64,000 nucleotides of DNA, from assembly GCA_947624965.1 (NCBI GenBank), contig CANQMN010000003.1, positions 62,001-126,000 of the forward strand, given 5' to 3'. Below, one piece after another: positions 1 through 64,000 of this stretch. This DNA comes from an uncultured Clostridia bacterium. GTDB taxonomy: Bacteria; Bacillota; Clostridia; Christensenellales; Borkfalkiaceae. Made by a program: the position numbers and the translations under genes. The notes under the pieces were generated by a model. The model had not been told where the DNA came from and did not search any database. It worked only from the letters and a program-made list of their open reading frames with translations. The first letter of the stretch is position 1; every line of letters begins with the position of its first letter.

Positions 1-3000
1 TCTGGACGGATTCGGGCAACTCCAAGGAGAGCGAGCAAGTTGAAACGTTCAGCCTTACAAGGCTCGACAAGGTCATTCAGGACGGCGAACGCGTCGTTAT
101 CCGCCTCGCGTACCGTATCACGAGAGGCACCTATTCGCTCACCTTCGAGGTGGACGACTGGACGTACGGCGATCACGTAAAACAACAGGTGAATAAGGAC
201 GGCGCAGACGCGGTTACGGGCAACCATGTCCTGCTCTTCACGCGTACGAGCGCGCTTCCGCCCACGTTGACGGACGAGGCGACAAGGCGTTCCGTCGTCT
301 ATCACAAGATCGCGTCGCCCACGCGCGGCTCGGACGGCAGGGTGAACGGCGGCGAGCAGGAAGAAGCGGCGGTAACAGCGCTCGTCGAGAACAATACGTT
401 CGGGAGCGGGACGAACGTCCCCGAAGGCTATGCGGCGGACGCGAAGTACTTCGTGCCCGAAAAGAGCCCCTACCTTGCGGGCGCATACGCCGCGGTCATC
501 ACCTACGACGAAAACGGTCTCGTGCAGGGCGAGTACACGTTGGAGAAACTCAACTTCACGGTGTACTTCGAGATCAAGCCGCTCACCGTCGACGTGAAGT
601 GGTCGGAAGACGAGCTCATGTACAACGGCGAAGGACAGATGACGCAGGTCTTTGTCGTCAACAACGTCATAACCGATGTGTCGGGCAGCGGCAGCCATAC
701 GGACACGGTGAACGTCTCCGCGAAGTGGACGGACGAGAGGCCCGGCGAAGCCAAGTCGAACAACTTCCCCGTGGACGTGCGCCGCTCCAAGTACGGCGAT
801 ACGTACGAGGCGTACAAAGTTTCCCTCGACGCGCTCTCGGGGGCCGATGCCGGCAACTATAAAATCGAGGAGAAGGACGACTTCACCTCCGAATTCAAGA
901 TCTCGCCCAAGGAGATATCGCTGAAAGCGGATAACCTGTCCAAGGTCTACGGCGACGCGCTCACCGAAGAGACCGACCTCAAATCGCAGGGACTTTCGGG
1001 GCAGAAATACCACATCAACTACTCGGAGGGAAGCGAGAACTTCCTCTCGCGCGACAACATCAACTGGCTGTACTTCGCGCTGTATGCGGTGAAGTCGGCG
1101 CAGGGCGCTCTCTCTACGGAATACGTCGTTACGACGACGGAGGTCGGCAACTATCACACCCGCATCGTCGTGTTGGGCGAGGAAGAACTCAAAAACTACG
1201 TCATCACGTTTGTGGACGGCGAATACGAGGTAACGCAGAAGGAAGTTACCGTCGTATGGGGTGCGAAAAACGACTTCACGTTCAACGGCAAGGACCAGTA
1301 CGCCTCCTATAACGCCGAGCATTTGAGCGCGCCGTTCGTATACTACAACGGCATCGACGCGCCGGGCGCGGTGGACGGCGGCGTCCGCACGCTCACGCCG
1401 AAGATCGAAAAGGCGGGCGTCGTGTCCACCTTTAAGGACGCGGGCGAATATTCCTTCACGGTGGACAGCGACGCGGCGCACGGGCTCACGAAAAACTACA
1501 AGTTTGCCGCGGGCGCCGACCTGAACGAGACCTACAACATGCAGAAGCGCGCCGTCTCCATCCGCGCGAACACCTTCTCCACGCAGTACGGCGTCGATCC
1601 CACGGAGGAAGACCTCAAATGGCTGTACGCGGACGGCACGTCGAACGACAATAAGTTCGTGGACGCGGAGGGGCAGATCGTTGCGCAGTGGGCGAAGGAT
1701 GCGGACATCTACGACGGCGACGGCGTAACGCTCACCTTCAAGACGGCGACGAACGCGATCACCGACTACAACAAGGGCGCGCTCACACAGGCGGGCGGCA
1801 GCGCGGATACCTATCTCGTCAACGGGAGAGGCGCGGCGTGCCAGAACAACGATTCCTACAACAACTATAAGATCACCGTCACGGGCGGCAGACATTCCAT
1901 CACGAAGCGCGCCGTAGACATCAAGTGGGAGGGCTCCGCCGAGGGGAACGAGGATATCGTATTCACCTACAACGGCGAGAACCAACTTCCCGACGCGTCG
2001 AAAGGAAATCAGACCTTCGCGTACTTCACGGACGCGGAGGGGCAGAAGGTCTACCTCTTGGTGCGCGCGGTCCTCTTCGACGGCGACGCGCAGTATCAGG
2101 ATTACTTCCGCGACGTCCGTGAGAACGAGCAGGATTACTACTTCTACGTAACCAACATTACGAACGCGTACAACGCCAACTACACGCTGGACGGCGCGAC
2201 GGGCAACCGCTATCACGCCGTGCAGATGAAGGCGCGCACGATCACCATTGCGGCGCAGGCGGTCGGAAACCACGAGTACGGCGAAGACTTCGTGCAAGAC
2301 GAGCTCGTTTGGGACTACAAGGCGCCCGCCTCGGCGGAGAACAAGTTTACCGATACTTCGTACGACAGCGATTACGGCGAGCGCTTCACGCTGACGACCG
2401 ACCTCACGAAGGAAAGTAATGTCCAGACCAAGGAGAACGCCTTCACGCTGCAATTCGACGGCGAGACGGCAGAGTTCACCAACGCGGACGGCACGGGCAA
2501 GTTCTTCTTCCGCGAGGAGGGGAACTACAACTACAAGGTGTACTTCGAGAACGCGTCCGTTCGGATCGAGCCGCGCAAGATCCGCGCGACGATCGGCGCC
2601 ATCGACGTTACGTACGGCTCCGAATTTACCGACGTTCTCGAACACATCACGCTCTCGTACAACGGCGAGAACGGCAGGGCGAACGCGCTCGCGAACAGCG
2701 ACAGGAAGGAGGACGTGTTGCAGGCGGTAACGCTCGTGGACGGGCGCGACCTGCTCAACGAGACGACCTATCCGTCCGTGAACACCGCGGGCTATTCCGC
2801 GCGCCTCACCGCGCTCTCCGAAAACTACGATATCACCTATACGTTCGGGCGCGCGAACGGCTCCGTGAGCCGCTCGGGCGTGGAAGTGAGCGGCGTCTAC
2901 AAGATCCGTCCCGCCCAGATCTTCAAGGACACCTCCGAAGGGATGAAGGCGACGGCGTACTCTTCCGAATACGACGCAAGCTCGCACGCCGCGGCGACGT

Positions 3001-6000
3001 CGTTCACGCTCAACTATTTCAAGAACACCGTTTTGGATAAAAACGGCGTAAAGGGACAGTATACGAACACCTTCTCCGCGGCGGCGGAGGACAACGGGCT
3101 CAAACTCCTCTTCCGTTACAAGACGGACGCGGGACTGTATGCAGCGGATTGGTCGGACGGCTGGACGGACGCCGTCGTGAGCGGCACGGATGTTACCACG
3201 GCGGGCTACGAGTGGAAAGAGGAGATGCCCTCCTTCACGCACGCGGGGACGTACAAGGTGTACTATGCGGTCGTCGCGGAGAACCACGAACCGCTCTACG
3301 GCGAGGCGCAGTGCCTCACGGTGGAGATCGCAAAGCACGCCGTCTCCGTCTCGGCGAACTTCTATTTGTACTATTCGGAGACCATTCCCGCGCGCTTCCA
3401 GCCCGAATTCGTGTTCGGGGAGGACGACTTCCTCGGCGGCGAGAGCTATGAGACGGCGGACGGCTACAACCCCGAAAAGCTCATTCTCGTTACCGTTCCC
3501 GATTATACGGCGGGCGTAAGCGGGAAGGGCAGCTACGACATCACGTTCGACTTCTCCGAAGTCTCCCTCACCGACTATACGCTCCAAAAGGACGCCGCAA
3601 AGGACAGCAAGGCGGAAGTTCGGCTGTTGCCGCTCACCATAACGGTCAACAATCAGAACAACTCCTACTATCTCAACGCCGCGGCGAAGCCCGGCACGGA
3701 GAAAAAGGCGGATCTCACCAAGATCGGCGAGGCGTACACGATCTCCGTGAACGTAACGAGCGATCTGGGCTCGCCCGTAACGGATATCCGCGCGGAGGAC
3801 TACACGGCTGAAAAGACGGGGCAGAAGATCTTCCGTCTGGAAACGGACGCGCTGCCGAGCGGGCAACCCGATGGGAACGCGACGGGCGCGGTGGGCTCGC
3901 ATGCCATCAAGCTCTTCCTCAATGCGGGGTACGACGACAAGTATTCCGTCGAATCCTATCAGAATACCGCGACGTACACCATCAAGAACGCGGACATCAA
4001 AGTGGAAGCCATGCACGGCTTCGGGCAGGTCGAGGGCGGCTTCGAGTACGACGAAGAGGAGCACTATGCGCTGCACCTCGGCGCGGATCATACGCGGTTC
4101 GAGGAGGAGACCTCCTCGCCCGAAAAGTTCGCCTCTTCGGCGGATAAGGGCGCGCTCACGTGGGAGTTCATCCTGCTCGACAACACCTCTGCGATCGACC
4201 CCTCGTACAATTCCGATAAGGAGACGTTCTGGTCTACGAACGCGGGGAAAGTCGTACGGGATACCATTCCTTCCTTGAAGGAAGCGGGCAGCTATGCGCT
4301 CTACTACCGCATCACGCGCGACAACCATAACACGGCGTACGGCGCCTACCTTCCCAAGATCTTGCAGGCGGACAACGAATGGGATACGCCTTACAGCCTT
4401 ACGCAGCGCGTGGACGGCACCCGCGCGTGGACGTACGGCGCGTACGACCGCACGGGCAACGCGGGCGGCTACGACTCCGCGGTCAACACGGAGACCCTTC
4501 CCGTCCCCAAGTACGACGAATTGAAGGGCGTGAAGCAGTACCCGAGCGTGCGCCTCGAACGGGAGGTCCGCTCCTCCGTTTGGGAGACGTACGACAGCGT
4601 TACCTATACGAACACCTATTTCAACGAAGGAAAGGGCTGGTTCGAGCGCATGGCGGACGGCGACTATAAGAACGGCGCGCGTCTGCCCGCGGGCAACTAC
4701 CGCATCGCCTACTCCATGGCGGAGACGACCAACTATAAGGCGATCGCGGAGCAATACGTAACGTTCACCGTTGCGAAGAAGACGCTCACCGTCCGCACGA
4801 CGGACTTCTCCATCGTGTACGGCGAGAGCGTCCCCGCGGAGAAGCAGGTATTCTCCGTGAGCGGCTTCGTCAACGGCGAGAAGCAGGCGGACGTGCTCGG
4901 TTCCGCAAAGCCGACGTTTGCCTTCGGCAAGCAGGATACCGCGTGGACGCCCTATGTCGCGGGCAACTACCGCACGGGCGCGGTCGGCGAATATACCATC
5001 CGTCTCGCCGCGGGCGTCTCGGGCACGCAGGGAACGCTCGCCTATGCGCTCGCAAACGGCGCGGGGCTCAACTATAAGTTCACGGAGGAGGATTCCTCGG
5101 CGTCCACCATTCTGAACGGCACCATGACCGTTGTGGCGCGGCAGATTACCGTCAACATCAATTCGCTCACGAACAGATATCAGTTCAACAAGAGCGAGTT
5201 GGACGCGGACGGACAGCCGAATGCGCAAGAAACACCCGCATGGAACGGCACGACGTTCACGCTCTCTTGCACGAACGCCTCGGGCGAGGCGATCCTTCCC
5301 GGCGACAAGGAGGACAACAACGACAAGAAGAACCGCGTGTTCAAGCTCACGACGACGGCGCTCACCTTCGGCGGCGACGGCACGACCGTTACGGGCACGA
5401 ACAACGTGGGCAAGTACGAGATAATCTGCGAGCAGCTGGAAAACGACTACGCGAAGAACTACAAGGTAACGGCGAGCGGTATCTGGAACGACCGTCCGGA
5501 TACGAAGGGCACCTACGAAATTACGCCCGCCCGTCTCACCGCGTCTCCCACGCTGCCGACCGACCTCGTCTACAACGGACAGGGCAAGGCGGCGACGGCG
5601 CCCGTCGTGAGCGGCTTCCACTTCGAGATCTGGTACGAAAAGCGCATCTCGGGCGATTCGTACGAGGAAAAGACGCAGGAGCTTCCCGTGGATGCGGGCA
5701 CCTACCGCGTTTCCCTCGTCGTCGCCGATTCGGATAACTACGTCGCTTCGGTGGAATCGCGCAACTTCACGATAACGCCCAAGCAGATCAACGTTACCGC
5801 CGAGCTCCAAAGCTACAAGGCGGACGAAACGACGCTGAAAAAGCACGAGGGCGACATCATCTACTACCTCAAACAGTACGTCCTCGCGCCGCTCTACGCC
5901 GTACAGGGCGAATCGGATCCGAACAGCAATACCGACGGCAAAGTCCTGTTCAAGGATAAGGAGGCGTTCTCCGTCATCACCAAGTACAACGGCAGAGCGG

Positions 6001-9000
6001 ATGCGGAGGCGATCGACGCGGGCGCGTATACCGTCGAATTCTCCACGGAGAACGGCAACTACTCCATCCACGTCATCAACGGAGACGCGCTCTCCTTCAC
6101 CATCCAGAAGATGCGGGTGGCGCGCCCTACGGCGACGCTGAACGGCAGAAACAAGACGTACAACGGCGTTGTGCAGGCGTTCGCCGTTACGGGCTTCAAC
6201 GAGACGGTGGACAGCCACACGGGGCACGCCGTGATGGAAGTTCGCTTCGAGAAGGACGGCGAGCCCGTCGGGGAGCGTCCCGCGGAGTTCAAGTCTCCCG
6301 AATATATCTGGAACCTCCTCGATGCGGGCAAATATTCCGTCATCGTGTCGCTGTATTCCACAACGAACTACGAGTGGTCCACGTCGGGCAGCGCGGAGCA
6401 GACACTCACCTACACCGTCAACAAAAAGGTCCTCCACGTCAAGGCGCAGGATACGAGCATCAAGTACGGCGATAAGTTCGAGGAACTCTCCGTCCAACTC
6501 CTCTTCAAGGGGAACGACGGCGAGGATGAATACGGTGTAAACGGCGGCTTTGTGCTCGGCGAAACGGCGAGCGAAGTCATCACGGGCTATGCCTCCGAGA
6601 CGGCGACGCTCTTCAAGGCGACGGCGTACAGTACCGAATATTCGCCCGATTCGGACGCGGGAAGCAGATTCAACCTTCTCGTGCAGGAAGGCGTACTCTC
6701 CGCGAAGAACTACGAGCTCATTTTGAACACCGATCCGGGATTCCTCACCGTGGAAAAGCGCGAACTCACCTTAAAGGTCGCGAGCGGCGTGGAAAGCGCG
6801 AACGAACATGCGACGTCCGTCTATTCGGGCGAACGTCCCACCGTGGCAGAGCCTTCCGACGTTCTCTCCGTTGCGGGCGGCTCGCTGAATACAAACAAGC
6901 GCGTACCCGATACGCTTGCCGATCTCGAAATCGCCATCACGGTGGACGGGACGGCGACGGCGGCGGGCGACTATACGGACGTGGGCAACCACCGTCTCAC
7001 CGCCGTGAACAACGATTCGAACTACGAAATCACCTTCGAGGGCGATTGGGAGAGTTCGGACGCATATAACGGCAAGGCGGGCGTCTACGTCATCACGCCC
7101 AAAACGCTCAACGTAACCGCGGGCGTGCTCGTGGACGGCGCCTACCAAAAGGACGGCACGATCGTCTACGGCGAGGAAGCGGGATCGTACTTCGCGGTGG
7201 AATATACCGCGGACGACTGGGCGGCGCGCGACAACACGGAGGCGGGCAAGGAGAAGCTCCTGCTCAAAGCCTTCACGTTCACCGCGACCAAGTCGGAGGG
7301 CGGCGCGTACGCCGCGGGCGATTCGCACGCGGGCGAGACGTTTACCGTGACCATCTCCAATGCGGAAGAGGGCGGGTTCTTCAAGAACTATGTCGTCTCC
7401 GCGCACACGGGTACGATGAAAGTCGTCTCCCGCCGCATCCGCGCGAGAGTGCAGGATAAGGTGTTCGAGACGAAGAACGGCACCGAGTACGGTTCGTATG
7501 TAGACGTACCCGCGGAGCCGACGTACACCAACACGGTGAAAGACCATGCGCCCGAGACGGAGACGCTCACCTACACGGGAACGTTGAAGGACGGCAGCGG
7601 GCTCGGGCTCGGCAGCGTCCCGCAGCGCGTGGGCGACTACAAGGTCAAGATCACCTTAAAACAGAACAGCTTCGGCGAATACGACTATCTGTTCGACGAA
7701 ACGCCCGATCTCGAAGAGCTCGGCAGCGGCGTGAACAAGGGAACGGTCTCGGAGAGCGGCAAGGTCTGCGAGGCGGACTTCCACATCACGCCCCAAAAGA
7801 TCGAGCTCCGCTGGGAACTCTCCCTTGTGGACCTCGCCGACTTCACGGATAACAAGGGCGAAAACGACCTCGTCGGGTTCATCAACGACATCATGGACCT
7901 CTCGTTCATGTTCGCGGGCGTGCCCAGCGAGGAGACCGAATGGAACGGCTCCAAGATGACCGTGAAGTTCGAGCAGGTCGGGCAGGGCATCGGTACCGTT
8001 ACGCTGAAAGAGCAGTATCAGTACGATTACGTCCTCGTCGCGGGAAGCGCGGAGAGCACGACCGTCGTGCTCACCTTCTCGGTGCAGACGAGCTCGATGG
8101 ACTTCACCGTCTCCATCACGGGTTGGACGTACAATACGTACAACGCGGAAACCAACAAGCCCATCCCGGACAGCGAGCAAATTAAAGAAGAGCTCGCCAC
8201 GGCGACCATCATCTATTCGTACAGCTCGGCGCTCTCCGCGGAGCAGTATAGGGATTGGACGGGAAAGATCGCCGAGCTCTCGAATAAGGGGACGGCGAAA
8301 GAACGCCGTCTCGAAATCCTCGCCGAACTCGAAACGATCCAATTCGGCAACATCCTTCCCGTCAACGCGGGCTACTACATGCTCCGCGCCCAGTTGGAAG
8401 CGATGCCCGAAAAGGGCTACACCGCCGCGACCGCGGTCGCGCTCTTCGAGATCGAAAAGGCGGTCATCGAAGCGCCCGTAATGAGCGTGAACGACGGGCA
8501 CGACGGCGGGCATACCTTCGACGGGAACGAGCACTCCGTCCTCATCTCGGACGGCTACGACGGCTTGCACATGATCCTCGAATACGCGGGCGTCTCCGAC
8601 ATCGTGGACGCGGATACCGTCAAGCTCACCGAGACGAACGCGGGCACGTATACCGTCTACTTCACGCTGCGCGACAAGGATAACGAGACGTGGGAGACGG
8701 GGCACGGCGAACAGTTCGACGAAACGGGCAGGCTGTACCTCACGTGGACGATCGCGCCCGGACAGTCGCAGATCACCGGCTTCGACACCAAGACGGTAAC
8801 CTACGGCGAGACGTATTCCTTCGAGGCGACGGCGGACTTCGACGCAGAGATAACCTATCAATACGTCCTGATGCAGGGCAGCGAGGAGAGCGGTTCGAGA
8901 TCGCCCGTCGCGCCCACGCACGCGGGGACGTACAAAGTCATCGCGACGTCGGCGGCGGACAGCTCCGAACACCACAATTGGAGCGGCACCACCAAGGAGA

Positions 9001-12000
9001 CGACGCTCGTCATCAACAAGGCGAAACTCACCGTCCGCGCCGAAGATAAGTCGGTCGTGTACGGCGAGAGCGCGCCCGCAAATTCCTATTCCGTGGACGG
9101 CTGGCAGTACAGCGACGGCGACGACCTTCTCGGCGGCGCGGCGGCGGCATACACGGTGCAGAACTTGGAGGGGCACGATTACGCGGTCGGCGACGACGCG
9201 GGAAGCACCTACACCATTTCGGTGAAGCTCTCGGGCTACTCCCTTGCGGACTACGAGATCCCCGAAGAGAACTATGAAACGGGCACGCTCACGGTCGCAC
9301 AGCGCAGGATCCGCATCGTCGTCTCGGGCGACATCTCCACCGTTTACAGCAAGAAGGCGTTCACCCTCGATGACGACGCATCGACAAAGGAGAAGGCGAA
9401 CGGTACCTATTGGACGGCGACGAAGGGCGGACAGTATTACGACGTCGTGCTCGGCGATATCCTCACCGTGCAGTACACCATCAACGGCGGCGTGAACGCC
9501 GTTGCCGCGGGCACGTACACCGTGGAGGGCTCCCTCGCCGAGACGGGCGACTACGCGAACTACCTCGTCTCGTTCGCGAGCGGCACGCTCACCATCGAAG
9601 TGAACACCATCACCATCTCCGAAGTTACCGTGAAGGGGAAGGGCGAGGACGGCAAGATCGTGTACAACCACGGCGAAGAAGTCCCGCTCGACGTCTCCTA
9701 CAAGGCGACGTACACCATCGGGAGCGAGCACAAGGAGATCACCGTTACAAACGGCGTCGCCGCGGACTTCGACTTCCTCGACAGCTTCCGCTTCACCTAC
9801 ACGGGCAGAGCGGAGGGCGCGGATGCAGACTATGCGGAGAACACGCACAAGCCGTACAACGCGGGCATGTACCGTCTCACGGTCGGGCTCACCGAACGCG
9901 GCGTCTCCGATCCCAGCATCACCGCGGTCGAGGACAGCGCGCTCTTCCGCATCGAGAAATATTCGCTCGACAGCCGCAAGATCCAAGCGCAGATCAACGG
10001 CGTGACCTACAAATTCACGGGGACGGAAGTCGGTCCCACGGCGGAAGTCGTGAGCGGCTATTCGGACGAGGCGTTCGCCGACCTTACGGGGCACAACACC
10101 AACCTGTACCGCGTCGACGAAGTCTCCCGCGGCATCACCGTCGGCACGTACGACGTCGTCGTGCGGCTCGTGGACTATAACAACTATCAGTGGATCGTGG
10201 CGAACCAGGAGAGTTTCTCCGTTACGAACAGCGAATCGGTAACGCTCCACTACACGGTGCTTGCGGCGACCGACCTCACGCTCCGCTTCGACGGCTATTC
10301 GGACGACGCGACGTGGGATTACGACGGCGCAGTCGCGCTCGACCGCTTCCATATCACGCCTTCGCTCACCATCGGCGACGTGCAGAGCAGCTATGTCTAC
10401 TATGTCGCGACGGGCGACGTCGCGCCGCAGTGGACCACGCGGGAGGAAGCGGAATCCAACGGCTGGACGCGCCTCACCGCAACGTCGATCGCGGCGGTCG
10501 GCAACGCGGCGTCCACGGCGGGCACGCACTGGTTGTTCGTCCGCCTGCCCGGCACGGAAAACTACAACGAGGCGCAGTGCGCTCATGCGGCGAAATACGT
10601 CGTCTCGCCGCGCAAGGTGAATATCGTCGTCAACGGCGGGGACGATTACGTCGCGGCGACCTACGAACCCGGCATGCGCGCGGAGGACATCTCCGATCCC
10701 ACCTTCACGACGGAATTGCAGGGCGCGCCCCTCGGCGGCGCGGTTACCAAGGAGGCGCTCATGTGGAACGTGGAGACGGTGTTCTCCTATTCCGGTCTCT
10801 CCTTCGGCGGCAAAGAGTTCGGCAAGGGCGGCGTCGGCGAAAACGAAGTCGAGGCGGGCAAGTACGAGATCTCCGTCTCCTTCGGCGGCGAGGGCGGCGG
10901 CAACTTCGCGGTCGGCACCGTAACGAAGAAGCAATGCGTCGTTGCCCGTAAGGCGCTCTACGGCGACCTCATTCTCACGCAGTCCATCGAGTACAACGGA
11001 CAGCCGCACGCGGCGAGCGAGGCGGTGCAGGGCTCGGAGAACTACGGAACGCTCTGGACGGTCTCCGCGAGCAAGGACTACACGGACGTCAACGAGTACA
11101 CCTTCCAGGCGACCATTCTCGAATCGGCGCAGCACAACTACTACTGGGCGCGCAACGCGGAGGACGCGACGAAGGAGACCGCGCAAATTCAGCTTTCGCG
11201 CGATCTGACCTTCACGATCGTTCCCGCGTCCAAGATCACCGTTACGCTCGATAAGTACAACTACACGAACGGCGACGCGCAGTACAACGTGAACAAGGGC
11301 GAGTCGACGAGTTGGGCGTACACCGACGTCATCACGGCGATCTCCGCAAACATCACCGTGAAGGCGGGGACGGGCGACGTGCTCGCGGGCGTTACGGGGA
11401 CCATCCAGTATCGCGGCGTGAAGAACTTGCCCGAGAAAGGATTCAACAACTGGACGACGACGTTGCCCACCGATGTGCGCGAGGGCGGCTACTATGTGCG
11501 CGTCGTCGTAGCGCAGACGACGAACTATCCCGCGGGTTACAGCGACGGGAACACCGGCGACGTTGCCTCCTACATCACCATTCTCATTCAGAAGAAGCAA
11601 CTCGCGGAGCCTACGCTGCCCGAGAGCTCGTACACCTATACGGGCGAAGAACAGCGCACCAAGCTCGTGAACTTCGACGCCCGCATCATGGCGTTCACGC
11701 ATACGGGCGTGGAGAAGTGGAACTTCGTCTACAACGACGACGGTTCGGGCGACCTCATCGCAACGGAGGCGCTCACCTACACCGTTCCCATCACCTTCCG
11801 CGATCCCGATAGCTACGAGTGGGCGGACGGCGCGGACGGCATTCTCACGTGGACCATCAACAAGGCGGAGAGCACGTTCTCCTACACCGATCCCGGCACG
11901 AAGACGTACGGCGAAGACTTCACGTTTACGGGCGAAGCCAAGTTCGGCACGGTGGAGTTCTACTTCATCAAGAAGGGCTCCTACACCGCCGAGACCATCA

Positions 12001-15000
12001 CGAGCGTGCCGCTCTCGTCCTTCACCAAGACGACGGGCAACGAGAACTTGCGCGCCGCCGACACCTATTGGGTGCGCGTCATCGTCGCGGACGAGACGGG
12101 CGGAGATCCCAACTTCACCTACATGCCCAAGCACTTCGAGTTCACCATCGAGCGGGCGACGCTCACGGTAACCGTGAACGACTACACGATAACCTACGGC
12201 GACGCGGCGCCTGCCTCGTCCGAGCTTGCGCACTACACGGTGGAGGGATACTTCTACGAGGATTCCGACTATTCGGCGTACACCTTCTCCACGAACTACA
12301 CGCAGGGCAACAAAGCCGCGACCTATGAAATCGACGTCGCGACGGATAACCGTGCGCGGTTGAGCAACTACAACGTTACGGTCGTCAAGGGAAGCCTCAA
12401 AGTAGAGCGGAAGCACATTACCGTGAACATCCTCTCGCAGTCTACGGGCATCTACTATGTGGACGGCGGGCTCGCGCCTTCCTTCGATACGTCGGAGGAC
12501 GCGTGGGAACTCGCCGAGGGCAGCGAATTGTACGGCAAAGACAAGATCACCGTCAATCTCTCCCTCGAAGCCGCGCCGGACGGCAAGTACATCGTCGGTT
12601 CCTACCTCATCAACGGCGAGGCGAACAAGGACGAGACCACGGATAACTACGATATCACCTTCATTCCGGGCGCGCTCACCGTTTCGCAGCAAGCCATCGA
12701 CGTAAACGAGATCATTGCCGCGAACACGACGTACGGCGCGGTCGTCGAGGCGAAGTTCAAGATGACCGCCGAGGACGAAGAGCGCACGAGCGGCTACCTC
12801 GTCAAGGAAGGGTTGAAGATCGTCGTTACCTATCACGAGGACAACGGCGAGGCGCAGGAGCGCGCTCCCCGCGACGCAGGCGCGTACACGGTAGAGCTCA
12901 TGCTCGAAGACGCCGATCCCGATTCCTCCGTGAAGAACAACTACACGCTCACGGGCAAGATCAACGCGACCTTCCTCATCGAGAAGGCGCAACTCGATCC
13001 CTCCGTCGTGCAGGAAGCGGCGGACGCGACGGGCAAGTTCACCTTCGTCTACTCTCAGAACGCAAGGCAGAACGAGGGCGTCTCGCGCTCGGTGCAGGGC
13101 GAAGACCTTCGCGCGCTCGAAGAAACGGCGAAATCGCTCGCAGGCTTCCTCGTGGCGGACGACATGAACAAGGAGAAGCCGTTCACCGCCGTCTCCGCGA
13201 GCGGAACGGACGTCGGCTCGTACGACGTAACGCTCACGCTCCAAGCTTCCTTCTTCGAGAACTATCGCTGGACGACGACGGAGGACGAACGCGCGACCAT
13301 CCTCTTCTACATCACGAAGCCGGCGTCGAACAACGTCGTGCTGTCCGTTACGCCCGGTACGGAAGCGCCCGGTTGGGAATTCGACGGGCTCACCGCGGCA
13401 GCAGACGCGCATAAGGGTCAGTTCTCCTTCCAGACCGATTTCGGCAGACCCAACGCGGAGTATCGGTTCTATCAGAACGGCGAGCTCTTGGAGGAGTATC
13501 CTCACTATGCGGGCACGTACGAGTTCCAGATCCACGTTCCCGAGACGGAGAACTACCCCGAGGGGACTTCCAACAAGCAGGAGTTCACGATCGCGAAGCG
13601 CAAGCTCGTGCTCGACGCCACCGCGGGCGGCGGCGAATACGAGGGCGTGATCACGCCCGCCTCGGCGACCGTGGGCTATTACAGAACGCCTTCCGCCGAA
13701 GCGCAGAACAGCATGTATCTCGGGCTCGTCGTCATCGAGACGCTGTACTGGGGCGAATCCAACGACAAGACGTGGAACTACTCCTCGTCCGCCCCGTACG
13801 ACGCGTATCCCACGAAGGCGGGCGACAACTACCACGTGCGGTTCAAGCTCTCGGGCAAGCCGACGGATACGTACAACAACAACTTCGTCCTCGTGGACGC
13901 GGGGACGGGCGAGCCGCTCGCAGAGGGCTACAAGGAGTTGCCGTTCCAGATCTCCAAGGCGTATGTGTTCGGCGACCGCGTCGTCGTCAACACCGTTGAG
14001 TACGACGGGCGCGACCACTATGCCCGCGAAACGGTGCAGGGCGACTGGAACAGCGCGTACGGCAAGAAGTACATCGTGGAAGACGAGCACAACACGAAGG
14101 GCAGGATCGTCGGCAGATACCGCTTCTATCTCACCCTCGTCGATACGAACAACTATCGCTGGGCTGCCTCCGATACCGCGCTTCGGGAGATGTTCTACGA
14201 CATCGTCTCCTCGCAGAGCGCGCACGAGCGCGTGGAAATAACCGAATTTTACGGCATCCCGCTCCCGAACCCCGAAGTGGAGTTCCCGTTCAGCCAGGCG
14301 AATGAACCGAGCGCGGAGATCGTGATACACGAGCCGGATGCGGAGATCCATCTTGTCTACGGCTTGGATTTCCATCTCCTCTATGCGCCCGAAGGAACGC
14401 GCAATCCCGCCGAGTATATGGAGTACACGGAGGCGGGCGCAACGCCCGCGGGCTGGTCGCGCACGATGCTCACGCCCATCGGGAATTACGTTGCGATCGC
14501 GTGGGTGCACGCATCCGATAAGGGCTACACCTTCTTCACGTCGCAGATCTCGTACGAGATCGTCCGCTTTGAAGTGAAAGTCTTTATGGAGACGACGCAG
14601 AACGGCATCTACAAGGAGCAAGTCCCCGAGTTCAGCATCGAGGGCTACGACGTAAAGGATATCGATACTTCTTCGGGCGAGCCTTTCCCGGGTACATATC
14701 CTATCCGCTTCTTCCCCGCGCTCACGGTAACGGACGCCGCGACAGCCGCGCCGCACGCACCGCACGCGGTGAGGTATGTGGGCATCGACAACGATTACGA
14801 CAGCTCCGAAATGCCCGTGCTGGCAGGCAAGTACAAGCGCATCTTCACGCTCAGCTCCAACTACGAGTCGAACTTCGGCGCCATCGAATGCGAATTCGAG
14901 ATCGTGCCCAAGACGCTCCGCGTCAGCTCGCTCGTGGCTACGGAGAGCACCGTCTGGTACGACGGTACGCCGCACTTCGTCGATAAGGAGTTCCTCGAAG

Positions 15001-15806
15001 GACAGTCCTATACGCTCTTCGGCGACAGGAACGTGTTCTCCGTCGTGAGCGGCTTGCCCGTAACCGAGGGCGTCGTGAATGTGCGCGGCGGCGGCTATCC
15101 CATCGATCTGTTGCTCAACGATACCCGCAACTATGTCTGGGATGCGCCTTCGCTCAACAACCGCAATCTCGCCACCGTCTACTTCTTCGTAGAGCGTTCC
15201 GGGGTCTCTCTCAACGCGCCCGAGATCGGGAACTGGACGTACGGCGCAGACGCTTCCGTTCCCGCCGTGAGCGGCGTGTTCGCAAGCGGTTCCGCCTTCG
15301 TGGGAGACGTCATTTGGGAATACAGCGCAAGCGGAACGGATGTGTGGACGACGGCAGTTCCCGTCAACGCAGGCGAATATCTCGTCCGCGCACGGCTCGT
15401 CGAGAACGAGAACCACGAGGCATTCGTCTCCAAGAGCGTCGCGTTCACCATCTACCGCGCGAAGCTCACCCGTCCCACCGCGGGCGCGCCCGTGAAGGAC
15501 GAGGACGGCGAGTATACCTTCCTTCCGAACGACTACTTCTCTTCGAGCGAAGGTCTGCTCGGCAACACCGCGACCACGGACGGCACGTACCGCGCGACGG
15601 TCTCCATCCTCGATAAGAACAATTACGAGTGGGAGGACGGCTCGCAGGACGATATCGTCATCGAATGGGAAGCGGCGCGCAACATGACGACGTTCTACAT
15701 CATCATCGCTTCGCTCGGCGGCGCCGCGGCGCTCGGCGTGATCGCCTTCGTGCCGCTCGCGGTCGTGGCAAGGCGCAAACGCAAGAATATGAAGGGAAAC
15801 GCGTAA
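1..15806 (+). CDS. Giant MBG/YDG-repeat cell-surface protein (5' end outside window)
   Basis: The frame is open from base 3 to the TAA at 15804, giving about 5,267 visible residues; the true start and any signal peptide lie upstream. The protein is an array of beta-rich repeats of about 80-130 residues. Each opens with a KxLTVxA-like strand and a VYGE/TYGD turn (IVYGESVPAEK, VVYGESAPANS, ITYGDAAPASS, KTYGEDFTF) and carries AGTYxV and NYxI motifs. These are hallmarks of MBG/YDG domains of bacterial surface proteins. Cysteines are very rare. The last 45 residues are one hydrophobic helix (TFYIIIASLGG to IAFVPLAVVA) followed by RRKRKN, so the protein is probably membrane-anchored with the repeats outside; there is no LPXTG. 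A role in adhesion or as a cell-surface stalk is inference. It is followed 16 bases later by a membrane protein gene in the same operon. Confidence 0.85.
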   Translation, partial: WTDSGNSKESEQVETFSLTRLDKVIQDGERVVIRLAYRITRGTYSLTFEVDDWTYGDHVKQQVNKDGADAVTGNHVLLFTRTSALPPTLTDEATRRSVVYHKIASPTRGSDGRVNGGEQEEAAVTALVENNTFGSGTNVPEGYAADAKYFVPEKSPYLAGAYAAVITYDENGLVQGEYTLEKLNFTVYFEIKPLTVDVKWSEDELMYNGEGQMTQVFVVNNVITDVSGSGSHTDTVNVSAKWTDERPGEAKSNNFPVDVRRSKYGDTYEAYKVSLDALSGADAGNYKIEEKDDFTSEFKISPKEISLKADNLSKVYGDALTEETDLKSQGLSGQKYHINYSEGSENFLSRDNINWLYFALYAVKSAQGALSTEYVVTTTEVGNYHTRIVVLGEEELKNYVITFVDGEYEVTQKEVTVVWGAKNDFTFNGKDQYASYNAEHLSAPFVYYNGIDAPGAVDGGVRTLTPKIEKAGVVSTFKDAGEYSFTVDSDAAHGLTKNYKFAAGADLNETYNMQKRAVSIRANTFSTQYGVDPTEEDLKWLYADGTSNDNKFVDAEGQIVAQWAKDADIYDGDGVTLTFKTATNAITDYNKGALTQAGGSADTYLVNGRGAACQNNDSYNNYKITVTGGRHSITKRAVDIKWEGSAEGNEDIVFTYNGENQLPDASKGNQTFAYFTDAEGQKVYLLVRAVLFDGDAQYQDYFRDVRENEQDYYFYVTNITNAYNANYTLDGATGNRYHAVQMKARTITIAAQAVGNHEYGEDFVQDELVWDYKAPASAENKFTDTSYDSDYGERFTLTTDLTKESNVQTKENAFTLQFDGETAEFTNADGTGKFFFREEGNYNYKVYFENASVRIEPRKIRATIGAIDVTYGSEFTDVLEHITLSYNGENGRANALANSDRKEDVLQAVTLVDGRDLLNETTYPSVNTAGYSARLTALSENYDITYTFGRANGSVSRSGVEVSGVYKIRPAQIFKDTSEGMKATAYSSEYDASSHAAATSFTLNYFKNTVLDKNGVKGQYTNTFSAAAEDNGLKLLFRYKTDAGLYAADWSDGWTDAVVSGTDVTTAGYEWKEEMPSFTHAGTYKVYYAVVAENHEPLYGEAQCLTVEIAKHAVSVSANFYLYYSETIPARFQPEFVFGEDDFLGGESYETADGYNPEKLILVTVPDYTAGVSGKGSYDITFDFSEVSLTDYTLQKDAAKDSKAEVRLLPLTITVNNQNNSYYLNAAAKPGTEKKADLTKIGEAYTISVNVTSDLGSPVTDIRAEDYTAEKTGQKIFRLETDALPSGQPDGNATGAVGSHAIKLFLNAGYDDKYSVESYQNTATYTIKNADIKVEAMHGFGQVEGGFEYDEEEHYALHLGADHTRFEEETSSPEKFASSADKGALTWEFILLDNTSAIDPSYNSDKETFWSTNAGKVVRDTIPSLKEAGSYALYYRITRDNHNTAYGAYLPKILQADNEWDTPYSLTQRVDGTRAWTYGAYDRTGNAGGYDSAVNTETLPVPKYDELKGVKQYPSVRLEREVRSSVWETYDSVTYTNTYFNEGKGWFERMADGDYKNGARLPAGNYRIAYSMAETTNYKAIAEQYVTFTVAKKTLTVRTTDFSIVYGESVPAEKQVFSVSGFVNGEKQADVLGSAKPTFAFGKQDTAWTPYVAGNYRTGAVGEYTIRLAAGVSGTQGTLAYALANGAGLNYKFTEEDSSASTILNGTMTVVARQITVNINSLTNRYQFNKSELDADGQPNAQETPAWNGTTFTLSCTNASGEAILPGDKEDNNDKKNRVFKLTTTALTFGGDGTTVTGTNNVGKYEIICEQLENDYAKNYKVTASGIWNDRPDTKGTYEITPARLTASPTLPTDLVYNGQGKAATAPVVSGFHFEIWYEKRISGDSYEEKTQELPVDAGTYRVSLVVADSDNYVASVESRNFTITPKQINVTAELQSYKADETTLKKHEGDIIYYLKQYVLAPLYAVQGESDPNSNTDGKVLFKDKEAFSVITKYNGRADAEAIDAGAYTVEFSTENGNYSIHVINGDALSFTIQKMRVARPTATLNGRNKTYNGVVQAFAVTGFNETVDSHTGHAVMEVRFEKDGEPVGERPAEFKSPEYIWNLLDAGKYSVIVSLYSTTNYEWSTSGSAEQTLTYTVNKKVLHVKAQDTSIKYGDKFEELSVQLLFKGNDGEDEYGVNGGFVLGETASEVITGYASETATLFKATAYSTEYSPDSDAGSRFNLLVQEGVLSAKNYELILNTDPGFLTVEKRELTLKVASGVESANEHATSVYSGERPTVAEPSDVLSVAGGSLNTNKRVPDTLADLEIAITVDGTATAAGDYTDVGNHRLTAVNNDSNYEITFEGDWESSDAYNGKAGVYVITPKTLNVTAGVLVDGAYQKDGTIVYGEEAGSYFAVEYTADDWAARDNTEAGKEKLLLKAFTFTATKSEGGAYAAGDSHAGETFTVTISNAEEGGFFKNYVVSAHTGTMKVVSRRIRARVQDKVFETKNGTEYGSYVDVPAEPTYTNTVKDHAPETETLTYTGTLKDGSGLGLGSVPQRVGDYKVKITLKQNSFGEYDYLFDETPDLEELGSGVNKGTVSESGKVCEADFHITPQKIELRWELSLVDLADFTDNKGENDLVGFINDIMDLSFMFAGVPSEETEWNGSKMTVKFEQVGQGIGTVTLKEQYQYDYVLVAGSAESTTVVLTFSVQTSSMDFTVSITGWTYNTYNAETNKPIPDSEQIKEELATATIIYSYSSALSAEQYRDWTGKIAELSNKGTAKERRLEILAELETIQFGNILPVNAGYYMLRAQLEAMPEKGYTAATAVALFEIEKAVIEAPVMSVNDGHDGGHTFDGNEHSVLISDGYDGLHMILEYAGVSDIVDADTVKLTETNAGTYTVYFTLRDKDNETWETGHGEQFDETGRLYLTWTIAPGQSQITGFDTKTVTYGETYSFEATADFDAEITYQYVLMQGSEESGSRSPVAPTHAGTYKVIATSAADSSEHHNWSGTTKETTLVINKAKLTVRAEDKSVVYGESAPANSYSVDGWQYSDGDDLLGGAAAAYTVQNLEGHDYAVGDDAGSTYTISVKLSGYSLADYEIPEENYETGTLTVAQRRIRIVVSGDISTVYSKKAFTLDDDASTKEKANGTYWTATKGGQYYDVVLGDILTVQYTINGGVNAVAAGTYTVEGSLAETGDYANYLVSFASGTLTIEVNTITISEVTVKGKGEDGKIVYNHGEEVPLDVSYKATYTIGSEHKEITVTNGVAADFDFLDSFRFTYTGRAEGADADYAENTHKPYNAGMYRLTVGLTERGVSDPSITAVEDSALFRIEKYSLDSRKIQAQINGVTYKFTGTEVGPTAEVVSGYSDEAFADLTGHNTNLYRVDEVSRGITVGTYDVVVRLVDYNNYQWIVANQESFSVTNSESVTLHYTVLAATDLTLRFDGYSDDATWDYDGAVALDRFHITPSLTIGDVQSSYVYYVATGDVAPQWTTREEAESNGWTRLTATSIAAVGNAASTAGTHWLFVRLPGTENYNEAQCAHAAKYVVSPRKVNIVVNGGDDYVAATYEPGMRAEDISDPTFTTELQGAPLGGAVTKEALMWNVETVFSYSGLSFGGKEFGKGGVGENEVEAGKYEISVSFGGEGGGNFAVGTVTKKQCVVARKALYGDLILTQSIEYNGQPHAASEAVQGSENYGTLWTVSASKDYTDVNEYTFQATILESAQHNYYWARNAEDATKETAQIQLSRDLTFTIVPASKITVTLDKYNYTNGDAQYNVNKGESTSWAYTDVITAISANITVKAGTGDVLAGVTGTIQYRGVKNLPEKGFNNWTTTLPTDVREGGYYVRVVVAQTTNYPAGYSDGNTGDVASYITILIQKKQLAEPTLPESSYTYTGEEQRTKLVNFDARIMAFTHTGVEKWNFVYNDDGSGDLIATEALTYTVPITFRDPDSYEWADGADGILTWTINKAESTFSYTDPGTKTYGEDFTFTGEAKFGTVEFYFIKKGSYTAETITSVPLSSFTKTTGNENLRAADTYWVRVIVADETGGDPNFTYMPKHFEFTIERATLTVTVNDYTITYGDAAPASSELAHYTVEGYFYEDSDYSAYTFSTNYTQGNKAATYEIDVATDNRARLSNYNVTVVKGSLKVERKHITVNILSQSTGIYYVDGGLAPSFDTSEDAWELAEGSELYGKDKITVNLSLEAAPDGKYIVGSYLINGEANKDETTDNYDITFIPGALTVSQQAIDVNEIIAANTTYGAVVEAKFKMTAEDEERTSGYLVKEGLKIVVTYHEDNGEAQERAPRDAGAYTVELMLEDADPDSSVKNNYTLTGKINATFLIEKAQLDPSVVQEAADATGKFTFVYSQNARQNEGVSRSVQGEDLRALEETAKSLAGFLVADDMNKEKPFTAVSASGTDVGSYDVTLTLQASFFENYRWTTTEDERATILFYITKPASNNVVLSVTPGTEAPGWEFDGLTAAADAHKGQFSFQTDFGRPNAEYRFYQNGELLEEYPHYAGTYEFQIHVPETENYPEGTSNKQEFTIAKRKLVLDATAGGGEYEGVITPASATVGYYRTPSAEAQNSMYLGLVVIETLYWGESNDKTWNYSSSAPYDAYPTKAGDNYHVRFKLSGKPTDTYNNNFVLVDAGTGEPLAEGYKELPFQISKAYVFGDRVVVNTVEYDGRDHYARETVQGDWNSAYGKKYIVEDEHNTKGRIVGRYRFYLTLVDTNNYRWAASDTALREMFYDIVSSQSAHERVEITEFYGIPLPNPEVEFPFSQANEPSAEIVIHEPDAEIHLVYGLDFHLLYAPEGTRNPAEYMEYTEAGATPAGWSRTMLTPIGNYVAIAWVHASDKGYTFFTSQISYEIVRFEVKVFMETTQNGIYKEQVPEFSIEGYDVKDIDTSSGEPFPGTYPIRFFPALTVTDAATAAPHAPHAVRYVGIDNDYDSSEMPVLAGKYKRIFTLSSNYESNFGAIECEFEIVPKTLRVSSLVATESTVWYDGTPHFVDKEFLEGQSYTLFGDRNVFSVVSGLPVTEGVVNVRGGGYPIDLLLNDTRNYVWDAPSLNNRNLATVYFFVERSGVSLNAPEIGNWTYGADASVPAVSGVFASGSAFVGDVIWEYSASGTDVWTTAVPVNAGEYLVRARLVENENHEAFVSKSVAFTIYRAKLTRPTAGAPVKDEDGEYTFLPNDYFSSSEGLLGNTATTDGTYRATVSILDKNNYEWEDGSQDDIVIEWEAARNMTTFYIIIASLGGAAALGVIAFVPLAVVARRKRKNMKGNA

Positions 15807-15821
15807 GGAGGCAGAGACAAA

Positions 15822-18809
15822 ATGACGACTAATCTTCTCACCGTTTTAAGCGGTTTGGAAATCGGGATCATCGCAGCCCTCGCCGTACTTGTGATCGCGT
15901 TCGTCGCGGCGGACGTGATCCTCGTAGCGCGCAATAAAAGGCGGAGGGAGGCGGCGCCCGTCGCGGCGCCCGCCGAACCCGTCATCGTGTATATGCCCGC
16001 GCCCGCGGCGGAGCCCGCCCAACCTGCGGCGGAAGAGCCCGCGCCTCTCCCCGTCATCGTCGCTTCCCCCGTGGAAGATTCTCCCGCAATGGAGGAGCTG
16101 TACCAGCGCATCAAGCTGGACAGAAGTTTCACGGCGAAGCTCGTGCAGGCGGACGACGAGACGAAACAGATGTATTCGGAGCTCAAAAACGAGCTGTTGA
16201 GCTACGCGGGAGTCAAGGACCGCATGAGTTGGCGGAGGGAGACGTACCGCCGCGGACGGCTGTCGCTGGCGCGCTTCGGGGTGCGCGGCAAAACGCTCTG
16301 CCTGTACCTCGCGTTACAGCCCGCGGAATACGCGGAGAGCAAATACAAGGTGGAGGACGCTTCGGACAGGAGTTCCTGCGCGGATACGCCGCTGATGTAT
16401 CGGATCAAGAACCCGTTGCGGATGCGGTACGCGAAGGAACTGATCGCGGCGATGATGGCGCAGAACGGCTTGGAGCGCATCGAGCGGGAGACGGCGGACT
16501 ACACGGAAGAGCTCGCGTACCGCACGACGCTCAAACTCATCGAAGAGGAACTCATCCGCGTGCCCGAGGGAGTGGAACTTCCCACCGAGGCGCCCGCGCC
16601 CGTCGAACCTGTCATATCCCCCGTGGAAGATTCTCCCGCATTGGAGGAGCTGTACCAGCGCATCAAGTTGGACAGAAGTTTCACGGCAAAGCTCGTGCAG
16701 TCGGACGACGAGACGAAACAGATGTATTCGGAGCTCAAAAACGAGCTGTTAAGCTATGCGGGGGTCAAGGACCGCATGAGTTGGCGAAGGGAGACATACC
16801 GCCGCGCGCGGCTCACGCTGGCGCGCTTCGGTGTGCGCGGCAAGACGCTGTGCCTGTACCTCGCGTTGCAGCCCGCGGAATACGCGGAGAGCAAATACAA
16901 GGTGGAGGACGCTTCGGACAGGAGTTCCTGCGCGGATACGCCGCTGATGTATCGGATCAAGAACCCGTTGCGGATGCGGTACGCGAAGGAACTGATCGCG
17001 GCGATGATGGCGCAGAACGGCTTGGAGCGCATCGAGCGGGAGACGGCGGACTACACGGAAGAGCTCGCGTACCGCACGACGCTCAAACTCATCGAAGAGG
17101 AACTCATCCGCGTGCCCGAGGGAGTGGAACTTCCCACCGAGGCGCCCGCGCCCGTCGAACCCATCGCGGCTCCCGCAGAGGAGCTCGCACCCGAGGAGCC
17201 CGTTTCGGCAGAGCCCGAGATCGCCGCGGCGAGCGCCGTATCCGTCCTTCGGATCCCGCGCGCCCTTCCCACGGAGACGGACGACACCGAACTCACGCTC
17301 CGCTATAACCGCAGTTTCCGCGCCAAACTCATCCAGTCGGAAAACGATGTGAAAGAGTGGTATACCGATATCAAGAACGAACTGCTCTCCTATCGGAACG
17401 TACGGGCGCGCGAGAGTTGGAAGTACGAAACGTTTACATACAAGCGCAAGCTGTATGCGAAACTGCTCTTCCGCGGCAAGACGCTTTGCCTGTATCTGCC
17501 CGTCAATGCGGCGGACTATGCAGACAGCAAATATAAGCTCGAAGACGTCTCGGATGTCTCCGCGTTCCGCGATACGCCCGCATGTTACCGTCTGCGTAGC
17601 GAACGGCGCGTGAAGTACGCCGCCGAGCTCGTGCGGCAGATCCTCGCAACGCTCGGGGCGGAACGCATCGAGCGCGAGCCGGAGGACTATTATCCGCCCT
17701 ATTGCGGCACGCTCCGCCTCATCCGCAAAGGTCTCATCAAGCGCGTCGTCGTCGAAGCGAAGGAATGGGGGACGCGGGAGGAGGAAGACGTTTCCGCCGA
17801 GGAAGCTATCGAGGAGCCCGTCGAGGAAGTCGTTGAGGAGCCCGTTGAGGAAACGGTTGCGGAACCCGCGGTGTCGCTCGCGGAGCCCGTGGAAGAAGTA
17901 TCCGAGGAAGTCGTCGAAGAGCCCGCGGAGCCCGTCGACGAAGTTCCCGCAGAGCCCATTGAGGAAGTAGCAGAGGAGCCTATCGACGAAGCGGTCGAAG
18001 AGCCCATAGAGGAAGTTCTCGCGGAACCCGTAGAGGAAGTTTCCGAAGAGCCTATCGACCAAGCGGTCGAGGAACCCGCGGTGTCGCTCGCGAAACCCGT
18101 GGAGGAAGTAGTCGAGGAACCCGTTGAGGAAACGGTTGCGGAATCCGTCGAGGAGCTCGACGAAACGCCCGTAGAGGAAGTTTCCGAAGAGCCTATCGAC
18201 GAAGCAGTCGAAGAGCCCGCAGAGGAGCCCGCGGAGGAAGTTCCCGCAGAACCTGTTGAGGAAGTAGCCGAGGAAGTCGTTGAGGAGCTCGCGGAAGAGC
18301 CCGTGGAAGAGCCCGCAGAGGATATTCCCGTGGAGCCCGTCGAAGAGTCCGCGGCGGAAGTAGCCGAGGAACCCGTGGAAGAGCCCACAGAGGAACTCAC
18401 CGAAGAACCCGCGGAGGAAGTTCCCACGGAACCCGTCGAGGAGCCTGCCGAAGAGCCCGCGGAGCCCGTCGAGGAACTCACAGTAGAGCCCATTGCGGAA
18501 ACGGTTGCGGAGCCCGTCGAAGAGATAACGCCCGTCGAGGCGCTCACCAAAAAGGAACTCTCCGACGTCGAGCATTATCGGCAGCAGGAAGAGGACGAAA
18601 ACGGCATTCCCGTCGTCGGGGTCATGTTCCGCAGAAGGGGCAGAAAGGTCTACTGGTTCGATCCCGACGGCAAGGAGTGGGAAAAGGGCGAACTTGCGAT
18701 CTACAAGTCCGATCCGCCGCAGGAAGTTATCGTGGTGGAGTGCGCCAAGCGCGCCCCCGAAAAGCTCCATTTGCCGCTCAAACCGCTCTGCAAATTGCGT
18801 AAGTCTTAA
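15822..18809 (+). CDS. Membrane protein with three repeated domains, Glu/Pro-rich linker and C-terminal domain
   Basis: A 995-residue protein translated from an ATG preceded by TAAGGAGGC, which overlaps the stop of the giant gene. Residues ~10-35 form a transmembrane helix followed by RNKRRRE. Then come three copies of a ~150-residue domain (starts near residues 84, 268 and 490) with shared motifs FxAKLxQS, YSELKNELLSY, RGKTLCLYL, DTPxxYRxK and RYAKEL. Copies 1 and 2 are almost identical; copy 3 has diverged. Residues ~650-902 are a low-complexity EEPVEEVxEEPxE linker. The last ~90 residues are a compact domain (VMFRRRGRKVYWFDPDGKEW). The repeated domain resembles one I know from other uncharacterised clostridial membrane proteins; no function is known to me. 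The linker would let the C-terminal domain reach far from the membrane on the cytoplasmic side if the topology is N-out. Confidence 0.85.
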   Translation: MTTNLLTVLSGLEIGIIAALAVLVIAFVAADVILVARNKRRREAAPVAAPAEPVIVYMPAPAAEPAQPAAEEPAPLPVIVASPVEDSPAMEELYQRIKLDRSFTAKLVQADDETKQMYSELKNELLSYAGVKDRMSWRRETYRRGRLSLARFGVRGKTLCLYLALQPAEYAESKYKVEDASDRSSCADTPLMYRIKNPLRMRYAKELIAAMMAQNGLERIERETADYTEELAYRTTLKLIEEELIRVPEGVELPTEAPAPVEPVISPVEDSPALEELYQRIKLDRSFTAKLVQSDDETKQMYSELKNELLSYAGVKDRMSWRRETYRRARLTLARFGVRGKTLCLYLALQPAEYAESKYKVEDASDRSSCADTPLMYRIKNPLRMRYAKELIAAMMAQNGLERIERETADYTEELAYRTTLKLIEEELIRVPEGVELPTEAPAPVEPIAAPAEELAPEEPVSAEPEIAAASAVSVLRIPRALPTETDDTELTLRYNRSFRAKLIQSENDVKEWYTDIKNELLSYRNVRARESWKYETFTYKRKLYAKLLFRGKTLCLYLPVNAADYADSKYKLEDVSDVSAFRDTPACYRLRSERRVKYAAELVRQILATLGAERIEREPEDYYPPYCGTLRLIRKGLIKRVVVEAKEWGTREEEDVSAEEAIEEPVEEVVEEPVEETVAEPAVSLAEPVEEVSEEVVEEPAEPVDEVPAEPIEEVAEEPIDEAVEEPIEEVLAEPVEEVSEEPIDQAVEEPAVSLAKPVEEVVEEPVEETVAESVEELDETPVEEVSEEPIDEAVEEPAEEPAEEVPAEPVEEVAEEVVEELAEEPVEEPAEDIPVEPVEESAAEVAEEPVEEPTEELTEEPAEEVPTEPVEEPAEEPAEPVEELTVEPIAETVAEPVEEITPVEALTKKELSDVEHYRQQEEDENGIPVVGVMFRRRGRKVYWFDPDGKEWEKGELAIYKSDPPQEVIVVECAKRAPEKLHLPLKPLCKLRKS
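16071..17160 (+). repeat. Tandem 552-bp duplication inside the membrane protein gene
   Basis: Bases 16071-16608 recur at 16623-17160, offset by exactly 552 bases (184 codons), with only scattered substitutions, many of them silent. The unit begins at GTGGAAGATTCTCCCGCA and ends at GCGCCCGTCGAAC. It encodes one copy of the repeated domain plus a short Pro/Glu linker. The near identity indicates a recent duplication or gene conversion. Confidence 0.95.
17776..18530 (+). repeat. Glu/Pro/Val low-complexity coding repeat
   Basis: An imperfect short-period repeat of GAGGAAGT and GAGCCCGT words encodes EEPVEEV-type heptads and pentads for about 250 codons. Two longer sub-repeats (containing EEPAVSLA and EEPIDEAVEEP) recur within it. 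It is expected to be an extended, acidic and length-variable linker. Confidence 0.85.
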
Positions 18810-18842
18810 CTTTACGGAAAAAAAGCAGCGCATTCGCGCCCG

Positions 18843-18872
18843 AAAAAGCGCGGCGGAAACGCCGCGCTTTTT
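18843..18872 (+). terminator. Rho-independent terminator
   Basis: A 13-base arm AAAAAGCGCGGCG, loop GAAA and the exact complement ending in five T residues lie 34 bases after the stop of the membrane protein gene. The structure would end the giant-protein operon before the ribosomal cluster. Confidence 0.9.
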
Positions 18873-18974
18873 CACGGGGACGCTATATGTTGCGGTTTGC
18901 GGTCCCATGCGACACAAGAGGCGAAAATTCGTGAAAAAAACCCGAAAATTCCCAAAAAAACGGGCGTGAAATCG

Positions 18975-19003
18975 TTGACTTACTTCGGGAATTGTGTTAT
19001 CAT
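18975..19003 (+). promoter_or_regulatory. Sigma-A promoter of the S10 operon
   Basis: TTGACT (18975-18980), a 17-base spacer and TATCAT (18998-19003). Transcription would start near 19010, giving a leader of about 246 bases before rpsJ. No other match of this quality lies between the terminator and rpsJ except the weaker, very close candidate at 19210-19238. Confidence 0.75.
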
Positions 19004-19009
19004 TGTCAA

Positions 19010-19255
19010 GTCTGCGTTACTATGAGTACGCGTGTATAGGGTTGAGGCGGGAAGTTACTGAAAAATCGAGGCGAGAAGCCCCTCGGCAGATAATTTCCGC
19101 TGACAAATGTGGGAGCGAGACTCCTGCGACTAACCGAGGCTTTTGCGAGAAACACCGCAATTCCGACGCGTGTTTTTTTGATGAGAGTACCTCGATACGC
19201 ACGGGCGCGTTGACGCGGACAAAAAAAGTTAGTATAAAAAGGAGAAAGGAAAAAA
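19010..19255 (+). promoter_or_regulatory. Structured 5' leader of the S10 operon with possible attenuator
   Basis: The 246-base stretch has no plausible gene. CCTCGG (19081-19086) can pair with CCGAGG (19134-19139) around a GGAG/CTCC inner helix. Just downstream AAACAC-c-GC (19150-19158) pairs with GCGTGTTT (19168-19175) and is followed by more T residues to 19179, which looks like an intrinsic terminator ahead of the first gene. This is the layout expected of ribosomal-protein feedback or attenuation, but I do not recognise a known leader family. Confidence 0.45.
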
Positions 19256-19555
19256 ATGGCAAGCCAAAAAATCAGGATCAAATTATCCGCTTACGATCAC
19301 GAGTTGGTCGATCAGGCGGCGCAGCGCATCGTGGAGACGATGCAAAAGAGCGGAGCGAAGATCTCGGGTCCCATTCCGCTCCCCACGGAGAGGGAGGTCG
19401 TAACCATTCTCCGTTGCCCGCATAAATATAAGGATTCGCGCGAGCAGTTTGAACTTCGTACGTACAAGAGAATTATCGACATCTATTCTCCCAACGCGAA
19501 ACTTCTCGACAGCATCCACCTGCCCGCGGGCGTCGATATCAAAGTAAAACTGTGA
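19256..19555 (+). CDS. rpsJ: 30S ribosomal protein S10
   Basis: A 99-residue protein of normal S10 length ([38 protein letters not shown]). S10 sits in the 30S head and, as NusE, also binds NusB in antitermination complexes. The ATG follows GGAGAAAGGA at 19241-19250. It is the first gene of the S10-spc-alpha cluster here. The elongation factor genes that precede it in many Bacillota are absent; a terminator and an unrelated operon lie upstream. Confidence 0.97.
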
Positions 19556-19615
19556 TCCAATAATACTGCGAAGCGGTATTTCGGAATAGAAAATCATAAG
19601 GAGTGAACTTTATCC

Positions 19616-20251
19616 ATGAGTAAAGCAATCATCGGTCGCAAAGTTGGCATGACGCAGATCTTTGCGGAAGACGGGAAAGTGATCCCCGTCACGGTCGTGG
19701 AAGCGGGTCCCTGCCCCGTCGTTCAAGTCAAGACGGAGGAGACGGACGGCTATCTCGCGTTGAAGCTCGGGTTCGGGGAGGCGAAGGAGAAAAATCTCAA
19801 CAAGCCCGATCTCGGTCAGTTCAAGAAGGCGGGCGTGAAGCCCTGCAAGGTTCTCAAAGAGATCCGTGTAGACAGCGTGGAGGGCTACAAAGTCGGCGAC
19901 GCGGTCAAGGCGGACGTCTTTGCGGCGGGCGACCACGTGGACGTCGCGGGCGTAACCAAGGGGCACGGATTTACGGGCGTCATCAAGAGATGGAACCAGC
20001 ACCGCTTGAAGGAAACGCACGGCGTAGGCCCCGTGCACAGAGAGCCGGGTTCCATGGGCGCGAACTCCACGCCCTCGCGTGTGTTCAAGCAGAAGCACCT
20101 CGCGGGGCAGTACGGCGTTGAGAACGTTACCATTCAGAATCTCGAAGTGGTGCGCGTGGACGTTCAGAGGAACGCGATCCTCATAAAGGGCGCGATCCCC
20201 GGTCCCAAGGGCAGCATCGTTACGATCTCCCGCAGCGTGAAGAGCAAATAA
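19616..20251 (+). CDS. rplC: 50S ribosomal protein L3
   Basis: A 211-residue L3 with the expected N-terminus ([13 protein letters not shown]), the GFTGVIKRW segment and the extended loop [15 protein letters not shown] that reaches towards the peptidyl transferase centre. L3 is one of the proteins that nucleate 23S rRNA folding. ATG at 19616 after AAGGAGTGAAC. It is separated from rpsJ by 60 bases, the longest gap in the first half of the cluster, with no terminator in it. Confidence 0.97.
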
Positions 20252-20262
20252 GGAGAAAGGAC

Positions 20263-20886
20263 ATGGCAAACGTGAAAGTATACAACATGAAGGGCGAAGA
20301 GGTCGGCTCGCTGGAACTGTCCGAAAAGGTGTTCGGCGCCGAATATAACGAACCTCTCATTCATCAGGCGGTCGTAACCTATCTTGCGAACCAGCGTCAG
20401 GGCACGAAGTCCACGCTCACGAGAACGGAAGTCCGCGGCGGCGGCGCAAAGCCGTGGAGACAGAAGGGCACGGGCAGAGCGCGCCAGGGCTCCATCCGCG
20501 CGCCCCAGTGGACGAAGGGCGGCGTCGTATTCGCGCCCAAGTCCCGCGATTTTTCCAAAAAAATGAACGATAAGGCGCGCCGCGGGGCGTTCCTCTCCGC
20601 GCTTTCCAAGAAGGTCGCGGACGGCGAACTCATCGTGGTGGACGAGCTGAAAGTTTCCGCGCCCAAGACGAAGGAAATGGAGGCGTTCCGGAAGGCGCTC
20701 CATCTCGAAAAGCGCACCGTCGTCGTCATGGACGAGGCGAACGCCGACGTCGTGCTTGCGGCGCGCAATCTCGAAACGCTCTCGACGATCTCCGTAGACG
20801 AGCTCAATACTTACGAAGTCGTTGCGAACGCGGTCGTCGTGCTCACCCAAGGCAGCGTGAAAAAAATCGAGGAGGTCTACTGCTAA
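20263..20886 (+). CDS. rplD: 50S ribosomal protein L4
   Basis: A 207-residue L4 with the typical rRNA-binding loop (TRTEVRGGGAKPWRQKGTG, ARQGSIRAPQW) that lines the exit tunnel. In Escherichia coli L4 represses its own S10 operon through the leader; whether this happens here is not known, but the rpsJ leader is long and structured. RBS AAGGAGAAAGG; its TAA overlaps the next ATG by one base (TAATG). Confidence 0.97.
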   Translation: MANVKVYNMKGEEVGSLELSEKVFGAEYNEPLIHQAVVTYLANQRQGTKSTLTRTEVRGGGAKPWRQKGTGRARQGSIRAPQWTKGGVVFAPKSRDFSKKMNDKARRGAFLSALSKKVADGELIVVDELKVSAPKTKEMEAFRKALHLEKRTVVVMDEANADVVLAARNLETLSTISVDELNTYEVVANAVVVLTQGSVKKIEEVYC

Positions 20887-21176
20887 TGGCACCCGAAGAC
20901 ATCATTTTGAAACCCGTCCTCACCGAGAAGGGATACGACGGGATCGCGGATAAAGTTTACACCTTCAAGGTGCTCAAAACCGCGAACAAGACGCAAATCA
21001 AGATCGCCGTCGAGAAAATGTTCGGCGTTAAAGTGAAGAGCGTGAACACGGTCACCTGCCCCGGGAAGCTCAAAAGAATGGGCAGGAACGAGGGATACAC
21101 CCCCAAGACGAAAAAGGCGATCGTCTCCCTTGCGGAGGACAGCAAGGCAATCGAGTTCTTCGACTCGTTGTCGTAA
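20886..21176 (+). CDS. rplW: 50S ribosomal protein L23
   Basis: A 96-residue L23 (IILKPVLTEKGYD, KTQIKIAVEKMFGVKV), the exit-site protein that docks signal recognition particle and trigger factor. It starts within the rplD stop codon (TAATG), so it is probably translated by coupling, helped by GAGGTCTAC upstream. Confidence 0.97.
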   Translation: MAPEDIILKPVLTEKGYDGIADKVYTFKVLKTANKTQIKIAVEKMFGVKVKSVNTVTCPGKLKRMGRNEGYTPKTKKAIVSLAEDSKAIEFFDSLS

Positions 21177-21191
21177 TCGGAGGAAAGAAAG

Positions 21192-22019
21192 ATGGCAGTC
21201 AAGAGATATAAACCCACTTCCGCGGCGCGTCGCCTGATGACGGTCCCCGTCTACGGGGAGATCTCCAAGGCGAAACCCGAGCGCTCCCTTTTGGAGGACC
21301 AGAAAAAGTCCGGCGGCAGAAACAACGCGGGCAGGATCACCGTGCGCCACATCGGCGGCGGCAACAAGAGAAAGTACCGCGTCATCGATTTCAAGCGCAA
21401 CAAGGACGGGATCCCCGCCACGGTGAGATCCATTCAATACGACCCCAACCGCAGCGCATACATCGCGCTCCTCGTCTATGCGGACGGCACGAAGAGCTAC
21501 ATTCTCGCGCCCGTCGGGCTCAACGTCGGCGATAAGGTAACGAGCGGCGCAGGCTCGGACATCAAAGTGGGGAACGCGCTTCCTCTCTCCGAGATCCCCG
21601 TCGGTACGATGGTGCACAACATCGAGATGAAGCCGGGCAGGGGCGGACAGATCGCGAGAAGCGCCGGCATCGCGGCGCAGATCATGGCGAAGGAGGGCGC
21701 CTATGCGACCATCAAGATGCCCTCCGGCGAAATGCGGCTCATCCCGCTCGGTTGCCGTGCGACGATCGGGCAGGTCGGCAACCTCGAACATGAGATCATC
21801 CGCGTCGGCAAAGCGGGCAAGACGAGACACCTCGGCACCCGTCCCACCGTCCGCGGCTCGGTCATGAACCCGAACGATCACCCGCACGGCGGCGGCGAGG
21901 GCAAGAGCCCCGTCGGGCATGCGGGTCCCGAAACGCCTTGGGGCAAGCCCGCGCTCGGCTACAAGACGAGAAAGAAGAAGAACCCGACAAGCAAGTTCAT
22001 TCTGAAACGCATCAATTAA
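21192..22019 (+). CDS. rplB: 50S ribosomal protein L2
   Basis: A 275-residue L2, the normal length. It carries the RNA-binding OB and SH3 folds and the conserved C-terminal loop [18 protein letters not shown], whose first histidine lies close to the peptidyl transferase centre. RBS CGGAGGAAAGA before ATG 21192. Confidence 0.98.
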
Positions 22020-22034
22020 AAGGAGGAAGAGAAC

Positions 22035-22310
22035 ATGTCGAGAAGCGTGAAAAAAGGTCCCTACGTCGAAGCCAAGCTCCTGCAAAGGATCGAAGCGATG
22101 AACGAGGCGAACGAAAAGAAAGTTTTGAAAACGTGGTCGAGAGCGTCCACGATCTTCCCCCAGATGGTCGGGCACACGATCGCCGTATACGACGGCAGAA
22201 AGCACGTTCCCGTGTATATCACCGAGGACATGGTGGGCTGCAAGCTCGGCGAGTTCGCTCCCACGAGGACGTTCAAGGGTCATACCGCAAAGACCACCTC
22301 GGCGAAGTAA
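22035..22310 (+). CDS. rpsS: 30S ribosomal protein S19
   Basis: A 91-residue S19 with [18 protein letters not shown] at the N-terminus and [19 protein letters not shown], typical of the 30S head protein that pairs with S13. RBS AAAGGAGGAAGAG upstream. Confidence 0.97.
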
Positions 22311-22322
22311 GGAGGAGAGAAG

Positions 22323-22718
22323 ATGGCCGGTAATATGAAAAAGAAGACCGAGAGAGTAGCGGAAAAGCGCGAAAAGCGCCCCTACGCGGTCGCGAAATAC
22401 GTCAGGGTGTCCCCGTACAAAGTGCGGACGGTGCTCGATTTGATCCGCGGGAAGAGCGTGGCGGAAGCGCAGGCGATCCTCGCCCACAGCGTCAACGGCG
22501 GCGCGGAACCCGCCAAGAAGGTGCTCATGAGCGCGGTCGCGAACGCCGAACACAACAACGGCATGGACAGGGGAGACCTCTATGTTGCGGCGTGCTATGC
22601 GGACGGCGGCACGATGCTCAAAAGAATGCAACCCGTCTCCAAGGGCAGAGGACACGCGATCCTCAAAAGAACGAGCCACATCACGATAATTCTCGATGTG
22701 AAGAAAGGAGAGATATAA
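22323..22718 (+). CDS. rplV: 50S ribosomal protein L22
   Basis: A 131-residue L22 that extends into the exit tunnel through its beta-hairpin (ADGGTMLKRMQPVSKGRGH). About 17 lysine- and arginine-rich residues precede the conserved YAVAKYVRVSPYK, so it is a little longer than the usual ~113. The RBS GGAGGAGAGAAG fits the ATG at 22323, which supports the extension. Confidence 0.96.
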   Translation: MAGNMKKKTERVAEKREKRPYAVAKYVRVSPYKVRTVLDLIRGKSVAEAQAILAHSVNGGAEPAKKVLMSAVANAEHNNGMDRGDLYVAACYADGGTMLKRMQPVSKGRGHAILKRTSHITIILDVKKGEI

Positions 22719-23378
22719 ATGGGACAGAAAGTTAATCCTCACGGACTCAGAGTGGGCGTTATCAAGGGTTGGGATACGCAGTGGTATGCGGACAAGAAGG
22801 AGTTTGCCGCCTACCTCAAAGAGGATCACACCATTCGTACTTTCCTGAAAAAGAAGTACTACGCCGCGGCGATCTCCAAGGTGCTCATCGAGCGCGCCGC
22901 GGGCAAGATCGTCGTAACGGTGCACACGGGCAGACCGGGCGTGCTCATCGGCAAAGCGGGCGCGGAGATCGAAGTCATCAAAAAGCAGCTCGCAAAGCTC
23001 ACGGGCGGCAAGCAGGTCATCATCAACGTCACCGAAGTGAGAAAGATCGATACGGACGCACAGCTCGTCGCGGAGAGCGTTGCGGCGCAGCTCGAAAAGC
23101 GTATGTCGTTCAGAAGGGCGATGAAGCAGGCGATCGGCAAGACGATGCGCGCGGGCGTCAAGGGCGTGAAGATGCAGGTCTCGGGGCGTCTCGACGGCAG
23201 AGAGATCGCGGGAAGCGAGCACTATCACGAGGGTTCCATTCCCCTTCAAACACTCCGTGCGGATATCGACTACGGCTTTGCCGAGGCGCACACGACGTTC
23301 GGCATGATCGGCGTGAAGTGCTGGATCTATAAGGGCGAAGTCCTGAAAGCCAAGAGGGCGGAAGGAGGCAACAAGTAA
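22719..23378 (+). CDS. rpsC: 30S ribosomal protein S3
   Basis: A 219-residue S3 with [18 protein letters not shown] and the KH-domain loop [18 protein letters not shown]. It forms part of the mRNA entry channel. The ATG directly follows the rplV TAA with no spacing; AAAGGAGAGATATAA provides the RBS. Confidence 0.97.
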
Positions 23379-23827
23379 TGTTAATTCCGAAGAGAGTAAA
23401 GAGAAGAAAACAGCACCGCGGCTCGTTGAAGGGCGGCGCGCACAAGGGCAACGTCATTGCCTACGGGCAGTACGGGCTCGTTGCGGAAGAGGCGGGCTGG
23501 ATCAAATCCAACCAGATCGAGGCGGCGCGTATCGCGATGACGAGATTCATCAAGCGCGGCGGCAAAGTGTGGATCGACATCTTTCCCCACAAACCCATCA
23601 CGCGGCACCCCGCGGAAGCCCGTATGGGTTCCGGCAAGGGCAACGTGGAGTTCTGGGTCGCGGTCGTAAAACCGGGCAGGGTGATGTTTGAAATGGCGGA
23701 CGTGCCCGAAGAGGTGGCGCGCGAGGCGATGAGGCTTGCTTCCCACAAGCTGCCCATCAAGTGCAAGTTCGTCAAGAAGGAGACGGGCGCGCCCGTCGAA
23801 AATACGGCAGAAGGCGGTGAAGTCTGA
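23378..23827 (+). CDS. rplP: 50S ribosomal protein L16
   Basis: A 149-residue L16 ([33 protein letters not shown]), which helps position the A-site tRNA. It overlaps the rpsC stop by one base (TAATG). The last ~12 residues ([13 protein letters not shown]) extend slightly past the usual end. Confidence 0.97.
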
Positions 23828-24015
23828 TGAAAAACGAATTTCACAACATGACCGACATCGAGCTCGACAAAAAGTTGCAGGATTTGAAGAGCGAGCTCTT
23901 CAATCTTCGTTTCCGTCATGCCTCGGGGCAGCTTGAAAATCCCATCTCTATCAGGATCTGCAAGCGGAATATCGCACGGGTAAATACGGAGATCCGCGCC
24001 CGCCGCGCGAAGTAA
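23827..24015 (+). CDS. rpmC: 50S ribosomal protein L29
   Basis: A 62-residue L29 ([19 protein letters not shown] and [14 protein letters not shown]), a two-helix protein near the exit tunnel next to L23. Starts in the rplP stop (TGATG). Confidence 0.95.
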
Positions 24016-24027
24016 GGAGGCAGAGAC

Positions 24028-24282
24028 ATGGAAAGGAATTTGAGAAAAGAGAGAGTCGGCATCGTCGTGTCCGACAAGATGGATAAAACGGTCGTCGTCG
24101 CGGTGACGGATAAGTCCAAGCACCCCGTCTACAAAAAGACCATCACGAGGACGAAGCGGTTCAAGGCGCACGACGAGGAAAACGAGTGCGGCGTCGGCGA
24201 CAAGGTGCGCATCGTGGAGACGAGAAAGCTCTCCAAAGACAAGAACTGGCGGGTCGCCGAGATCGTCGAGAAGGCGAAGTAA
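24028..24282 (+). CDS. rpsQ: 30S ribosomal protein S17
   Basis: An 84-residue S17 OB-fold protein ([39 protein letters not shown]). RBS TAAGGAGGCAGAG overlaps the rpmC stop. Confidence 0.97.
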
Positions 24283-24300
24283 GGGGAGGCATAGAAGAAT

Positions 24301-24669
24301 ATGATTCAACCTCAAACGAGACTCAAAGCCGCGGACAATTCGGGCGCGAAGGAGCTCATGTGCATTCGCGTGCTGGGCGGCAGTTTCCGCAGGAGCGGCA
24401 ACATCGGCGACGTCATCGTCGCCTCCGTTAAGACGGCAACGCCCGGCGGCGCGGTGAAAAAAGGCGACGTCGTGAAGGCGGTCATCGTGCGGAGCAGCAA
24501 GGGCATCCGCCGTCCGGACGGCACTTACATCCGTTTCGACGACAACGCGGCGGTCATTATCGACAGCCAAAAGCAACCCAAGGGCACCCGTATCTTCGGA
24601 CCCATAGCGAGAGAGCTCCGCGATAAGGACTACATGAGGATCATCTCGCTGGCACCCGAGGTGCTGTAA
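24301..24669 (+). CDS. rplN: 50S ribosomal protein L14
   Basis: A 122-residue L14 with the universal signature [20 protein letters not shown] and [19 protein letters not shown] C-terminus. It lies at the subunit interface and is the target of the silencing factor RsfS. RBS AAGGGGAGGCA. Confidence 0.98.
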
Positions 24670-24681
24670 GGAGGCGTCAGG

Positions 24682-25110
24682 ATGAAAGTAAAAGTAAACG
24701 ACAACGTGCTCGTACTCACGGGCAAATATAAGGGAAAGCAGGGCAAAGTGCTCAAAACTTATCCCAAGGACGGAAAAGTGATCGTCGAGGGCGTCAGCCT
24801 CGTCCACAAGCACGAAAAAGCGAGAAAGGCGAACGAGACGAGCCGCATCGTTACGGAGGAAGCTCCCATCGATGTGAGCAACGTCGAGGTCGTATGCGAC
24901 AAGTGCGGCAAGGCGACGCGCGTGGGGCACATCTTCATAGACGGCAAGAAAGTGCGCGTCTGCAAGAAGTGCGGCGCGGCGCTCGACAAGGCGTACGTGA
25001 AGAAGGCGAAGGCAAAGGCGACCGAGGAAGAGAAGACCGAGGCGCCCAAGAAGCGTACGAGAAAGCGCAGCGCGAAGGCGGCGGAAGGCACGCCCGAAAG
25101 CGCGGAATAA
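24682..25110 (+). CDS. rplX: 50S ribosomal protein L24 with extended tail
   Basis: A 142-residue L24 with the KOW motif (LTGKYKGKQGKVLKTYPKDG) and a zinc-ribbon-like pair, CDKCGK and CKKCGA. The family is normally ~105 residues; about 36 extra residues follow, rich in Lys, Ala and Glu (KKAKAKATEEEK, KKRTRKRSAKAAEG). L24 is an assembly initiator near the exit tunnel. RBS TAAGGAGGCG. Confidence 0.96.
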   Translation: MKVKVNDNVLVLTGKYKGKQGKVLKTYPKDGKVIVEGVSLVHKHEKARKANETSRIVTEEAPIDVSNVEVVCDKCGKATRVGHIFIDGKKVRVCKKCGAALDKAYVKKAKAKATEEEKTEAPKKRTRKRSAKAAEGTPESAE

Positions 25111-25128
25111 TCGGGCGGAGGAATGGTT

Positions 25129-25725
25129 ATGGCAGAGAAAAAGACCGCAGCCAAGGCAGCGGAAAAACAGACGAAGCCGATGGAACCGAGCAGGGTGAAA
25201 GTCCGTTACGAGACGGAGATCGTCCCCTACCTCATGAAGAAGTTCGGGTACAAGTCGGTGATGCAGGTCCCGAAAATCGACAAGATCGTCATCAACACCG
25301 GGCTCGGCGACATCAAGGACAACCAAAAGTCCATGCAGATCGTCGAGAACGAGCTCAAACTCATCACGGGGCAGAAGCCCATCTATCGGAAGGCGACGAA
25401 ATCGGTCGCGAACTTCAAGGTGAGAGAGGGCATGAACATCGGGCTCAAAGTAACGCTCCGCGGCAGAAGGATGTACGACTTCTACGATAAGCTCGTCTCC
25501 ATCGCGCTTCCCCGCGTCCGCGACTTCCGCGGCGTCTCCGCGACGGCGTTCGACGGCAGAGGCAACTACGCGCTCGGGCTCAAAGAACAGCTCATCTTCC
25601 CCGAGATCAGCTACGACCAGGTGGAGAAGATCCGCGGCATGGACGTCGTCATCGTAACGACGGCGCAGACGGACGAGGAAGCGAGAGAGCTTTTGAGAGC
25701 GCTCGGAATGCCCTTCAAGAAGTGA
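25129..25725 (+). CDS. rplE: 50S ribosomal protein L5 with N-terminal extension
   Basis: A 198-residue L5 that binds 5S rRNA and contacts P-site tRNA ([51 protein letters not shown]). Of two in-frame ATGs (25123 and 25129) the second is better spaced from GCGGAGGA and gives [13 protein letters not shown]. The ~20-residue Lys/Ala-rich N-terminus before [10 protein letters not shown] is longer than usual. Confidence 0.95.
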
Positions 25726-25735
25726 GGAAGAAGAC

Positions 25736-25921
25736 ATGGCTAAAAAATCGATGATCAACAAGCAGCAGAAGACGCCCAAATTTTCGACGCGCGCTTATAC
25801 GCGCTGCTCGATCTGCGGGAGACCGCACGCGGTGCTTCGCAAGTACGGCGTATGCCGAATCTGTTTCCGCGAACTCGCGTACAAGGGGCAGATCCCCGGC
25901 GTGAAGAAGTCGAGCTGGTAA
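25736..25921 (+). CDS. rpsN: 30S ribosomal protein S14, zinc-binding type Z
   Basis: A 61-residue S14 of the short zinc form, with CSIC and CRIC pairs ([33 protein letters not shown]). The short length and four cysteines distinguish it from the ~89-residue zinc-free paralogue used by some Bacillota under zinc limitation. Confidence 0.96.
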
Positions 25922-25932
25922 GGAGGCAAGAG

Positions 25933-26325
25933 ATGACAGATCCTATCGCAGATATGCTTACAAGAATCAGGAACGCGCTCACGGTGAAAAAGGAGACGGT
26001 GGAGATCCCCGCTTCCAACATGAAGCGCGCGATTGCCGACATCATGCTCAAAGAGGGCTATGTGAAGGACGTGAAGGAGGAGGACGACGGCTACAACGGA
26101 AAGCTCGTCATCACCCTCAAATATGCGGAGAACCGCACGCCCGTCATCAACGGGCTCGAAAGAGCTTCCAAACCCGGACTTCGGCAGTACAGCGGCGCAA
26201 AGACCATGCCCAAAGTGCTTGGCGGATACGGCATTGCGATCGTCTCCACGAACAAAGGCATCATGACGGATAAGCAGGCAAAGGCGCAGAACGTCGGCGG
26301 CGAAGTGCTCTGCTACGTCTATTAA
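25933..26325 (+). CDS. rpsH: 30S ribosomal protein S8
   Basis: A 130-residue S8 beginning [16 protein letters not shown] at the ATG 25933, which follows AAGGAGGCAAGAG overlapping the rpsN stop. A longer in-frame opening upstream lies inside rpsN and is not used. The C-terminus [19 protein letters not shown] is canonical. S8 binds the 16S central domain and represses the spc operon in E. coli. Confidence 0.97.
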
Positions 26326-26336
26326 GGAGGGAGCGT

Positions 26337-26885
26337 ATGTCCAGAATCGGTAAATTGAGCATCGCCGTTCCCGCGGGCGTCGGCGTCTCCTTCGAGGGCG
26401 GCGTCGTAACCGTAAAGGGGAGCAAGGGCGAGCTCAAAAGAAAAATCAACGGCGCGATCGACGTCAAAGTAGAGGATGGGCACATCCACGTCGTCGCGTT
26501 GAACGAAGACAAGCAGACGAACGCCTATCACGGGCTGTACCGCGCGCTCATCGCGGACATGGTGAAGGGCGTCTCCGAAGGGTTTACGAAGGGGCTGGAA
26601 ATCAAGGGCGTCGGCTGGAAGGTCGCAAAGCAGGGCAACAAGCTCGTCCTCAACGTCGGCTTCTCCCACCCCATCGAATTTGCCGAACCCGAGGGCATCA
26701 AGCTGGATTGCCCTTCGCAGACGGAGATCACGGTGAGCGGCGTGGACAAGAACCTCGTCGGTCAGGTGGCGGCGGACCTGCGCGCATTGCGCGTTCCCGA
26801 ACCTTATCACGGCTACGGCATTCGCTACAAGGGCGAGCAAGTCGAGCATAAGGAAGGCAAGACTTCGGGCAAGGGCAAGAAGTAA
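26337..26885 (+). CDS. rplF: 50S ribosomal protein L6
   Basis: A 182-residue L6 ([38 protein letters not shown]). It binds the sarcin-ricin loop region near the factor site. RBS AAGGAGGGAGCG. Confidence 0.97.
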
Positions 26886-26896
26886 AGGAGCGAAAT

Positions 26897-27265
26897 ATGA
26901 TAACGAAAATCGATAAAAATGCGGTCAGACAGCGTCGGCACGAGCGTGTCCGCAAGCTCATTTCCGGAACGCCCGAAAAGCCCCGTTTGAACGTTTACAG
27001 AAGCTCGAAAAACATCTACGTCCAAGTGATAGACGACGTAAACGGCGTAACGCTCGCCTCCGCCTCCACGCTCGAAAAGAGCATTCAGGAGGAGATCGCG
27101 GGCAAGACCAAGACGGAAGCGGCGAAGCTCGTCGGGCAGACCATCGGCGCCCGCGCGAAAGAGAAGGGCATCGAAACGGTCGTGTTCGACCGGGGCGGCT
27201 ATCACTACACGGGGCGCGTTCAGGCGCTTGCGGACGGCGCACGGGAAGCCGGGCTCGAATTCTGA
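26897..27265 (+). CDS. rplR: 50S ribosomal protein L18
   Basis: A 122-residue L18 ([38 protein letters not shown]), the 5S rRNA-binding partner of L5 in the central protuberance. RBS AAAGGAGCGAA. Confidence 0.97.
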
Positions 27266-27278
27266 GGAGAGAGATATC

Positions 27279-27797
27279 ATGGCAAGGGAAAACAGACCTC
27301 AAAGAAGACAGGAGCAGGACGACGGTCTCATCAAAAAGACGATCAACATCAACCGCGTTTCCAAGACGGTGAAGGGCGGCAGAAACATGCGTTTCGCGGC
27401 GCTCGTCGTCGTAGGCGACGGCAACGGCAAGGTCGGCTACGGACAGGGCAAGGCGAAGGAAGTTCCCGAGGCGATCGAAAAGGCGACGCAGGCGGCGAAG
27501 AAGAACATGATCTCCGTGCCCATCGTGGATACGAGCATCCCGCACGAAGTCCTCGGCAAGTTCGGCAGGGGCGCCGTGCTCATGATGCCCGCTTCCGAAG
27601 GTACCGGCGTCATCGCGGGCGGTCCCGTCCGTGCCGTTATGGAAGCGGCGGGCATCAAGAACATCAGAACAAAATCGCACGGAACGCAGAACCCCGGCAA
27701 CTGCATCAAAGCGACGATCGCGGGGCTCTCCGAGCTCAGGACCGCCGAGCAGATCGCGGCGCTCCGCGGGAAATCCGTGGAAGAAATTGCGGAATAA
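27279..27797 (+). CDS. rpsE: 30S ribosomal protein S5
   Basis: A 172-residue S5 starting [15 protein letters not shown] at ATG 27279 after TGAGGAGAGAG. An earlier in-frame opening overlaps rplR and is not favoured. Conserved [20 protein letters not shown] and [19 protein letters not shown] are present. S5 affects decoding accuracy. Confidence 0.97.
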
Positions 27798-27809
27798 AGG
27801 AGAACGGCT

Positions 27810-27983
27810 ATGGTAAAAGTTACCCTCGTAAAGAGCACGATCGGCGAGATCGAGTCCGTCAAAGCGACCGTCGCCGCGCTCGGGCTGAAAAAAATCCGTT
27901 CCGAAAAGACCTTTGAAGATACGCCCGCGCTCCGCGGACAGATCAAGAAGGTCGCGCACCTCGTGAAGGTCGAGGAGGTTTAA
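27810..27983 (+). CDS. rpmD: 50S ribosomal protein L30
   Basis: A 57-residue protein read directly from the DNA between rpsE and rpl[21 protein letters not shown] to [10 protein letters not shown]. The order rpsE-rpmD-rplO and the LVKSTIG / LGLKKI pattern identify L30. RBS AAAGGAGAACGGCT precedes ATG 27810; TAA at 27981. Confidence 0.96.
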
Positions 27984-27987
27984 CAGC

Positions 27988-28437
27988 ATGAGAGTAGATA
28001 CGTTATCTCCCGCAGAGGGAGCGAGAACTTCCGCCAAGCGTCTCGGACGGGGCATCGGCTCCGGGCTGGGCAAGACGAGCGGAAAAGGACATAAGGGACA
28101 GTGGGCGCGTTCCGGAGGCGGGGTCCGTCCCGGCTTCGAGGGCGGTCAGATGCCGCTCGCGCGCAGGATCCCCAAGCGCGGTTTCCACAACAAGTGGGGC
28201 AAGGATTACGTCATCGTCAACGTTTCCGTGCTCAACACGCTTCCCGAGGGGACGGTGGTGGATTACGGCTATGTGCTCGCGAACGGGCTTGCCAAGGAAG
28301 TGAAGCACAACGTCGGTCTGAAAGTACTCGGGCAGGGCGAGCTGAACGTCAAGCTCACCGTCCGCGCGGCGAAATATTCCGCGTCGGCGAAGGAAGCCAT
28401 CGAGAAAGCGGGCGGCACGGCTGAAATCATCGGTTGA
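27988..28437 (+). CDS. rplO: 50S ribosomal protein L15
   Basis: A 149-residue L15 with the glycine- and arginine-rich N-terminus ([37 protein letters not shown]). A late-assembling 50S protein. GTCGAGGAGGTT at the end of rpmD supplies the RBS. Confidence 0.97.
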
Positions 28438-28483
28438 TGCGCTCCGCGCGGGCGAGGGCTTCGCGAAACAGGAGTAAAAACAC

Positions 28484-29815
28484 ATGATCGAAACAATCAA
28501 AAACGCCTTTCGCAATAAGGATATCCGGAAGAAGATCCTGCTCACGCTCCTCATTCTTCTCATCTTCCGTCTGGGATGCTACATCCCCGTACCGGGACTT
28601 TTGAGAAGTGAGTTCGAGACGGCGGTCAATTCCAACGATTTCCTCATGCTGATGAGCGGCATCACGGGGAACGCACTCTCGAACGGCACGCTCTTCGCGC
28701 TCGGGATAGGACCGTACATCAACGCATCCATTATCGTGCAACTTCTCACGGTCGGCATTCCCGCGCTCGAAAGATGGTCCAAACAGGGCGAAGAGGGCAA
28801 GAAGAAGATAGACCGTCTCACCCGTATCCTCACCATCGTGCTCGCGATCGTGCAGTCCATCGGCATCATCGTGAACTTCGCAAACAACGGGAACGCCATC
28901 AAGCTCGACCTGTTCGCAAGCGACTCCATCGGCGAGGACGGCGCGCTGTGGCTCGCGGGCGTCTATATGACGATCGTCTACACGGCGGGCGCGATGCTCG
29001 TCATGTGGCTCGGCGAGCGCATCACCGACCTCGGCGTCGGCAACGGCATCTCCCTCATCATCTTCATCGGTATCCTCTCGACGGCGGGGCTTTCCATCGT
29101 CGATAAGTTCGGTCAGGTCTTCGACGGCGATGTGGACCAGCTCTGGAACATCGCGCTCTTCATCGTGCTCACGGTGATCATCTTCTTCGCGATCGTCTTT
29201 GTGGACCTCGCGGAACGCAAGATCCCCGTCCAGTACGCGAAGCAGGTGCGCGGCACCAAGATGTACGGCGGACAGAGCTCTGTCATTCCCATGAAGATCA
29301 CGGGAAGCGGCGTTATGCCCCTCATCTTCGCGTTTGCCATCATCTCCTTCCCGTCGATGATCATCAGCCTCTTCTGGCCCGATTCTTCGGCGAGCCGCGG
29401 GCTCACGGAGTGGTTCTCCGGCTCCTCGCCCTACTGGTACGGGCAGGTCATCTATGCCGTGGTGCTCTGCATCCTCATCTTTGCGTTTGCGTTCTTCTAT
29501 GCGCAGATCCAGTTCAATCCGGAGGACGTCTCGCGGAACATCCAGCAAAACGGCGGCTTTATCCAGGGCATCCGCCCCGGGAAACCGACGGCGGCGTATC
29601 TCGACAAGATCAACAAGCGCATCACGCTGTTCGGCGCCATCTTCCTGACGCTCGTGGCGTTTATCCCCTCCGTGGCGTTCAGCTGGGCGGGACAGGACCT
29701 CGTGAACGTGTTCTCCACGACGGGGATCCTCATCGTCGTCTCGGTCGCGCTCGAACTGGATAAGCAGTTGCAGTCGCAGGTGATGATGAAGAACTATAAA
29801 GGGTTCTTGAAGTAA
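28484..29815 (+). CDS. secY: Preprotein translocase subunit SecY
   Basis: A 443-residue polytopic membrane protein with ten predicted helices. Conserved segments include IFRLGCYIPVPG, the plug region LFALGIGPYINASII, and PVQYAKQVRG in the cytoplasmic loop that contacts SecA and ribosome. It forms the protein-conducting channel with SecE and SecG. Located, as usual, between rplO and adk, but the gap to adk (629 bases) is unusually long and filled with repeats. Confidence 0.98.
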   Translation: MIETIKNAFRNKDIRKKILLTLLILLIFRLGCYIPVPGLLRSEFETAVNSNDFLMLMSGITGNALSNGTLFALGIGPYINASIIVQLLTVGIPALERWSKQGEEGKKKIDRLTRILTIVLAIVQSIGIIVNFANNGNAIKLDLFASDSIGEDGALWLAGVYMTIVYTAGAMLVMWLGERITDLGVGNGISLIIFIGILSTAGLSIVDKFGQVFDGDVDQLWNIALFIVLTVIIFFAIVFVDLAERKIPVQYAKQVRGTKMYGGQSSVIPMKITGSGVMPLIFAFAIISFPSMIISLFWPDSSASRGLTEWFSGSSPYWYGQVIYAVVLCILIFAFAFFYAQIQFNPEDVSRNIQQNGGFIQGIRPGKPTAAYLDKINKRITLFGAIFLTLVAFIPSVAFSWAGQDLVNVFSTTGILIVVSVALELDKQLQSQVMMKNYKGFLK

Positions 29816-29817
29816 TT

Positions 29818-29856
29818 CACGAAAAATCTTTTGCTTTGCAAAATATTTTTCCGTGA
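29818..29856 (+). terminator. AT-rich hairpin after secY
   Basis: CACG-AAAAAT-c-TTTTGC, loop TTT, GCAAAA-t-ATTTTT-c-CGTG. The arms pair almost completely. It lies two bases after the secY stop and resembles the hairpin repeated three times at 40360-40942. It may act as a terminator or as an mRNA-end stabiliser; there is no long T run after the outer arm. Confidence 0.5.
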
Positions 29857-29917
29857 GGACTGAAATTGAACATCTCTCAACGGGTCGCCCGCGAATAGAG
29901 ATGTCCTCAAAGTCATT

Positions 29918-30150
29918 AAGCCGAAAGGGTTCGGCAAATTGGGTCGCCCACGGCGGAAGTGAATTCCGCCTAAGGCACGAAAAAAGAGTTCACAAATTTT
30001 GTTTTGCAAGGGTGCAAAACAAAATTTCGTGAGCGGATGAGCGAGGATGCTTTCATAAGCTCGTTGCGGTCGGCTGTTTCATCGGACAAGAAGCCGAAAG
30101 GGTTCGGCAAATTGGGTCGCGCATGCCCGAAATGAATTCGGGCTAACGCA
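29918..30150. repeat. Two copies of a structured two-hairpin element
   Basis: A 30-base sequence containing GCCGAAAGGGTTCGGC and AAATTGGGTCGC is identical at 29918-29947 and 30091-30120. Each copy is followed by a second hairpin whose arms differ but still pair: GGCGGAA/TTCCGCC (29952-29970) and GCCCGAA/TTCGGGC (30125-30143), then TAAnGCAC. The compensatory differences argue that the fold is conserved. Confidence 0.75.
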
Positions 30151-30362
30151 CATGATTTACTACCCATTATCCCCCCGCCCGGCAGGGGAGGGGGATACAG
30201 GGGGAGGGGTGCTACCGCGACGCCGAGCTACTGCACGGCGGCGCTCGGTGCAAGGCGGGTCTCCCGCCGCTGCACGCCCCCATTTGGCACCCTACGGGAG
30301 CCTTACTGTCGGGGCAAGCGACCGCGACGACCGACCCAATATCCCAAAAGGGTTACATTCCT

Positions 30363-30429
30363 CGCAAAAAATATTTTTCACACGCGCCGCCGCCCAAGGC
30401 GACAGGCGCACGGAAAAAGATTTTTTGCG
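30363..30429 (+). repeat. Long inverted repeat just upstream of adk
   Basis: CGCAAAAAATATTTTTC (30363-30379) pairs with GAAAAAGATTTTTTGCG (30413-30429) with one mismatch, enclosing a GC-rich inner part. It ends 15 bases before the adk ATG, next to the weak GAGG ribosome binding site, so it could affect adk expression. Confidence 0.6.
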
Positions 30430-30444
30430 AAACCGAGGTTTTAT

Positions 30445-31080
30445 ATGAATCTTATTCTTCTCGGCGCGCCCGGCGCAGGCAAGGGCACGCAGGCGACGAT
30501 GATCGCCGACCGCTATCACATCGTTCATATTTCCACGGGAGATATCTTCCGTGCGAACATCAAAAACGGCACCGAGATCGGCAAACTCGCGAAGTCGTAC
30601 ATCGACAAGGGCGAGCTCGTTCCCGACGAGGTTACCGTCGCGATCGTCAAGGACAGACTCACGTGGGACGATTGCAAGAACGGGTATCTCCTCGACGGGT
30701 TCCCCCGCAATCTCTATCAGGCGGAAGAGCTCGATAAATTCGCCGAAATAGACGGCGTCGTGAACATCAACATCGACTTCGGTCTCCTCATGGACCGTCT
30801 CTGCGGCAGAAGGGTGTGCAAGGAGTGCGGCGAAAGCTATCACATCTCCACGCTCGGCGGCAAGACGACCTGCGCGCGCTGCGGCGGCGAGCTGTACCAG
30901 CGGAAGGACGACAATCCCGAGACGGTGAGATCCCGCCTCGACGTGTACACCTCGCAGACCGCGCCGCTCATCGATTACTATACCAAGAAGGGCGTCATCC
31001 TCAACTTCACGGGCACGGAGGCTCCCGCTTCCGTCCTCTTTGAAGAGGTCAAGACGGCGCTCGACCGTCTCGCGAAATGA
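30445..31080 (+). CDS. adk: Adenylate kinase
   Basis: A 211-residue enzyme that interconverts ATP + AMP and 2 ADP. The P-loop is GAPGAGKGTQ (residues 7-16), DGFPRN marks the AMP site, and the LID carries a structural zinc ribbon CKECGESYH and CARCGGEL, normal for Gram-positive long-form Adk. It keeps its usual place after secY and overlaps map by four bases (ATGA). Confidence 0.98.
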   Translation: MNLILLGAPGAGKGTQATMIADRYHIVHISTGDIFRANIKNGTEIGKLAKSYIDKGELVPDEVTVAIVKDRLTWDDCKNGYLLDGFPRNLYQAEELDKFAEIDGVVNINIDFGLLMDRLCGRRVCKECGESYHISTLGGKTTCARCGGELYQRKDDNPETVRSRLDVYTSQTAPLIDYYTKKGVILNFTGTEAPASVLFEEVKTALDRLAK

Positions 31081-31820
31081 TCCGCGTCAAGAGCGAGGAG
31101 GAGATCGCGCTCCTCCGGGAGCCCTGCGCGATCGTGCGGGACTGTCTGAACTTCGTCGGCGGGCGCATCTGTCCCGGCATGACGACGGAGGAGATCGACG
31201 CGCTCGTGCACGATTTCATCTGCGCGAGCGGTGCAGAGCCCTCCTGTCTCGGCTATTGCGGCTATCCCGCCTCCGCCTGCGTCTCCGTCAACGAGGTCGT
31301 GGTGCACGGCATTCCCGGGGACAGGACGCTCGAAGAGGGCGACATCGTCAGCGTCGATCTGTGCGCGTACAAGAACGGATTTCACGGAGACGGCGCGAGA
31401 ACGTTCGCCGTCGGCAAAATTTCCGCCGAGAACGAGAAGCTCATCCGCGTAACGGAGGAATGCTTCTTCAAGGCGGTCGAGGGATTGAAAGCGGGCACGC
31501 CGCTCTACGACATCGGGTACAAGGTGCAGACGCACGCGGAGGGGAACGGTTTTTCCGTCATCCGCTCCTACACGGGGCACGGCATCGGCAGAGAGATGCA
31601 CGAGGATCCTTCCGTTCCCAACTTCGGCAGAAAGGGGACGGGCGTCCGCCTCGCGGCGGGCACGGTGCTCTGTATCGAACCGATGATCGCCGCGGGCAAC
31701 TGGCGGGTCAAGGTCTTGGACGACGGCTGGACGGCGGTAACGCAGGACGGCAAATGCGCGGCGCACTATGAGAACACCCTCGTCGTGCGGGAAGACGGCG
31801 TGGAGATCCTCACGCTGTAA
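31077..31820 (+). CDS. map: Methionine aminopeptidase, type I
   Basis: A 247-residue MetAP that removes the initiator Met from nascent proteins. Conserved metal-binding residues are visible in VSVDLCAYKNGFHGDGART (two Asp), SYTGHGIGREMHEDP (His), CIEPMI (Glu) and the final YENTLVV (Glu). Overlaps the adk stop, so translation is probably coupled. Confidence 0.98.
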   Translation: MIRVKSEEEIALLREPCAIVRDCLNFVGGRICPGMTTEEIDALVHDFICASGAEPSCLGYCGYPASACVSVNEVVVHGIPGDRTLEEGDIVSVDLCAYKNGFHGDGARTFAVGKISAENEKLIRVTEECFFKAVEGLKAGTPLYDIGYKVQTHAEGNGFSVIRSYTGHGIGREMHEDPSVPNFGRKGTGVRLAAGTVLCIEPMIAAGNWRVKVLDDGWTAVTQDGKCAAHYENTLVVREDGVEILTL

Positions 31821-31838
31821 GCAGGGAAGGAGGTAAGA

Positions 31839-32060
31839 ATGTCGAAGGACGACGTCATCGAGGCGGAAGGCAGAGTGATCGAAGCGCTCCCCAACGCCAC
31901 GTTCAAGGTGCGGCTCTCCAACGGGCACGTCATTACGGCTTATATCTCGGGCAAGCTCCGCATGAACTATATCCGCATCATCGAAGGGGATTCCGTCAAG
32001 CTCGAAATGAGCCCCTACGATCTGACGAAGGGCAGGATCACCTGGCGCAGCAAAAACTGA
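31839..32060 (+). CDS. infA: Translation initiation factor IF-1
   Basis: A 73-residue OB-fold protein ([49 protein letters not shown]), the normal length of IF-1, which occupies the A site during initiation. RBS GGAAGGAGGTAAG. The L14e-like gene found between map and infA in some clostridia is absent. Confidence 0.98.
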
Positions 32061-32132
32061 AACCGCGTGCGCGCGGGCGGGACGGGGCTGTGTCCCGCGA
32101 AATTCACATCAATAAAAAGAGGTAACAAGGAT

Positions 32133-32249
32133 ATGAAAGTGAGACCTTCGGTAAAACCCATGTGCGACAAGTGCAAGGTCATCAAGAGAAACGGAAAAGT
32201 GATGGTCATCTGTTCCAAGAATAAGAGCCATAAGCAAAGACAGGGCTGA
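32133..32249 (+). CDS. rpmJ: 50S ribosomal protein L36
   Basis: A 38-residue zinc-ribbon protein [20 protein letters not shown]...HKQRQG, exact L36 length. The ATG at 32133 follows AAAAGAGGTAACAAGG; a longer in-frame opening begins earlier but lacks an RBS and homology. Its cysteine/histidine zinc site (CDKC, C, H) is intact. Confidence 0.97.
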
Positions 32250-32256
32250 AAAACAG

Positions 32257-32285
32257 TTGACACGTTCGAGAAGGTGTGCTATAAT
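32257..32285 (+). promoter_or_regulatory. Consensus promoter for the rpsM-rplQ (alpha) operon
   Basis: TTGACA (32257-32262), exactly 17 bases, TATAAT (32280-32285): a perfect sigma-A consensus, eight bases after the rpmJ stop. Start predicted near 32292. Confidence 0.9.
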
Positions 32286-32291
32286 TTTTCC

Positions 32292-32488
32292 CGCAGTTTT
32301 GGGTCTTTCCCGAACAATGAGGAAAAAGAGCTGAATTTCCGCACGAAACCGTGCGGAAAATCGGCTTGCTTTGCGTAAAAAACAGAAAACAACCGCTTCG
32401 CGCGCGGAAATATTTTCCACTGTTTCCCGCCCGAACGCGCGCCAAATACAAAAAATATACCGAATAATCACGGAGGTTGGAAAATCAA
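32292..32488 (+). promoter_or_regulatory. 5' leader of rpsM with strong hairpin
   Basis: About 197 untranslated bases. TTTCCGCACG (32336-32345), loop AAAC and CGTGCGGAAA (32350-32359) form a 10-bp hairpin. The position matches that of the S4-regulated alpha-operon leader in other bacteria, but I cannot match the sequence to a known leader. Confidence 0.45.
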
Positions 32489-32857
32489 ATGGCACGTATT
32501 GCCGGTGTGGATCTGCCCAGAGACAAACGGGTCGAAATCGGACTCACCTACATTTACGGGATCGGTCTTGCGACATCCAAGAAGATCCTCGAAGCGACGG
32601 GCATCGATCCCGACACGAGAGTGAAGGATCTCAACGAGACGGACGTCTCCAAATTGAGAGAGTATATCGATCACCACTACACGGTGGAGGGCGAACTTCG
32701 GGGGCAAGTGAGCCTCAACATCAAGCGTCTGATGGAGATCGGATGCTATCGCGGCGTGCGCCACAGAAAGGGGCTTCCCGTGCGAGGACAGAGCACGAAG
32801 CGGAACGCGAGGACGAGAAAGGGTCCCCGCCGCACCGTCGCGAACAAGAAGAAGTAA
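32489..32857 (+). CDS. rpsM: 30S ribosomal protein S13
   Basis: A 122-residue S13 starting [20 protein letters not shown] at ATG 32489 (RBS GGAGG at 32472). A TTG four codons upstream is too close to the [23 protein letters not shown] is the typical basic C-terminal tail reaching the tRNAs. First gene of the alpha operon. Confidence 0.97.
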
Positions 32858-32869
32858 GGAGAAAGGGTC

Positions 32870-33268
32870 ATGGCAGAAAAGAAAAAAACGGTCGTTTCCC
32901 GCAAACGCAGAGAACTGAAAAAGGTGGACAGGGGACAAGTTCACATCCAGTCCACGTTCAATAACACCCTCGTTACCATCACGGATATGAGCGGCAACGC
33001 CATTTCGTGGTCGAGCGCAGGCTCTCTCGGCTTCAAGGGGTCGAGAAAGGGCACCCCGTTTGCCGCGCAGATGGCAGCCGAGACGGCGGCGAAGGCGGCG
33101 AAGGAACACGGGCTCCGCTCCGTAGAAGTTTACGTAAAAGGTCCCGGGGCGGGCAGAGAATCCGCGATCCGCGCGCTCGCGAACTGCGAGCTCGAAGTTA
33201 CGCTCATTTCGGACGTATCGCCCATCCCGCACAACGGGTGCCGCCCCCCCAAGCGGAGAAGAGTATAA
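32870..33268 (+). CDS. rpsK: 30S ribosomal protein S11
   Basis: A 132-residue S11 ([52 protein letters not shown]) located on the 30S platform. RBS TAAGGAGAAAGGG. Confidence 0.98.
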
Positions 33269-33280
33269 GGAGAGAATGAA

Positions 33281-33904
33281 ATGGCAGTATACAGAGACGC
33301 AAAATGCAAACTTTGCAGAAGAGAGAACTCCAAGCTCTTTTTGAAGGGCGAGAAGTGCTACATGGAGAAATGCCCTTTCAACAAGCGCCCCGTTCCGCCC
33401 GGACCGCACGGCGCAGGCAGAAAGAAGATCTCCGAATACGGCTTGCAGCTCCGCGAGAAGCAAAAGACCAAGCGTATCTACGGCGTGCAGGAGGGGCAGT
33501 TCCGCCACTACTATGAAGTCGCCGACCGCATGAAGGGCATCACGGGCGAGAACATGCTCCAACTTTTGGAACGCCGCCTCGACAACGTGGTATTCCGCAT
33601 GGGCGTGGGCGCTTCGCGTACGCAGGCGAGACAGCTCGTCAACCACGCGCATTTCACGGTCAACGGCAGAACGGTCAACGTTCCCTCTTACAGCGTAAAA
33701 GTCGGCGACGTCATCGCCGTCAAAGAGAACAGAAAGAACAACAAATTCTTCGAGCAGATCAAAACGATGAAGGTTGCGAATATGCCCAAGTGGCTCGAAT
33801 TCGATCCCGAGAAGCTGGAAGGCAAGGTGCTTGCGCTTCCTACCCGCGAGGATGTGGACAGCCAGATCGCAGAGCATATGATCGTCGAGTTGTACTCCAA
33901 GTAA
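33281..33904 (+). CDS. rpsD: 30S ribosomal protein S4, zinc-binding form
   Basis: A 207-residue S4 with an N-terminal zinc site ([20 protein letters not shown]) and the S4 RNA-binding domain ([38 protein letters not shown]). S4 starts 30S assembly and is the known feedback repressor of alpha operons. RBS TAAGGAGAGAATG. Confidence 0.97.
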
Positions 33905-33925
33905 TTTTCCATAGGAGGTAACATT

Positions 33926-34879
33926 ATGATCGAAATGGATATGCCCAAAATCGAGGTTTCGGAGAACGAGGAAAAGTCCTATGCGAAAATCGTCGTCGAA
34001 CCGCTCGAACGGGGCTTCGGTCTTACGATAGGCAACTGTTTGAGAAGAATTTTGCTCTCCGCGCTTCCCGGCGCCGCCGTGCAGGGGATCAAATTTACGG
34101 ACGGCACCGTCAAGCACGAATTTTCCGCCATTCCCGGCGTGAAAGAGGATGTTACCGAGATCGTTCTCAATCTCAAACTTCTCGCGATCAAGACCAAGGT
34201 AACGGATAAGGATTATACCAAGACGCTCCGCCTCGTCAAGGAGGGACCCGCAGTCATTACGGCGGCGGACATCTCGCAGGACGCGGAAGTGGAGATCATC
34301 AATTCCGACCAGTACATCTGCACGGTGGACGAGGGCGGAAAGATCGATATGGAGATCACGATCGGGCGCGGCAGAGGCTATCATCCCGCAAAGGACAATA
34401 AGCAGCCCGTCATCGATTACATTCCCATCGATTCTATCTACACGCCCGTACAGCGGGTGAACTGCAACGTCGAGCCCGCGCGCGTCGGGCAGAACATCGA
34501 CTATGACAGGCTCACCATCGAAGTATGGACGGACGGCACGTTCTCGGGCAAGGAGATCGTCTCGCTTGCCGCGAAGATCATGCAGGACCATATCAACCTG
34601 TTCGTCAACCTCTCGGATACCATCAAGGACATGGACATCCTCGTCAAGACGGACGACGACAAGCAACAGCAGATTCTCTCCATGAAAATTGAGGATATGG
34701 ACTTTTCCGTCCGTTCCTACAACTGCTTGAAGAGAGCGAATATTCACACCGTGGAAGACCTCATCCGCAAGACGGAGGACGAGATGTTGAAGGTGAGAAA
34801 CCTCGGCAAAAAGTCTCTCGACGAAGTCATGCAGAAACTCGAAGCGTACGGTCTTTCGCTTGAAAAGAAGGAGGATTAA
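33926..34879 (+). CDS. rpoA: RNA polymerase subunit alpha
   Basis: A 317-residue alpha subunit. The N-terminal dimerisation domain (GFGLTIGNCLRRILLSALPG, VKEDVTEIVLNLK) is followed by the DNA- and activator-binding C-terminal domain (DFSVRSYNCLKRANIHTVED, LGKKSLDEVMQKL). RBS ATAGGAGGTAAC before ATG 33926; MDMPKIEV four codons on is a possible alternative start. Confidence 0.98.
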   Translation: MIEMDMPKIEVSENEEKSYAKIVVEPLERGFGLTIGNCLRRILLSALPGAAVQGIKFTDGTVKHEFSAIPGVKEDVTEIVLNLKLLAIKTKVTDKDYTKTLRLVKEGPAVITAADISQDAEVEIINSDQYICTVDEGGKIDMEITIGRGRGYHPAKDNKQPVIDYIPIDSIYTPVQRVNCNVEPARVGQNIDYDRLTIEVWTDGTFSGKEIVSLAAKIMQDHINLFVNLSDTIKDMDILVKTDDDKQQQILSMKIEDMDFSVRSYNCLKRANIHTVEDLIRKTEDEMLKVRNLGKKSLDEVMQKLEAYGLSLEKKED

Positions 34880-34882
34880 ACA

Positions 34883-35389
34883 ATGCCGGGCAAAATGGGC
34901 AGAACGACGGAGCAGAGACTTGCGATACTCAGAAATCAGGCGTCCCAGCTCCTTTGGTACGGAAAAATCGAAACGACGCAGGCGCGCGCGAAAGAGCTCC
35001 GTCCCTATGTGGAAAAACTTATCACGAAAGCCGTCAACACGTACGAGGACGTCGTGGAGATCGAGGCTGTCGCCAAGGACAAGAAGGGCAAAGAGATCAA
35101 GGTGAAGTCCTATAAGGACGGTCCCAAGAAGCTCGCGGCACGCCGCGCGATCATCGCAAAGACGTACGACCTTCAAGAGATCAAGGACTTCAACGAGAAG
35201 AAGAGCGACTATAAGAAGCGGACCGAGCAGATCAAGCACCCGCTTGTGGAAAAGCTCTTCAACGAGATCGCGCCCAAGTATGCGCAGAGAAAGGAAGAGC
35301 TCGGGCAGGGCGGCGGATACACGCGAATCTATCTTCTCGGCGAGCGCCGCGGCGACGGCGCGGAAAAAGCCATCATCGAGTTGGTATAA
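34883..35389 (+). CDS. rplQ: 50S ribosomal protein L17 with internal insertion
   Basis: A 168-residue L17 (RTTEQRLAILRNQASQLLWY, RPYVEKLITKA at the N-terminus; YTRIYLLGERRGDGAEKAII at the C-terminus). Typical L17 is ~115-130 residues; the extra ~50 lie in the middle (EAVAKDKKGKEIKVKSYKDG and EIKDFNEKKSDYKKRTEQ). Similar long L17 forms occur in some clostridia. RBS AAGGAGGATTAAAC. Last gene of the cluster. Confidence 0.96.
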   Translation: MPGKMGRTTEQRLAILRNQASQLLWYGKIETTQARAKELRPYVEKLITKAVNTYEDVVEIEAVAKDKKGKEIKVKSYKDGPKKLAARRAIIAKTYDLQEIKDFNEKKSDYKKRTEQIKHPLVEKLFNEIAPKYAQRKEELGQGGGYTRIYLLGERRGDGAEKAIIELV

Positions 35390-35395
35390 CGGTCG

Positions 35396-35420
35396 GGGAC
35401 GTCCTTCGGGACGTCCCTTT
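35396..35420 (+). terminator. UUCG-capped hairpin after rplQ
   Basis: GGGACGTCC, loop TTCG, GGACGTCCC, then TTT. A 9-bp stem with the extra-stable UUCG loop, seven bases after the rplQ stop and 15 bases before the next ATG. The T run is short, so it may only partly terminate. Confidence 0.65.
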
Positions 35421-35434
35421 GCATAGGAGGAGAT

Positions 35435-36115
35435 ATGCGCTTTCCCATGCTCAAAAGCGCGGAGGACATCGCCGCGCTCGTCGGCGAAGCGGGGTTTCTG
35501 CCCTTCTTCCGCGGCGAGATCGAGGGTTTTTCCGTCGAGGAACTCACGCCCGCGGAACTTTGGTTCGCGGCGGATGCAGACGGACCGTGGGAGTGGAAGG
35601 GACCCGTCATCCGCCTTGCGCACTGCGCCTACGGCAAGTTTTATCGGGGCAAGGCGATGTTCGTCTCGCGGGAGTGGTTTCCCGACTTCGCCAACCTTCG
35701 CCGCGACGGCTACGACTTTGACGCGCGCATGGACGAAGGGCTCGCGCGCGGGCGGGACGTTCCCATCATGGAGGAACTTTGGCAAAAGCCGAGCCTTCTC
35801 TCCAAGGAGCTGAAATTCCGCGTCTGTTTCACCGAGGACCGCAAGAAAAACTTCGATTCGTCGCTCACGCATCTGCAAATGCAGTGCTATGTGAACATCG
35901 GGGACTTCGAGTACGCGCGGGACAGGTTCGGGAAGCCTTACGGCTGGGGGCTCGCCCGCTATACGACGCCCGAGGCATTCTTCGGGAGCGATTTTTGCCG
36001 CGAGGCATACCGCCGCGCGCCCGAAGAGAGCGGCGCGCGCATCGCGGCGCACCTCGAAGGGCTTCTTCCGCACGCGTCGTCGGCGCAGATCGGGCGCCTG
36101 CTCGCCCTGCGCTGA
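35435..36115 (+). CDS. Conserved protein of unknown function (AlkZ-related family)
   Basis: A 226-residue soluble protein with RBS ATAGGAGGAGAT. The pattern FFRGEIEGFSVEELTP, PWEWKGPVIR, YGKFYRGKAMFVS, RRDGYDFDARMDEG, SLTHLQMQCYV and YGWGLARYTTPEAFFG matches a family common in gut Bacillota and Bacteroidota that is often labelled AlkZ-related, after a DNA glycosylase superfamily; I have no evidence for the activity itself. Its last ~30 codons and its terminator recur in diverged form at the end of the next gene. It follows rplQ after a UUCG hairpin and may be reached by read-through. Confidence 0.75.
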   Translation: MRFPMLKSAEDIAALVGEAGFLPFFRGEIEGFSVEELTPAELWFAADADGPWEWKGPVIRLAHCAYGKFYRGKAMFVSREWFPDFANLRRDGYDFDARMDEGLARGRDVPIMEELWQKPSLLSKELKFRVCFTEDRKKNFDSSLTHLQMQCYVNIGDFEYARDRFGKPYGWGLARYTTPEAFFGSDFCREAYRRAPEESGARIAAHLEGLLPHASSAQIGRLLALR

Positions 36116-36240
36116 AATAAAAAGAAAATAAAAGGGGACGCAACTTGCGTCCCTTTTTTTGCTTTTCCCGCCGCTTTTGCCCGTCTCTCTTTCCCTCGTC
36201 TTTCTCTGTTTTACCTCCCCCTCGCGTTGCGAGGGGGGAG
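36018..36240 (+). repeat. Copy A of a ~200-bp direct repeat (gene tail, terminator, palindrome)
   Basis: From CCCGAAGAGAGCGGCGCGCG through the stop codon, the terminator and the first palindrome, this segment aligns with copy B at 38384-38590. Most bases match, with a gap of about 15 bases near the stop codon. In both copies the reading frame is the same. Confidence 0.8.
36133..36160 (+). terminator. Rho-independent terminator after the AlkZ-related gene
   Basis: GGGGACGC, loop AACTT, GCGTCCC followed by seven T residues, 18 bases after the stop codon. Confidence 0.9.
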
Positions 36241-36372
36241 ACATTGTCTTGTTTCCCTTCCCCTCGCAACGCGAGGGAAAACACATTGTTTTTACCTCCC
36301 CCTCACGATGTGGGGGCACATTGTTTTTTACCTCCCCCTCGCAACGCGAGGGGGAGGGTAGGGTGGGGGTGT
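36214..36372. repeat. Array A: four palindromic repeats with G-rich tail
   Basis: Four imperfect palindromes of the type CCTCCCCCTCGCAACGCGAG start at 36214, 36256, 36295 and 36330, about 40 bases apart. They are joined by a conserved ACACATTGTTTTTTA linker. The last one continues into GGGGGAGGGTAGGGTGGGGG (ending near 36370), a classical G-quadruplex pattern. This array fills the space between the terminator and the lipoprotein promoter. Confidence 0.85.
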
Positions 36373-36424
36373 GCAAAAAATAAGGAAAATCGCGATAATT
36401 TTTATAAAAACCGCGTTCAAACGC

Positions 36425-36455
36425 TTGACTTTTTAATACCGGGGGGGGGTACAAT
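36425..36455 (+). promoter_or_regulatory. Candidate phase-variable promoter with G9 tract
   Basis: TTGACT (36425-36430) and TACAAT (36450-36455) are separated by 19 bases, nine of which are an uninterrupted run of G (36441-36449). A loss of two G residues would restore the optimal 17-base spacing. It drives the lipoprotein gene 98 bases downstream. Confidence 0.55.
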
Positions 36456-36552
36456 GTATTTATACTTCCATATTCCAAGATTTGCCGTTCTATATGCGTA
36501 TAATATTACAATTATGCAAATCGGGGAAAATTCGGGAAGAGGAGATGCAACC

Positions 36553-38463
36553 ATGAGAAAGTCGAGAAAATTGTTTCTTACGCTTGCCGCCGTTGCGGCG
36601 GCTTGCGCGGCTGTTGCAGGTCTTGCCGCCTGCGACGAAGAACCCGCTCCGCCCCCGACGGACGGACATACGCACGCGTACGGCGCGTGGACGGTTACCG
36701 CAAAGCCCACGGCGGATACGGAAGGGCTCCTCACCAAGACGTGCCCGAACTGCGACGCTTCGGCGGAGGGACACACCAAGACGCGCGCGCTTCCCGCGCT
36801 CACGGGCGGCGGCTACCTTGCGGGACCCGATTCGGCGACGTGCACGGCGGGCGGCAGTATCACCTATTCGTGCACGGTGGACGGCGAGGCGATCTCCTTT
36901 ACCGTGGATACGCCCGCGAAGCAGCACGCGTACGGCGCGTGGGCGGTTACCGCAAAGCCCACGGCGGATGCGGAAGGGCTCCTCACCAAGACGTGCCCGA
37001 ACTGCGACGCTTCGGCGGAGGGGCACGCCAAGACGCACGCGCTTCCCGTACTCACGGACAGCGGCTATCAAAAGACGGAGGACTCGGCGACGTGCACGGC
37101 GGGCGGCAGTATCACCTATTCGTGCACGGTGGACGGCGAGGCGATCTCCTTCGACGTGAATACGTCCAAAAAGGGACATCAAATGGGTCCGCTCGTGGAA
37201 GGACGCGAAGCGACCTGCGAGAGCGAGGGCGCCCATGCCTATTACGAGTGCGGGGTGTGCCATCACAAGTATGCCGATCTCAACGGCGAGGACGAGATCG
37301 AGGATATCGTCATTCCCGCGGCGCACGTCTACGAGGCACATCCCTTGGAAGAGGCGACCTGCCAAAAAGCGGGCAAGCAGATGCACTACACCTGCGCGAA
37401 GTGCAATAAGTTCTTCGACGAGCATAAGACCGAGTGCGACGAGAGCGATCTTGTCATTCCGCAAATCGAGCACACGCAGGAATTCTTAAAAAACCATTAC
37501 ACGCCCGCCCAAATCAACGTGAACTACTGCACCGAGATATTTGAAGCGGAGCATTGGTACTGCACCATGTGCGAAAAATACTTCAATGCGGACATGGAAC
37601 CCTACGAAAACGAAAGCGCATGGCAGCAACATGCCCCCTTGGGACACGATTTCGACGGCGCCGAATTGGTCCCCGCCGTGGACGCGACTTGCACGACGTC
37701 CGGCATGCCCGCACACTACGAGTGCAACAGGTGCCACGAGTATTACGCCACGAATGAAGCGGCGGCTACGAACAATACGCCCGTTCAGGAAATTCCCGCA
37801 ATGGGACATCATTGGGTGAGCGAAGGCGAGCTCGGCGACCCTGTTCCCGGAGGCGGCAAGATCAGCATAAAATGCGACAATGCGAATTGTAACGAGAAGC
37901 AGGAGATCGACTACAAGGACGCGCCCGCCTTGACGGGGACAACCGTCGCTAACGCCGTCCAAATCGACGGCGCGGGACAGTACTATATCAAGGGTACGGC
38001 GGCAACCAATTTGCTGTTCTCCATTCCCATCACAAAGGCGGGAACGTATCACGTCGATTTCATCAATCTCGATGCAAGCAGCAGAAACATTACATTTGCC
38101 CAAGTATCAAATGGGATAGTACATGTATTCGATGAGGCGGGAACGTCGCGGATGACCGCACGTTTTACCAATCCTAGGACCGATAATAAATTCCCTGTAA
38201 TGAGCAATACATACGGCAGTTTAACGGGAGAACTTTTGAGCAGTAGCGGACCTTACCGTTGGTTTGAGTTTCAGGCGGAGGAGTCGCTTGTGGGCGGAAA
38301 GATCGTGTTTGGTATCAAGTTAAACAGCGCAAGCGCGGACAGCCCGTTCCCCGCCGTTATCGACGTAAAGATCACGGATCCCGCACCCGAAGAGAGTAGC
38401 GCGCGCATCGCGGCGCACCTCGAAGCGATGCTTCCGACCGAACGCCAGCTTGCTCTGTACTGA
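36553..38463 (+). CDS. Lipoprotein with Cys-pair repeats and beta-sandwich C-terminal domain
   Basis: A 636-residue protein whose start (MRKSRKLFLTLAAVA) is set by GAAGAGGAG upstream; a longer opening on the 5' side runs through repeats and is not used. A signal peptide ends in lipobox LAAC (Cys27). Two near-identical 84-residue modules follow (HAYGAWTVTAKPTADTEGLL, KTCPNCDAS), then related modules with CxxC pairs (YECGVCHHKYAD, YTCAKCNKFFDE, WYCTMCEKYFN, YECNRCHEYYA) separated by GH or H motifs. Residues ~460-610 look like a carbohydrate-binding-type beta sandwich (GAGQYYIKGTAATNLLFSIP). The last ~26 residues (PEESSARIAAHLEAMLP) copy the end of the upstream gene. It is probably displayed on the outer face of the membrane; its ligand is unknown. 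Confidence 0.85.
   Translation: MRKSRKLFLTLAAVAAACAAVAGLAACDEEPAPPPTDGHTHAYGAWTVTAKPTADTEGLLTKTCPNCDASAEGHTKTRALPALTGGGYLAGPDSATCTAGGSITYSCTVDGEAISFTVDTPAKQHAYGAWAVTAKPTADAEGLLTKTCPNCDASAEGHAKTHALPVLTDSGYQKTEDSATCTAGGSITYSCTVDGEAISFDVNTSKKGHQMGPLVEGREATCESEGAHAYYECGVCHHKYADLNGEDEIEDIVIPAAHVYEAHPLEEATCQKAGKQMHYTCAKCNKFFDEHKTECDESDLVIPQIEHTQEFLKNHYTPAQINVNYCTEIFEAEHWYCTMCEKYFNADMEPYENESAWQQHAPLGHDFDGAELVPAVDATCTTSGMPAHYECNRCHEYYATNEAAATNNTPVQEIPAMGHHWVSEGELGDPVPGGGKISIKCDNANCNEKQEIDYKDAPALTGTTVANAVQIDGAGQYYIKGTAATNLLFSIPITKAGTYHVDFINLDASSRNITFAQVSNGIVHVFDEAGTSRMTARFTNPRTDNKFPVMSNTYGSLTGELLSSSGPYRWFEFQAEESLVGGKIVFGIKLNSASADSPFPAVIDVKITDPAPEESSARIAAHLEAMLPTERQLALY
36673..37055 (+). repeat. Tandem 252-bp module repeat in the lipoprotein gene
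   Basis: The sequence beginning CACGCGTACGGCGCGTGG at 36673 recurs at 36925 with very few changes over more than 120 bases. The TGCACGGCGGGCGGCAGTAT segment following each copy is also repeated. One unit encodes 84 residues. Confidence 0.9.
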
Positions 38464-38590
38464 CAAAACATAGAAAATAAAAAGGGGACGCAACCTTGCG
38501 TCCCCTTTTTGTACATTTTTCGCCGCTCTTGCCCGTCTCTTTTCCCCTCGCCTTTCTCTCTCTTACCTCCCCCTCGCAACGCGAGGGGGA
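38384..38590 (+). repeat. Copy B of the ~200-bp direct repeat
   Basis: Matches 36018-36240: the coding tail (CCCGAAGAGAGTAGCGCGCG), the GGGGACGCAA terminator, the CGCCGCTCTTGCCCGTCTCT stretch and the first palindrome. Together with copy A it brackets the whole lipoprotein gene and its promoter. Confidence 0.8.
38484..38510 (+). terminator. Rho-independent terminator after the lipoprotein gene
   Basis: GGGGACGC, loop AACCTT, GCGTCCCC and five T residues, 20 bases after the stop. Confidence 0.9.
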
Positions 38591-38818
38591 GGGTAGGGTG
38601 GGGGTGTGGCTCTTCACTCCTCGCCTTTCTAGGTCCCCCCTCGCAACGCGAGGGGGGACACATTGTTTTTTACCTTCCCCTCACCATGTGAGGGGGGACA
38701 CATTGTCTTGTTTACCTCCCCTTACGATGTGAGGGGAGACACATAGTTTTTTACCTCCCCTTCACGAAGTGAGGGGGAGGGTAGGGTGGGGGTGTGGCTC
38801 TTCACTCCTCGTCTTTCC
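38566..38818. repeat. Array B: five palindromic repeats with G-rich tails
   Basis: Palindromes start at 38566, 38634, 38673, 38715 and 38754. Their arms vary in a paired way (CTCGC/GCGAG, CTCAC/GTGAG), and ACACATTGTTTTTTA-like linkers separate the middle ones. A 38-base segment GGGTAGGGTGGGGGTGTGGC...CTTTC occurs at both ends (38591 and 38781), and with the preceding G5 each forms a G-quadruplex pattern. No gene lies in this 468-base space. Confidence 0.85.
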
Positions 38819-38874
38819 CGTTAGATCCGTCCCTCTCCGAGGGGGCGGAGATCGCGAAAAAAGGGGGAAAGCGC

Positions 38875-38903
38875 TTGCTTTTTCCGCGCCGTCATGCTAT
38901 AAT
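38875..38903 (+). promoter_or_regulatory. Sigma-A promoter of the M18 aminopeptidase gene
   Basis: TTGCTT (38875-38880), 17 bases, TATAAT (38898-38903), 28 bases before the ATG. Confidence 0.8.
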
Positions 38904-38931
38904 GTTCCAAGTGAATTTACGGAGGGATTTT

Positions 38932-40335
38932 ATGTCTGAAAAAGAAAAGAGCGCAGGGCAAACGTTGGAGGAGAAACTCTCCTACCAAAAGAGGAACTAT
39001 TACGAGATCGCCTCGAAGAAGGAGCTCGCGGAGATATACGGCTATGCGGAGGGGTACAAGAAGTTCCTCGACGAGAGCAAGACGGAGCGCGAGGCATGCG
39101 AAACTTCCGTCCGTCTCGCGCAGGAGAAGGGCTTTACGGAGTACCGCTTCGGCGATCCGCTCAAAGCGGGCGACAAGAAGTACTTCATCAACCGCGGAAA
39201 ATCCGTCGTCGTGTTCCGCATCGGCACGAAGAATTTGGAACAGGACGGCATGCGCATCATCGCGTCCCACATCGACGCGCCGCGCGTGGACATCAAGCAG
39301 AATCCTCTCTATGAGGACTCCGGCATGGCGTTCTTGAAAACGCATTACTACGGCGGCATCAAAAAGTATCAGTGGACGGCGATCCCGCTCGCCCTGCACG
39401 GTGCGGTCGTGCTCGCGGACGGGAGAAAGGTGGACATCCGCGTGGGCGAGGACGCGGGCGACCCCGTGTTCTATATCAACGACCTTTTGCCCCATCTCGG
39501 ACAGGAACAGATGGCGGGCAAGGCGACGAGGATCATTGAGGGCGAACAGCTCAACGTCGTCGTCGGCGGATTGCCCTATGCGGACGAGAAGGCGAAGGAG
39601 AAGATCAAGCTCACCGTTCTCGCCGCGCTCAACGAAAAATACGGCATGCACGAGGAAGATTTCCTCTCCGCGGAGATCTCCGCCGTTCCCGCCTATCCCG
39701 CGCGCGACATCGGCTTTGACAGAGCCCTCATCGGCGCGTACGGACACGACGACAGGGTGTGCGCCTATCCCGCGCTGACCGCCTTGCTCGACTGCGAGAG
39801 CGAGCACACCGTGCTCGCCATGCTCGTGGATAAGGAGGAGATCGGCAGCGACGGCACCACGGGCATGCAGTGCAAGGTGTACGAGGACCTCATGGAGGAG
39901 ATCTCCGTCGCCCTCGGCGCGAACTTCCGCAAGGTGCGCTTCGCTTCCAAGTGCCTTTCCTCGGACGTTACCGCGGCGTACGACCCCAATTTTGCGGGCG
40001 TGTACGAGAAGAACAATTCCGCCATTCTCTCCTGCGGAACGGCGATGTGCAAGTTTACGGGTTCGCACGGGAAGTCAAATTCGAGCGACGCTTCCGCGGA
40101 GTTCGTGGGCGAGGTGCGCAGAATGTTCGCGAAGGAGAACGTCGTCTGGCAGACCGCGGAGCTCGGCAAGGTGGATGCGGGCGGCGGCGGCACGGTCGCG
40201 AAGTTCATCGCCAACCTCAATATCGATACGGTCGATTTGGGCGTGCCCGTCATCTCCATGCATGCGCCGTGGGAACTCGTCTCCAAGGCGGACGTGTACA
40301 GCAATTACAGGGCGTTTTTGGCTTTCATGAAGTAA
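38932..40335 (+). CDS. M18 family aspartyl-type aminopeptidase
   Basis: A 467-residue metallopeptidase of the M18 family, cytoplasmic tetrahedral-type aminopeptidases that release N-terminal residues, often acidic or hydrophobic. Metal ligands are visible in IIASHIDAPRVD (His, Asp), DKEEIGSDG (Glu-Glu pair) and the C-terminal MHAPWELVSK (His). GAYGHDDRVCAYPAL contains the bridging Asp. ATG 38932 follows CGGAGGGATTT; upstream in-frame codons lie in the promoter. It is monocistronic between a promoter and the hairpin at 40362. Confidence 0.93.
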   Translation: MSEKEKSAGQTLEEKLSYQKRNYYEIASKKELAEIYGYAEGYKKFLDESKTEREACETSVRLAQEKGFTEYRFGDPLKAGDKKYFINRGKSVVVFRIGTKNLEQDGMRIIASHIDAPRVDIKQNPLYEDSGMAFLKTHYYGGIKKYQWTAIPLALHGAVVLADGRKVDIRVGEDAGDPVFYINDLLPHLGQEQMAGKATRIIEGEQLNVVVGGLPYADEKAKEKIKLTVLAALNEKYGMHEEDFLSAEISAVPAYPARDIGFDRALIGAYGHDDRVCAYPALTALLDCESEHTVLAMLVDKEEIGSDGTTGMQCKVYEDLMEEISVALGANFRKVRFASKCLSSDVTAAYDPNFAGVYEKNNSAILSCGTAMCKFTGSHGKSNSSDASAEFVGEVRRMFAKENVVWQTAELGKVDAGGGGTVAKFIANLNIDTVDLGVPVISMHAPWELVSKADVYSNYRAFLAFMK

Positions 40336-40359
40336 AAGAGGAAAAGTTTTCCTTTAATA

Positions 40360-40942
40360 TTCCCACAAAAAAATCTTTTGCGTGTGCGCAAAAGATTTTT
40401 TTGTGATTTATCCCCCCACCCAACCCTCCCCCCTTGAAAAGGGGGGAGGTAAATAGAGGAAATAAGAAAAAATTTCCTTAACTTTCCCCAGTAAACGGGG
40501 GGCTATAAATTACTGCGCGGAGCAGGGTCTCCCTGCGGTAGCGCACCCCATTTGCGCGATCCTTCGCGCTTATTGTCGGGGCGAGCGTATTCGAGCCGCA
40601 ATTCGATATCCCATACAAGTTCCATTCCCACAAAAAAATCTTTTGCGTGTGCGCAAAAGATTTTTTTGTGATTTATCCCCCCACCCAACCCCTCCCCCCT
40701 TGGAAAGGGGGGAGGTAAATAGAGGCAATAGGAAAAAATTTCTTTAACTTTCCCCGCCTAAACAGGGGGGCTATAAATTACTGCGCGGAGCAAAACCGCG
40801 CTTTTGCGGTAGCGCACGCAATTTGCGCGATCCTTCGCGCTTATTGTCGGGGAGAGCGCATTCGAGCCGCAATTCGATATCCCATACAAGTTCCATTCCC
40901 ACAAAAAAATCTTTTGCGTGTGCGCAAAAGATTTTTTTGTGA
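40360..40942. repeat. Tandem array of a ~268-bp intergenic element (2.2 copies)
   Basis: Unit starts at 40361, 40627 and 40897 (offsets 266 and 270). Each begins with the near-perfect hairpin CAAAAAAATCTTTTGCG / CGCAAAAGATTTTTTTG. The two full copies continue with a palindrome CCTCCCCCCTTG, then a conserved ~150-bp stretch with GGCTATAAATTACTGCGCGG and CTTATTGTCGGGG. The third copy is only the hairpin and ends at the 3' end of the SRP RNA gene. The first hairpin probably terminates the aminopeptidase gene and the third, read from the other strand, backs up the SRP RNA terminator. Confidence 0.85.
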
Positions 40943-41217
40943 AAAAAAACTGTGAGAGCTTTTTTTGTTGCGACCCACCGAAGCGGGAACGCGACAGGTA
41001 ACTCCGACAAAGCTACCTTATGGCACACGTGCGGCTCCGTTTAGTGCTGCTGTATCCCTACCCTGACACGGTTCGCGGACGCGCGTTGCATAAGACCTTG
41101 TTATCAACATTCCTTATCGCGTGCAGCCTTCCATAGACCACACCGAGAAAAGCGTTCGGCTCTGCTATAGCGGATTGCAGATACAGGGCACCGCTAACTC
41201 CCCACCTATCACAGCAA
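40943..41217 (-). ncRNA. ffs: Signal recognition particle RNA, large bacterial type
   Basis: On the minus strand the sequence contains the Alu domain (GGGGAGTTAGCGGTGCCCTG and TGCAATCCGCTATAGCAGA) and the Ffh-binding domain IV: GTCAGG-GTA-GGGA-TAC-AGCAGC (41044-41069), with GGGA as a GNRA tetraloop. The layout matches the ~270-base Bacillus scRNA. CTGTGA at the 5' end (41214-41209) can pair with TCACAG near the 3' end (40955-40950), which is followed by eight T residues (40949-40942). The RNA pairs with Ffh to target nascent membrane proteins to SecY. The exact ends are estimates. Confidence 0.93.
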
Positions 41218-41221
41218 AAAT

Positions 41222-41250
41222 AGTATAGCCGATTTCGGAGTGTTTTGCAA
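41222..41250 (-). promoter_or_regulatory. Promoter of the SRP RNA gene
   Basis: On the minus strand TTGCAA (41250-41245), a 17-base spacer and TATACT (41227-41222). The predicted start is near 41215, which agrees with the start of the closing helix. Confidence 0.8.
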
Positions 41251-41270
41251 GCGATTTCGGGAGGGAATTT

Positions 41271-41606
41271 TCAGCGTTCGTGCGCGAAGGAGACGAGAAG
41301 TTCGAGTTGCCTTTCGGCGAATTTTTTCGATTGCGGATCCAAAGATCGGTAGAGACGGACGAGTTCGCGCTCCTTCTCGGTGAGCGCATAGGGGAGGGGA
41401 GCCTGTTCTCTGCCCGCGAGATAGTCGAGCGAGCACTCGAAATAATCGGCATAGGCGATGAGACTGTCCAATTGCGGCATATGCGATTTTTCGTGCGTCG
41501 CGATCGTGGTCTGCCCGAGCCCGAGCGCGTCCGCGAGCTGTTTTTGCGTTAAGCCGTTTTCTACCCTCAATTCCTTCAAACGTTTATTGATCGTCATATT
41601 TTCCAT
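41271..41606 (-). CDS. XRE-family transcriptional regulator
   Basis: A 111-residue protein with an N-terminal helix-turn-helix (RLKELRVENGLTQKQLADAL, GQTTIATHEKS, YFECSLDYLAG) typical of Cro/C1-type repressors, followed by a short helical tail (LTEKERELVRLYRSLDPQSK). ATG 41606; a second Met three codons on is also possible because the RBS is weak. It is divergent from the zinc-ribbon membrane protein gene, and the 107-base shared region holds TATCAAAA half-sites that are candidate operators. Confidence 0.85.
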   Translation of the reverse strand: MENMTINKRLKELRVENGLTQKQLADALGLGQTTIATHEKSHMPQLDSLIAYADYFECSLDYLAGREQAPLPYALTEKERELVRLYRSLDPQSKKFAERQLELLVSFAHER

Positions 41607-41639
41607 ATCTCAAATTTAGCATTATTATGCTTAAAAGTA

Positions 41640-41704
41640 TTGACAAATTATCAAAATGTCGTTATAATAAGAAAAAATATCAAAGTTTTGATAAAAAACA
41701 AAAG
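41640..41704 (+). promoter_or_regulatory. Consensus promoter with TATCAAA operator candidates
   Basis: TTGACA (41640-41645), 17 bases, TATAAT (41663-41668). TTATCAAAA lies inside the spacer, and the inverted repeat TATCAAAGTTTTGATA (41689-41704) lies just after the start point. A repressor bound there would block transcription, and the divergent XRE protein is the obvious candidate. Confidence 0.65.
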
Positions 41705-41713
41705 GAGAACAAT

Positions 41714-42565
41714 ATGTCATTGATAAAGCGTCCCGAATGCGGGAACGAGGTCTCGGACAAGGCAAAAACGTGTCCTCATTGCGGGTATGAATTGATCGCC
41801 GAGCCCGCAAATTCCGTCCCCGCCGCCCCGCAAGCGTCCGCGCCTGCGCAAGGAAAGCAACCCTCTGCGTCCGCAAACGCAGCCCAAAAATCCGCTCCCG
41901 CGCCGAAAGTATCGTCCGAAAGGGATTTGGGCAAGGCATGGGAGGCGGCTTGTCCCGTGGATGTAAAGCGGAAAAAGAGCCTTCGGACATTGGATATCTT
42001 CCTTGGCATATGCGTCGGTATCCCGCTTCTTCTTCTTTTATTGCAATTGATCGATGTGATCCTTCCCTTGAACAAAGAGACTTTGTTCGAGCCCGGCTAT
42101 GCCGTGAAGTGCAAAAATTTTATTGACGATGTATTCACCGCGGGCATTGTTCTGTCTTGTGCCGCCTTCGTCGTTCGCTTTGTTCTATTGTATTGGCGGA
42201 GTTACGCGGTTGCGCGGTGGCTGAAAAAGGGGGAATTTGATGCGGCAACTTATTTCAAAAAGATAGGAGGTAAGTGGTATTTGGAGGCATATTGCGCGTT
42301 TGCACCTCACGGAAAAGCTGTGTTGGGGATCTATTGTCTTTCATTCAGTTTTACTCAAATCGGTTTCATCTTTGGGGATTGGGTGTTTCATGAAGGGGCA
42401 ATCGCACGTTTGGAATATATGCTCATCGGGTCGGAAGTTTCCTTCTCGGCTATGGTTGTTCCGCTCATCGTTATGTTGGTATTTACCGTATTGACGTTTG
42501 CTATCGATCTTGCTATATATTTTACCTGTAAAAATTTCATTAAAAAACGCTTTCTCCAAGGCTGA
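41714..42565 (+). CDS. Zinc-ribbon-type membrane protein with one lost cysteine
   Basis: A 283-residue protein from ATG 41714 after AAAGGAGAAC. The N-terminus MSLIKRPECGNEVSDKAKTC matches the common zinc-ribbon start (IKCPECG...CPHCG), but the first ligand is Arg (CGT) instead of Cys. A flexible Ala/Pro/Ser linker follows (residues ~38-75), then about four transmembrane segments (DIFLGICVGIPLLLLLLQ, AGIVLSCAAFVVRFVLLYW, LGIYCLSFSFTQIGFIFG, MVVPLIVMLVFTVLTFAI). Function unknown. The gene is visibly AT-richer than its neighbours and is paired with an XRE regulator, which suggests acquisition as a two-gene unit. Confidence 0.8.
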   Translation: MSLIKRPECGNEVSDKAKTCPHCGYELIAEPANSVPAAPQASAPAQGKQPSASANAAQKSAPAPKVSSERDLGKAWEAACPVDVKRKKSLRTLDIFLGICVGIPLLLLLLQLIDVILPLNKETLFEPGYAVKCKNFIDDVFTAGIVLSCAAFVVRFVLLYWRSYAVARWLKKGEFDAATYFKKIGGKWYLEAYCAFAPHGKAVLGIYCLSFSFTQIGFIFGDWVFHEGAIARLEYMLIGSEVSFSAMVVPLIVMLVFTVLTFAIDLAIYFTCKNFIKKRFLQG

Positions 42566-42583
42566 AAAAAGCGCTCCGTTTTT

Positions 42584-42610
42584 GCCTCCCATGAGCGGGG
42601 AGGCTTTTTT
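42584..42610 (+). terminator. Rho-independent terminator
   Basis: GCCTCCC, loop ATGAGCG, GGGAGGC and six T residues, after the zinc-ribbon membrane protein gene. Confidence 0.9.
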
Positions 42611-42641
42611 GATTGCGGGCAAAAATGCGCCGCCGAAAGCC

Positions 42642-42670
42642 TTGTCTTTTCCCGTAGAAAGTGCTATAAT
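42642..42670 (+). promoter_or_regulatory. Sigma-A promoter of mrp
   Basis: TTGTCT (42642-42647), 17 bases, TATAAT (42665-42670). Confidence 0.8.
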
Positions 42671-42694
42671 AGGCGGGAAAGAAAGGAGGAAGCT

Positions 42695-43543
42695 ATGGCA
42701 AATTGCACGCACGATTGCTCGACGTGCAGCGGAAGCTGTTCTTCGAGAAACAAAAATTCTTTCATCAAGCCTTTGCACAAGGGATCCCGCGTCAAGAAGG
42801 TAATTGCCGTCGCGAGCGGAAAGGGGGGCGTGGGGAAATCCCTCGTCGCTTCGCTTCTTGCCGTGCGCGCCGCCGCGCGGGGATATCGCGTCGCCCTGCT
42901 CGATGCGGACATCACGGGTCCCTCGCTTCCCAAGGCGTTCGGCGTCCATGCGCAGGCGACGGGCAGCGACGGCGAGATCTACCCCGTGGAGACGAAGAGC
43001 GGCATTCAGCTTATGTCGATGAACTGTCTTTTGGAGCACGAGGACGACCCCGTTGTGTGGCGCGGCGCGCTCATTGCGGGCGCGGCGGTCCAGTTTTGGA
43101 CGGACGTCGTATGGAAGGACGTGGACGTCATGTTCATCGACATGCCGCCCGGCACGGGGGACGTGCCGCTCTCGGTGTTCCAGAGCATTCCGCTCTCGGG
43201 CATCGTCGTCGTTACGACGCCGCAGGACCTCGTGGAGATGGTGGTAAGCAAAGCCGTGAATATGGCGAAGCTCATGAACGTACCCATTCTCGGGCTCGCG
43301 GAGAACATGAGCTATTTTCGGTGCCCCTCCTGCGGGAAGGTCCACGAGCTGTTCGGTCCGAGCAAGGCGGAAAAGCTCGCGAAGAAGTACGGCATTCCCG
43401 CGACGGCGCGCATTCCCGTGGACGGCACGCTTGCCGCGCTCTCGGACGGGGGCAGGATAGAGGAAGCGACGACGGACGAATTGGCGGAGATCTTCGCCGA
43501 GATCGAAGGGGCGCGGACGATCGCAGATCACACGTCCCGTTGA
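42695..43543 (+). CDS. mrp: Mrp/NBP35-family ATP-binding Fe-S carrier protein
   Basis: A 282-residue P-loop protein with the deviant Walker A VASGKGGVGKS (residues ~39-49), switch-like DADITGPSLPK and FIDMPPGTGD, and the cluster-binding CPSC near residue 210. The N-terminus is cysteine-rich (CTHDCSTCSGSC), as in clostridial members. These dimeric proteins hold and transfer Fe-S clusters. RBS AAAGGAGGAAGCT. It is monocistronic between its own promoter and a bidirectional terminator. Confidence 0.93.
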   Translation: MANCTHDCSTCSGSCSSRNKNSFIKPLHKGSRVKKVIAVASGKGGVGKSLVASLLAVRAAARGYRVALLDADITGPSLPKAFGVHAQATGSDGEIYPVETKSGIQLMSMNCLLEHEDDPVVWRGALIAGAAVQFWTDVVWKDVDVMFIDMPPGTGDVPLSVFQSIPLSGIVVVTTPQDLVEMVVSKAVNMAKLMNVPILGLAENMSYFRCPSCGKVHELFGPSKAEKLAKKYGIPATARIPVDGTLAALSDGGRIEEATTDELAEIFAEIEGARTIADHTSR

Positions 43544-43565
43544 GCGTTCTTCGCACGGAGAGATA

Positions 43566-43602
43566 AAAAAATCGGGGAGGCAAACCGCCTCCCCGATTTT
43601 GT
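43566..43602. terminator. Bidirectional terminator between convergent genes
   Basis: AAAATCGGGGAGGC, short loop AAAC, CGCCTCCCCGATTTT. A-run on one side and T-run on the other, so it can serve both mrp and the convergent YegP-domain gene. Confidence 0.9.
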
Positions 43603-43611
43603 TCGCTCTGA

Positions 43612-44724
43612 TTATTCGTTGATGATTTCCAGCGCGTCCGTCGCGCCCCAACGCTTGGTGGATTCCACCGCGCTCTCGCATGCGGGACGGGAACGGTACG
43701 CCGAGCCGTTCGCAAGGATGGACCCTCTCGCGCTCAAAAGCTGGAAGATGAAATCCCCCGCCTTCGTCTGCGTGATGGAGAAATTGCCGGCGGCGATGTT
43801 GGTTTTATACGTTTGGATGCCTGCCTTTGCGCTCTGCAAGGAAGCATAGGGAACGCCGCTGGAAAGCATCGGCTCGCCGTTGTTCGCGATGAGATCGAAC
43901 ACATATTTCCCGTTCTGCTTGCGGATGACCCACTTACCGTTGACGGCGGAGACCTTCGCGGGCTCCTCCTTCTTGGGCGCGGGCTTTTCGGCGGGCTCTT
44001 CCTTCTTTGCGGGCGCGGCTTTCTTCGCAGGCGCCTTTTTGGGTGCGGGTTTTTCCGCGGGCTCCGCCTTCTTTGCGGGCGCGGCTTTCTTCGCGGGCGC
44101 CTTCTTGGGCGCGGGCTTTTCTACGGGCTCTTCCTTCTGCTCCTCGACGGGGACGGGTTCCTCCGCGGGCTCTTCCTTCTTTTCCTCGACGGGAACGGGC
44201 TCCTCCGCGGGCTCTTCCTTCTGTTCCTCGACGGGAACGGGCTCCTCCGCGGGATCTTCTTTCTTTTCCTCGACGGGAACGGGCTCCTCCGCGGGATCTT
44301 CCTTCTTTTCCTCGACGGGAACGGGTTCCTCCGCGGGCTCTTCCTTCTGTTCCTCGACGGGGACGGGCTCCTCCGCGGGCTCTTCCTTCTGTTCCTCGGC
44401 GGGGACGGGCTCCTCCGCGGGCTCTTCCTTCTGTTCCTCGGCGAGGACGGGCTCCTCTATGGGTTCTTCCTTCTGTTCCTCGACGGGGACGGGCTCCTCT
44501 GCGGGCTCTTCCTTCTGTTCCTCGGCGGGCGCGGGTCCTGTCGCGGGTTCCTCCGTCTGTTCCTCCGCGAGCGCGGATTGCTGCGCTTTCTTCGCTTTCA
44601 CCGAGAGAACGATCATCGCGATGATGAGCGCGATGATGAGGACGATGATGATCGCCAAGATCACGGTGAGAACGAGATTGTCATTGAAGAAGTCGAGGAG
44701 ACTTCCTGCCGCCAAGTTCATCAT
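43612..44724 (-). CDS. Membrane protein with EP-rich repeat linker and tandem YegP (DUF1508) domains
   Basis: A 370-residue protein. Residues ~15-42 are a transmembrane helix. Residues ~55-215 are about ten copies of a 14-residue unit EEPVPVEEQKEEPA, followed by KKAPAKKAAPAKK repeats. The C-terminal ~110 residues hold two YegP-type modules (KWVIRKQNGKYVFDLIANNG and FSITQTKAGDFIFQLLSARG), each ending in a short helix. YegP domains are small beta-rich folds of unclear function. AAGGAG lies 9 bases before the ATG. The architecture parallels the protein at 15822: membrane anchor, acidic Pro-rich spacer, C-terminal domain. Confidence 0.85.
   Translation of the reverse strand: MMNLAAGSLLDFFNDNLVLTVILAIIIVLIIALIIAMIVLSVKAKKAQQSALAEEQTEEPATGPAPAEEQKEEPAEEPVPVEEQKEEPIEEPVLAEEQKEEPAEEPVPAEEQKEEPAEEPVPVEEQKEEPAEEPVPVEEKKEDPAEEPVPVEEKKEDPAEEPVPVEEQKEEPAEEPVPVEEKKEEPAEEPVPVEEQKEEPVEKPAPKKAPAKKAAPAKKAEPAEKPAPKKAPAKKAAPAKKEEPAEKPAPKKEEPAKVSAVNGKWVIRKQNGKYVFDLIANNGEPMLSSGVPYASLQSAKAGIQTYKTNIAAGNFSITQTKAGDFIFQLLSARGSILANGSAYRSRPACESAVESTKRWGATDALEIINE
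44120..44570 (-). repeat. 42-bp coding minisatellite (14-residue EP repeat)
   Basis: About ten copies of a 42-base unit (sense GAGGAGCCCGTCCCCGTCGA plus GGAACAGAAGGAAGAGCCCG). Single-base variants change EEQ to EEK or P to D. Copy number is expected to vary between strains. Confidence 0.9.
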
Positions 44725-44753
44725 TTTCGTATGCTCCTTTTGCTTTTTTTCTT

Positions 44754-44815
44754 ATTTTATCACGAAAAACGGACGCTGTCAATCCATTGACAAAAATTTC
44801 CCGTTGCGGTAAGAT
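44754..44815. promoter_or_regulatory. Divergent promoters with back-to-back -35 boxes forming a palindrome
   Basis: TGTCAATCCATTGACA (44777-44792) contains the -35 TTGACA of both directions. Rightward: TTGACA 44787-44792, 17 bases, TAAGAT 44810-44815. Leftward: TTGACA 44782-44777, 17 bases, TAAAAT 44759-44754. Confidence 0.8.
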
Positions 44816-44821
44816 AAGATT

Positions 44822-45955
44822 ATGGAAAAAATCGGGATCGTCGGAGGCGGCGCGGCGGGGCTTGCGTGCGCCGTCATGCTTGCGCGGAAGGGGGCTTCCG
44901 TCACGCTGTTGGAGCGGGGGGAACGCCTCGGGAGAAAGCTCGCCGCAAGCGGCAACGGACAGGGCAACGTTACCAATCTCAACATGGGGGCGGAACATTA
45001 TTTTTCGGACGACGCGGAAAAGGTCGCCCGCACGCTCTCCCGCTTCGGCGCGGAGGATACGATCGCGTTCTTGCAGTCGATGGGGGGCGCGTTCGTGCCG
45101 GACGGGCGGGGAAGGGTCTATCCCGCGTCGCGGCAGGCTTCCGCCGTTACCGATCTCTTTCGGCGGGAAATTTCCCGTCTCGGTATCAACGTATGCACGG
45201 GGACGCAAGTGCGTTCCGCCGCATACGACGGCAAATTCACGCTCGCATGGGAGAACGGACAGATGTGCGCGGACGCGATCGTGCTCGCCGCGGGCGGCAT
45301 GGCGGCGAAAAACTTCGGGACGGACGGGAACGGTTACGCGCTCGCGCGGGCGTTTGGTCACACGGTAACCGAGCTTTCGCCCGCGCTCGTCCAACTTCGG
45401 TGCGACCCCGCCGCCGTGCGGGGGATGCGGGGCGTGCGCACGGATGCGCATCTCACGGCGCGCCGCGGCGGGGACGTCCTATTCGAGGGACGGGGCGATA
45501 TTCTCTTCACCGAGAGCGGGCTCTCGGGCGATCTGGCGTTCCGCGCTTCCTCCTTCGTGCGGGCGGGGGACGAACTGCTGCTCGACCTCGCGCCGGACGT
45601 CTCCGAAGCGCGCATTCGGGAGGCGGCGGCGAAGGGAACGCGCGAGGACTCGCTTCTCTGCATCGTGCACGGCGCGGTGGCGCGCGCCCTGTACGCCGCG
45701 GCGGGGGACGTCCGCGCGCTCGCCGCCCGCGTGAAACGCTTTCCGCTCACCGTGCGCGGAACGCTCGGGTTCGACTACGCGCAGGTAACCAAGGGCGGCG
45801 TTCCGCTTGCCGAGACGGACGATAATTTTATGAGCCGCAAACAGCGCGGGCTGTACCTTGCGGGGGAGATCCTCAACGCCGACGGCGAGTGCGGGGGTTA
45901 CAACCTGCAATGGGCATTTTCGACGGCGTTTTGCGTCGCGGAGGGGCTCTCGTGA
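44822..45955 (+). CDS. BaiN/YhiN-family NAD(P)/FAD-dependent oxidoreductase
   Basis: A 377-residue flavoprotein of the HI0933 family. Dinucleotide fold GIVGGGAAGLACAVML (residues 4-19), LAASGNGQGNVTN, LAAGGMAAKNFGTDGNGY, TESGLSGD and the C-terminal GLYLAGEILNADGECGGYNL are family hallmarks. Some relatives reduce bile-acid intermediates; most have no known substrate, so no specific reaction is claimed. The -10 box ends six bases before the ATG and no Shine-Dalgarno is present, so the mRNA is probably leaderless. Overlaps the next gene (GTGA). Confidence 0.88.
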   Translation: MEKIGIVGGGAAGLACAVMLARKGASVTLLERGERLGRKLAASGNGQGNVTNLNMGAEHYFSDDAEKVARTLSRFGAEDTIAFLQSMGGAFVPDGRGRVYPASRQASAVTDLFRREISRLGINVCTGTQVRSAAYDGKFTLAWENGQMCADAIVLAAGGMAAKNFGTDGNGYALARAFGHTVTELSPALVQLRCDPAAVRGMRGVRTDAHLTARRGGDVLFEGRGDILFTESGLSGDLAFRASSFVRAGDELLLDLAPDVSEARIREAAAKGTREDSLLCIVHGAVARALYAAAGDVRALAARVKRFPLTVRGTLGFDYAQVTKGGVPLAETDDNFMSRKQRGLYLAGEILNADGECGGYNLQWAFSTAFCVAEGLS

Positions 45956-47475
45956 ACCGCCTCGTCCTGCACAACGTCATCTTGAAACCGTACGAGAAGG
46001 AGAGCTCTCTCGTCTCGCTGTGCGCGCGCAAACTCCGCGCGCCCTGCAAGTATTTCCGCATTCTCAAAAAATCGCTCGACGCGCGCGACAAGGGGGATAT
46101 CCGCTGGGTGTACACCCTCGAATGCGCGGACGAGCCGATCTCGGAGACGCCGCCCGCGTTGGAGAAAATTTCCAAGCCCGCGCCGCGCGTCGTCGTCGCC
46201 GGCATGGGTCCCGCCGGGCTGTTTTGCGCGCTCCGCTTGCTCGACCGCGGCATCGCGCCCCTCGTCGTCGAGCGGGGAAAGCCCGTGGAGGAACGCGCGC
46301 AGGACGCCGCGCTGTTCCGCGCGCGGGGCGTGTTCGATCCCGAAAGCAACGTGCAGTTCGGGGAAGGGGGCGCGGGGACGTTTTCGGACGGAAAACTGTT
46401 CACGCAGACGAACAGCCCGCTCAACCGTGCCGTGCTCGATACGTTCGTGCGGTTCGGCGCGCCGCCCGAGATCGCCTATCTCAACAAGCCGCACATCGGG
46501 AGCGACAACCTTCAAAAGATCGTCGCCGCCATGCGCGCGGATATCCTGCGGCGGGGCGGGAAGGTGCGATTTTCCGCCAAACTCACGGACGTGGAAATTA
46601 AGGACGGCAAGCTCTCCGCCGTGTTTCTGAACGGGGAGCGGACGGAGGCGGACGAGCTGGTCCTCGCCGTGGGGCACAGCGCGCGGGACACCTTTGAACT
46701 TCTCCTTTCCCGCGGGTTTCTCATCGAACAAAAGGAATTTGCGGCGGGCGTGCGCATCGAACACTTGCAGGAAAAGATCGGGCGCGCGCAGTACGGCGCG
46801 GGCTATGCGGGACTTCCCGCCGCCGACTATAAGCTCGTCTCGCACGCCTCCGCGCGCGCCGTGTTCACCTTCTGTATGTGCCCGGGCGGCGTCGTGCTGC
46901 CCTCTTCGGGCGAGGAGGGCGGCGTCGTCGTGAACGGCATGAGCGATTACGCCCGCGCGGGCAGAAATGCGAACGCCGCGCTCGTCGTGCAGGTCAAGCG
47001 CGAGGATTTCGGAAGCGAGCATCCGCTCGCGGGGGTTTGGTTCCAGCGGAAAATGGAGCGCGCCGCCTTTGCCGCGGCGGGCGGCGGCTATCGCGCGCCC
47101 GTCCAGCTCGCGGGGGACTTTCTCGCGGGGCGCGAGAGCTACTATTTCGGGGAAGTGCGCCCCACCTATACGCCGGGGACGTCGTTCGCGCCGACGGACG
47201 CCTATCTTCCGCCCGAACTGTGCGCTGCGCTCCGCGCCGCCATTCCCGATATGAACAGCAGGCTCGAAGGCTTTTCCGCCTATGACGCCGTGCTCACGGG
47301 CGTGGAGAGCAGAACAAGCTCGCCCGTCCGCATCGTGCGGGACGATACGTTGCAGGCGGCGGGCAGAGAGGGGGTGTATCCGTGCGGCGAGGGATGCGGC
47401 TATGCGGGCGGCATCACGTCCGCCGCGGCGGACGGATTGCGCGTTGCGGATGCGATCGCGAAGAAATACGCGTAA
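45952..47475 (+). CDS. FAD-dependent dehydrogenase-like protein (COG2509 family)
   Basis: A 507-residue protein. The start is the GTG at 45952 overlapping the previous TGA, with GAGGGG six bases upstream; it yields MNRLVLHNVILKPYE. A ~90-residue N-terminal domain precedes the FAD fold VVVAGMGPAGLFCALRLLDR. GEGGAGTFSDGKLFT, GTGHSARDTFE-type VGHSARDTFE, CMCPGG and the C-terminal GEGCGYAGGITSAAADGLR are typical of this uncharacterised flavoprotein family. Two related flavoproteins thus form an operon. Confidence 0.88.
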   Translation: MNRLVLHNVILKPYEKESSLVSLCARKLRAPCKYFRILKKSLDARDKGDIRWVYTLECADEPISETPPALEKISKPAPRVVVAGMGPAGLFCALRLLDRGIAPLVVERGKPVEERAQDAALFRARGVFDPESNVQFGEGGAGTFSDGKLFTQTNSPLNRAVLDTFVRFGAPPEIAYLNKPHIGSDNLQKIVAAMRADILRRGGKVRFSAKLTDVEIKDGKLSAVFLNGERTEADELVLAVGHSARDTFELLLSRGFLIEQKEFAAGVRIEHLQEKIGRAQYGAGYAGLPAADYKLVSHASARAVFTFCMCPGGVVLPSSGEEGGVVVNGMSDYARAGRNANAALVVQVKREDFGSEHPLAGVWFQRKMERAAFAAAGGGYRAPVQLAGDFLAGRESYYFGEVRPTYTPGTSFAPTDAYLPPELCAALRAAIPDMNSRLEGFSAYDAVLTGVESRTSSPVRIVRDDTLQAAGREGVYPCGEGCGYAGGITSAAADGLRVADAIAKKYA

Positions 47476-47585
47476 ATTCGCCGCATTTTAATGCGCCTAT
47501 CACAATTCCGACACTTTTATCCGCTATGATAAAAGCATAAAAAGATCCGCTTACTCTCCACAATTTTTTCATATTCTCTCAAAGG

Positions 47586-47622
47586 GAACGTCCTCCGCGA
47601 TGCGGGGGACGTTCTCTGTTTT
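47586..47622 (+). terminator. Rho-independent terminator
   Basis: Arms GAACGTCCTCCG and CGGGGGACGTTC (with one G-T pair) around a small loop, followed by TCTGTTTT, ending the flavoprotein operon. Confidence 0.75.
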
Positions 47623-47853
47623 CTCCTCGCCGCGATTTTTCCCTTGCTCTTTTCTCCCGTCGTGGAAAAGCAGCCCTTTCTCCTCCCACCATGGAAAAGC
47701 AGCTCTTTCCTCCCGCCATGGAAAAGCAGCCCTTTCTCCTCCCACCATAAGGGCGGCTCCTTTTCACCTCCCCCACGCCTTGCGAGGGGGAGGGTAGGGT
47801 GGGGGTGCGGGCGCCCTCCCGCGGCGAATTTTTCGGAAATTTCGGCACAGCTA

Positions 47854-47882
47854 TTGCAATCGGCGGCAAATTATGGTAGAAT
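47854..47882 (+). promoter_or_regulatory. Sigma-A promoter of the GH43 gene
   Basis: TTGCAA (47854-47859), 17 bases, TAGAAT (47877-47882), followed by RBS ATAAGGAGTGG. Confidence 0.75.
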
Positions 47883-47915
47883 AGAACAAATCAGGATAAG
47901 GAGTGGTAATTTTTT

Positions 47916-50072
47916 ATGAGAAGAACGGTCAAGATCCTTGCTATTGCCGTCGGCAGTCTGCTCGCGGTCTCCGCTTTGGCGGCGTGCGCGGACGAGAACA
48001 ATAACCCCGACGGCAGCGCAGAAAAACTCTTCGCGCGCATCTGTTACGACAATCTTGAAAACGACGGCATCGATATCGCGGAGGCGGATACCAAGATCTC
48101 CATCCCCGGTGCGACCGAGATCAAGGCGCTCGGAACGGACAATTTCGGCAATCCCATCAAGAATACGGATACCATCGCAACGTATTCCGACGGCGTGTTC
48201 ACGGCGAAGGGAACGGGCACCCTCGTGTTCAAAGTCAACGGGGAAGAGGGCAGGCTGGAAGTCGTTCCCGCGTACGTAACCGATCCCGGCTATCAGTACG
48301 GGCAGAAAGCGGGCGGGATCAGCGACGACCTCGACCTCAACAACAGCTCCCTGCTCGGCAACACGCACGACCCGTCTTTCATCGAGACGGTAGACAGTTA
48401 CGGCTATCCCGTTTACTATCTGTTCTCCACCGGTTGGGGAACGGGCAACGACATCCATAAGTCTACCGACCTTCTCACCTGGACGTACGAGGGCAAAGCG
48501 ACGCACGATTCGGCGGAGCTTCCCGCAGAGATCGCCGCATGGGAGAACGCGGAAAAGTATTCGGATATCGACTGGTGGGCGCCCGATATCGTGCCCGCAT
48601 ACGGCGGCGGCTACTGGCTGTATACCTGCCTTGTCTCGCACGATAATCCCTCCCTCGCCCCTTCTGCGGCGGAATCCGCTTGGACGCCCAACGACGTCTA
48701 TTCCATGGCGAGCATCGTGCTCTACTACACGGATTCTCTCGATAAGAATTGGAAGGACGAGGGCGTCAACTTCGAGTACAAGGGCGTTCTCATGCAGTCC
48801 GTGATCCCGCAAAGGACGTTGCAAAAAGAGATGTCTGGCGAGATCGACGTCAACTCCATCGACCCGCAGATCATCTACACGCCCGACGGCAAAATGTACA
48901 TGGCTTACGGCTCGTTCGGCACGGGCAACTGGATGCTCGAACTCAACCCCGAGACGGGTCTCCGCAAGGACGATGTGTATGCGGACAATCACTTTAAGGA
49001 TTGGAAATATGTCCGCCGCCAGCGCAACAAGGTCGTCAGCGGCGATGAGGAGACCTTTAACGGCAACAAGTACAGCACGGATTTCCTCGCGGGGAACGCG
49101 GTAACTTCCGAATATTACGGCACTCTCATTTCCCTCGGTGCAATGGAAGCGCCCGTCATCGCCCGACACGACAATGTGAAGATCACGGATGAAAGCGGAA
49201 CGGAACTCGAAGGGAGCGGCAAGACCTACTACTATTCGATGCACTCTTACAACTGGTTGGCGCAGAATTATCAGATGTGGGGCGGCAGGAGCGAGAGCGT
49301 CTGGGGGACGTATAAATCGGTGAGCGGCGGCGTCGTACGCAATGAGAACGTCGGCAACCCGTCCAACCAGGGCAACAAGTACATGGGCGCGTTCTGTTGG
49401 AGAGACGCCTCCAAGAGCGCGAACAACAAGGAGATCAACATCGTCCTGCCCGGGCACAACGACCTGTACACGACGAAGGACGGCGTGAGCCTCGCGGCGT
49501 ATATCACCCGCACGTTCGACGCGCATAACGAGCGGTTCTGCGTCCAGCTCCACCAGTACTACCTCAACAGCTACGGCGACATCTGCATCAGCCCCAACCG
49601 TTACGGCGGCGAGATCGACCGCGCCGTTTCGCAGGAAGAGTTGTTCGCCTATACGGACAAGGGCAGATTCGAGATGGTCGTGCTCGCGAATGTAGAGGAT
49701 GCACACATTCGTAACGCCGGCGCAACGAATTCCGCTCTGAACAGCTACGCGATCACCTCTTACGAAGTGAAACTCGAAACGGACGGCAAGATCACCAAGG
49801 ACAGCGTGCAGATCGGCGAATGGAAGATGTACGGGAGAGGGTACATCAAGCTCACCTTCACGGAGACGTTGAAGGGCGCAACGAACGATGTGGACAGCGA
49901 AGAGACGGTATATTACGGCGTCGTCCGTCCCGCGTGGCTCGGCAACCGCAACCAATCCGGGTTTACGATCACGGCGATGGGTCATACGGAGGGAACGGAC
50001 AAGAAGACCAATATGGGCCTCTTCCTCAACAACTATTCCACGATCACAGGTTCGGACTTCGTCGGCGACTAA
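47916..50072 (+). CDS. Lipoprotein glycoside hydrolase family 43 (endo-arabinanase-like)
   Basis: A 718-residue secreted lipoprotein: signal peptide with LAAC (Cys24), then a ~100-residue beta domain, then a five-bladed beta-propeller. GH43 landmarks are HDPS (Asp152, likely general base), DWWAPD (219-224), SIDPQIIYTPDGKMYMAYGS (Asp316) and GAMEAP (Glu411, likely general acid). The IDP and YGSF motifs resemble endo-alpha-1,5-L-arabinanases, which cut pectic arabinan; substrate is inferred from motifs only. No transporter, regulator or second hydrolase is adjacent, so it stands alone rather than in a polysaccharide locus. RBS AAGGAGTGG. Confidence 0.88.
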   Translation: MRRTVKILAIAVGSLLAVSALAACADENNNPDGSAEKLFARICYDNLENDGIDIAEADTKISIPGATEIKALGTDNFGNPIKNTDTIATYSDGVFTAKGTGTLVFKVNGEEGRLEVVPAYVTDPGYQYGQKAGGISDDLDLNNSSLLGNTHDPSFIETVDSYGYPVYYLFSTGWGTGNDIHKSTDLLTWTYEGKATHDSAELPAEIAAWENAEKYSDIDWWAPDIVPAYGGGYWLYTCLVSHDNPSLAPSAAESAWTPNDVYSMASIVLYYTDSLDKNWKDEGVNFEYKGVLMQSVIPQRTLQKEMSGEIDVNSIDPQIIYTPDGKMYMAYGSFGTGNWMLELNPETGLRKDDVYADNHFKDWKYVRRQRNKVVSGDEETFNGNKYSTDFLAGNAVTSEYYGTLISLGAMEAPVIARHDNVKITDESGTELEGSGKTYYYSMHSYNWLAQNYQMWGGRSESVWGTYKSVSGGVVRNENVGNPSNQGNKYMGAFCWRDASKSANNKEINIVLPGHNDLYTTKDGVSLAAYITRTFDAHNERFCVQLHQYYLNSYGDICISPNRYGGEIDRAVSQEELFAYTDKGRFEMVVLANVEDAHIRNAGATNSALNSYAITSYEVKLETDGKITKDSVQIGEWKMYGRGYIKLTFTETLKGATNDVDSEETVYYGVVRPAWLGNRNQSGFTITAMGHTEGTDKKTNMGLFLNNYSTITGSDFVGD

Positions 50073-50083
50073 TAAAAAGCAAC

Positions 50084-50120
50084 AAAGCGCCGCCCCGCAT
50101 GCGCGGGGCGGCGCTTCCTT
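50084..50120 (+). terminator. Rho-independent terminator after GH43
   Basis: AAGCGCCGCCCCGC, loop ATGC, GCGGGGCGGCGCTT followed by CCTTT. The 14-bp stem is very stable; the T run is interrupted. Confidence 0.8.
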
Positions 50121-50129
50121 TACCCTTTT

Positions 50130-50508
50130 ATTATTTACCCTCCCCCTCGCGTCGTCTCTCTTACTTTGCTTTATTGTTCCCCCTCGCTTCGCGAGGGGGA
50201 ACAGAGGAGGGCGAAATGCCTAAATTACCTTCCTCGTTCTGCTTTATTATTTACCCTCCCCCTCGCAACGCGAGGGAGGAGGGGCGCGTCCTGCTCAACA
50301 GTCCGGTGGACTGTGAGCGCGCCACGACGGGAGCGCTGGCAAGCGCGACGGGGGTACGGCGGTTCCTGCCGCCGTACCAGGGGTAGGGGAGGGGGAGTGG
50401 CTTCTTTATTTCGCTCTTTCAACCCCCACCCTGACCTCCCCCTTTCAAGGGGGAGGTGCCTGTTCCCCCCTCGCGGTGCGAGGGGGGGATTTTAAGGACA
50501 AAAGAGCG
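50130..50508. repeat. Palindrome cluster between GH43 and tmcAL
   Basis: No gene seen. Hairpins of the CCCCCTCG/CGAGGGGG family occur at about 50177-50201, 50254-50279, 50435-50457 and 50464-50488. ACAGTCC-GGT-GGACTGT lies at 50298-50314 and GGTACGGCGG/CCGCCGTACC at 50353-50378. The CTGCTCAACAGTCCGGTGGA segment recurs at 59171. Confidence 0.8.
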
Positions 50509-51696
50509 TCAATCGACGAAGACCGTCTGATATTCGTTCTGTACCGCGCCCGTGAGCGCGGCGTACACGTCGCATGCGCGCGCGTCGAGCGCGAAACAGG
50601 CGAGCGCGTCCTTTTTCAGAAGGAGCGCGTCGCTCTTGCGGACGAGGACGGGATAGCTTCCCTCCCGCAGTGCGGAGAGGATCTCTTCCGCGCCCTCCCG
50701 CCGTACGGCGAGCGTCTTGATATAGAGGGGGGATTGCAACCATGCGCGCACGTCCTTCGCCGCGATCCCCAAGAGATTTTGCAGTAAGACGCGTTTGAGG
50801 CGGGAGAGCGTGTACCGTTTGGAGACGCATTTTTCGAGCATGTCCCGATAGCGCGGATTGCTCTTCATGAGCGCCTTCATGCGGTTTTCCAGCCCCTCGG
50901 AACAATCGGGCGTCGCCGCGATGCCGCTTGCGGCGTTGCACGCGAGGGCGCACATCGCCGCCTCTTCGTAGGGCGGAAAGAGCGCGCGTTCCGCGTCCTC
51001 CCACACGGTGCGGGGCAGGTTGCGTTTGAGCGCCTTTTTCGCGGCGCGGGAATCGTCCCGCAGGGCGCCGCGGAGCGCGGTCGCCGAGGAGAAGTCGGAA
51101 TGCAGATCTGTGTCCGCATAGCCGCTCCCCACGCGGGGCACGGGGATGGGTTCCGCCTTGCTGTCCGCGGCGAGAAGGGCGCGGCAGTATTCGATGCCGA
51201 GGATGTTGTTGGGCGCGGTGAGGAGCGCCTCGTCCACGTCCGAGGAAAGGGCGAGGAGCGCGGCGTTGCGCGCGCGGATGTACGACGTGCCGTCCCTCAT
51301 GCCCTCTTTGAGCGCGGAGCGGAACTCCTTCGTTTCGTTTAACGTCGCCGCGGCGGTCGAGAGAAAACTCTCCCTGTCCCCGCTTTCGCACCCGAAGGCG
51401 AGGGCGGAGACGTTCGGAAGGGATGTGAGAAGGTGCACTGCGCCCTCGGCGAACAGCTCGGCGGGGGCGGTCGCAAACGCGGCGGGAAGTTCCGCAACGA
51501 CGTCCGCGCCGTTTTCCACGGCATGCCGCGCCCGCGTAAATTTATCGAACACGGCGGGCTCGCCGCGCTGGGTGAAGTTCCCGCTCATCAGGCAGAGGAT
51601 GCGGTCGCACCCGGAGCGTTCCCTCGCCTGTTCGAGGAGATATTTGTGCCCGTTGTGAAAGGGGTTGTACTCGCAAATGACAGCACAAAATTTCAT
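50509..51696 (-). CDS. tmcAL: tRNA(Met) cytidine acetate ligase
   Basis: A 395-residue TmcAL (YlbM family). It activates acetate with ATP and acetylates the wobble cytidine of elongator tRNA-Met, giving ac4C34. The nucleotidyltransferase HxGH motif is in CEYNPFHNGHKYLLEQAR (residues 8-25), followed by MSGNFTQRGEPAVFDKFTRA and NNILGIEYCRAL. Family length is ~380-410. It is divergent from pta, whose product feeds the acetate pool that TmcAL uses; yceD and rpmF, its usual neighbours in Bacillota, lie just beyond ackA. Confidence 0.95.
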   Translation of the reverse strand: MKFCAVICEYNPFHNGHKYLLEQARERSGCDRILCLMSGNFTQRGEPAVFDKFTRARHAVENGADVVAELPAAFATAPAELFAEGAVHLLTSLPNVSALAFGCESGDRESFLSTAAATLNETKEFRSALKEGMRDGTSYIRARNAALLALSSDVDEALLTAPNNILGIEYCRALLAADSKAEPIPVPRVGSGYADTDLHSDFSSATALRGALRDDSRAAKKALKRNLPRTVWEDAERALFPPYEEAAMCALACNAASGIAATPDCSEGLENRMKALMKSNPRYRDMLEKCVSKRYTLSRLKRVLLQNLLGIAAKDVRAWLQSPLYIKTLAVRREGAEEILSALREGSYPVLVRKSDALLLKKDALACFALDARACDVYAALTGAVQNEYQTVFVD

Positions 51697-51713
51697 TTTT
51701 TTTACGTACCGCC

Positions 51714-51742
51714 TTTACAATTTTTTCGGAAGGGTGTATAAT
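51714..51742 (+). promoter_or_regulatory. Sigma-A promoter of pta-ackA
   Basis: TTTACA (51714-51719), 17 bases, TATAAT (51737-51742), 73 bases before the pta ATG. Confidence 0.8.
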
Positions 51743-51815
51743 GGAAAAAGAACTTGTTCCCGACCTTTATTATACACGAAAGGCAGGGAAAAATAAAGGA
51801 TTTGAGGTGAATTCT

Positions 51816-52865
51816 ATGGCAGGATTTTTCAACGAACTCAAAAAGACGGTGAGCGCCGCCGCCCGCAAGATCAACGAGAGCGGCACGGTCATCGAAGAGA
51901 TCAAGAAGAAGGCGATCGCCGCGAACAGAAAGATCGTCCTCTGCGAGGGCGAGGATCAGCGCGTCGTGGAGGCGGCGGAGGAGTGCGTGCGCACGAAGAT
52001 CGCGCGCATCGTTCTGCTCGGCGATCCCGAACAGATCAAGGCGAACAATCCCGATATCGATCTCACGGGCATCGAGATCGTCGACCCCGCGAAGTCGGAA
52101 AAGCTCGACGAATATGCCGCGCTCTTGTACGAATTGAGAAAGAGCAAGGGCATGACGGAGGAACAGGCGAAGGAACAGGCGAAGGACAATACCTTCTTCG
52201 GCGCGCTCATGCTCAAAAACGGCGACGTAGACGGGCTCGTCTCGGGCGCGTGCCACTCCACCGCGAATACGCTCCGTCCCGGGCTCCAAATCATCAAGAC
52301 GGCACCCGGCGTGAGTGCCGTTTCGAGCTTCAACCTCATGGTCGGCACGAATAAGTACGTGGACGACGGCATGCTCATCTTTGCGGACTGCGGGCTCAAC
52401 CCCACCTACACGGCGGAGGGGCTCGCGGAGTGCGCGATCGCGACGGCGAAAAGCGCGCAGGAGATCGCGGGTCTCACGCCCCGCGTCGCAATGCTTTCCT
52501 TCTCCACCAAGGGGAGCGCGAAGCACGACCTCGTTACCCTCGTGCAGGAAGCGACGAAGATCGCCAAGGAGAAGGCGCCCGATCTCGCCCTCGACGGCGA
52601 ATTGCAGCTCGACGCGGCGCTCGTCCCCGAGGTCGCCGCGCTCAAAGCGCCCGGCTCGCCCGTCGCGGGACACGCGAACGTGCTCATCTTCCCCGATCTC
52701 CAATCGGGCAACATCGGTTACAAACTCGTGGAGCGTCTCGGCGGGTTCGAGGCGATCGGTCCCATCTGCCAAGGGTTTGCGAAGCCGCTCAACGACCTCT
52801 CGCGCGGCTGCAAGAGCGCGGACATCGTGAGCGCGGTCGCCATTACGGCGCTTCAAGTCAAGTGA
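51816..52865 (+). CDS. pta: Phosphate acetyltransferase
   Basis: A 349-residue Pta converting acetyl-CoA + phosphate to acetyl phosphate. The start MAGFFNELKK follows TTTGAGGTGA; an in-frame ATG at 51741 overlaps the -10 box and is rejected. Conserved blocks are LCEGEDQRVVEAA, DGLVSGACHSTANTLRPGLQ, FADCGLNPTYTAEGLAECA, RVAMLSFSTKGSAKH and GHANVLIFPDLQSGNIGYKL. Short (non-regulated) class. Seven bases before ackA, the classic acetate-producing, ATP-yielding pair. Confidence 0.96.
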   Translation: MAGFFNELKKTVSAAARKINESGTVIEEIKKKAIAANRKIVLCEGEDQRVVEAAEECVRTKIARIVLLGDPEQIKANNPDIDLTGIEIVDPAKSEKLDEYAALLYELRKSKGMTEEQAKEQAKDNTFFGALMLKNGDVDGLVSGACHSTANTLRPGLQIIKTAPGVSAVSSFNLMVGTNKYVDDGMLIFADCGLNPTYTAEGLAECAIATAKSAQEIAGLTPRVAMLSFSTKGSAKHDLVTLVQEATKIAKEKAPDLALDGELQLDAALVPEVAALKAPGSPVAGHANVLIFPDLQSGNIGYKLVERLGGFEAIGPICQGFAKPLNDLSRGCKSADIVSAVAITALQVK

Positions 52866-52872
52866 GGGACAT

Positions 52873-54066
52873 ATGAAAATCCTCGTGATCAACGCAGGGA
52901 GTTCCTCCCTGAAATACCAACTCATCAATATGGAGACGGAGGAAGTCGTCGCCAAGGGCACGTGCGAACGCATCGGCATCGACGGCGGCAAACTCACCCA
53001 TAAGGCGCACGGCGAGACCTTCGTCGTAGAGCAGGAACTTCCCACCCACACGGACGCCATTTCGCTCGTTCTCAAAGAGCTCGTAGACGAAAAGGCGGGC
53101 GTCATTTCCTCGATGGACGAGATCGACGCTGTCGGGCACCGCGTCGTCGCTTCGGGCGAAGCGTTCAAGAAGACGACGCTCGTGAGCGACGAGGCGATGA
53201 AGAAGATGGACGAGATCGCGGAGCTCGCGCCGCTCCACAATCCCGCGGCGATCCTCGGCGTCAACGCCTGCCGCGCGGTCATGCCCGGCAAGAAGATGGC
53301 GCTCGTGTTCGATACCTCCTTCCACGCGACGATGCCCGAATACGCCTATCTCTATGCCGTCGATTACGACGACTACAAGAAGTATCAGGTGAGAAAGTAC
53401 GGCGCGCACGGCACCTCGCACAAGTTCGTCTCGCAGGCGGCGGCGGAATACCTCGGGAAGGACCCCGCGGAGCTCAAAATCATCACCTGCCACCTCGGAA
53501 ACGGTTCCTCCATCTCCGCGGTGAAGGGCGGCAAGTGCATCGATACGTCCATGGGATTCACGCCGCTCGCGGGCGTCCCCATGGGGACGCGCAGCGGGGA
53601 CATCGACTATGCCGCCGTCGAATTTCTGTGCCGCAAGAAGGGGCTCTCGATGGCGGAGGGGCTCAACTACCTCAACAAGAAGTGCGGCATGCTGGGCGTC
53701 TCGGGCGTCTCTTCGGACTTCCGCGACCTCGCCGCCGCGGCGGACGGGGGAAACAAGCGGGCGCAGCTCGCGCTCGACATGTTCGCCTATTCGTGCAAGA
53801 AGTACGTGGGCGCCTACATGGCGGCGCTCGGCGGGCTGGACGTCATCGTGTTCACCGCGGGCGTGGGCGAAAACACGCCCTCCGTGCGCGCGGGCGTCGT
53901 CTCGGGGCTGGAAGCGTTCGGCGTGAAGCTGGACTATAAGAAAAATCAATATAAAAACGACGGCGCCGTCCACGAAATTTCCGCGGACGATTCCGCCGTG
54001 AAGATCCTCGTGATCCCCACGAACGAAGAACTCGTCATCGCGCGGGAAACGGCGGCGCTCCTCTGA
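52873..54066 (+). CDS. ackA: Acetate kinase
   Basis: A 397-residue acetate kinase (acetyl phosphate + ADP to acetate + ATP). KILVINAGSSSLKYQLI, AVGHRVVASGE, APLHNPAAILG, VFDTSFHATMP, RKYGAHGTSHKFV, CHLGNGSSISAVKGGK and FTAGVGENTPSVRAG are all present. RBS AGTGAGGGACAT. Likely co-transcribed with pta. Confidence 0.98.
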   Translation: MKILVINAGSSSLKYQLINMETEEVVAKGTCERIGIDGGKLTHKAHGETFVVEQELPTHTDAISLVLKELVDEKAGVISSMDEIDAVGHRVVASGEAFKKTTLVSDEAMKKMDEIAELAPLHNPAAILGVNACRAVMPGKKMALVFDTSFHATMPEYAYLYAVDYDDYKKYQVRKYGAHGTSHKFVSQAAAEYLGKDPAELKIITCHLGNGSSISAVKGGKCIDTSMGFTPLAGVPMGTRSGDIDYAAVEFLCRKKGLSMAEGLNYLNKKCGMLGVSGVSSDFRDLAAAADGGNKRAQLALDMFAYSCKKYVGAYMAALGGLDVIVFTAGVGENTPSVRAGVVSGLEAFGVKLDYKKNQYKNDGAVHEISADDSAVKILVIPTNEELVIARETAALL

Positions 54067-54103
54067 TTTTTCGCAAAATCTCGCAATTTGCCGTCAAAAA
54101 AGA

Positions 54104-54132
54104 TTGACAAACAGGCGCAAACAGTCTATACT
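54104..54132 (+). promoter_or_regulatory. Consensus promoter of yceD-rpmF
   Basis: TTGACA (54104-54109), 17 bases, TATACT (54127-54132). The ATG at 54143 is only 10 bases after the -10 box. Confidence 0.85.
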
Positions 54133-54142
54133 TTTTAAGTCA

Positions 54143-54559
54143 ATGATTCCAAGAATAGATGTTCGGCTGTGCAATGCGCGGAAGGAGTACGTCGGGACGT
54201 TGGATTTCGAGTACGAGGGGGACGATTCCCTCATCGATCTGCCGGATACCCGCTTCTCCTCGCCCGTGAGGGCGCGGCTCCGCTACGAACTCTTCGAGGA
54301 CGACAGCATCGAGCTGACGGGAACGCTCGTCTTTACCATTGAGGGACCGTGTTCCAGATGCCTGTCGCCCGTAAAAAAGGAGATCGCGGCGCAGGTGAAC
54401 GCGACGTTTGTCGCGGGAGAGGACGACGGCGAGGCTTACGGATATCGCGGCGGCGTTGCGGATCTTTGCGACCTGTTGCGGGATACGGTGCTTCTCGCCC
54501 TGCCCATGAAGCTCGTCTGTGAAGGGGATTGCGAACTTCCCGTTTGGGAAAACTTATAA
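54143..54559 (+). CDS. yceD: YceD/DUF177 family protein
   Basis: A 138-residue member of the DUF177 (YceD, plant DUF177) family, which is linked to 23S rRNA processing in other organisms and is nearly always next to rpmF. It has the family CxxC and CxGxC pairs: GPCSRCLSPVKKEI and CEGDCELP. The start MIPRIDVRL lies ten bases after the -10 box, without a Shine-Dalgarno, so the leader is at most a few bases. Confidence 0.88.
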   Translation: MIPRIDVRLCNARKEYVGTLDFEYEGDDSLIDLPDTRFSSPVRARLRYELFEDDSIELTGTLVFTIEGPCSRCLSPVKKEIAAQVNATFVAGEDDGEAYGYRGGVADLCDLLRDTVLLALPMKLVCEGDCELPVWENL

Positions 54560-54583
54560 AATACGGAGAAGAGGTGAAAGAAC

Positions 54584-54772
54584 ATGGCAGTACCCAAGAC
54601 CAAACAGTCCAAGAGCAGAACCAACAAGCGTTTTGCGAATTACAAGGCTACCGCTCCCACGCTCGTGGAGTGCCCGCATTGCCATGAGCTGAAAGTCGCG
54701 CACAGGGTTTGCAAAAACTGCGGCTATTACGACGGGAAGGAAGTCGTCGCTCAAAAAGAAGAGAAGAAGTAA
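54584..54772 (+). CDS. rpmF: 50S ribosomal protein L32, zinc form
   Basis: A 62-residue L32 (MAVPKTKQSKSRTNKRFANY) with zinc ligands CPHC and CKNC. RBS GAAGAGGTGAAAG. It is paired with yceD as in most bacteria. Confidence 0.97.
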   Translation: MAVPKTKQSKSRTNKRFANYKATAPTLVECPHCHELKVAHRVCKNCGYYDGKEVVAQKEEKK

Positions 54773-54779
54773 GTTACGA

Positions 54780-54806
54780 AAGCGGACGGAACACGTCCGC
54801 TTTTTG
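54780..54806 (+). terminator. Rho-independent terminator after rpmF
   Basis: AGCGGACG, loop GAACA, CGTCCGCT and TTTT. Confidence 0.92.
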
Positions 54807-54823
54807 CTATCGGAGGAACGATC

Positions 54824-55468
54824 ATGAACATGACTGCCTTTTACAATCTCTCGTACGGGGTATATCTCTGTACGTCGTGGGACGAGGGGCGCCCCGTGGG
54901 GTGCGTTGCGAACAGCGCGATGCAGATCACGTCTTCCCCCGCGTCCATCGCGATCAGCCTCAACCGCGTCAACCATACGCACAAATGCGTGGAGGAGACG
55001 GGGTATTTCTCCGTCTGCGTGCTCGGCGAAAAGTGCGATCCGCAGCTTGTGGGCACGTTCGGCTTCCGCTCCTCGCGGGATACGGATAAATTCGCCGCCA
55101 CGCCCTATGCCGTGCGCGGAAAGCTCCCCGTGCCCGACGGGTGCCTCTGCTATTTCGCATGCAAGGTGATCGGGAAGATCGAGACGGCGACGCACACCGT
55201 GTTCTTGGGGGAAGTGTACGAGGCGGAATCTCTGCACGGCGGCACGCCCATGACGTACGCCTATTACCACAAAGTCTTGAAGGGCAAGACGAGCGTCAAC
55301 GCGCCCACCTACGTGGAGAGCGAAAAGCGGAGCGGGGACGGCGCGCGCTACGTCTGCAAGGTCTGCGGCTACGAGTACGACGGCGACATTCCCTTCGAGG
55401 ACCTGCCCGAGGACTGGACGTGTCCGCTCTGCGGCGTCGGAAAGGACATGTTTGAAAAGATAGAGTAG
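54824..55468 (+). CDS. Flavin reductase-rubredoxin fusion protein
   Basis: A 214-residue protein. Residues ~1-155 are a flavin-reductase-like FMN-binding domain ([50 protein letters not shown]). Residues ~170-214 are a rubredoxin ([37 protein letters not shown]) with all four iron ligands. Such high-molecular-weight rubredoxins pass electrons to flavodiiron proteins to reduce oxygen or NO in anaerobes. CGGAGGAACG RBS. No separate promoter is evident after the rpmF terminator. Confidence 0.93.
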
Positions 55469-55482
55469 TTTCGCCCTGCCGC

Positions 55483-55513
55483 AAAACGCCCGAAAAGTTT
55501 CGGGCGTTTTTTT
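55483..55513 (+). terminator. Rho-independent terminator
   Basis: AACGCCCGAAA/TTTCGGGCGTT with a short AAGT-type loop and a T run to 55513. Confidence 0.92.
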
Positions 55514-55524
55514 GTGCGAATTTC

Positions 55525-55574
55525 TTGACATTTCGTCCGCGGGAGCATATAATATAAATACCCCAATGGGGTAT
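55525..55574 (+). promoter_or_regulatory. csoR promoter with CsoR operator
   Basis: TTGACA (55525-55530), 17 bases, TATAAT (55548-55553). Immediately after it lies a perfect palindrome ATACCCC-AAT-GGGGTAT (55558-55574), which has the form of known copper-responsive CsoR operators. Apo-CsoR binding over the start site would repress csoR-copA until Cu(I) releases it. Confidence 0.9.
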
Positions 55575-55587
55575 AGGAGGAACGGCA

Positions 55588-55884
55588 ATGTCCGAATGTT
55601 GCGAGAAAAGCAGAAAAAAGCCCCGTACTGCGGGAGAAAAGCGGTCTCTTTTGGTGCGGATCAACCGCATTACGGGGCAGCTCAACGGCGTTAAGAAGAT
55701 GATCGAGGAAGATCGGTATTGCGAGGACGTGCTCATCCAGCTTTCCGCCGCGGACAGCGCGCTGCGCAGTCTCGCCGCGATCGTCTTGGAGGACCACCTC
55801 AACACCTGCATCGCGGAGAGCATCAAAGACGGCAACGTCGAAGTGGTGGACGAGCTCATGAAGCTGTTCAGGAGTTTTCGGTGA
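55588..55884 (+). CDS. csoR: Copper-sensing transcriptional repressor CsoR
   Basis: A 98-residue all-helical regulator. RINRITGQLNGVKKMIEEDR, YCEDVLIQLSAADSALRSLA and EDHLNTC carry the Cu(I) ligands Cys, His and Cys in the order typical of CsoR. The N-terminal CCEKSRKK is an extra Cys-containing tail. RBS ATAGGAGGAACG. Overlaps copA by four bases. Confidence 0.94.
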   Translation: MSECCEKSRKKPRTAGEKRSLLVRINRITGQLNGVKKMIEEDRYCEDVLIQLSAADSALRSLAAIVLEDHLNTCIAESIKDGNVEVVDELMKLFRSFR

Positions 55885-58283
55885 GAAAAAAATTTTCCGT
55901 CACGGGAATGACGTGCGCGGCGTGCGCCTCGGGCATCGAGCGCACGGTGAAAAAACTGGACGGCGTCGTCTCTTGCGCGGTCTCCCTCATGGGGGCGTGC
56001 ATGGAGGTGGAGTTCGACGCCGAACGGACGGACGAGGGGAAGATCGAAGCGGCGGTCGTCTCGCTCGGATACGGCATATACGAGTTCGGCAAGGCGCCGC
56101 AGAAGGGGGAGCGCGGGCTCACGCTGCCCGTCCGCTTCTTTGTCTCGCTCGCGCTGCTCCTTCCGCTCATGTATCTTTCGATGGGCGGCATGGCGGGCGC
56201 GCCCGTGCCGCACGGCTGGCTCAACCACGGGTTTCAGATCGGGCTCTGCGCGGCGATCCTCGCCGTCAACTATCGGTTTTTTACGAGCGGCGTCCGCGCG
56301 GCGTGCAAGCTCGTCCCCAATATGGATACCCTCGTCTCGCTCGGGTCCTTCGTTTCCTTTGCGTACAGCCTCGTCGCGGTCTGTCTCGATCCTTCGCGGC
56401 ACGAACTGTACTTTGAATCGGCGGGCATGATCCTGACGCTCGTCTGTCTCGGGAAGTGGATGGAGGACCGCAGCAAGAAGCGCACGGGGCGGGAGGTGGA
56501 GAAGCTCCTCTCCCTCGCCCCCGAGACGGTCTGCGTGGAGCGGGAGGGGAAGGAAGTGCGCGTTCCGCTCGCCGATGTGGCGGTTGGCGAATGCGTGATC
56601 GTGCGGCAGGGCGAGAGCATCGCCGTGGACGGCACCGTGGAGGAGGGGCACGGCTTTGCCGACCAATCCGCGCTCACGGGGGAGAGCCTTCCCGTCGAGC
56701 TCGCGGCGGGGGACAGGGCGATGAGCGCGTCCCTTCTCAAAAGCGGCTATCTCAAACTCCGCGCCGAGCGGGTGGGGGAAGAGACCCTGCTCGCGGGCAT
56801 CGTCCGCATGGTGCGGGAGGCGGGCGCGAGCAAGGCGCCCATCCAGAAGCTCGCGGATAAAGTCGCGGCGATCTTTGTGCCGCTCGTGCTCGGGCTCGCC
56901 CTCGTCGCGTTCGTCGTCTGGATCGCAATCTCGCGGGACGTCGGCACGGCGTTCAACTACGGCGTGTCCGTGCTCGTCATCTCCTGTCCCTGCGCGCTGG
57001 GGCTCGCGACGCCCGTCGCGGTGATGGCGGCGACGGGGCGCGGCGCGTCGCTCGGGATCCTCTATAAAAACGCGGAGGCGTTGCAGAAAGCGGCTTCCGT
57101 GCGCGAGGTGCTCCTCGACAAGACGGCGACGCTCACCGAGGGGAAGCCGAAAGTCGTGCTCTTCGAGGGGGGCGAGGCGGAAAAGCGCATCGCCGCCGCG
57201 CTCGAAAGCAAGCTCAACCATCCGCTGGCGCAGTCCGTCGTCGAATTTTGCGGCGCGGGCGACAGGGCGGAACATGTGGAATACGTCGTGGGACGGGGTG
57301 CGGTCGGCGAAGTGCAGGGGAAGCGGTATTTCCTCGGCAATGCGCGCATGATGGAGGAAAACGGCGTCCTCTCGGAGGAGATGCGCGCCCGCTATGTTGC
57401 TCTCTCCGAAGAGGGCAAGACGACGCTCTTCCTCTCGGACGGGGCGCGCATCCTCGCGCTGTTCGCCCTCGCGGATACGCTCAAAGAGGGGAGCCGCGAG
57501 GCGGTGGAACAGCTCGTCGGCGGCGGGCGGAGACCCGTCATGCTCACGGGGGACAGCCGCGCCGTCGCCCGCTCCATCGCGCGGGAGGCGGGCTTCCCCG
57601 CGGGGGAAGACGTCCTGCGCGCGGAGCTCCTTCCCGAGGAGAAGCTCGGCTATGTGAAGGAGGCGCGCGAGAGGGAAGACGCGCGCAAGAAGCAATACGT
57701 TGCGATGGTGGGCGACGGGATCAACGACGCGCCCGCGCTCAAAGAGGCGGACGTCGGCATTGCGATGGGGAACGGGACGGACGTTGCCATCGAGAGCGCG
57801 GATATCGTGCTCGTGCGCGGAGATCTGCGCGCGTTGCCCCGCGCGTTCGCCCTCTCCGAGCGCGCGATGCGCATCATCAAACAAAATCTCTTCTGGGCGT
57901 TCTTCTATAACTGCATCGGGATCCCGCTCGCGGCGGGGGTATTGGCGCCCGTCGGCGTTTCGCTCAATCCGATGATCGGGGCGGCGGCGATGAGCCTGTC
58001 GTCGCTCTGCGTGGTGGGGAACGCCCTTCGGCTCACATTCTTCGACAGAAAGAAAAAGGAGGTCTATATGAAAAAAGTACTATCGGTAGAAGGAATGATG
58101 TGCGCGCACTGCGTAAAGCACGTGAGCGACGCGCTCTCCGCCGTCCCCGGCGTGAGCAAAGCGGACGTAAGCCTGCGCTTCAAGAAGGGGCGCGCCGTCG
58201 TGGAGCTCTCGCAGGACGTGGACGACGAGACGCTGATCGCCGCCGTGCGGGAAGCGGGCTACCAAGCGACCGTGAAAAAGTGA
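55881..58283 (+). CDS. copA: Copper-exporting P1B-type ATPase with C-terminal CopZ-like domain
   Basis: The GTG start at 55881 overlaps the csoR TGA; GGAG lies six bases upstream. The 800-residue product has an N-terminal metal-binding domain (GMTCAACASGIERT, residues 9-22), eight membrane helices, LTGESLP, the transport motif SCPCALGLATPV, the phosphorylation site LLDKTATLTEG (Asp413), LNHPLAQS and GDGINDAP. It exports Cu(I). Two oddities are seen. The normally invariant DKTGT reads DKTAT. The frame continues after the last helix into a second complete metal-binding domain (MKKVLSVEGMMCAHCVKHVS) that begins with its own ATG and ribosome binding site. Confidence 0.95.
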   Translation: MRKKFSVTGMTCAACASGIERTVKKLDGVVSCAVSLMGACMEVEFDAERTDEGKIEAAVVSLGYGIYEFGKAPQKGERGLTLPVRFFVSLALLLPLMYLSMGGMAGAPVPHGWLNHGFQIGLCAAILAVNYRFFTSGVRAACKLVPNMDTLVSLGSFVSFAYSLVAVCLDPSRHELYFESAGMILTLVCLGKWMEDRSKKRTGREVEKLLSLAPETVCVEREGKEVRVPLADVAVGECVIVRQGESIAVDGTVEEGHGFADQSALTGESLPVELAAGDRAMSASLLKSGYLKLRAERVGEETLLAGIVRMVREAGASKAPIQKLADKVAAIFVPLVLGLALVAFVVWIAISRDVGTAFNYGVSVLVISCPCALGLATPVAVMAATGRGASLGILYKNAEALQKAASVREVLLDKTATLTEGKPKVVLFEGGEAEKRIAAALESKLNHPLAQSVVEFCGAGDRAEHVEYVVGRGAVGEVQGKRYFLGNARMMEENGVLSEEMRARYVALSEEGKTTLFLSDGARILALFALADTLKEGSREAVEQLVGGGRRPVMLTGDSRAVARSIAREAGFPAGEDVLRAELLPEEKLGYVKEAREREDARKKQYVAMVGDGINDAPALKEADVGIAMGNGTDVAIESADIVLVRGDLRALPRAFALSERAMRIIKQNLFWAFFYNCIGIPLAAGVLAPVGVSLNPMIGAAAMSLSSLCVVGNALRLTFFDRKKKEVYMKKVLSVEGMMCAHCVKHVSDALSAVPGVSKADVSLRFKKGRAVVELSQDVDDETLIAAVREAGYQATVKK
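58068..58283 (+). CDS. Possible separately translated CopZ-like copper chaperone inside copA
   Basis: ATG 58068 lies five bases after AAAAGGAGGT (58054-58063), a better ribosome binding site than that of copA itself. It is in frame with copA. The 71-residue product MKKVLSVEGMMCAHCVKHVS to YQATVKK has the length and MxCxxC motif of free CopZ chaperones. Either it is a genuine second product or a relic of a former copZ whose upstream stop was lost. Confidence 0.55.
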   Translation: MKKVLSVEGMMCAHCVKHVSDALSAVPGVSKADVSLRFKKGRAVVELSQDVDDETLIAAVREAGYQATVKK

Positions 58284-58302
58284 TTGCTACGGGAAAATCG
58301 AC

Positions 58303-58331
58303 AAGATCCGCCGCGTTGCGACGGATCTTTC
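58303..58331 (+). terminator. Candidate terminator after copA
   Basis: AAGATCCG...CGGATCTT with an inner CGC/GCG pair, followed by only three T residues. Confidence 0.5.
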
Positions 58332-58393
58332 GCATATGCGCGGGTGAACATATTTTATACTGTCATTGAAAAAACGACGGGAGGTAACTTTCA

Positions 58394-58732
58394 ATGGCGG
58401 AACCGCTTCTTTTGGACAGGAGAACGCAGGGAATGGTGGAGGACTACGTGCCCGAGGGGGAGATCCTCTCCTCGCTCGTGCGCTTTTTTTCGGTATTCGC
58501 GGACGGCACGCGGCTGAAAATTTTGTCTGCGCTCGCCATTTCGGAGATGTGCGTAACGGATATTTCGCGCGTTCTCGGCATCAACCAGACGACCGTCTCC
58601 CACCAGCTCCGTTTTTTGAAGGACGCGGGTCTGGCGGAGACGGATCGGCACGGGAAGATCATTTTCTATTCCCTGCGCAACGACGTGGTGAACGACGTCC
58701 TCTTGAAGGGCGTGGAATTTTTAGGCGCATGA
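58394..58732 (+). CDS. ArsR/SmtB-family metal-responsive regulator
   Basis: A 112-residue winged-helix repressor (FFSVFADGTRLKILSALAIS, DISRVLGINQTTVSHQLRFL, KDAGLAETDRHGKIIFYSL). The helix corresponding to the ArsR/CadC metal site reads EMCVTD, so one of the usual two cysteines is kept. Which metal or oxyanion it senses is unknown. It is a single gene with RBS GGGAGGTAAC and its own terminator; the imperfect inverted repeat TGAACATAttttaTACTGTCA (58346-58365) upstream is a possible operator. Confidence 0.88.
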   Translation: MAEPLLLDRRTQGMVEDYVPEGEILSSLVRFFSVFADGTRLKILSALAISEMCVTDISRVLGINQTTVSHQLRFLKDAGLAETDRHGKIIFYSLRNDVVNDVLLKGVEFLGA

Positions 58733-58768
58733 AACAAGCGGCGGTCCTCTGCGGACCGCCGCTTGTTT
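58732..58768 (+). terminator. Rho-independent terminator overlapping the arsR-type stop codon
   Basis: AAACAAGCGGCGGTCC, loop TCTGC, GGACCGCCGCTTGTTT: a 16-bp stem with the stop codon TGA touching its base. Confidence 0.9.
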
Positions 58769-58789
58769 ATTTGCCCGCCCTTTGTTACT

Positions 58790-59400
58790 CTTCTTTTCCA
58801 ACCCCCACCCTACCCTCCCCCTTGGGAAGGGGGAGGTGTTTATATTCTCTCCGTGCCATCTTTCTCTCTCCCTCTTGCTTCGGCTCTTTTGTTACCCTCC
58901 CCCTCGCGTTGCGAGGGGGAGGGGTAGGGGAGGGGGAGTGAGATTTTCCCCTCGCTTTGTTCTTCTTGTTCCCCCTCGCAAGGCGAGGGGGGGAAACAGT
59001 TTCTCCAACCCCCACCCTACCCTCCCCCTTTCCAAGGGGGAGGTGGCTATATTCTCTCTTTCCCTCCCGTGGGCTCTCCCGCCTTCCCTCGCTTGTCCTT
59101 CTTATTACCCTCCCTTCGCTTGTCTCATTTGTTACCCTCCCCCTCGCCTTGCGAGGGGGAGCGGCGCGTTCTGCTCAACAGTCCGGTGGACTGTGCCCCG
59201 CGCGCACTATTGTTTACTAAGCGCGGCACGAAGTAGCGCGCCGCGACGGGAGCGCAGGCAAGCGCGCCCCGCGCGCACTATTGCCTACCAAGCGCGGCAC
59301 GAGGCGCATCGCGCCGAAGTACGGTGGGTGCGGCGGTTCCTGCCGCCGCACCCGAGGGGTAGGGGAGGGGTAGGGGAGGGGTAGGGGAGGGGGAGCGGCG
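58790..59400. repeat. Palindrome, G-rich and tandem-repeat cluster upstream of uvrC
   Basis: No gene seen in this 700-base space. Palindromes of the CCTCCCCCT/AGGGGGAGG type lie at 58814-58836, 58896-58922, 58969-58992, 59021-59043 and 59136-59161. The CTGCTCAACAGTCCGGTGGA segment (59171) is followed by two copies, 71 bases apart (59196 and 59267), of a unit with CCCCGCGCGCACTATTG and AAGCGCGGCACGA. It ends with a GGGGTAGGGGA run (59355-59395). Confidence 0.85.
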
Positions 59401-59444
59401 GACGATCGTTCTCCTTTCGTTCCAAAAGAAATTTCGCCAAATTC

Positions 59445-59473
59445 TTGAAAAACCGTGCGATATCGTGTATAAT
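59445..59473 (+). promoter_or_regulatory. Promoter of the uvrC operon
   Basis: TTGAAA (59445-59450), 17 bases, TATAAT (59468-59473). The uvrC ATG is at 59480, the predicted start point itself. Confidence 0.85.
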
Positions 59474-59479
59474 GGTACT

Positions 59480-61291
59480 ATGGCGGAAAACGTACTGCGC
59501 GAAAAACTCAAATTGCTTCCCGCAACGCCCGGAGTCTACGTCATGTTGGACGCGGAGGGGACGGTCATTTACGTCGGGAAAGCGCGCGTTCTCAAAAACC
59601 GCGTGCGGCAGTACTTCCATTCCTCCGAAAAGCCGAGCAAGGTCCGCGCGATGGTGGACAGCATTGCCGATTTTTACTATATCGTCGCGCCATCCGAAGT
59701 AGACGCGCTCGCGCTCGAAAACAATCTCATCAAAAAATACAAGCCGAAATACAACATTCTCCTCAAAGACGATAAGACGTATCCCTACATCAAGGTGCAC
59801 ACCAAGGAGGAGTTTCCCCGCATCTCCGTTACCCGCCGCGTGAAGAAGGACGGCAAATATTTCGGTCCGTTCATGGGGGGCGTCAACTGCAAGGACGTCG
59901 TGGACGTCTGCGCGAAGGTGTACCATGTGCGGACGTGCTCTACGGCGATCGGAGAGAAGCCGAAAAAGCCCTGTCTCAACTATCATCTCAACCGCTGTCT
60001 TGCCCCGTGCGCGCATCTGTGCACGCGGGAGGAATACGCCGAGCGGGTGGAGCGCGTGCTCTCCTTCCTCTCGGGGAACTATGAGGAAGCGGAGACGTAT
60101 TTGCGGGAGCGCATGGAAAAGTTCGCCGCCGAAGAGCAGTTCGAGCTCGCGCTCGATTGCCGCGACAAAATTGCCATGCTGAAAAAGCTGGGACAGCGGA
60201 GGATCACCGCCATGCCGCGGGACGTGGACGCGGACGTGTGGGCGTACGAGTCCAACGGGCTGTATGCGTGTGTGAGCGTGCTCGTAACGCGCGGCGGCAT
60301 GATGCAGGGCAGCCGCAGTTTCGCGCTCGAAGAGGGGGCGGGCGAGCGCGCCGAGGCGGTGTTGAGTTTTCTCACGCAGTATTATTCGGCGCACGAGCTC
60401 CCGCACGAGCTCATTCTCGAAGAGGAAGCGGACGACGAGCTCTTCCGCGCGTTCGCGGCGAAGCGGACGGGGCGGACGGTCGAGCTCACCCGTCCCAAAC
60501 TGGGCGTCAAGCGGGAATTGCTCGATATGGCGAAGCGGAACGCGCGGGAATATCTCGAAAAGTCCGTCTCCGCGATCGAGCACAAAAACGACATGACAAA
60601 GCGCGCCTGCGAGCGGCTGAAAATGCTGTTGGAGCTGTCCCGCTATCCCAAGCGCATGGAGTGCTACGATATTTCGGATATCTCCGGCGTGGACAAGGTG
60701 GCGAGCATGGTCGTGTTCACGGACGGCGAGGCGGATAAGTACGAATACCGCCGTTTCCGCATCAAGACGGTGGAGGGCGCGGACGACTTCGCGAGCCTCG
60801 CCGAAACGCTCCGCCGCAGGCTCTCCAAGTTGGGAACGAACGAGGAGGAGAGGTTCCCCAAGCCCGACCTTGTCGTGATCGACGGCGGCAAAGGGCAACT
60901 TTCCGCCGTGAAGAAAATTTTCGACGAACTCGGCGTGCAGGGGATCGACCTCATCGCGCTCGCCAAGCGGGAGGAGGAAGTTTTTACCCTTCGGCAGAGC
61001 GAGAGCGTGCGCATCGATAAGCGGGACTTCGCGCTGAAAACGCTCATCCGCATTCGCGACGAAGCGCACCGCTTTGCGATCACCTATTTCAGAAACGTGC
61101 ACTCCAAGCGCAATCTCGCCTCCGCGCTCGAAGAGATCGAGGGCGTGGGAAAGCGCAAACGGCAGGCGCTCATGCAAAAGTTCGGCACGATCGACGCCAT
61201 CATGAAGGCGGACGAGGCGGAACTCATGCAGGCGGAGGGCGTGGGGAAGGAACTCGCCGCGCGCATCCGCAACTATTTCGATACACTATGA
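59480..61291 (+). CDS. uvrC: Excinuclease ABC subunit UvrC
   Basis: A 603-residue UvrC, the dual nuclease of nucleotide excision repair. GIY-YIG domain: TPGVYVMLDAEGTVIYVGKA. UVR motif: EQFELALDCRDKIAMLKKL. RNase H-like nuclease: CYDISDISGVDKVASMVVF and DLVVIDGGKGQLSAV. The C-terminal helix-hairpin-helix repeats end in EGVGKELAARIRNYF. Start MAENVLREKL; the upstream in-frame codons lie in the -10 box. No Shine-Dalgarno, so it is probably leaderless. Overlaps the next gene by four bases. Confidence 0.97.
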   Translation: MAENVLREKLKLLPATPGVYVMLDAEGTVIYVGKARVLKNRVRQYFHSSEKPSKVRAMVDSIADFYYIVAPSEVDALALENNLIKKYKPKYNILLKDDKTYPYIKVHTKEEFPRISVTRRVKKDGKYFGPFMGGVNCKDVVDVCAKVYHVRTCSTAIGEKPKKPCLNYHLNRCLAPCAHLCTREEYAERVERVLSFLSGNYEEAETYLRERMEKFAAEEQFELALDCRDKIAMLKKLGQRRITAMPRDVDADVWAYESNGLYACVSVLVTRGGMMQGSRSFALEEGAGERAEAVLSFLTQYYSAHELPHELILEEEADDELFRAFAAKRTGRTVELTRPKLGVKRELLDMAKRNAREYLEKSVSAIEHKNDMTKRACERLKMLLELSRYPKRMECYDISDISGVDKVASMVVFTDGEADKYEYRRFRIKTVEGADDFASLAETLRRRLSKLGTNEEERFPKPDLVVIDGGKGQLSAVKKIFDELGVQGIDLIALAKREEEVFTLRQSESVRIDKRDFALKTLIRIRDEAHRFAITYFRNVHSKRNLASALEEIEGVGKRKRQALMQKFGTIDAIMKADEAELMQAEGVGKELAARIRNYFDTL

Positions 61292-62106
61292 ATTACGATA
61301 TTTTTCTCTGCGATTTCGACGGAACGCTTGTCCGCGGAGACGGTACGATCTCCGAAAAAAACAGGCGTGCGATCGAAAAATATAGGAATGGGGGCGGAAT
61401 TTTCGCCGTTTGCACGGGTAGGATGCCCGCGTCCATTCTCCCCCGCCTCAAAGAGCTGGGGATAGAGGAGGGACTCGTCGTCGCCTATCAGGGCGCGACC
61501 GTTCTCGACGTTGCCACGGGGAAGCCCCTGAAAAACGACGGCTTTACGAAGGAGCAGGCACAGCGCGCGCTCCGCTTCCTCGAAGGGGAAGATGTGCACA
61601 TCCACGCGTATACGCTCAACGATTGTTACTGCAATCGGGACGACGAGGGGCTCCGCATCTACGAAAAAGTCTGCGGCGTAACGGGGATCGCGGTCGCGGA
61701 GCCGCTCTCGGACTATGTGGAGCGGAACGGGCTCCACATCGTAAAGGCGCTCGCCATGCTCCCGCCCGAGGAAAAAGAGGGGCTCCGCCTTCGGGCGCAG
61801 GTCGCGCTTGGCGACGAATTTTTCGTAACGTGCTCCTCCGATTGGCTCGTCGAGATCATGCCCGCGGCGCAAAACAAAGCCGCGGCGGCGGACTTTCTTT
61901 CGGCGTACTACGGCGTGCCGCTCTGCCGCGTCGCCGCCATCGGCGACCAGCTCAACGACTTGCCCATGATCGAGCGCGCGGGCGGAAAGTTCGCGGTGGA
62001 AAACGCGCAGGAGCCTTTGAAAAAAATCGCGCGCGTCGTCCCTTCCTGCGAGGAGGACGGCGTCGCGTATGCGATCGAAAAATATGCAATGGGGGAACAG
62101 TCATGA
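61288..62106 (+). CDS. Cof-type HAD-family hydrolase
   Basis: A 272-residue HAD phosphatase of the Cof/YbiV type. Motif I is FLCDFDGTLVRGDGTI (catalytic Asp9 and Asp11), motif II is CTGRMP, the C2-type cap lies between residues ~85 and 190, and motif IV is AIGDQLNDLPMIERAG. Probably a sugar- or nucleotide-phosphate phosphatase; the substrate cannot be told from sequence. Overlaps uvrC and hprK by four bases each (ATGA). Confidence 0.9.
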   Translation: MNYDIFLCDFDGTLVRGDGTISEKNRRAIEKYRNGGGIFAVCTGRMPASILPRLKELGIEEGLVVAYQGATVLDVATGKPLKNDGFTKEQAQRALRFLEGEDVHIHAYTLNDCYCNRDDEGLRIYEKVCGVTGIAVAEPLSDYVERNGLHIVKALAMLPPEEKEGLRLRAQVALGDEFFVTCSSDWLVEIMPAAQNKAAAADFLSAYYGVPLCRVAAIGDQLNDLPMIERAGGKFAVENAQEPLKKIARVVPSCEEDGVAYAIEKYAMGEQS

Positions 62107-63029
62107 ACGAAATCACGCTTCCGAGCGAATCGGTGATGCTCGATAAATTCGCATCCGATCTCAATCTCGAAATGCTGTACGCGGGCAGGGGGATCCTCAA
62201 ACTCACGAGTATGAGCGTAGACCGCCCCGGGCTCCGCCTCGCGGGGTTTTACAGCTATTTCGATTCCCAACGCATCCTCGTGATCGGGCTGACGGAGCAC
62301 GAATATCTCCGTTCCTTCTCGTCGGAAAAGCGACGGGCAAAGATCGAGCGGCTCTTCGACTGCGGCGAGATCCCCTGCGTCATATTCACGCGCGACCTTC
62401 CCGTTTTGCCCGAATTTATGGAGGGCGCGCGCGCCACGGGAACGCCCGTGTTCCGCACGAGCCGCATGACGACGGCGATCATGAACGATCTGTTCATCTA
62501 TCTCTCCCGCCTGCTTGCGCCCGCGACGACGGTGCACGGCGTGCTGATGGACGTGTTCGGCGCGGGCATCATGCTCACGGGGAACTCGGGCGTCGGAAAG
62601 AGCGAGACGGCGATGGAGCTCATCAAGCGCGGACACCGCCTCGTCGCGGACGATTCCGTGCTCATCAAGAAGGTGGAGAACAAGCTCGTGGGCACCGCGC
62701 CAGAGCGCATCCGCTATTTCATGGAACTGCGCGGCATCGGCATCATCAACGTGAAGAACATGTACGGCTCCGGTTCCGTCCTCGGCGAAAAAGAGGTGGA
62801 GCTCGTCATGGAGCTCGAAAATTGGAAACAGGGCAAGGAGTACGACCGCATCGGCGGGGAGCAGAATGTCGAGGAGATCCTCGGCGTGCGCATCCCCAAG
62901 CTCGTCGTCCCCGTGAGCCCGGGGCGCAATCTCGCCATTCTCATCGAGGTGGCGGCGCGCAACCAGCGGCTCAAAAGCATGGGCTATGACGCGGCGCAGG
63001 AGCTCATCCAGCGCACGATCGGAAGATGA
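62103..63029 (+). CDS. hprK: HPr kinase/phosphorylase
   Basis: A 308-residue bifunctional enzyme that phosphorylates HPr on Ser46 and reverses the reaction, the switch for carbon catabolite control in Bacillota. Walker A LTGNSGVGKSETA (160-167 core), VHGVLMDVFG, LVADDSV and the C-terminal signature MELRGIGIINVKNMYGSG are present. The start MNEITLPSES overlaps the HAD stop; AATGGGGGAAC is a modest RBS. The uvrC-hprK linkage is seen in other clostridia. Confidence 0.97.
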   Translation: MNEITLPSESVMLDKFASDLNLEMLYAGRGILKLTSMSVDRPGLRLAGFYSYFDSQRILVIGLTEHEYLRSFSSEKRRAKIERLFDCGEIPCVIFTRDLPVLPEFMEGARATGTPVFRTSRMTTAIMNDLFIYLSRLLAPATTVHGVLMDVFGAGIMLTGNSGVGKSETAMELIKRGHRLVADDSVLIKKVENKLVGTAPERIRYFMELRGIGIINVKNMYGSGSVLGEKEVELVMELENWKQGKEYDRIGGEQNVEEILGVRIPKLVVPVSPGRNLAILIEVAARNQRLKSMGYDAAQELIQRTIGR

Positions 63030-64000
63030 CCTGCGAACTTCTCGCCCCCGCGGGGGACGAATCGTCCGCCTACGTCGCGTTGCGGTGCGGCGCGGACGCC
63101 GTATATCTCGGTCTTACCGAATTTTCCGCGCGGGCGAGCGCGGAAAATTTGGATATTCCCGCGCTCGCCCGCGTCGCGCGGTTCGCCCATCTGCTCGGCG
63201 CGAAGGTCTACGTCGCGCTCAACACGCTCGTGAAGGACGGCGAGACGGATGCGTTTTTCCGCGCCGCGCGCGAGGCGTGGAACGCGGGCGCCGACGCAAT
63301 TCTCTTGCAGGATATTTTTCTCGGAAAAACACTCAAAGAGGCGTATCCGCAGATGACTTTGCACCTCTCCACGCAGGCGGGCTGCTGTAACGTGTACGGC
63401 GCGGAGATGGCGCGGGACTTCGGGTTTTCCCGCGTCGTCCTCGCCCGCGAGACGCCCGTCGCGGAGATCGCGCGCATCTCCCGCACGATCGAGACGGAGG
63501 CGTTCGTGCAGGGCGCGCTCTGCACGGCGTTTTCGGGACAGTGCTACCTCTCCTCGTTTGCGGGGAACAACAGCGGCAACCGCGGGCGGTGCAAACAGCC
63601 CTGCCGCAAGCGCTACCGCATCGATCGGGACGGCTTCCGCGAATGCGCATATGCGCTCTCGACGCGCGACCTCTCCCTCGGCGGCAGGCTCAAAGAACTG
63701 GCGGCGGCGGGCGTGCGCTCGCTGAAAATCGAAGGCAGGCTCCGCCGCGTCGAATACGTGGCGGCGGCGACGGAATATTATCGCGCCCTTTTGGACGGCG
63801 CGCCCGCGGGCGAGGCGTTTTCCCGCTTAAAGCGCGCCTACAACCGCGGCGACTACACCGAGGGGCTCGGATTCGGACAGAAAAATTTTCTCTCCCGCGA
63901 CGTGCAGGGGCACATCGGCGAGCGCGTCGGGACTGTTTCGCTCGTCGGCGGGGAGCCGTTCTGCGCGAGCGCGTACCGCGCGGAGCGGGGAGACGGATTC
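63026..64000 (+). CDS. Peptidase U32 family protein (3' end outside window)
   Basis: ATG 63026 overlaps the hprK stop (ATGA) and the frame is open to the window edge (325 codons). CELLAPAGDESSAYVALRCG, ADAVYLGL, HLSTQAGCCNVYGA and the family signature EAFVQGALCTAFSGQCYLSS with GNNSGNRGRCKQPCRK identify the U32 family, whose characterised members (RlhA, TrhP/TrhO partners) hydroxylate rRNA or tRNA with a [4Fe-4S] cluster; peptidase activity is doubtful. Four Cys around QPCRK would fit cluster ligands. Last visible gene of the uvrC operon. Confidence 0.93.
   Translation, partial: MTCELLAPAGDESSAYVALRCGADAVYLGLTEFSARASAENLDIPALARVARFAHLLGAKVYVALNTLVKDGETDAFFRAAREAWNAGADAILLQDIFLGKTLKEAYPQMTLHLSTQAGCCNVYGAEMARDFGFSRVVLARETPVAEIARISRTIETEAFVQGALCTAFSGQCYLSSFAGNNSGNRGRCKQPCRKRYRIDRDGFRECAYALSTRDLSLGGRLKELAAAGVRSLKIEGRLRRVEYVAAATEYYRALLDGAPAGEAFSRLKRAYNRGDYTEGLGFGQKNFLSRDVQGHIGERVGTVSLVGGEPFCASAYRAERGDGF

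Follow-up and report, generated by a model that had tools for sequence, protein, structure and literature searches.

The promoter of porA in Neisseria meningitidis carries a poly-G tract in its spacer, where the gain or loss of a single base alters transcription (PMC3899988). The locus described here resembles it in having a poly-G tract in the promoter spacer of a surface-protein-type gene, slippage and its effect on expression being predicted in our case. Unlike porA, which represents one promoter in a pathogen, the architecture is found at eleven promoters of a single genome and across a genus, mostly before lipoprotein genes and with a scarcity of 17-bp spacers. The mechanism of spacer slippage is itself already known from porA; the scale, the lineage and the 17-bp shortage look new. 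In Bifidobacterium breve, a G-tract switches a sortase-dependent pilus by slippage, and other G-tracts in promoter spacers are noted in one sentence (PMC9187656). Both cases place a G-tract in a Gram-positive gut commensal, slippage being proposed for ours, but the B. breve switch is intragenic and its promoter-spacer cases are, in the relevant excerpt of that paper, mentioned without data. Candidatus Mycoplasma girerdii shows repeat variation at multiple loci in BspA-like surface-protein genes, a number of which are predicted to be off in their major form (PMC5476646). It shares with the present case multi-locus repeats, surface-protein genes and an uncultured bacterium, but its repeats are mostly dinucleotide, shift the reading frame and were measured to vary in reads, whereas ours lie in promoter spacers and come from assemblies. 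Finally, 54 variable-length tracts, almost all of G or C, were reported in Propionibacterium acnes, including one C5/C7 tract that lies between -35 and -10 and goes with a 2-fold difference in expression (PMC4746626). Variable G/C tracts, with one in a promoter spacer, are thus common to both systems, but in P. acnes the variation tracks clades and was interpreted as having accumulated slowly, and the excerpt describes no lipoprotein repertoire such as the one present here.

A 2025 review treats it as an open question, in its section 8, whether multi-locus phase variation is confined to pathogens (PMC11868660); the uncultured genus of gut clostridia studied here looks like a counter-example. 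No earlier report of such an arrangement extending over many promoters and a whole genus in an uncultured gut commensal, or of the 17-bp shortage, was found in the open-licence part of PubMed Central, covered mostly by titles and the starts of abstracts.

Examination of the window, that is, the whole stretch of 64,000 nucleotides that was analysed, placed the -35 element TTGACT at 36425-36430 and the -10 element TACAAT at 36450-36455, all features of the locus being on the forward strand. The 19-bp spacer between them (36431-36449) closes with nine consecutive G (36441-36449), the proposed slippage site, which abut the -10. This anatomy is exactly that of the original prediction, and a mononucleotide tract between -35 and -10 is one defining feature of promoter-spacer (porA-like) SSR contingency loci. 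Upstream lies an AlkZ-related gene (PF24741, 35435-36115; Pfam E=2.3e-75), outside the putative switch and followed on its 3' side by a terminator-like hairpin (36130-36158, a consensus match only), so the next gene probably needs its own promoter. A consensus scan of positions 36100-36600 detected no alternative promoter with a spacing of 16-18 bp. An A/T-rich block immediately 5' of the -35 (36395-36424) may act as an UP element; it is there, at about 36395, that homology to the promoter of a paralog in the same genome, which carries both hexamers unchanged, begins in the alignment. A ribosome-binding site motif AGGAG (36540-36544) precedes an open reading frame of 636 amino acids (36553-38463, ATG at 36553) with a predicted signal peptide and a lipobox LAAC at residues 24-27 (36622-36633, Cys27). 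Searches against Pfam and NCBIfam returned no family above cut-off for this protein. The lipoprotein had been described beforehand as exposed: the lipobox is present, and from it surface exposure may be deduced.

The assembly containing the window (1.79 Mb in 34 contigs) has 17 runs of exactly G8 and 23 runs of at least nine G (22 G9 and one G10). Such runs are not rare by themselves, as 0.58 bare G9 are expected per window and 32 of 100 dinucleotide shuffles contained one; the combination of -35, G9 and -10 was found once without mismatch, against 0.04 expected in the window when up to three mismatches are allowed. A search of the assembly with TTGAC-G6+-TANNNT revealed 11 distinct promoters, of which nine carry G9 and the remaining two G8, and the reversed control gave one match; overlapping alternative matches to one promoter were removed before counting, here and in the genus set. 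The 11 spacers measure 15, 15, 16, 16, 16, 17, 18, 18, 19, 19 and 19 bp. Together with intragenic G9 runs, these promoters give the genome at least the 10 candidate tracts that characterise a phasome, all of them candidates. The anatomy in the window and the spread of spacings around 17 bp fit slippage of the porA type.

Beyond this genome, the pattern TTGAC-G7+-TATAMT matched in 79 of 103 genomes of the genus and its reverse in none of the 103. Together with a second search of 31 of these genomes, this provided 270 listed matches from other genomes after removal of overlapping alternatives; among the matches listed, own genome included, 253 unique strings comprise 18 G7, 43 G8, 148 G9, 37 G10 and seven longer tracts. 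Runs of C also occur in spacers (32 matches in 25 of the 103 genomes, C8 or more in 20 of the 32). With a stricter G8 pattern applied to 391 genomes across the class, eight matched, corresponding to three of four members of the genus and five of 387 others, with no match for the reversed control. A scan of GTDB genomes found at least 119 stretches, from metagenome-assembled genomes (MAGs) and some isolates of several projects; many titles refer to gut Clostridia and Bacilli MAGs, and the matches listed also include Saccharibacteria, Spirochaetes, Helicobacter, Streptobacillus and others. Given the contrast within the class and the scattered GTDB matches, the poly-G spacer architecture clusters in this lineage and is sporadic elsewhere. 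RpoA of the genome under study is 92-93% identical to that of two Clostridia bacterium MAGs and 79-81% identical to that of four other MAGs, two from Candidatus Borkfalkia and two more from Clostridia (of 14 named genomes compared, 11 gave a match), which would place the genus near Borkfalkia.

Ordinary TTGACA-TATAAT promoters of the genome under study have a 17-bp spacer in 61 of 84 cases (88 before three with a long G run and one overlapping duplicate were dropped). By comparison, the unique genus promoters whose tract is G8 or longer number 235 among the matches listed (the 18 unique G7 promoters being excluded), and only 28 of them have 17 bp. The others have 13 (3), 14 (6), 15 (40), 16 (42), 18 (41), 19 (54), 20 (17), 21 (3) and 24 bp (1), with peaks at 15-16 and 18-19 bp. 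The GTDB set, obtained with a search pattern that forces the tract against the -10, behaves similarly (125 among the matches listed: 12 at 15 bp, 20 at 16, six at 17, 31 at 18, 40 at 19, 12 at 20 and four others). Relative to 16 and 18 bp, the GTDB promoters show a strong deficit at 17 bp (p=7e-5) and those of the genus a marginal one (p=0.04), and shuffling tract lengths against flank lengths gave p=0.009 and p=0.02, respectively, all of these values being optimistic because homologous promoters and paralogs are not independent. Promoters with C runs agree, 17 bp being found in four of 20 with C8 or longer and in 10 of 12 with C7, seven of these 12 representing one conserved promoter. That C7 promoter, with a short, non-varying tract and a spacer of exactly 17 bp, is identical in G024, G060, G041, G049, G007, G006 and G074. 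Promoters with G7 do not return to 17 bp (two of 18), which counts against switching.

Because promoters of this genome normally have 17 bp, the 19-bp promoter in the window is plausibly weak or OFF. It had been proposed that a loss of two G would restore an optimal 17 bp and that the present length is weak or OFF; the first part agrees with the ordinary promoters, and the second is plausible. The simplest reading of the assembled sequences is that most G-tract promoters would be stored in an off-optimum state, and the scarcity at 17 bp suggests that the optimal (ON) state may be disfavoured in the bulk population or last only briefly there. If the shortage holds, the probable state of such promoters would be readable from spacer length in assemblies alone.

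Downstream genes were chosen by one script for every promoter set, and lipoproteins were called with a simple regular expression and a hydrophobicity cut-off; of its six hits after ordinary promoters at least one is apparently false, and one protein that it missed resembles a lipoprotein. Nine of the 11 G-tract promoters of the genome precede lipoproteins and one more precedes a protein with another signal or membrane segment. In the genus, where 59 of 60 loci drawn from the 270 listed promoters were scored, 37 precede lipoproteins, seven precede proteins with another signal or membrane segment and 15 neither. A lipoprotein follows only six of 79 ordinary promoters, and another signal or membrane segment follows six more (four of the 84 regions were not included and one of the remaining 80 gave no match), so that the enrichment is significant both in the genome (Fisher 3e-7) and in the genus (2e-12). 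In the GTDB set, 107 targets were scored among the matches listed, 18 of 125 promoters having been left out for fewer than 400 bases downstream; 22 are lipoproteins and 57 carry another signal or membrane segment. A Pfam survey of 101 of them (six from named cultured genera left out) gave, among the best 25 of 68 families, BspA-type leucine-rich repeats (LRR; 10), the baseplate Gp10 C-terminal domain (5) and ABC transporters (4), as well as InlB-type, Ig-like and collagen repeats (two or three each). Among the ten other targets of the genome itself, a large BspA-type LRR region is present in one and Listeria-Bacteroides repeats in two, in one of these below cut-off. The lipobox in the window and the lipoprotein bias of G-tract promoters thus correspond to the surface or surface-modifying target of porA-like SSR contingency loci, exposure being presumed. 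Within the same genus, the G-tract promoters of L056, L059, L060 and L079 stand before ABC-transporter-like ATPases, not lipoproteins, the family being judged by eye from the start of the sequence.

Because the arrangement recurs at 11 promoters of the genome and in the majority of the species sampled from the genus, mostly before lipoprotein genes, an on/off slip switch is likely. In the proposed mechanism, the G9 run would act as a mononucleotide repeat prone to slippage within the spacer of a promoter of the housekeeping-sigma type; whenever replication added or removed G, the two hexamers would come to lie further apart or closer together, and this would reversibly change transcription of the lipoprotein gene, which is expected to be weak or OFF in the present 19-bp state. 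The locus would then belong to a larger repertoire, spread over the genus, of lipoprotein and surface-protein genes under poly-G control, mostly assembled away from 17 bp. We consider this form of phase variation, a multi-locus repertoire mostly stored off-optimum, to be the probable explanation, with slippage rate, expression effect and surface exposure as its presumed components. Phase-variable expression of the lipoprotein, as originally predicted, is favored in part by the genus-wide set of spacers, the lipoprotein link and some length differences; against it, the window promoter has the same length as that of its paralog. A stronger version, in which the lipoproteins form a default-OFF, bet-hedging repertoire, the bulk population avoids 17 bp, and about one gene in ten is at the ON length with the rest one or two slips away, is a tentative proposal that we hold slightly below even chances. 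If true, this would be a phasome of a non-pathogen built largely on promoters, not on reading frames.

Comparison of tract lengths, which are those of the assembly consensus, provided evidence on both sides. Three pairs were selected for differing. Orthologous promoters of G001 and G055 have tracts of G8 and G9 between flanks that are 98% and 100% identical, and a longer alignment of 1229 columns contains 29 substitutions as well as 3 indels, one of which falls inside the tract. Two contigs of the G065 assembly carry G8 and G7 with 98% identity over 93 bases upstream, the downstream side ending at the contig end, which is suggestive of length variation inside one population. Two paralogs in G240 have G11 and G12. 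A further candidate pair, from G004 and G085, was discarded since its flanks are non-homologous. Leaving out the loci chosen for differing, six of 15 families of homologous promoters have more than one tract length; two of these six keep the spacer length unchanged, and nine of the 15 have a single tract length, both observations counting against switching. The window promoter and its paralog form one of the nine. When 271 bases of the window locus were compared with the 103 genomes, 40 gave some match, of which only the paralog aligned over most of the query, the rest being short. The two promoters are 85% identical over 260 bp and both have G9 and 19 bp, which again counts against switching. 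On the other side, the segment that starts near 36395 and takes in both hexamers and the tract has hardly changed, while the leader, with a TATAAT near 36500, has diverged. The variation looked for in related genomes and copies was therefore found at some homologous promoters and not in the window promoter relative to its paralog. In G002, 15 of 16 near-identical promoters have G8 at 15 bp and one has G7 at 14 bp; these promoters may have been copied recently or may be kept in that state by selection, and in both cases they argue against fast free drift. Two of the G002 copies were compared and are lipoprotein-type loci by one scored target (L207). In G030, five related promoters all have G9 at 15 bp, likewise counted against switching.

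Runs of G9 also lie inside surface-type genes of the genome, whose frames were taken as assembled with none repaired. In L022, the tract separates a signal peptide from an open frame, at least 915 residues long, that is read in another register; L002 loses the frame at its tract, where its relative L021 keeps it. The frame is also kept across G9 in L012 (a lipoprotein), L014 (a repeat protein), L008 and L001, and L003 has no long frame beyond the tract. This mixture of kept and broken frames in surface-type genes counts in favour of switching. A loss of mismatch repair as the driver was ruled out, MutS_V being present in all 41 genus genomes examined; that repair is not lost counts against switching.

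These uniform lengths and the presence of MutS would suit slow evolutionary tuning, in which length changes between lineages set a fixed promoter strength with no switching within populations. The one-length paralog families (15 of 16 in G002, five of five in G030, the window promoter and its paralog) are what it expects, and the variable G/C tracts of P. acnes, which followed clades in the part of the study cited (PMC4746626), offer a precedent. It sits poorly, however, with the strong lipoprotein-gene bias, spacings on both sides of 17 bp, a one-G difference at the near-identical loci of G001 and G055 and the coexistence in one genome of coding tracts that keep the frame and others that break it, and we regard it as unlikely, though worth keeping in mind.

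A binding site or structural element (for a regulator, a DNA bend or RNA-polymerase contact), involving no switch, could account for tract length being sharply peaked at nine (148 of 253 unique strings among the matches listed) and for the preference for G over C in spacers (270 listed G matches from other genomes against 32 for C, with equivalent patterns). The tract, however, is found anywhere from touching the -35 to touching the -10 in the own and genus promoters, C runs also occur and total spacer length is spread; what is shared is the spacing, not a fixed binding site. A fixed regulator site is disfavoured by this variable position, and the broader explanation seems to us very improbable. 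The frequency of bare G9 makes it conceivable that the run merely lies near a fortuitous promoter match or is an assembly artefact. Against this stand the absence of reversed-pattern matches in 103 genus and 391 class genomes, the same pattern in MAGs and some isolates from several projects and the lack of another promoter with 16-18 bp spacing in 36100-36600. The reversed controls, that of the own genome included, rule out chance as the sole cause, and we give this explanation hardly any credence.

Two further features were observed around the lipoprotein gene. The region 36016-36240, with the 3' end of the AlkZ-related gene, the terminator and adjoining bases, is repeated after the lipoprotein gene at 38382-38590, in pieces 73-89% alike, which looks like a duplication or insertion event. 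The final residues of the lipoprotein derive from the second copy, and its paralog ends otherwise. In addition, a 28-base palindromic repeat of the CCTCCCCCTCGCAACGCGAGGGGG type is present in eight copies clustered on both sides of the gene, at 36208-36373 and 38560-38796.
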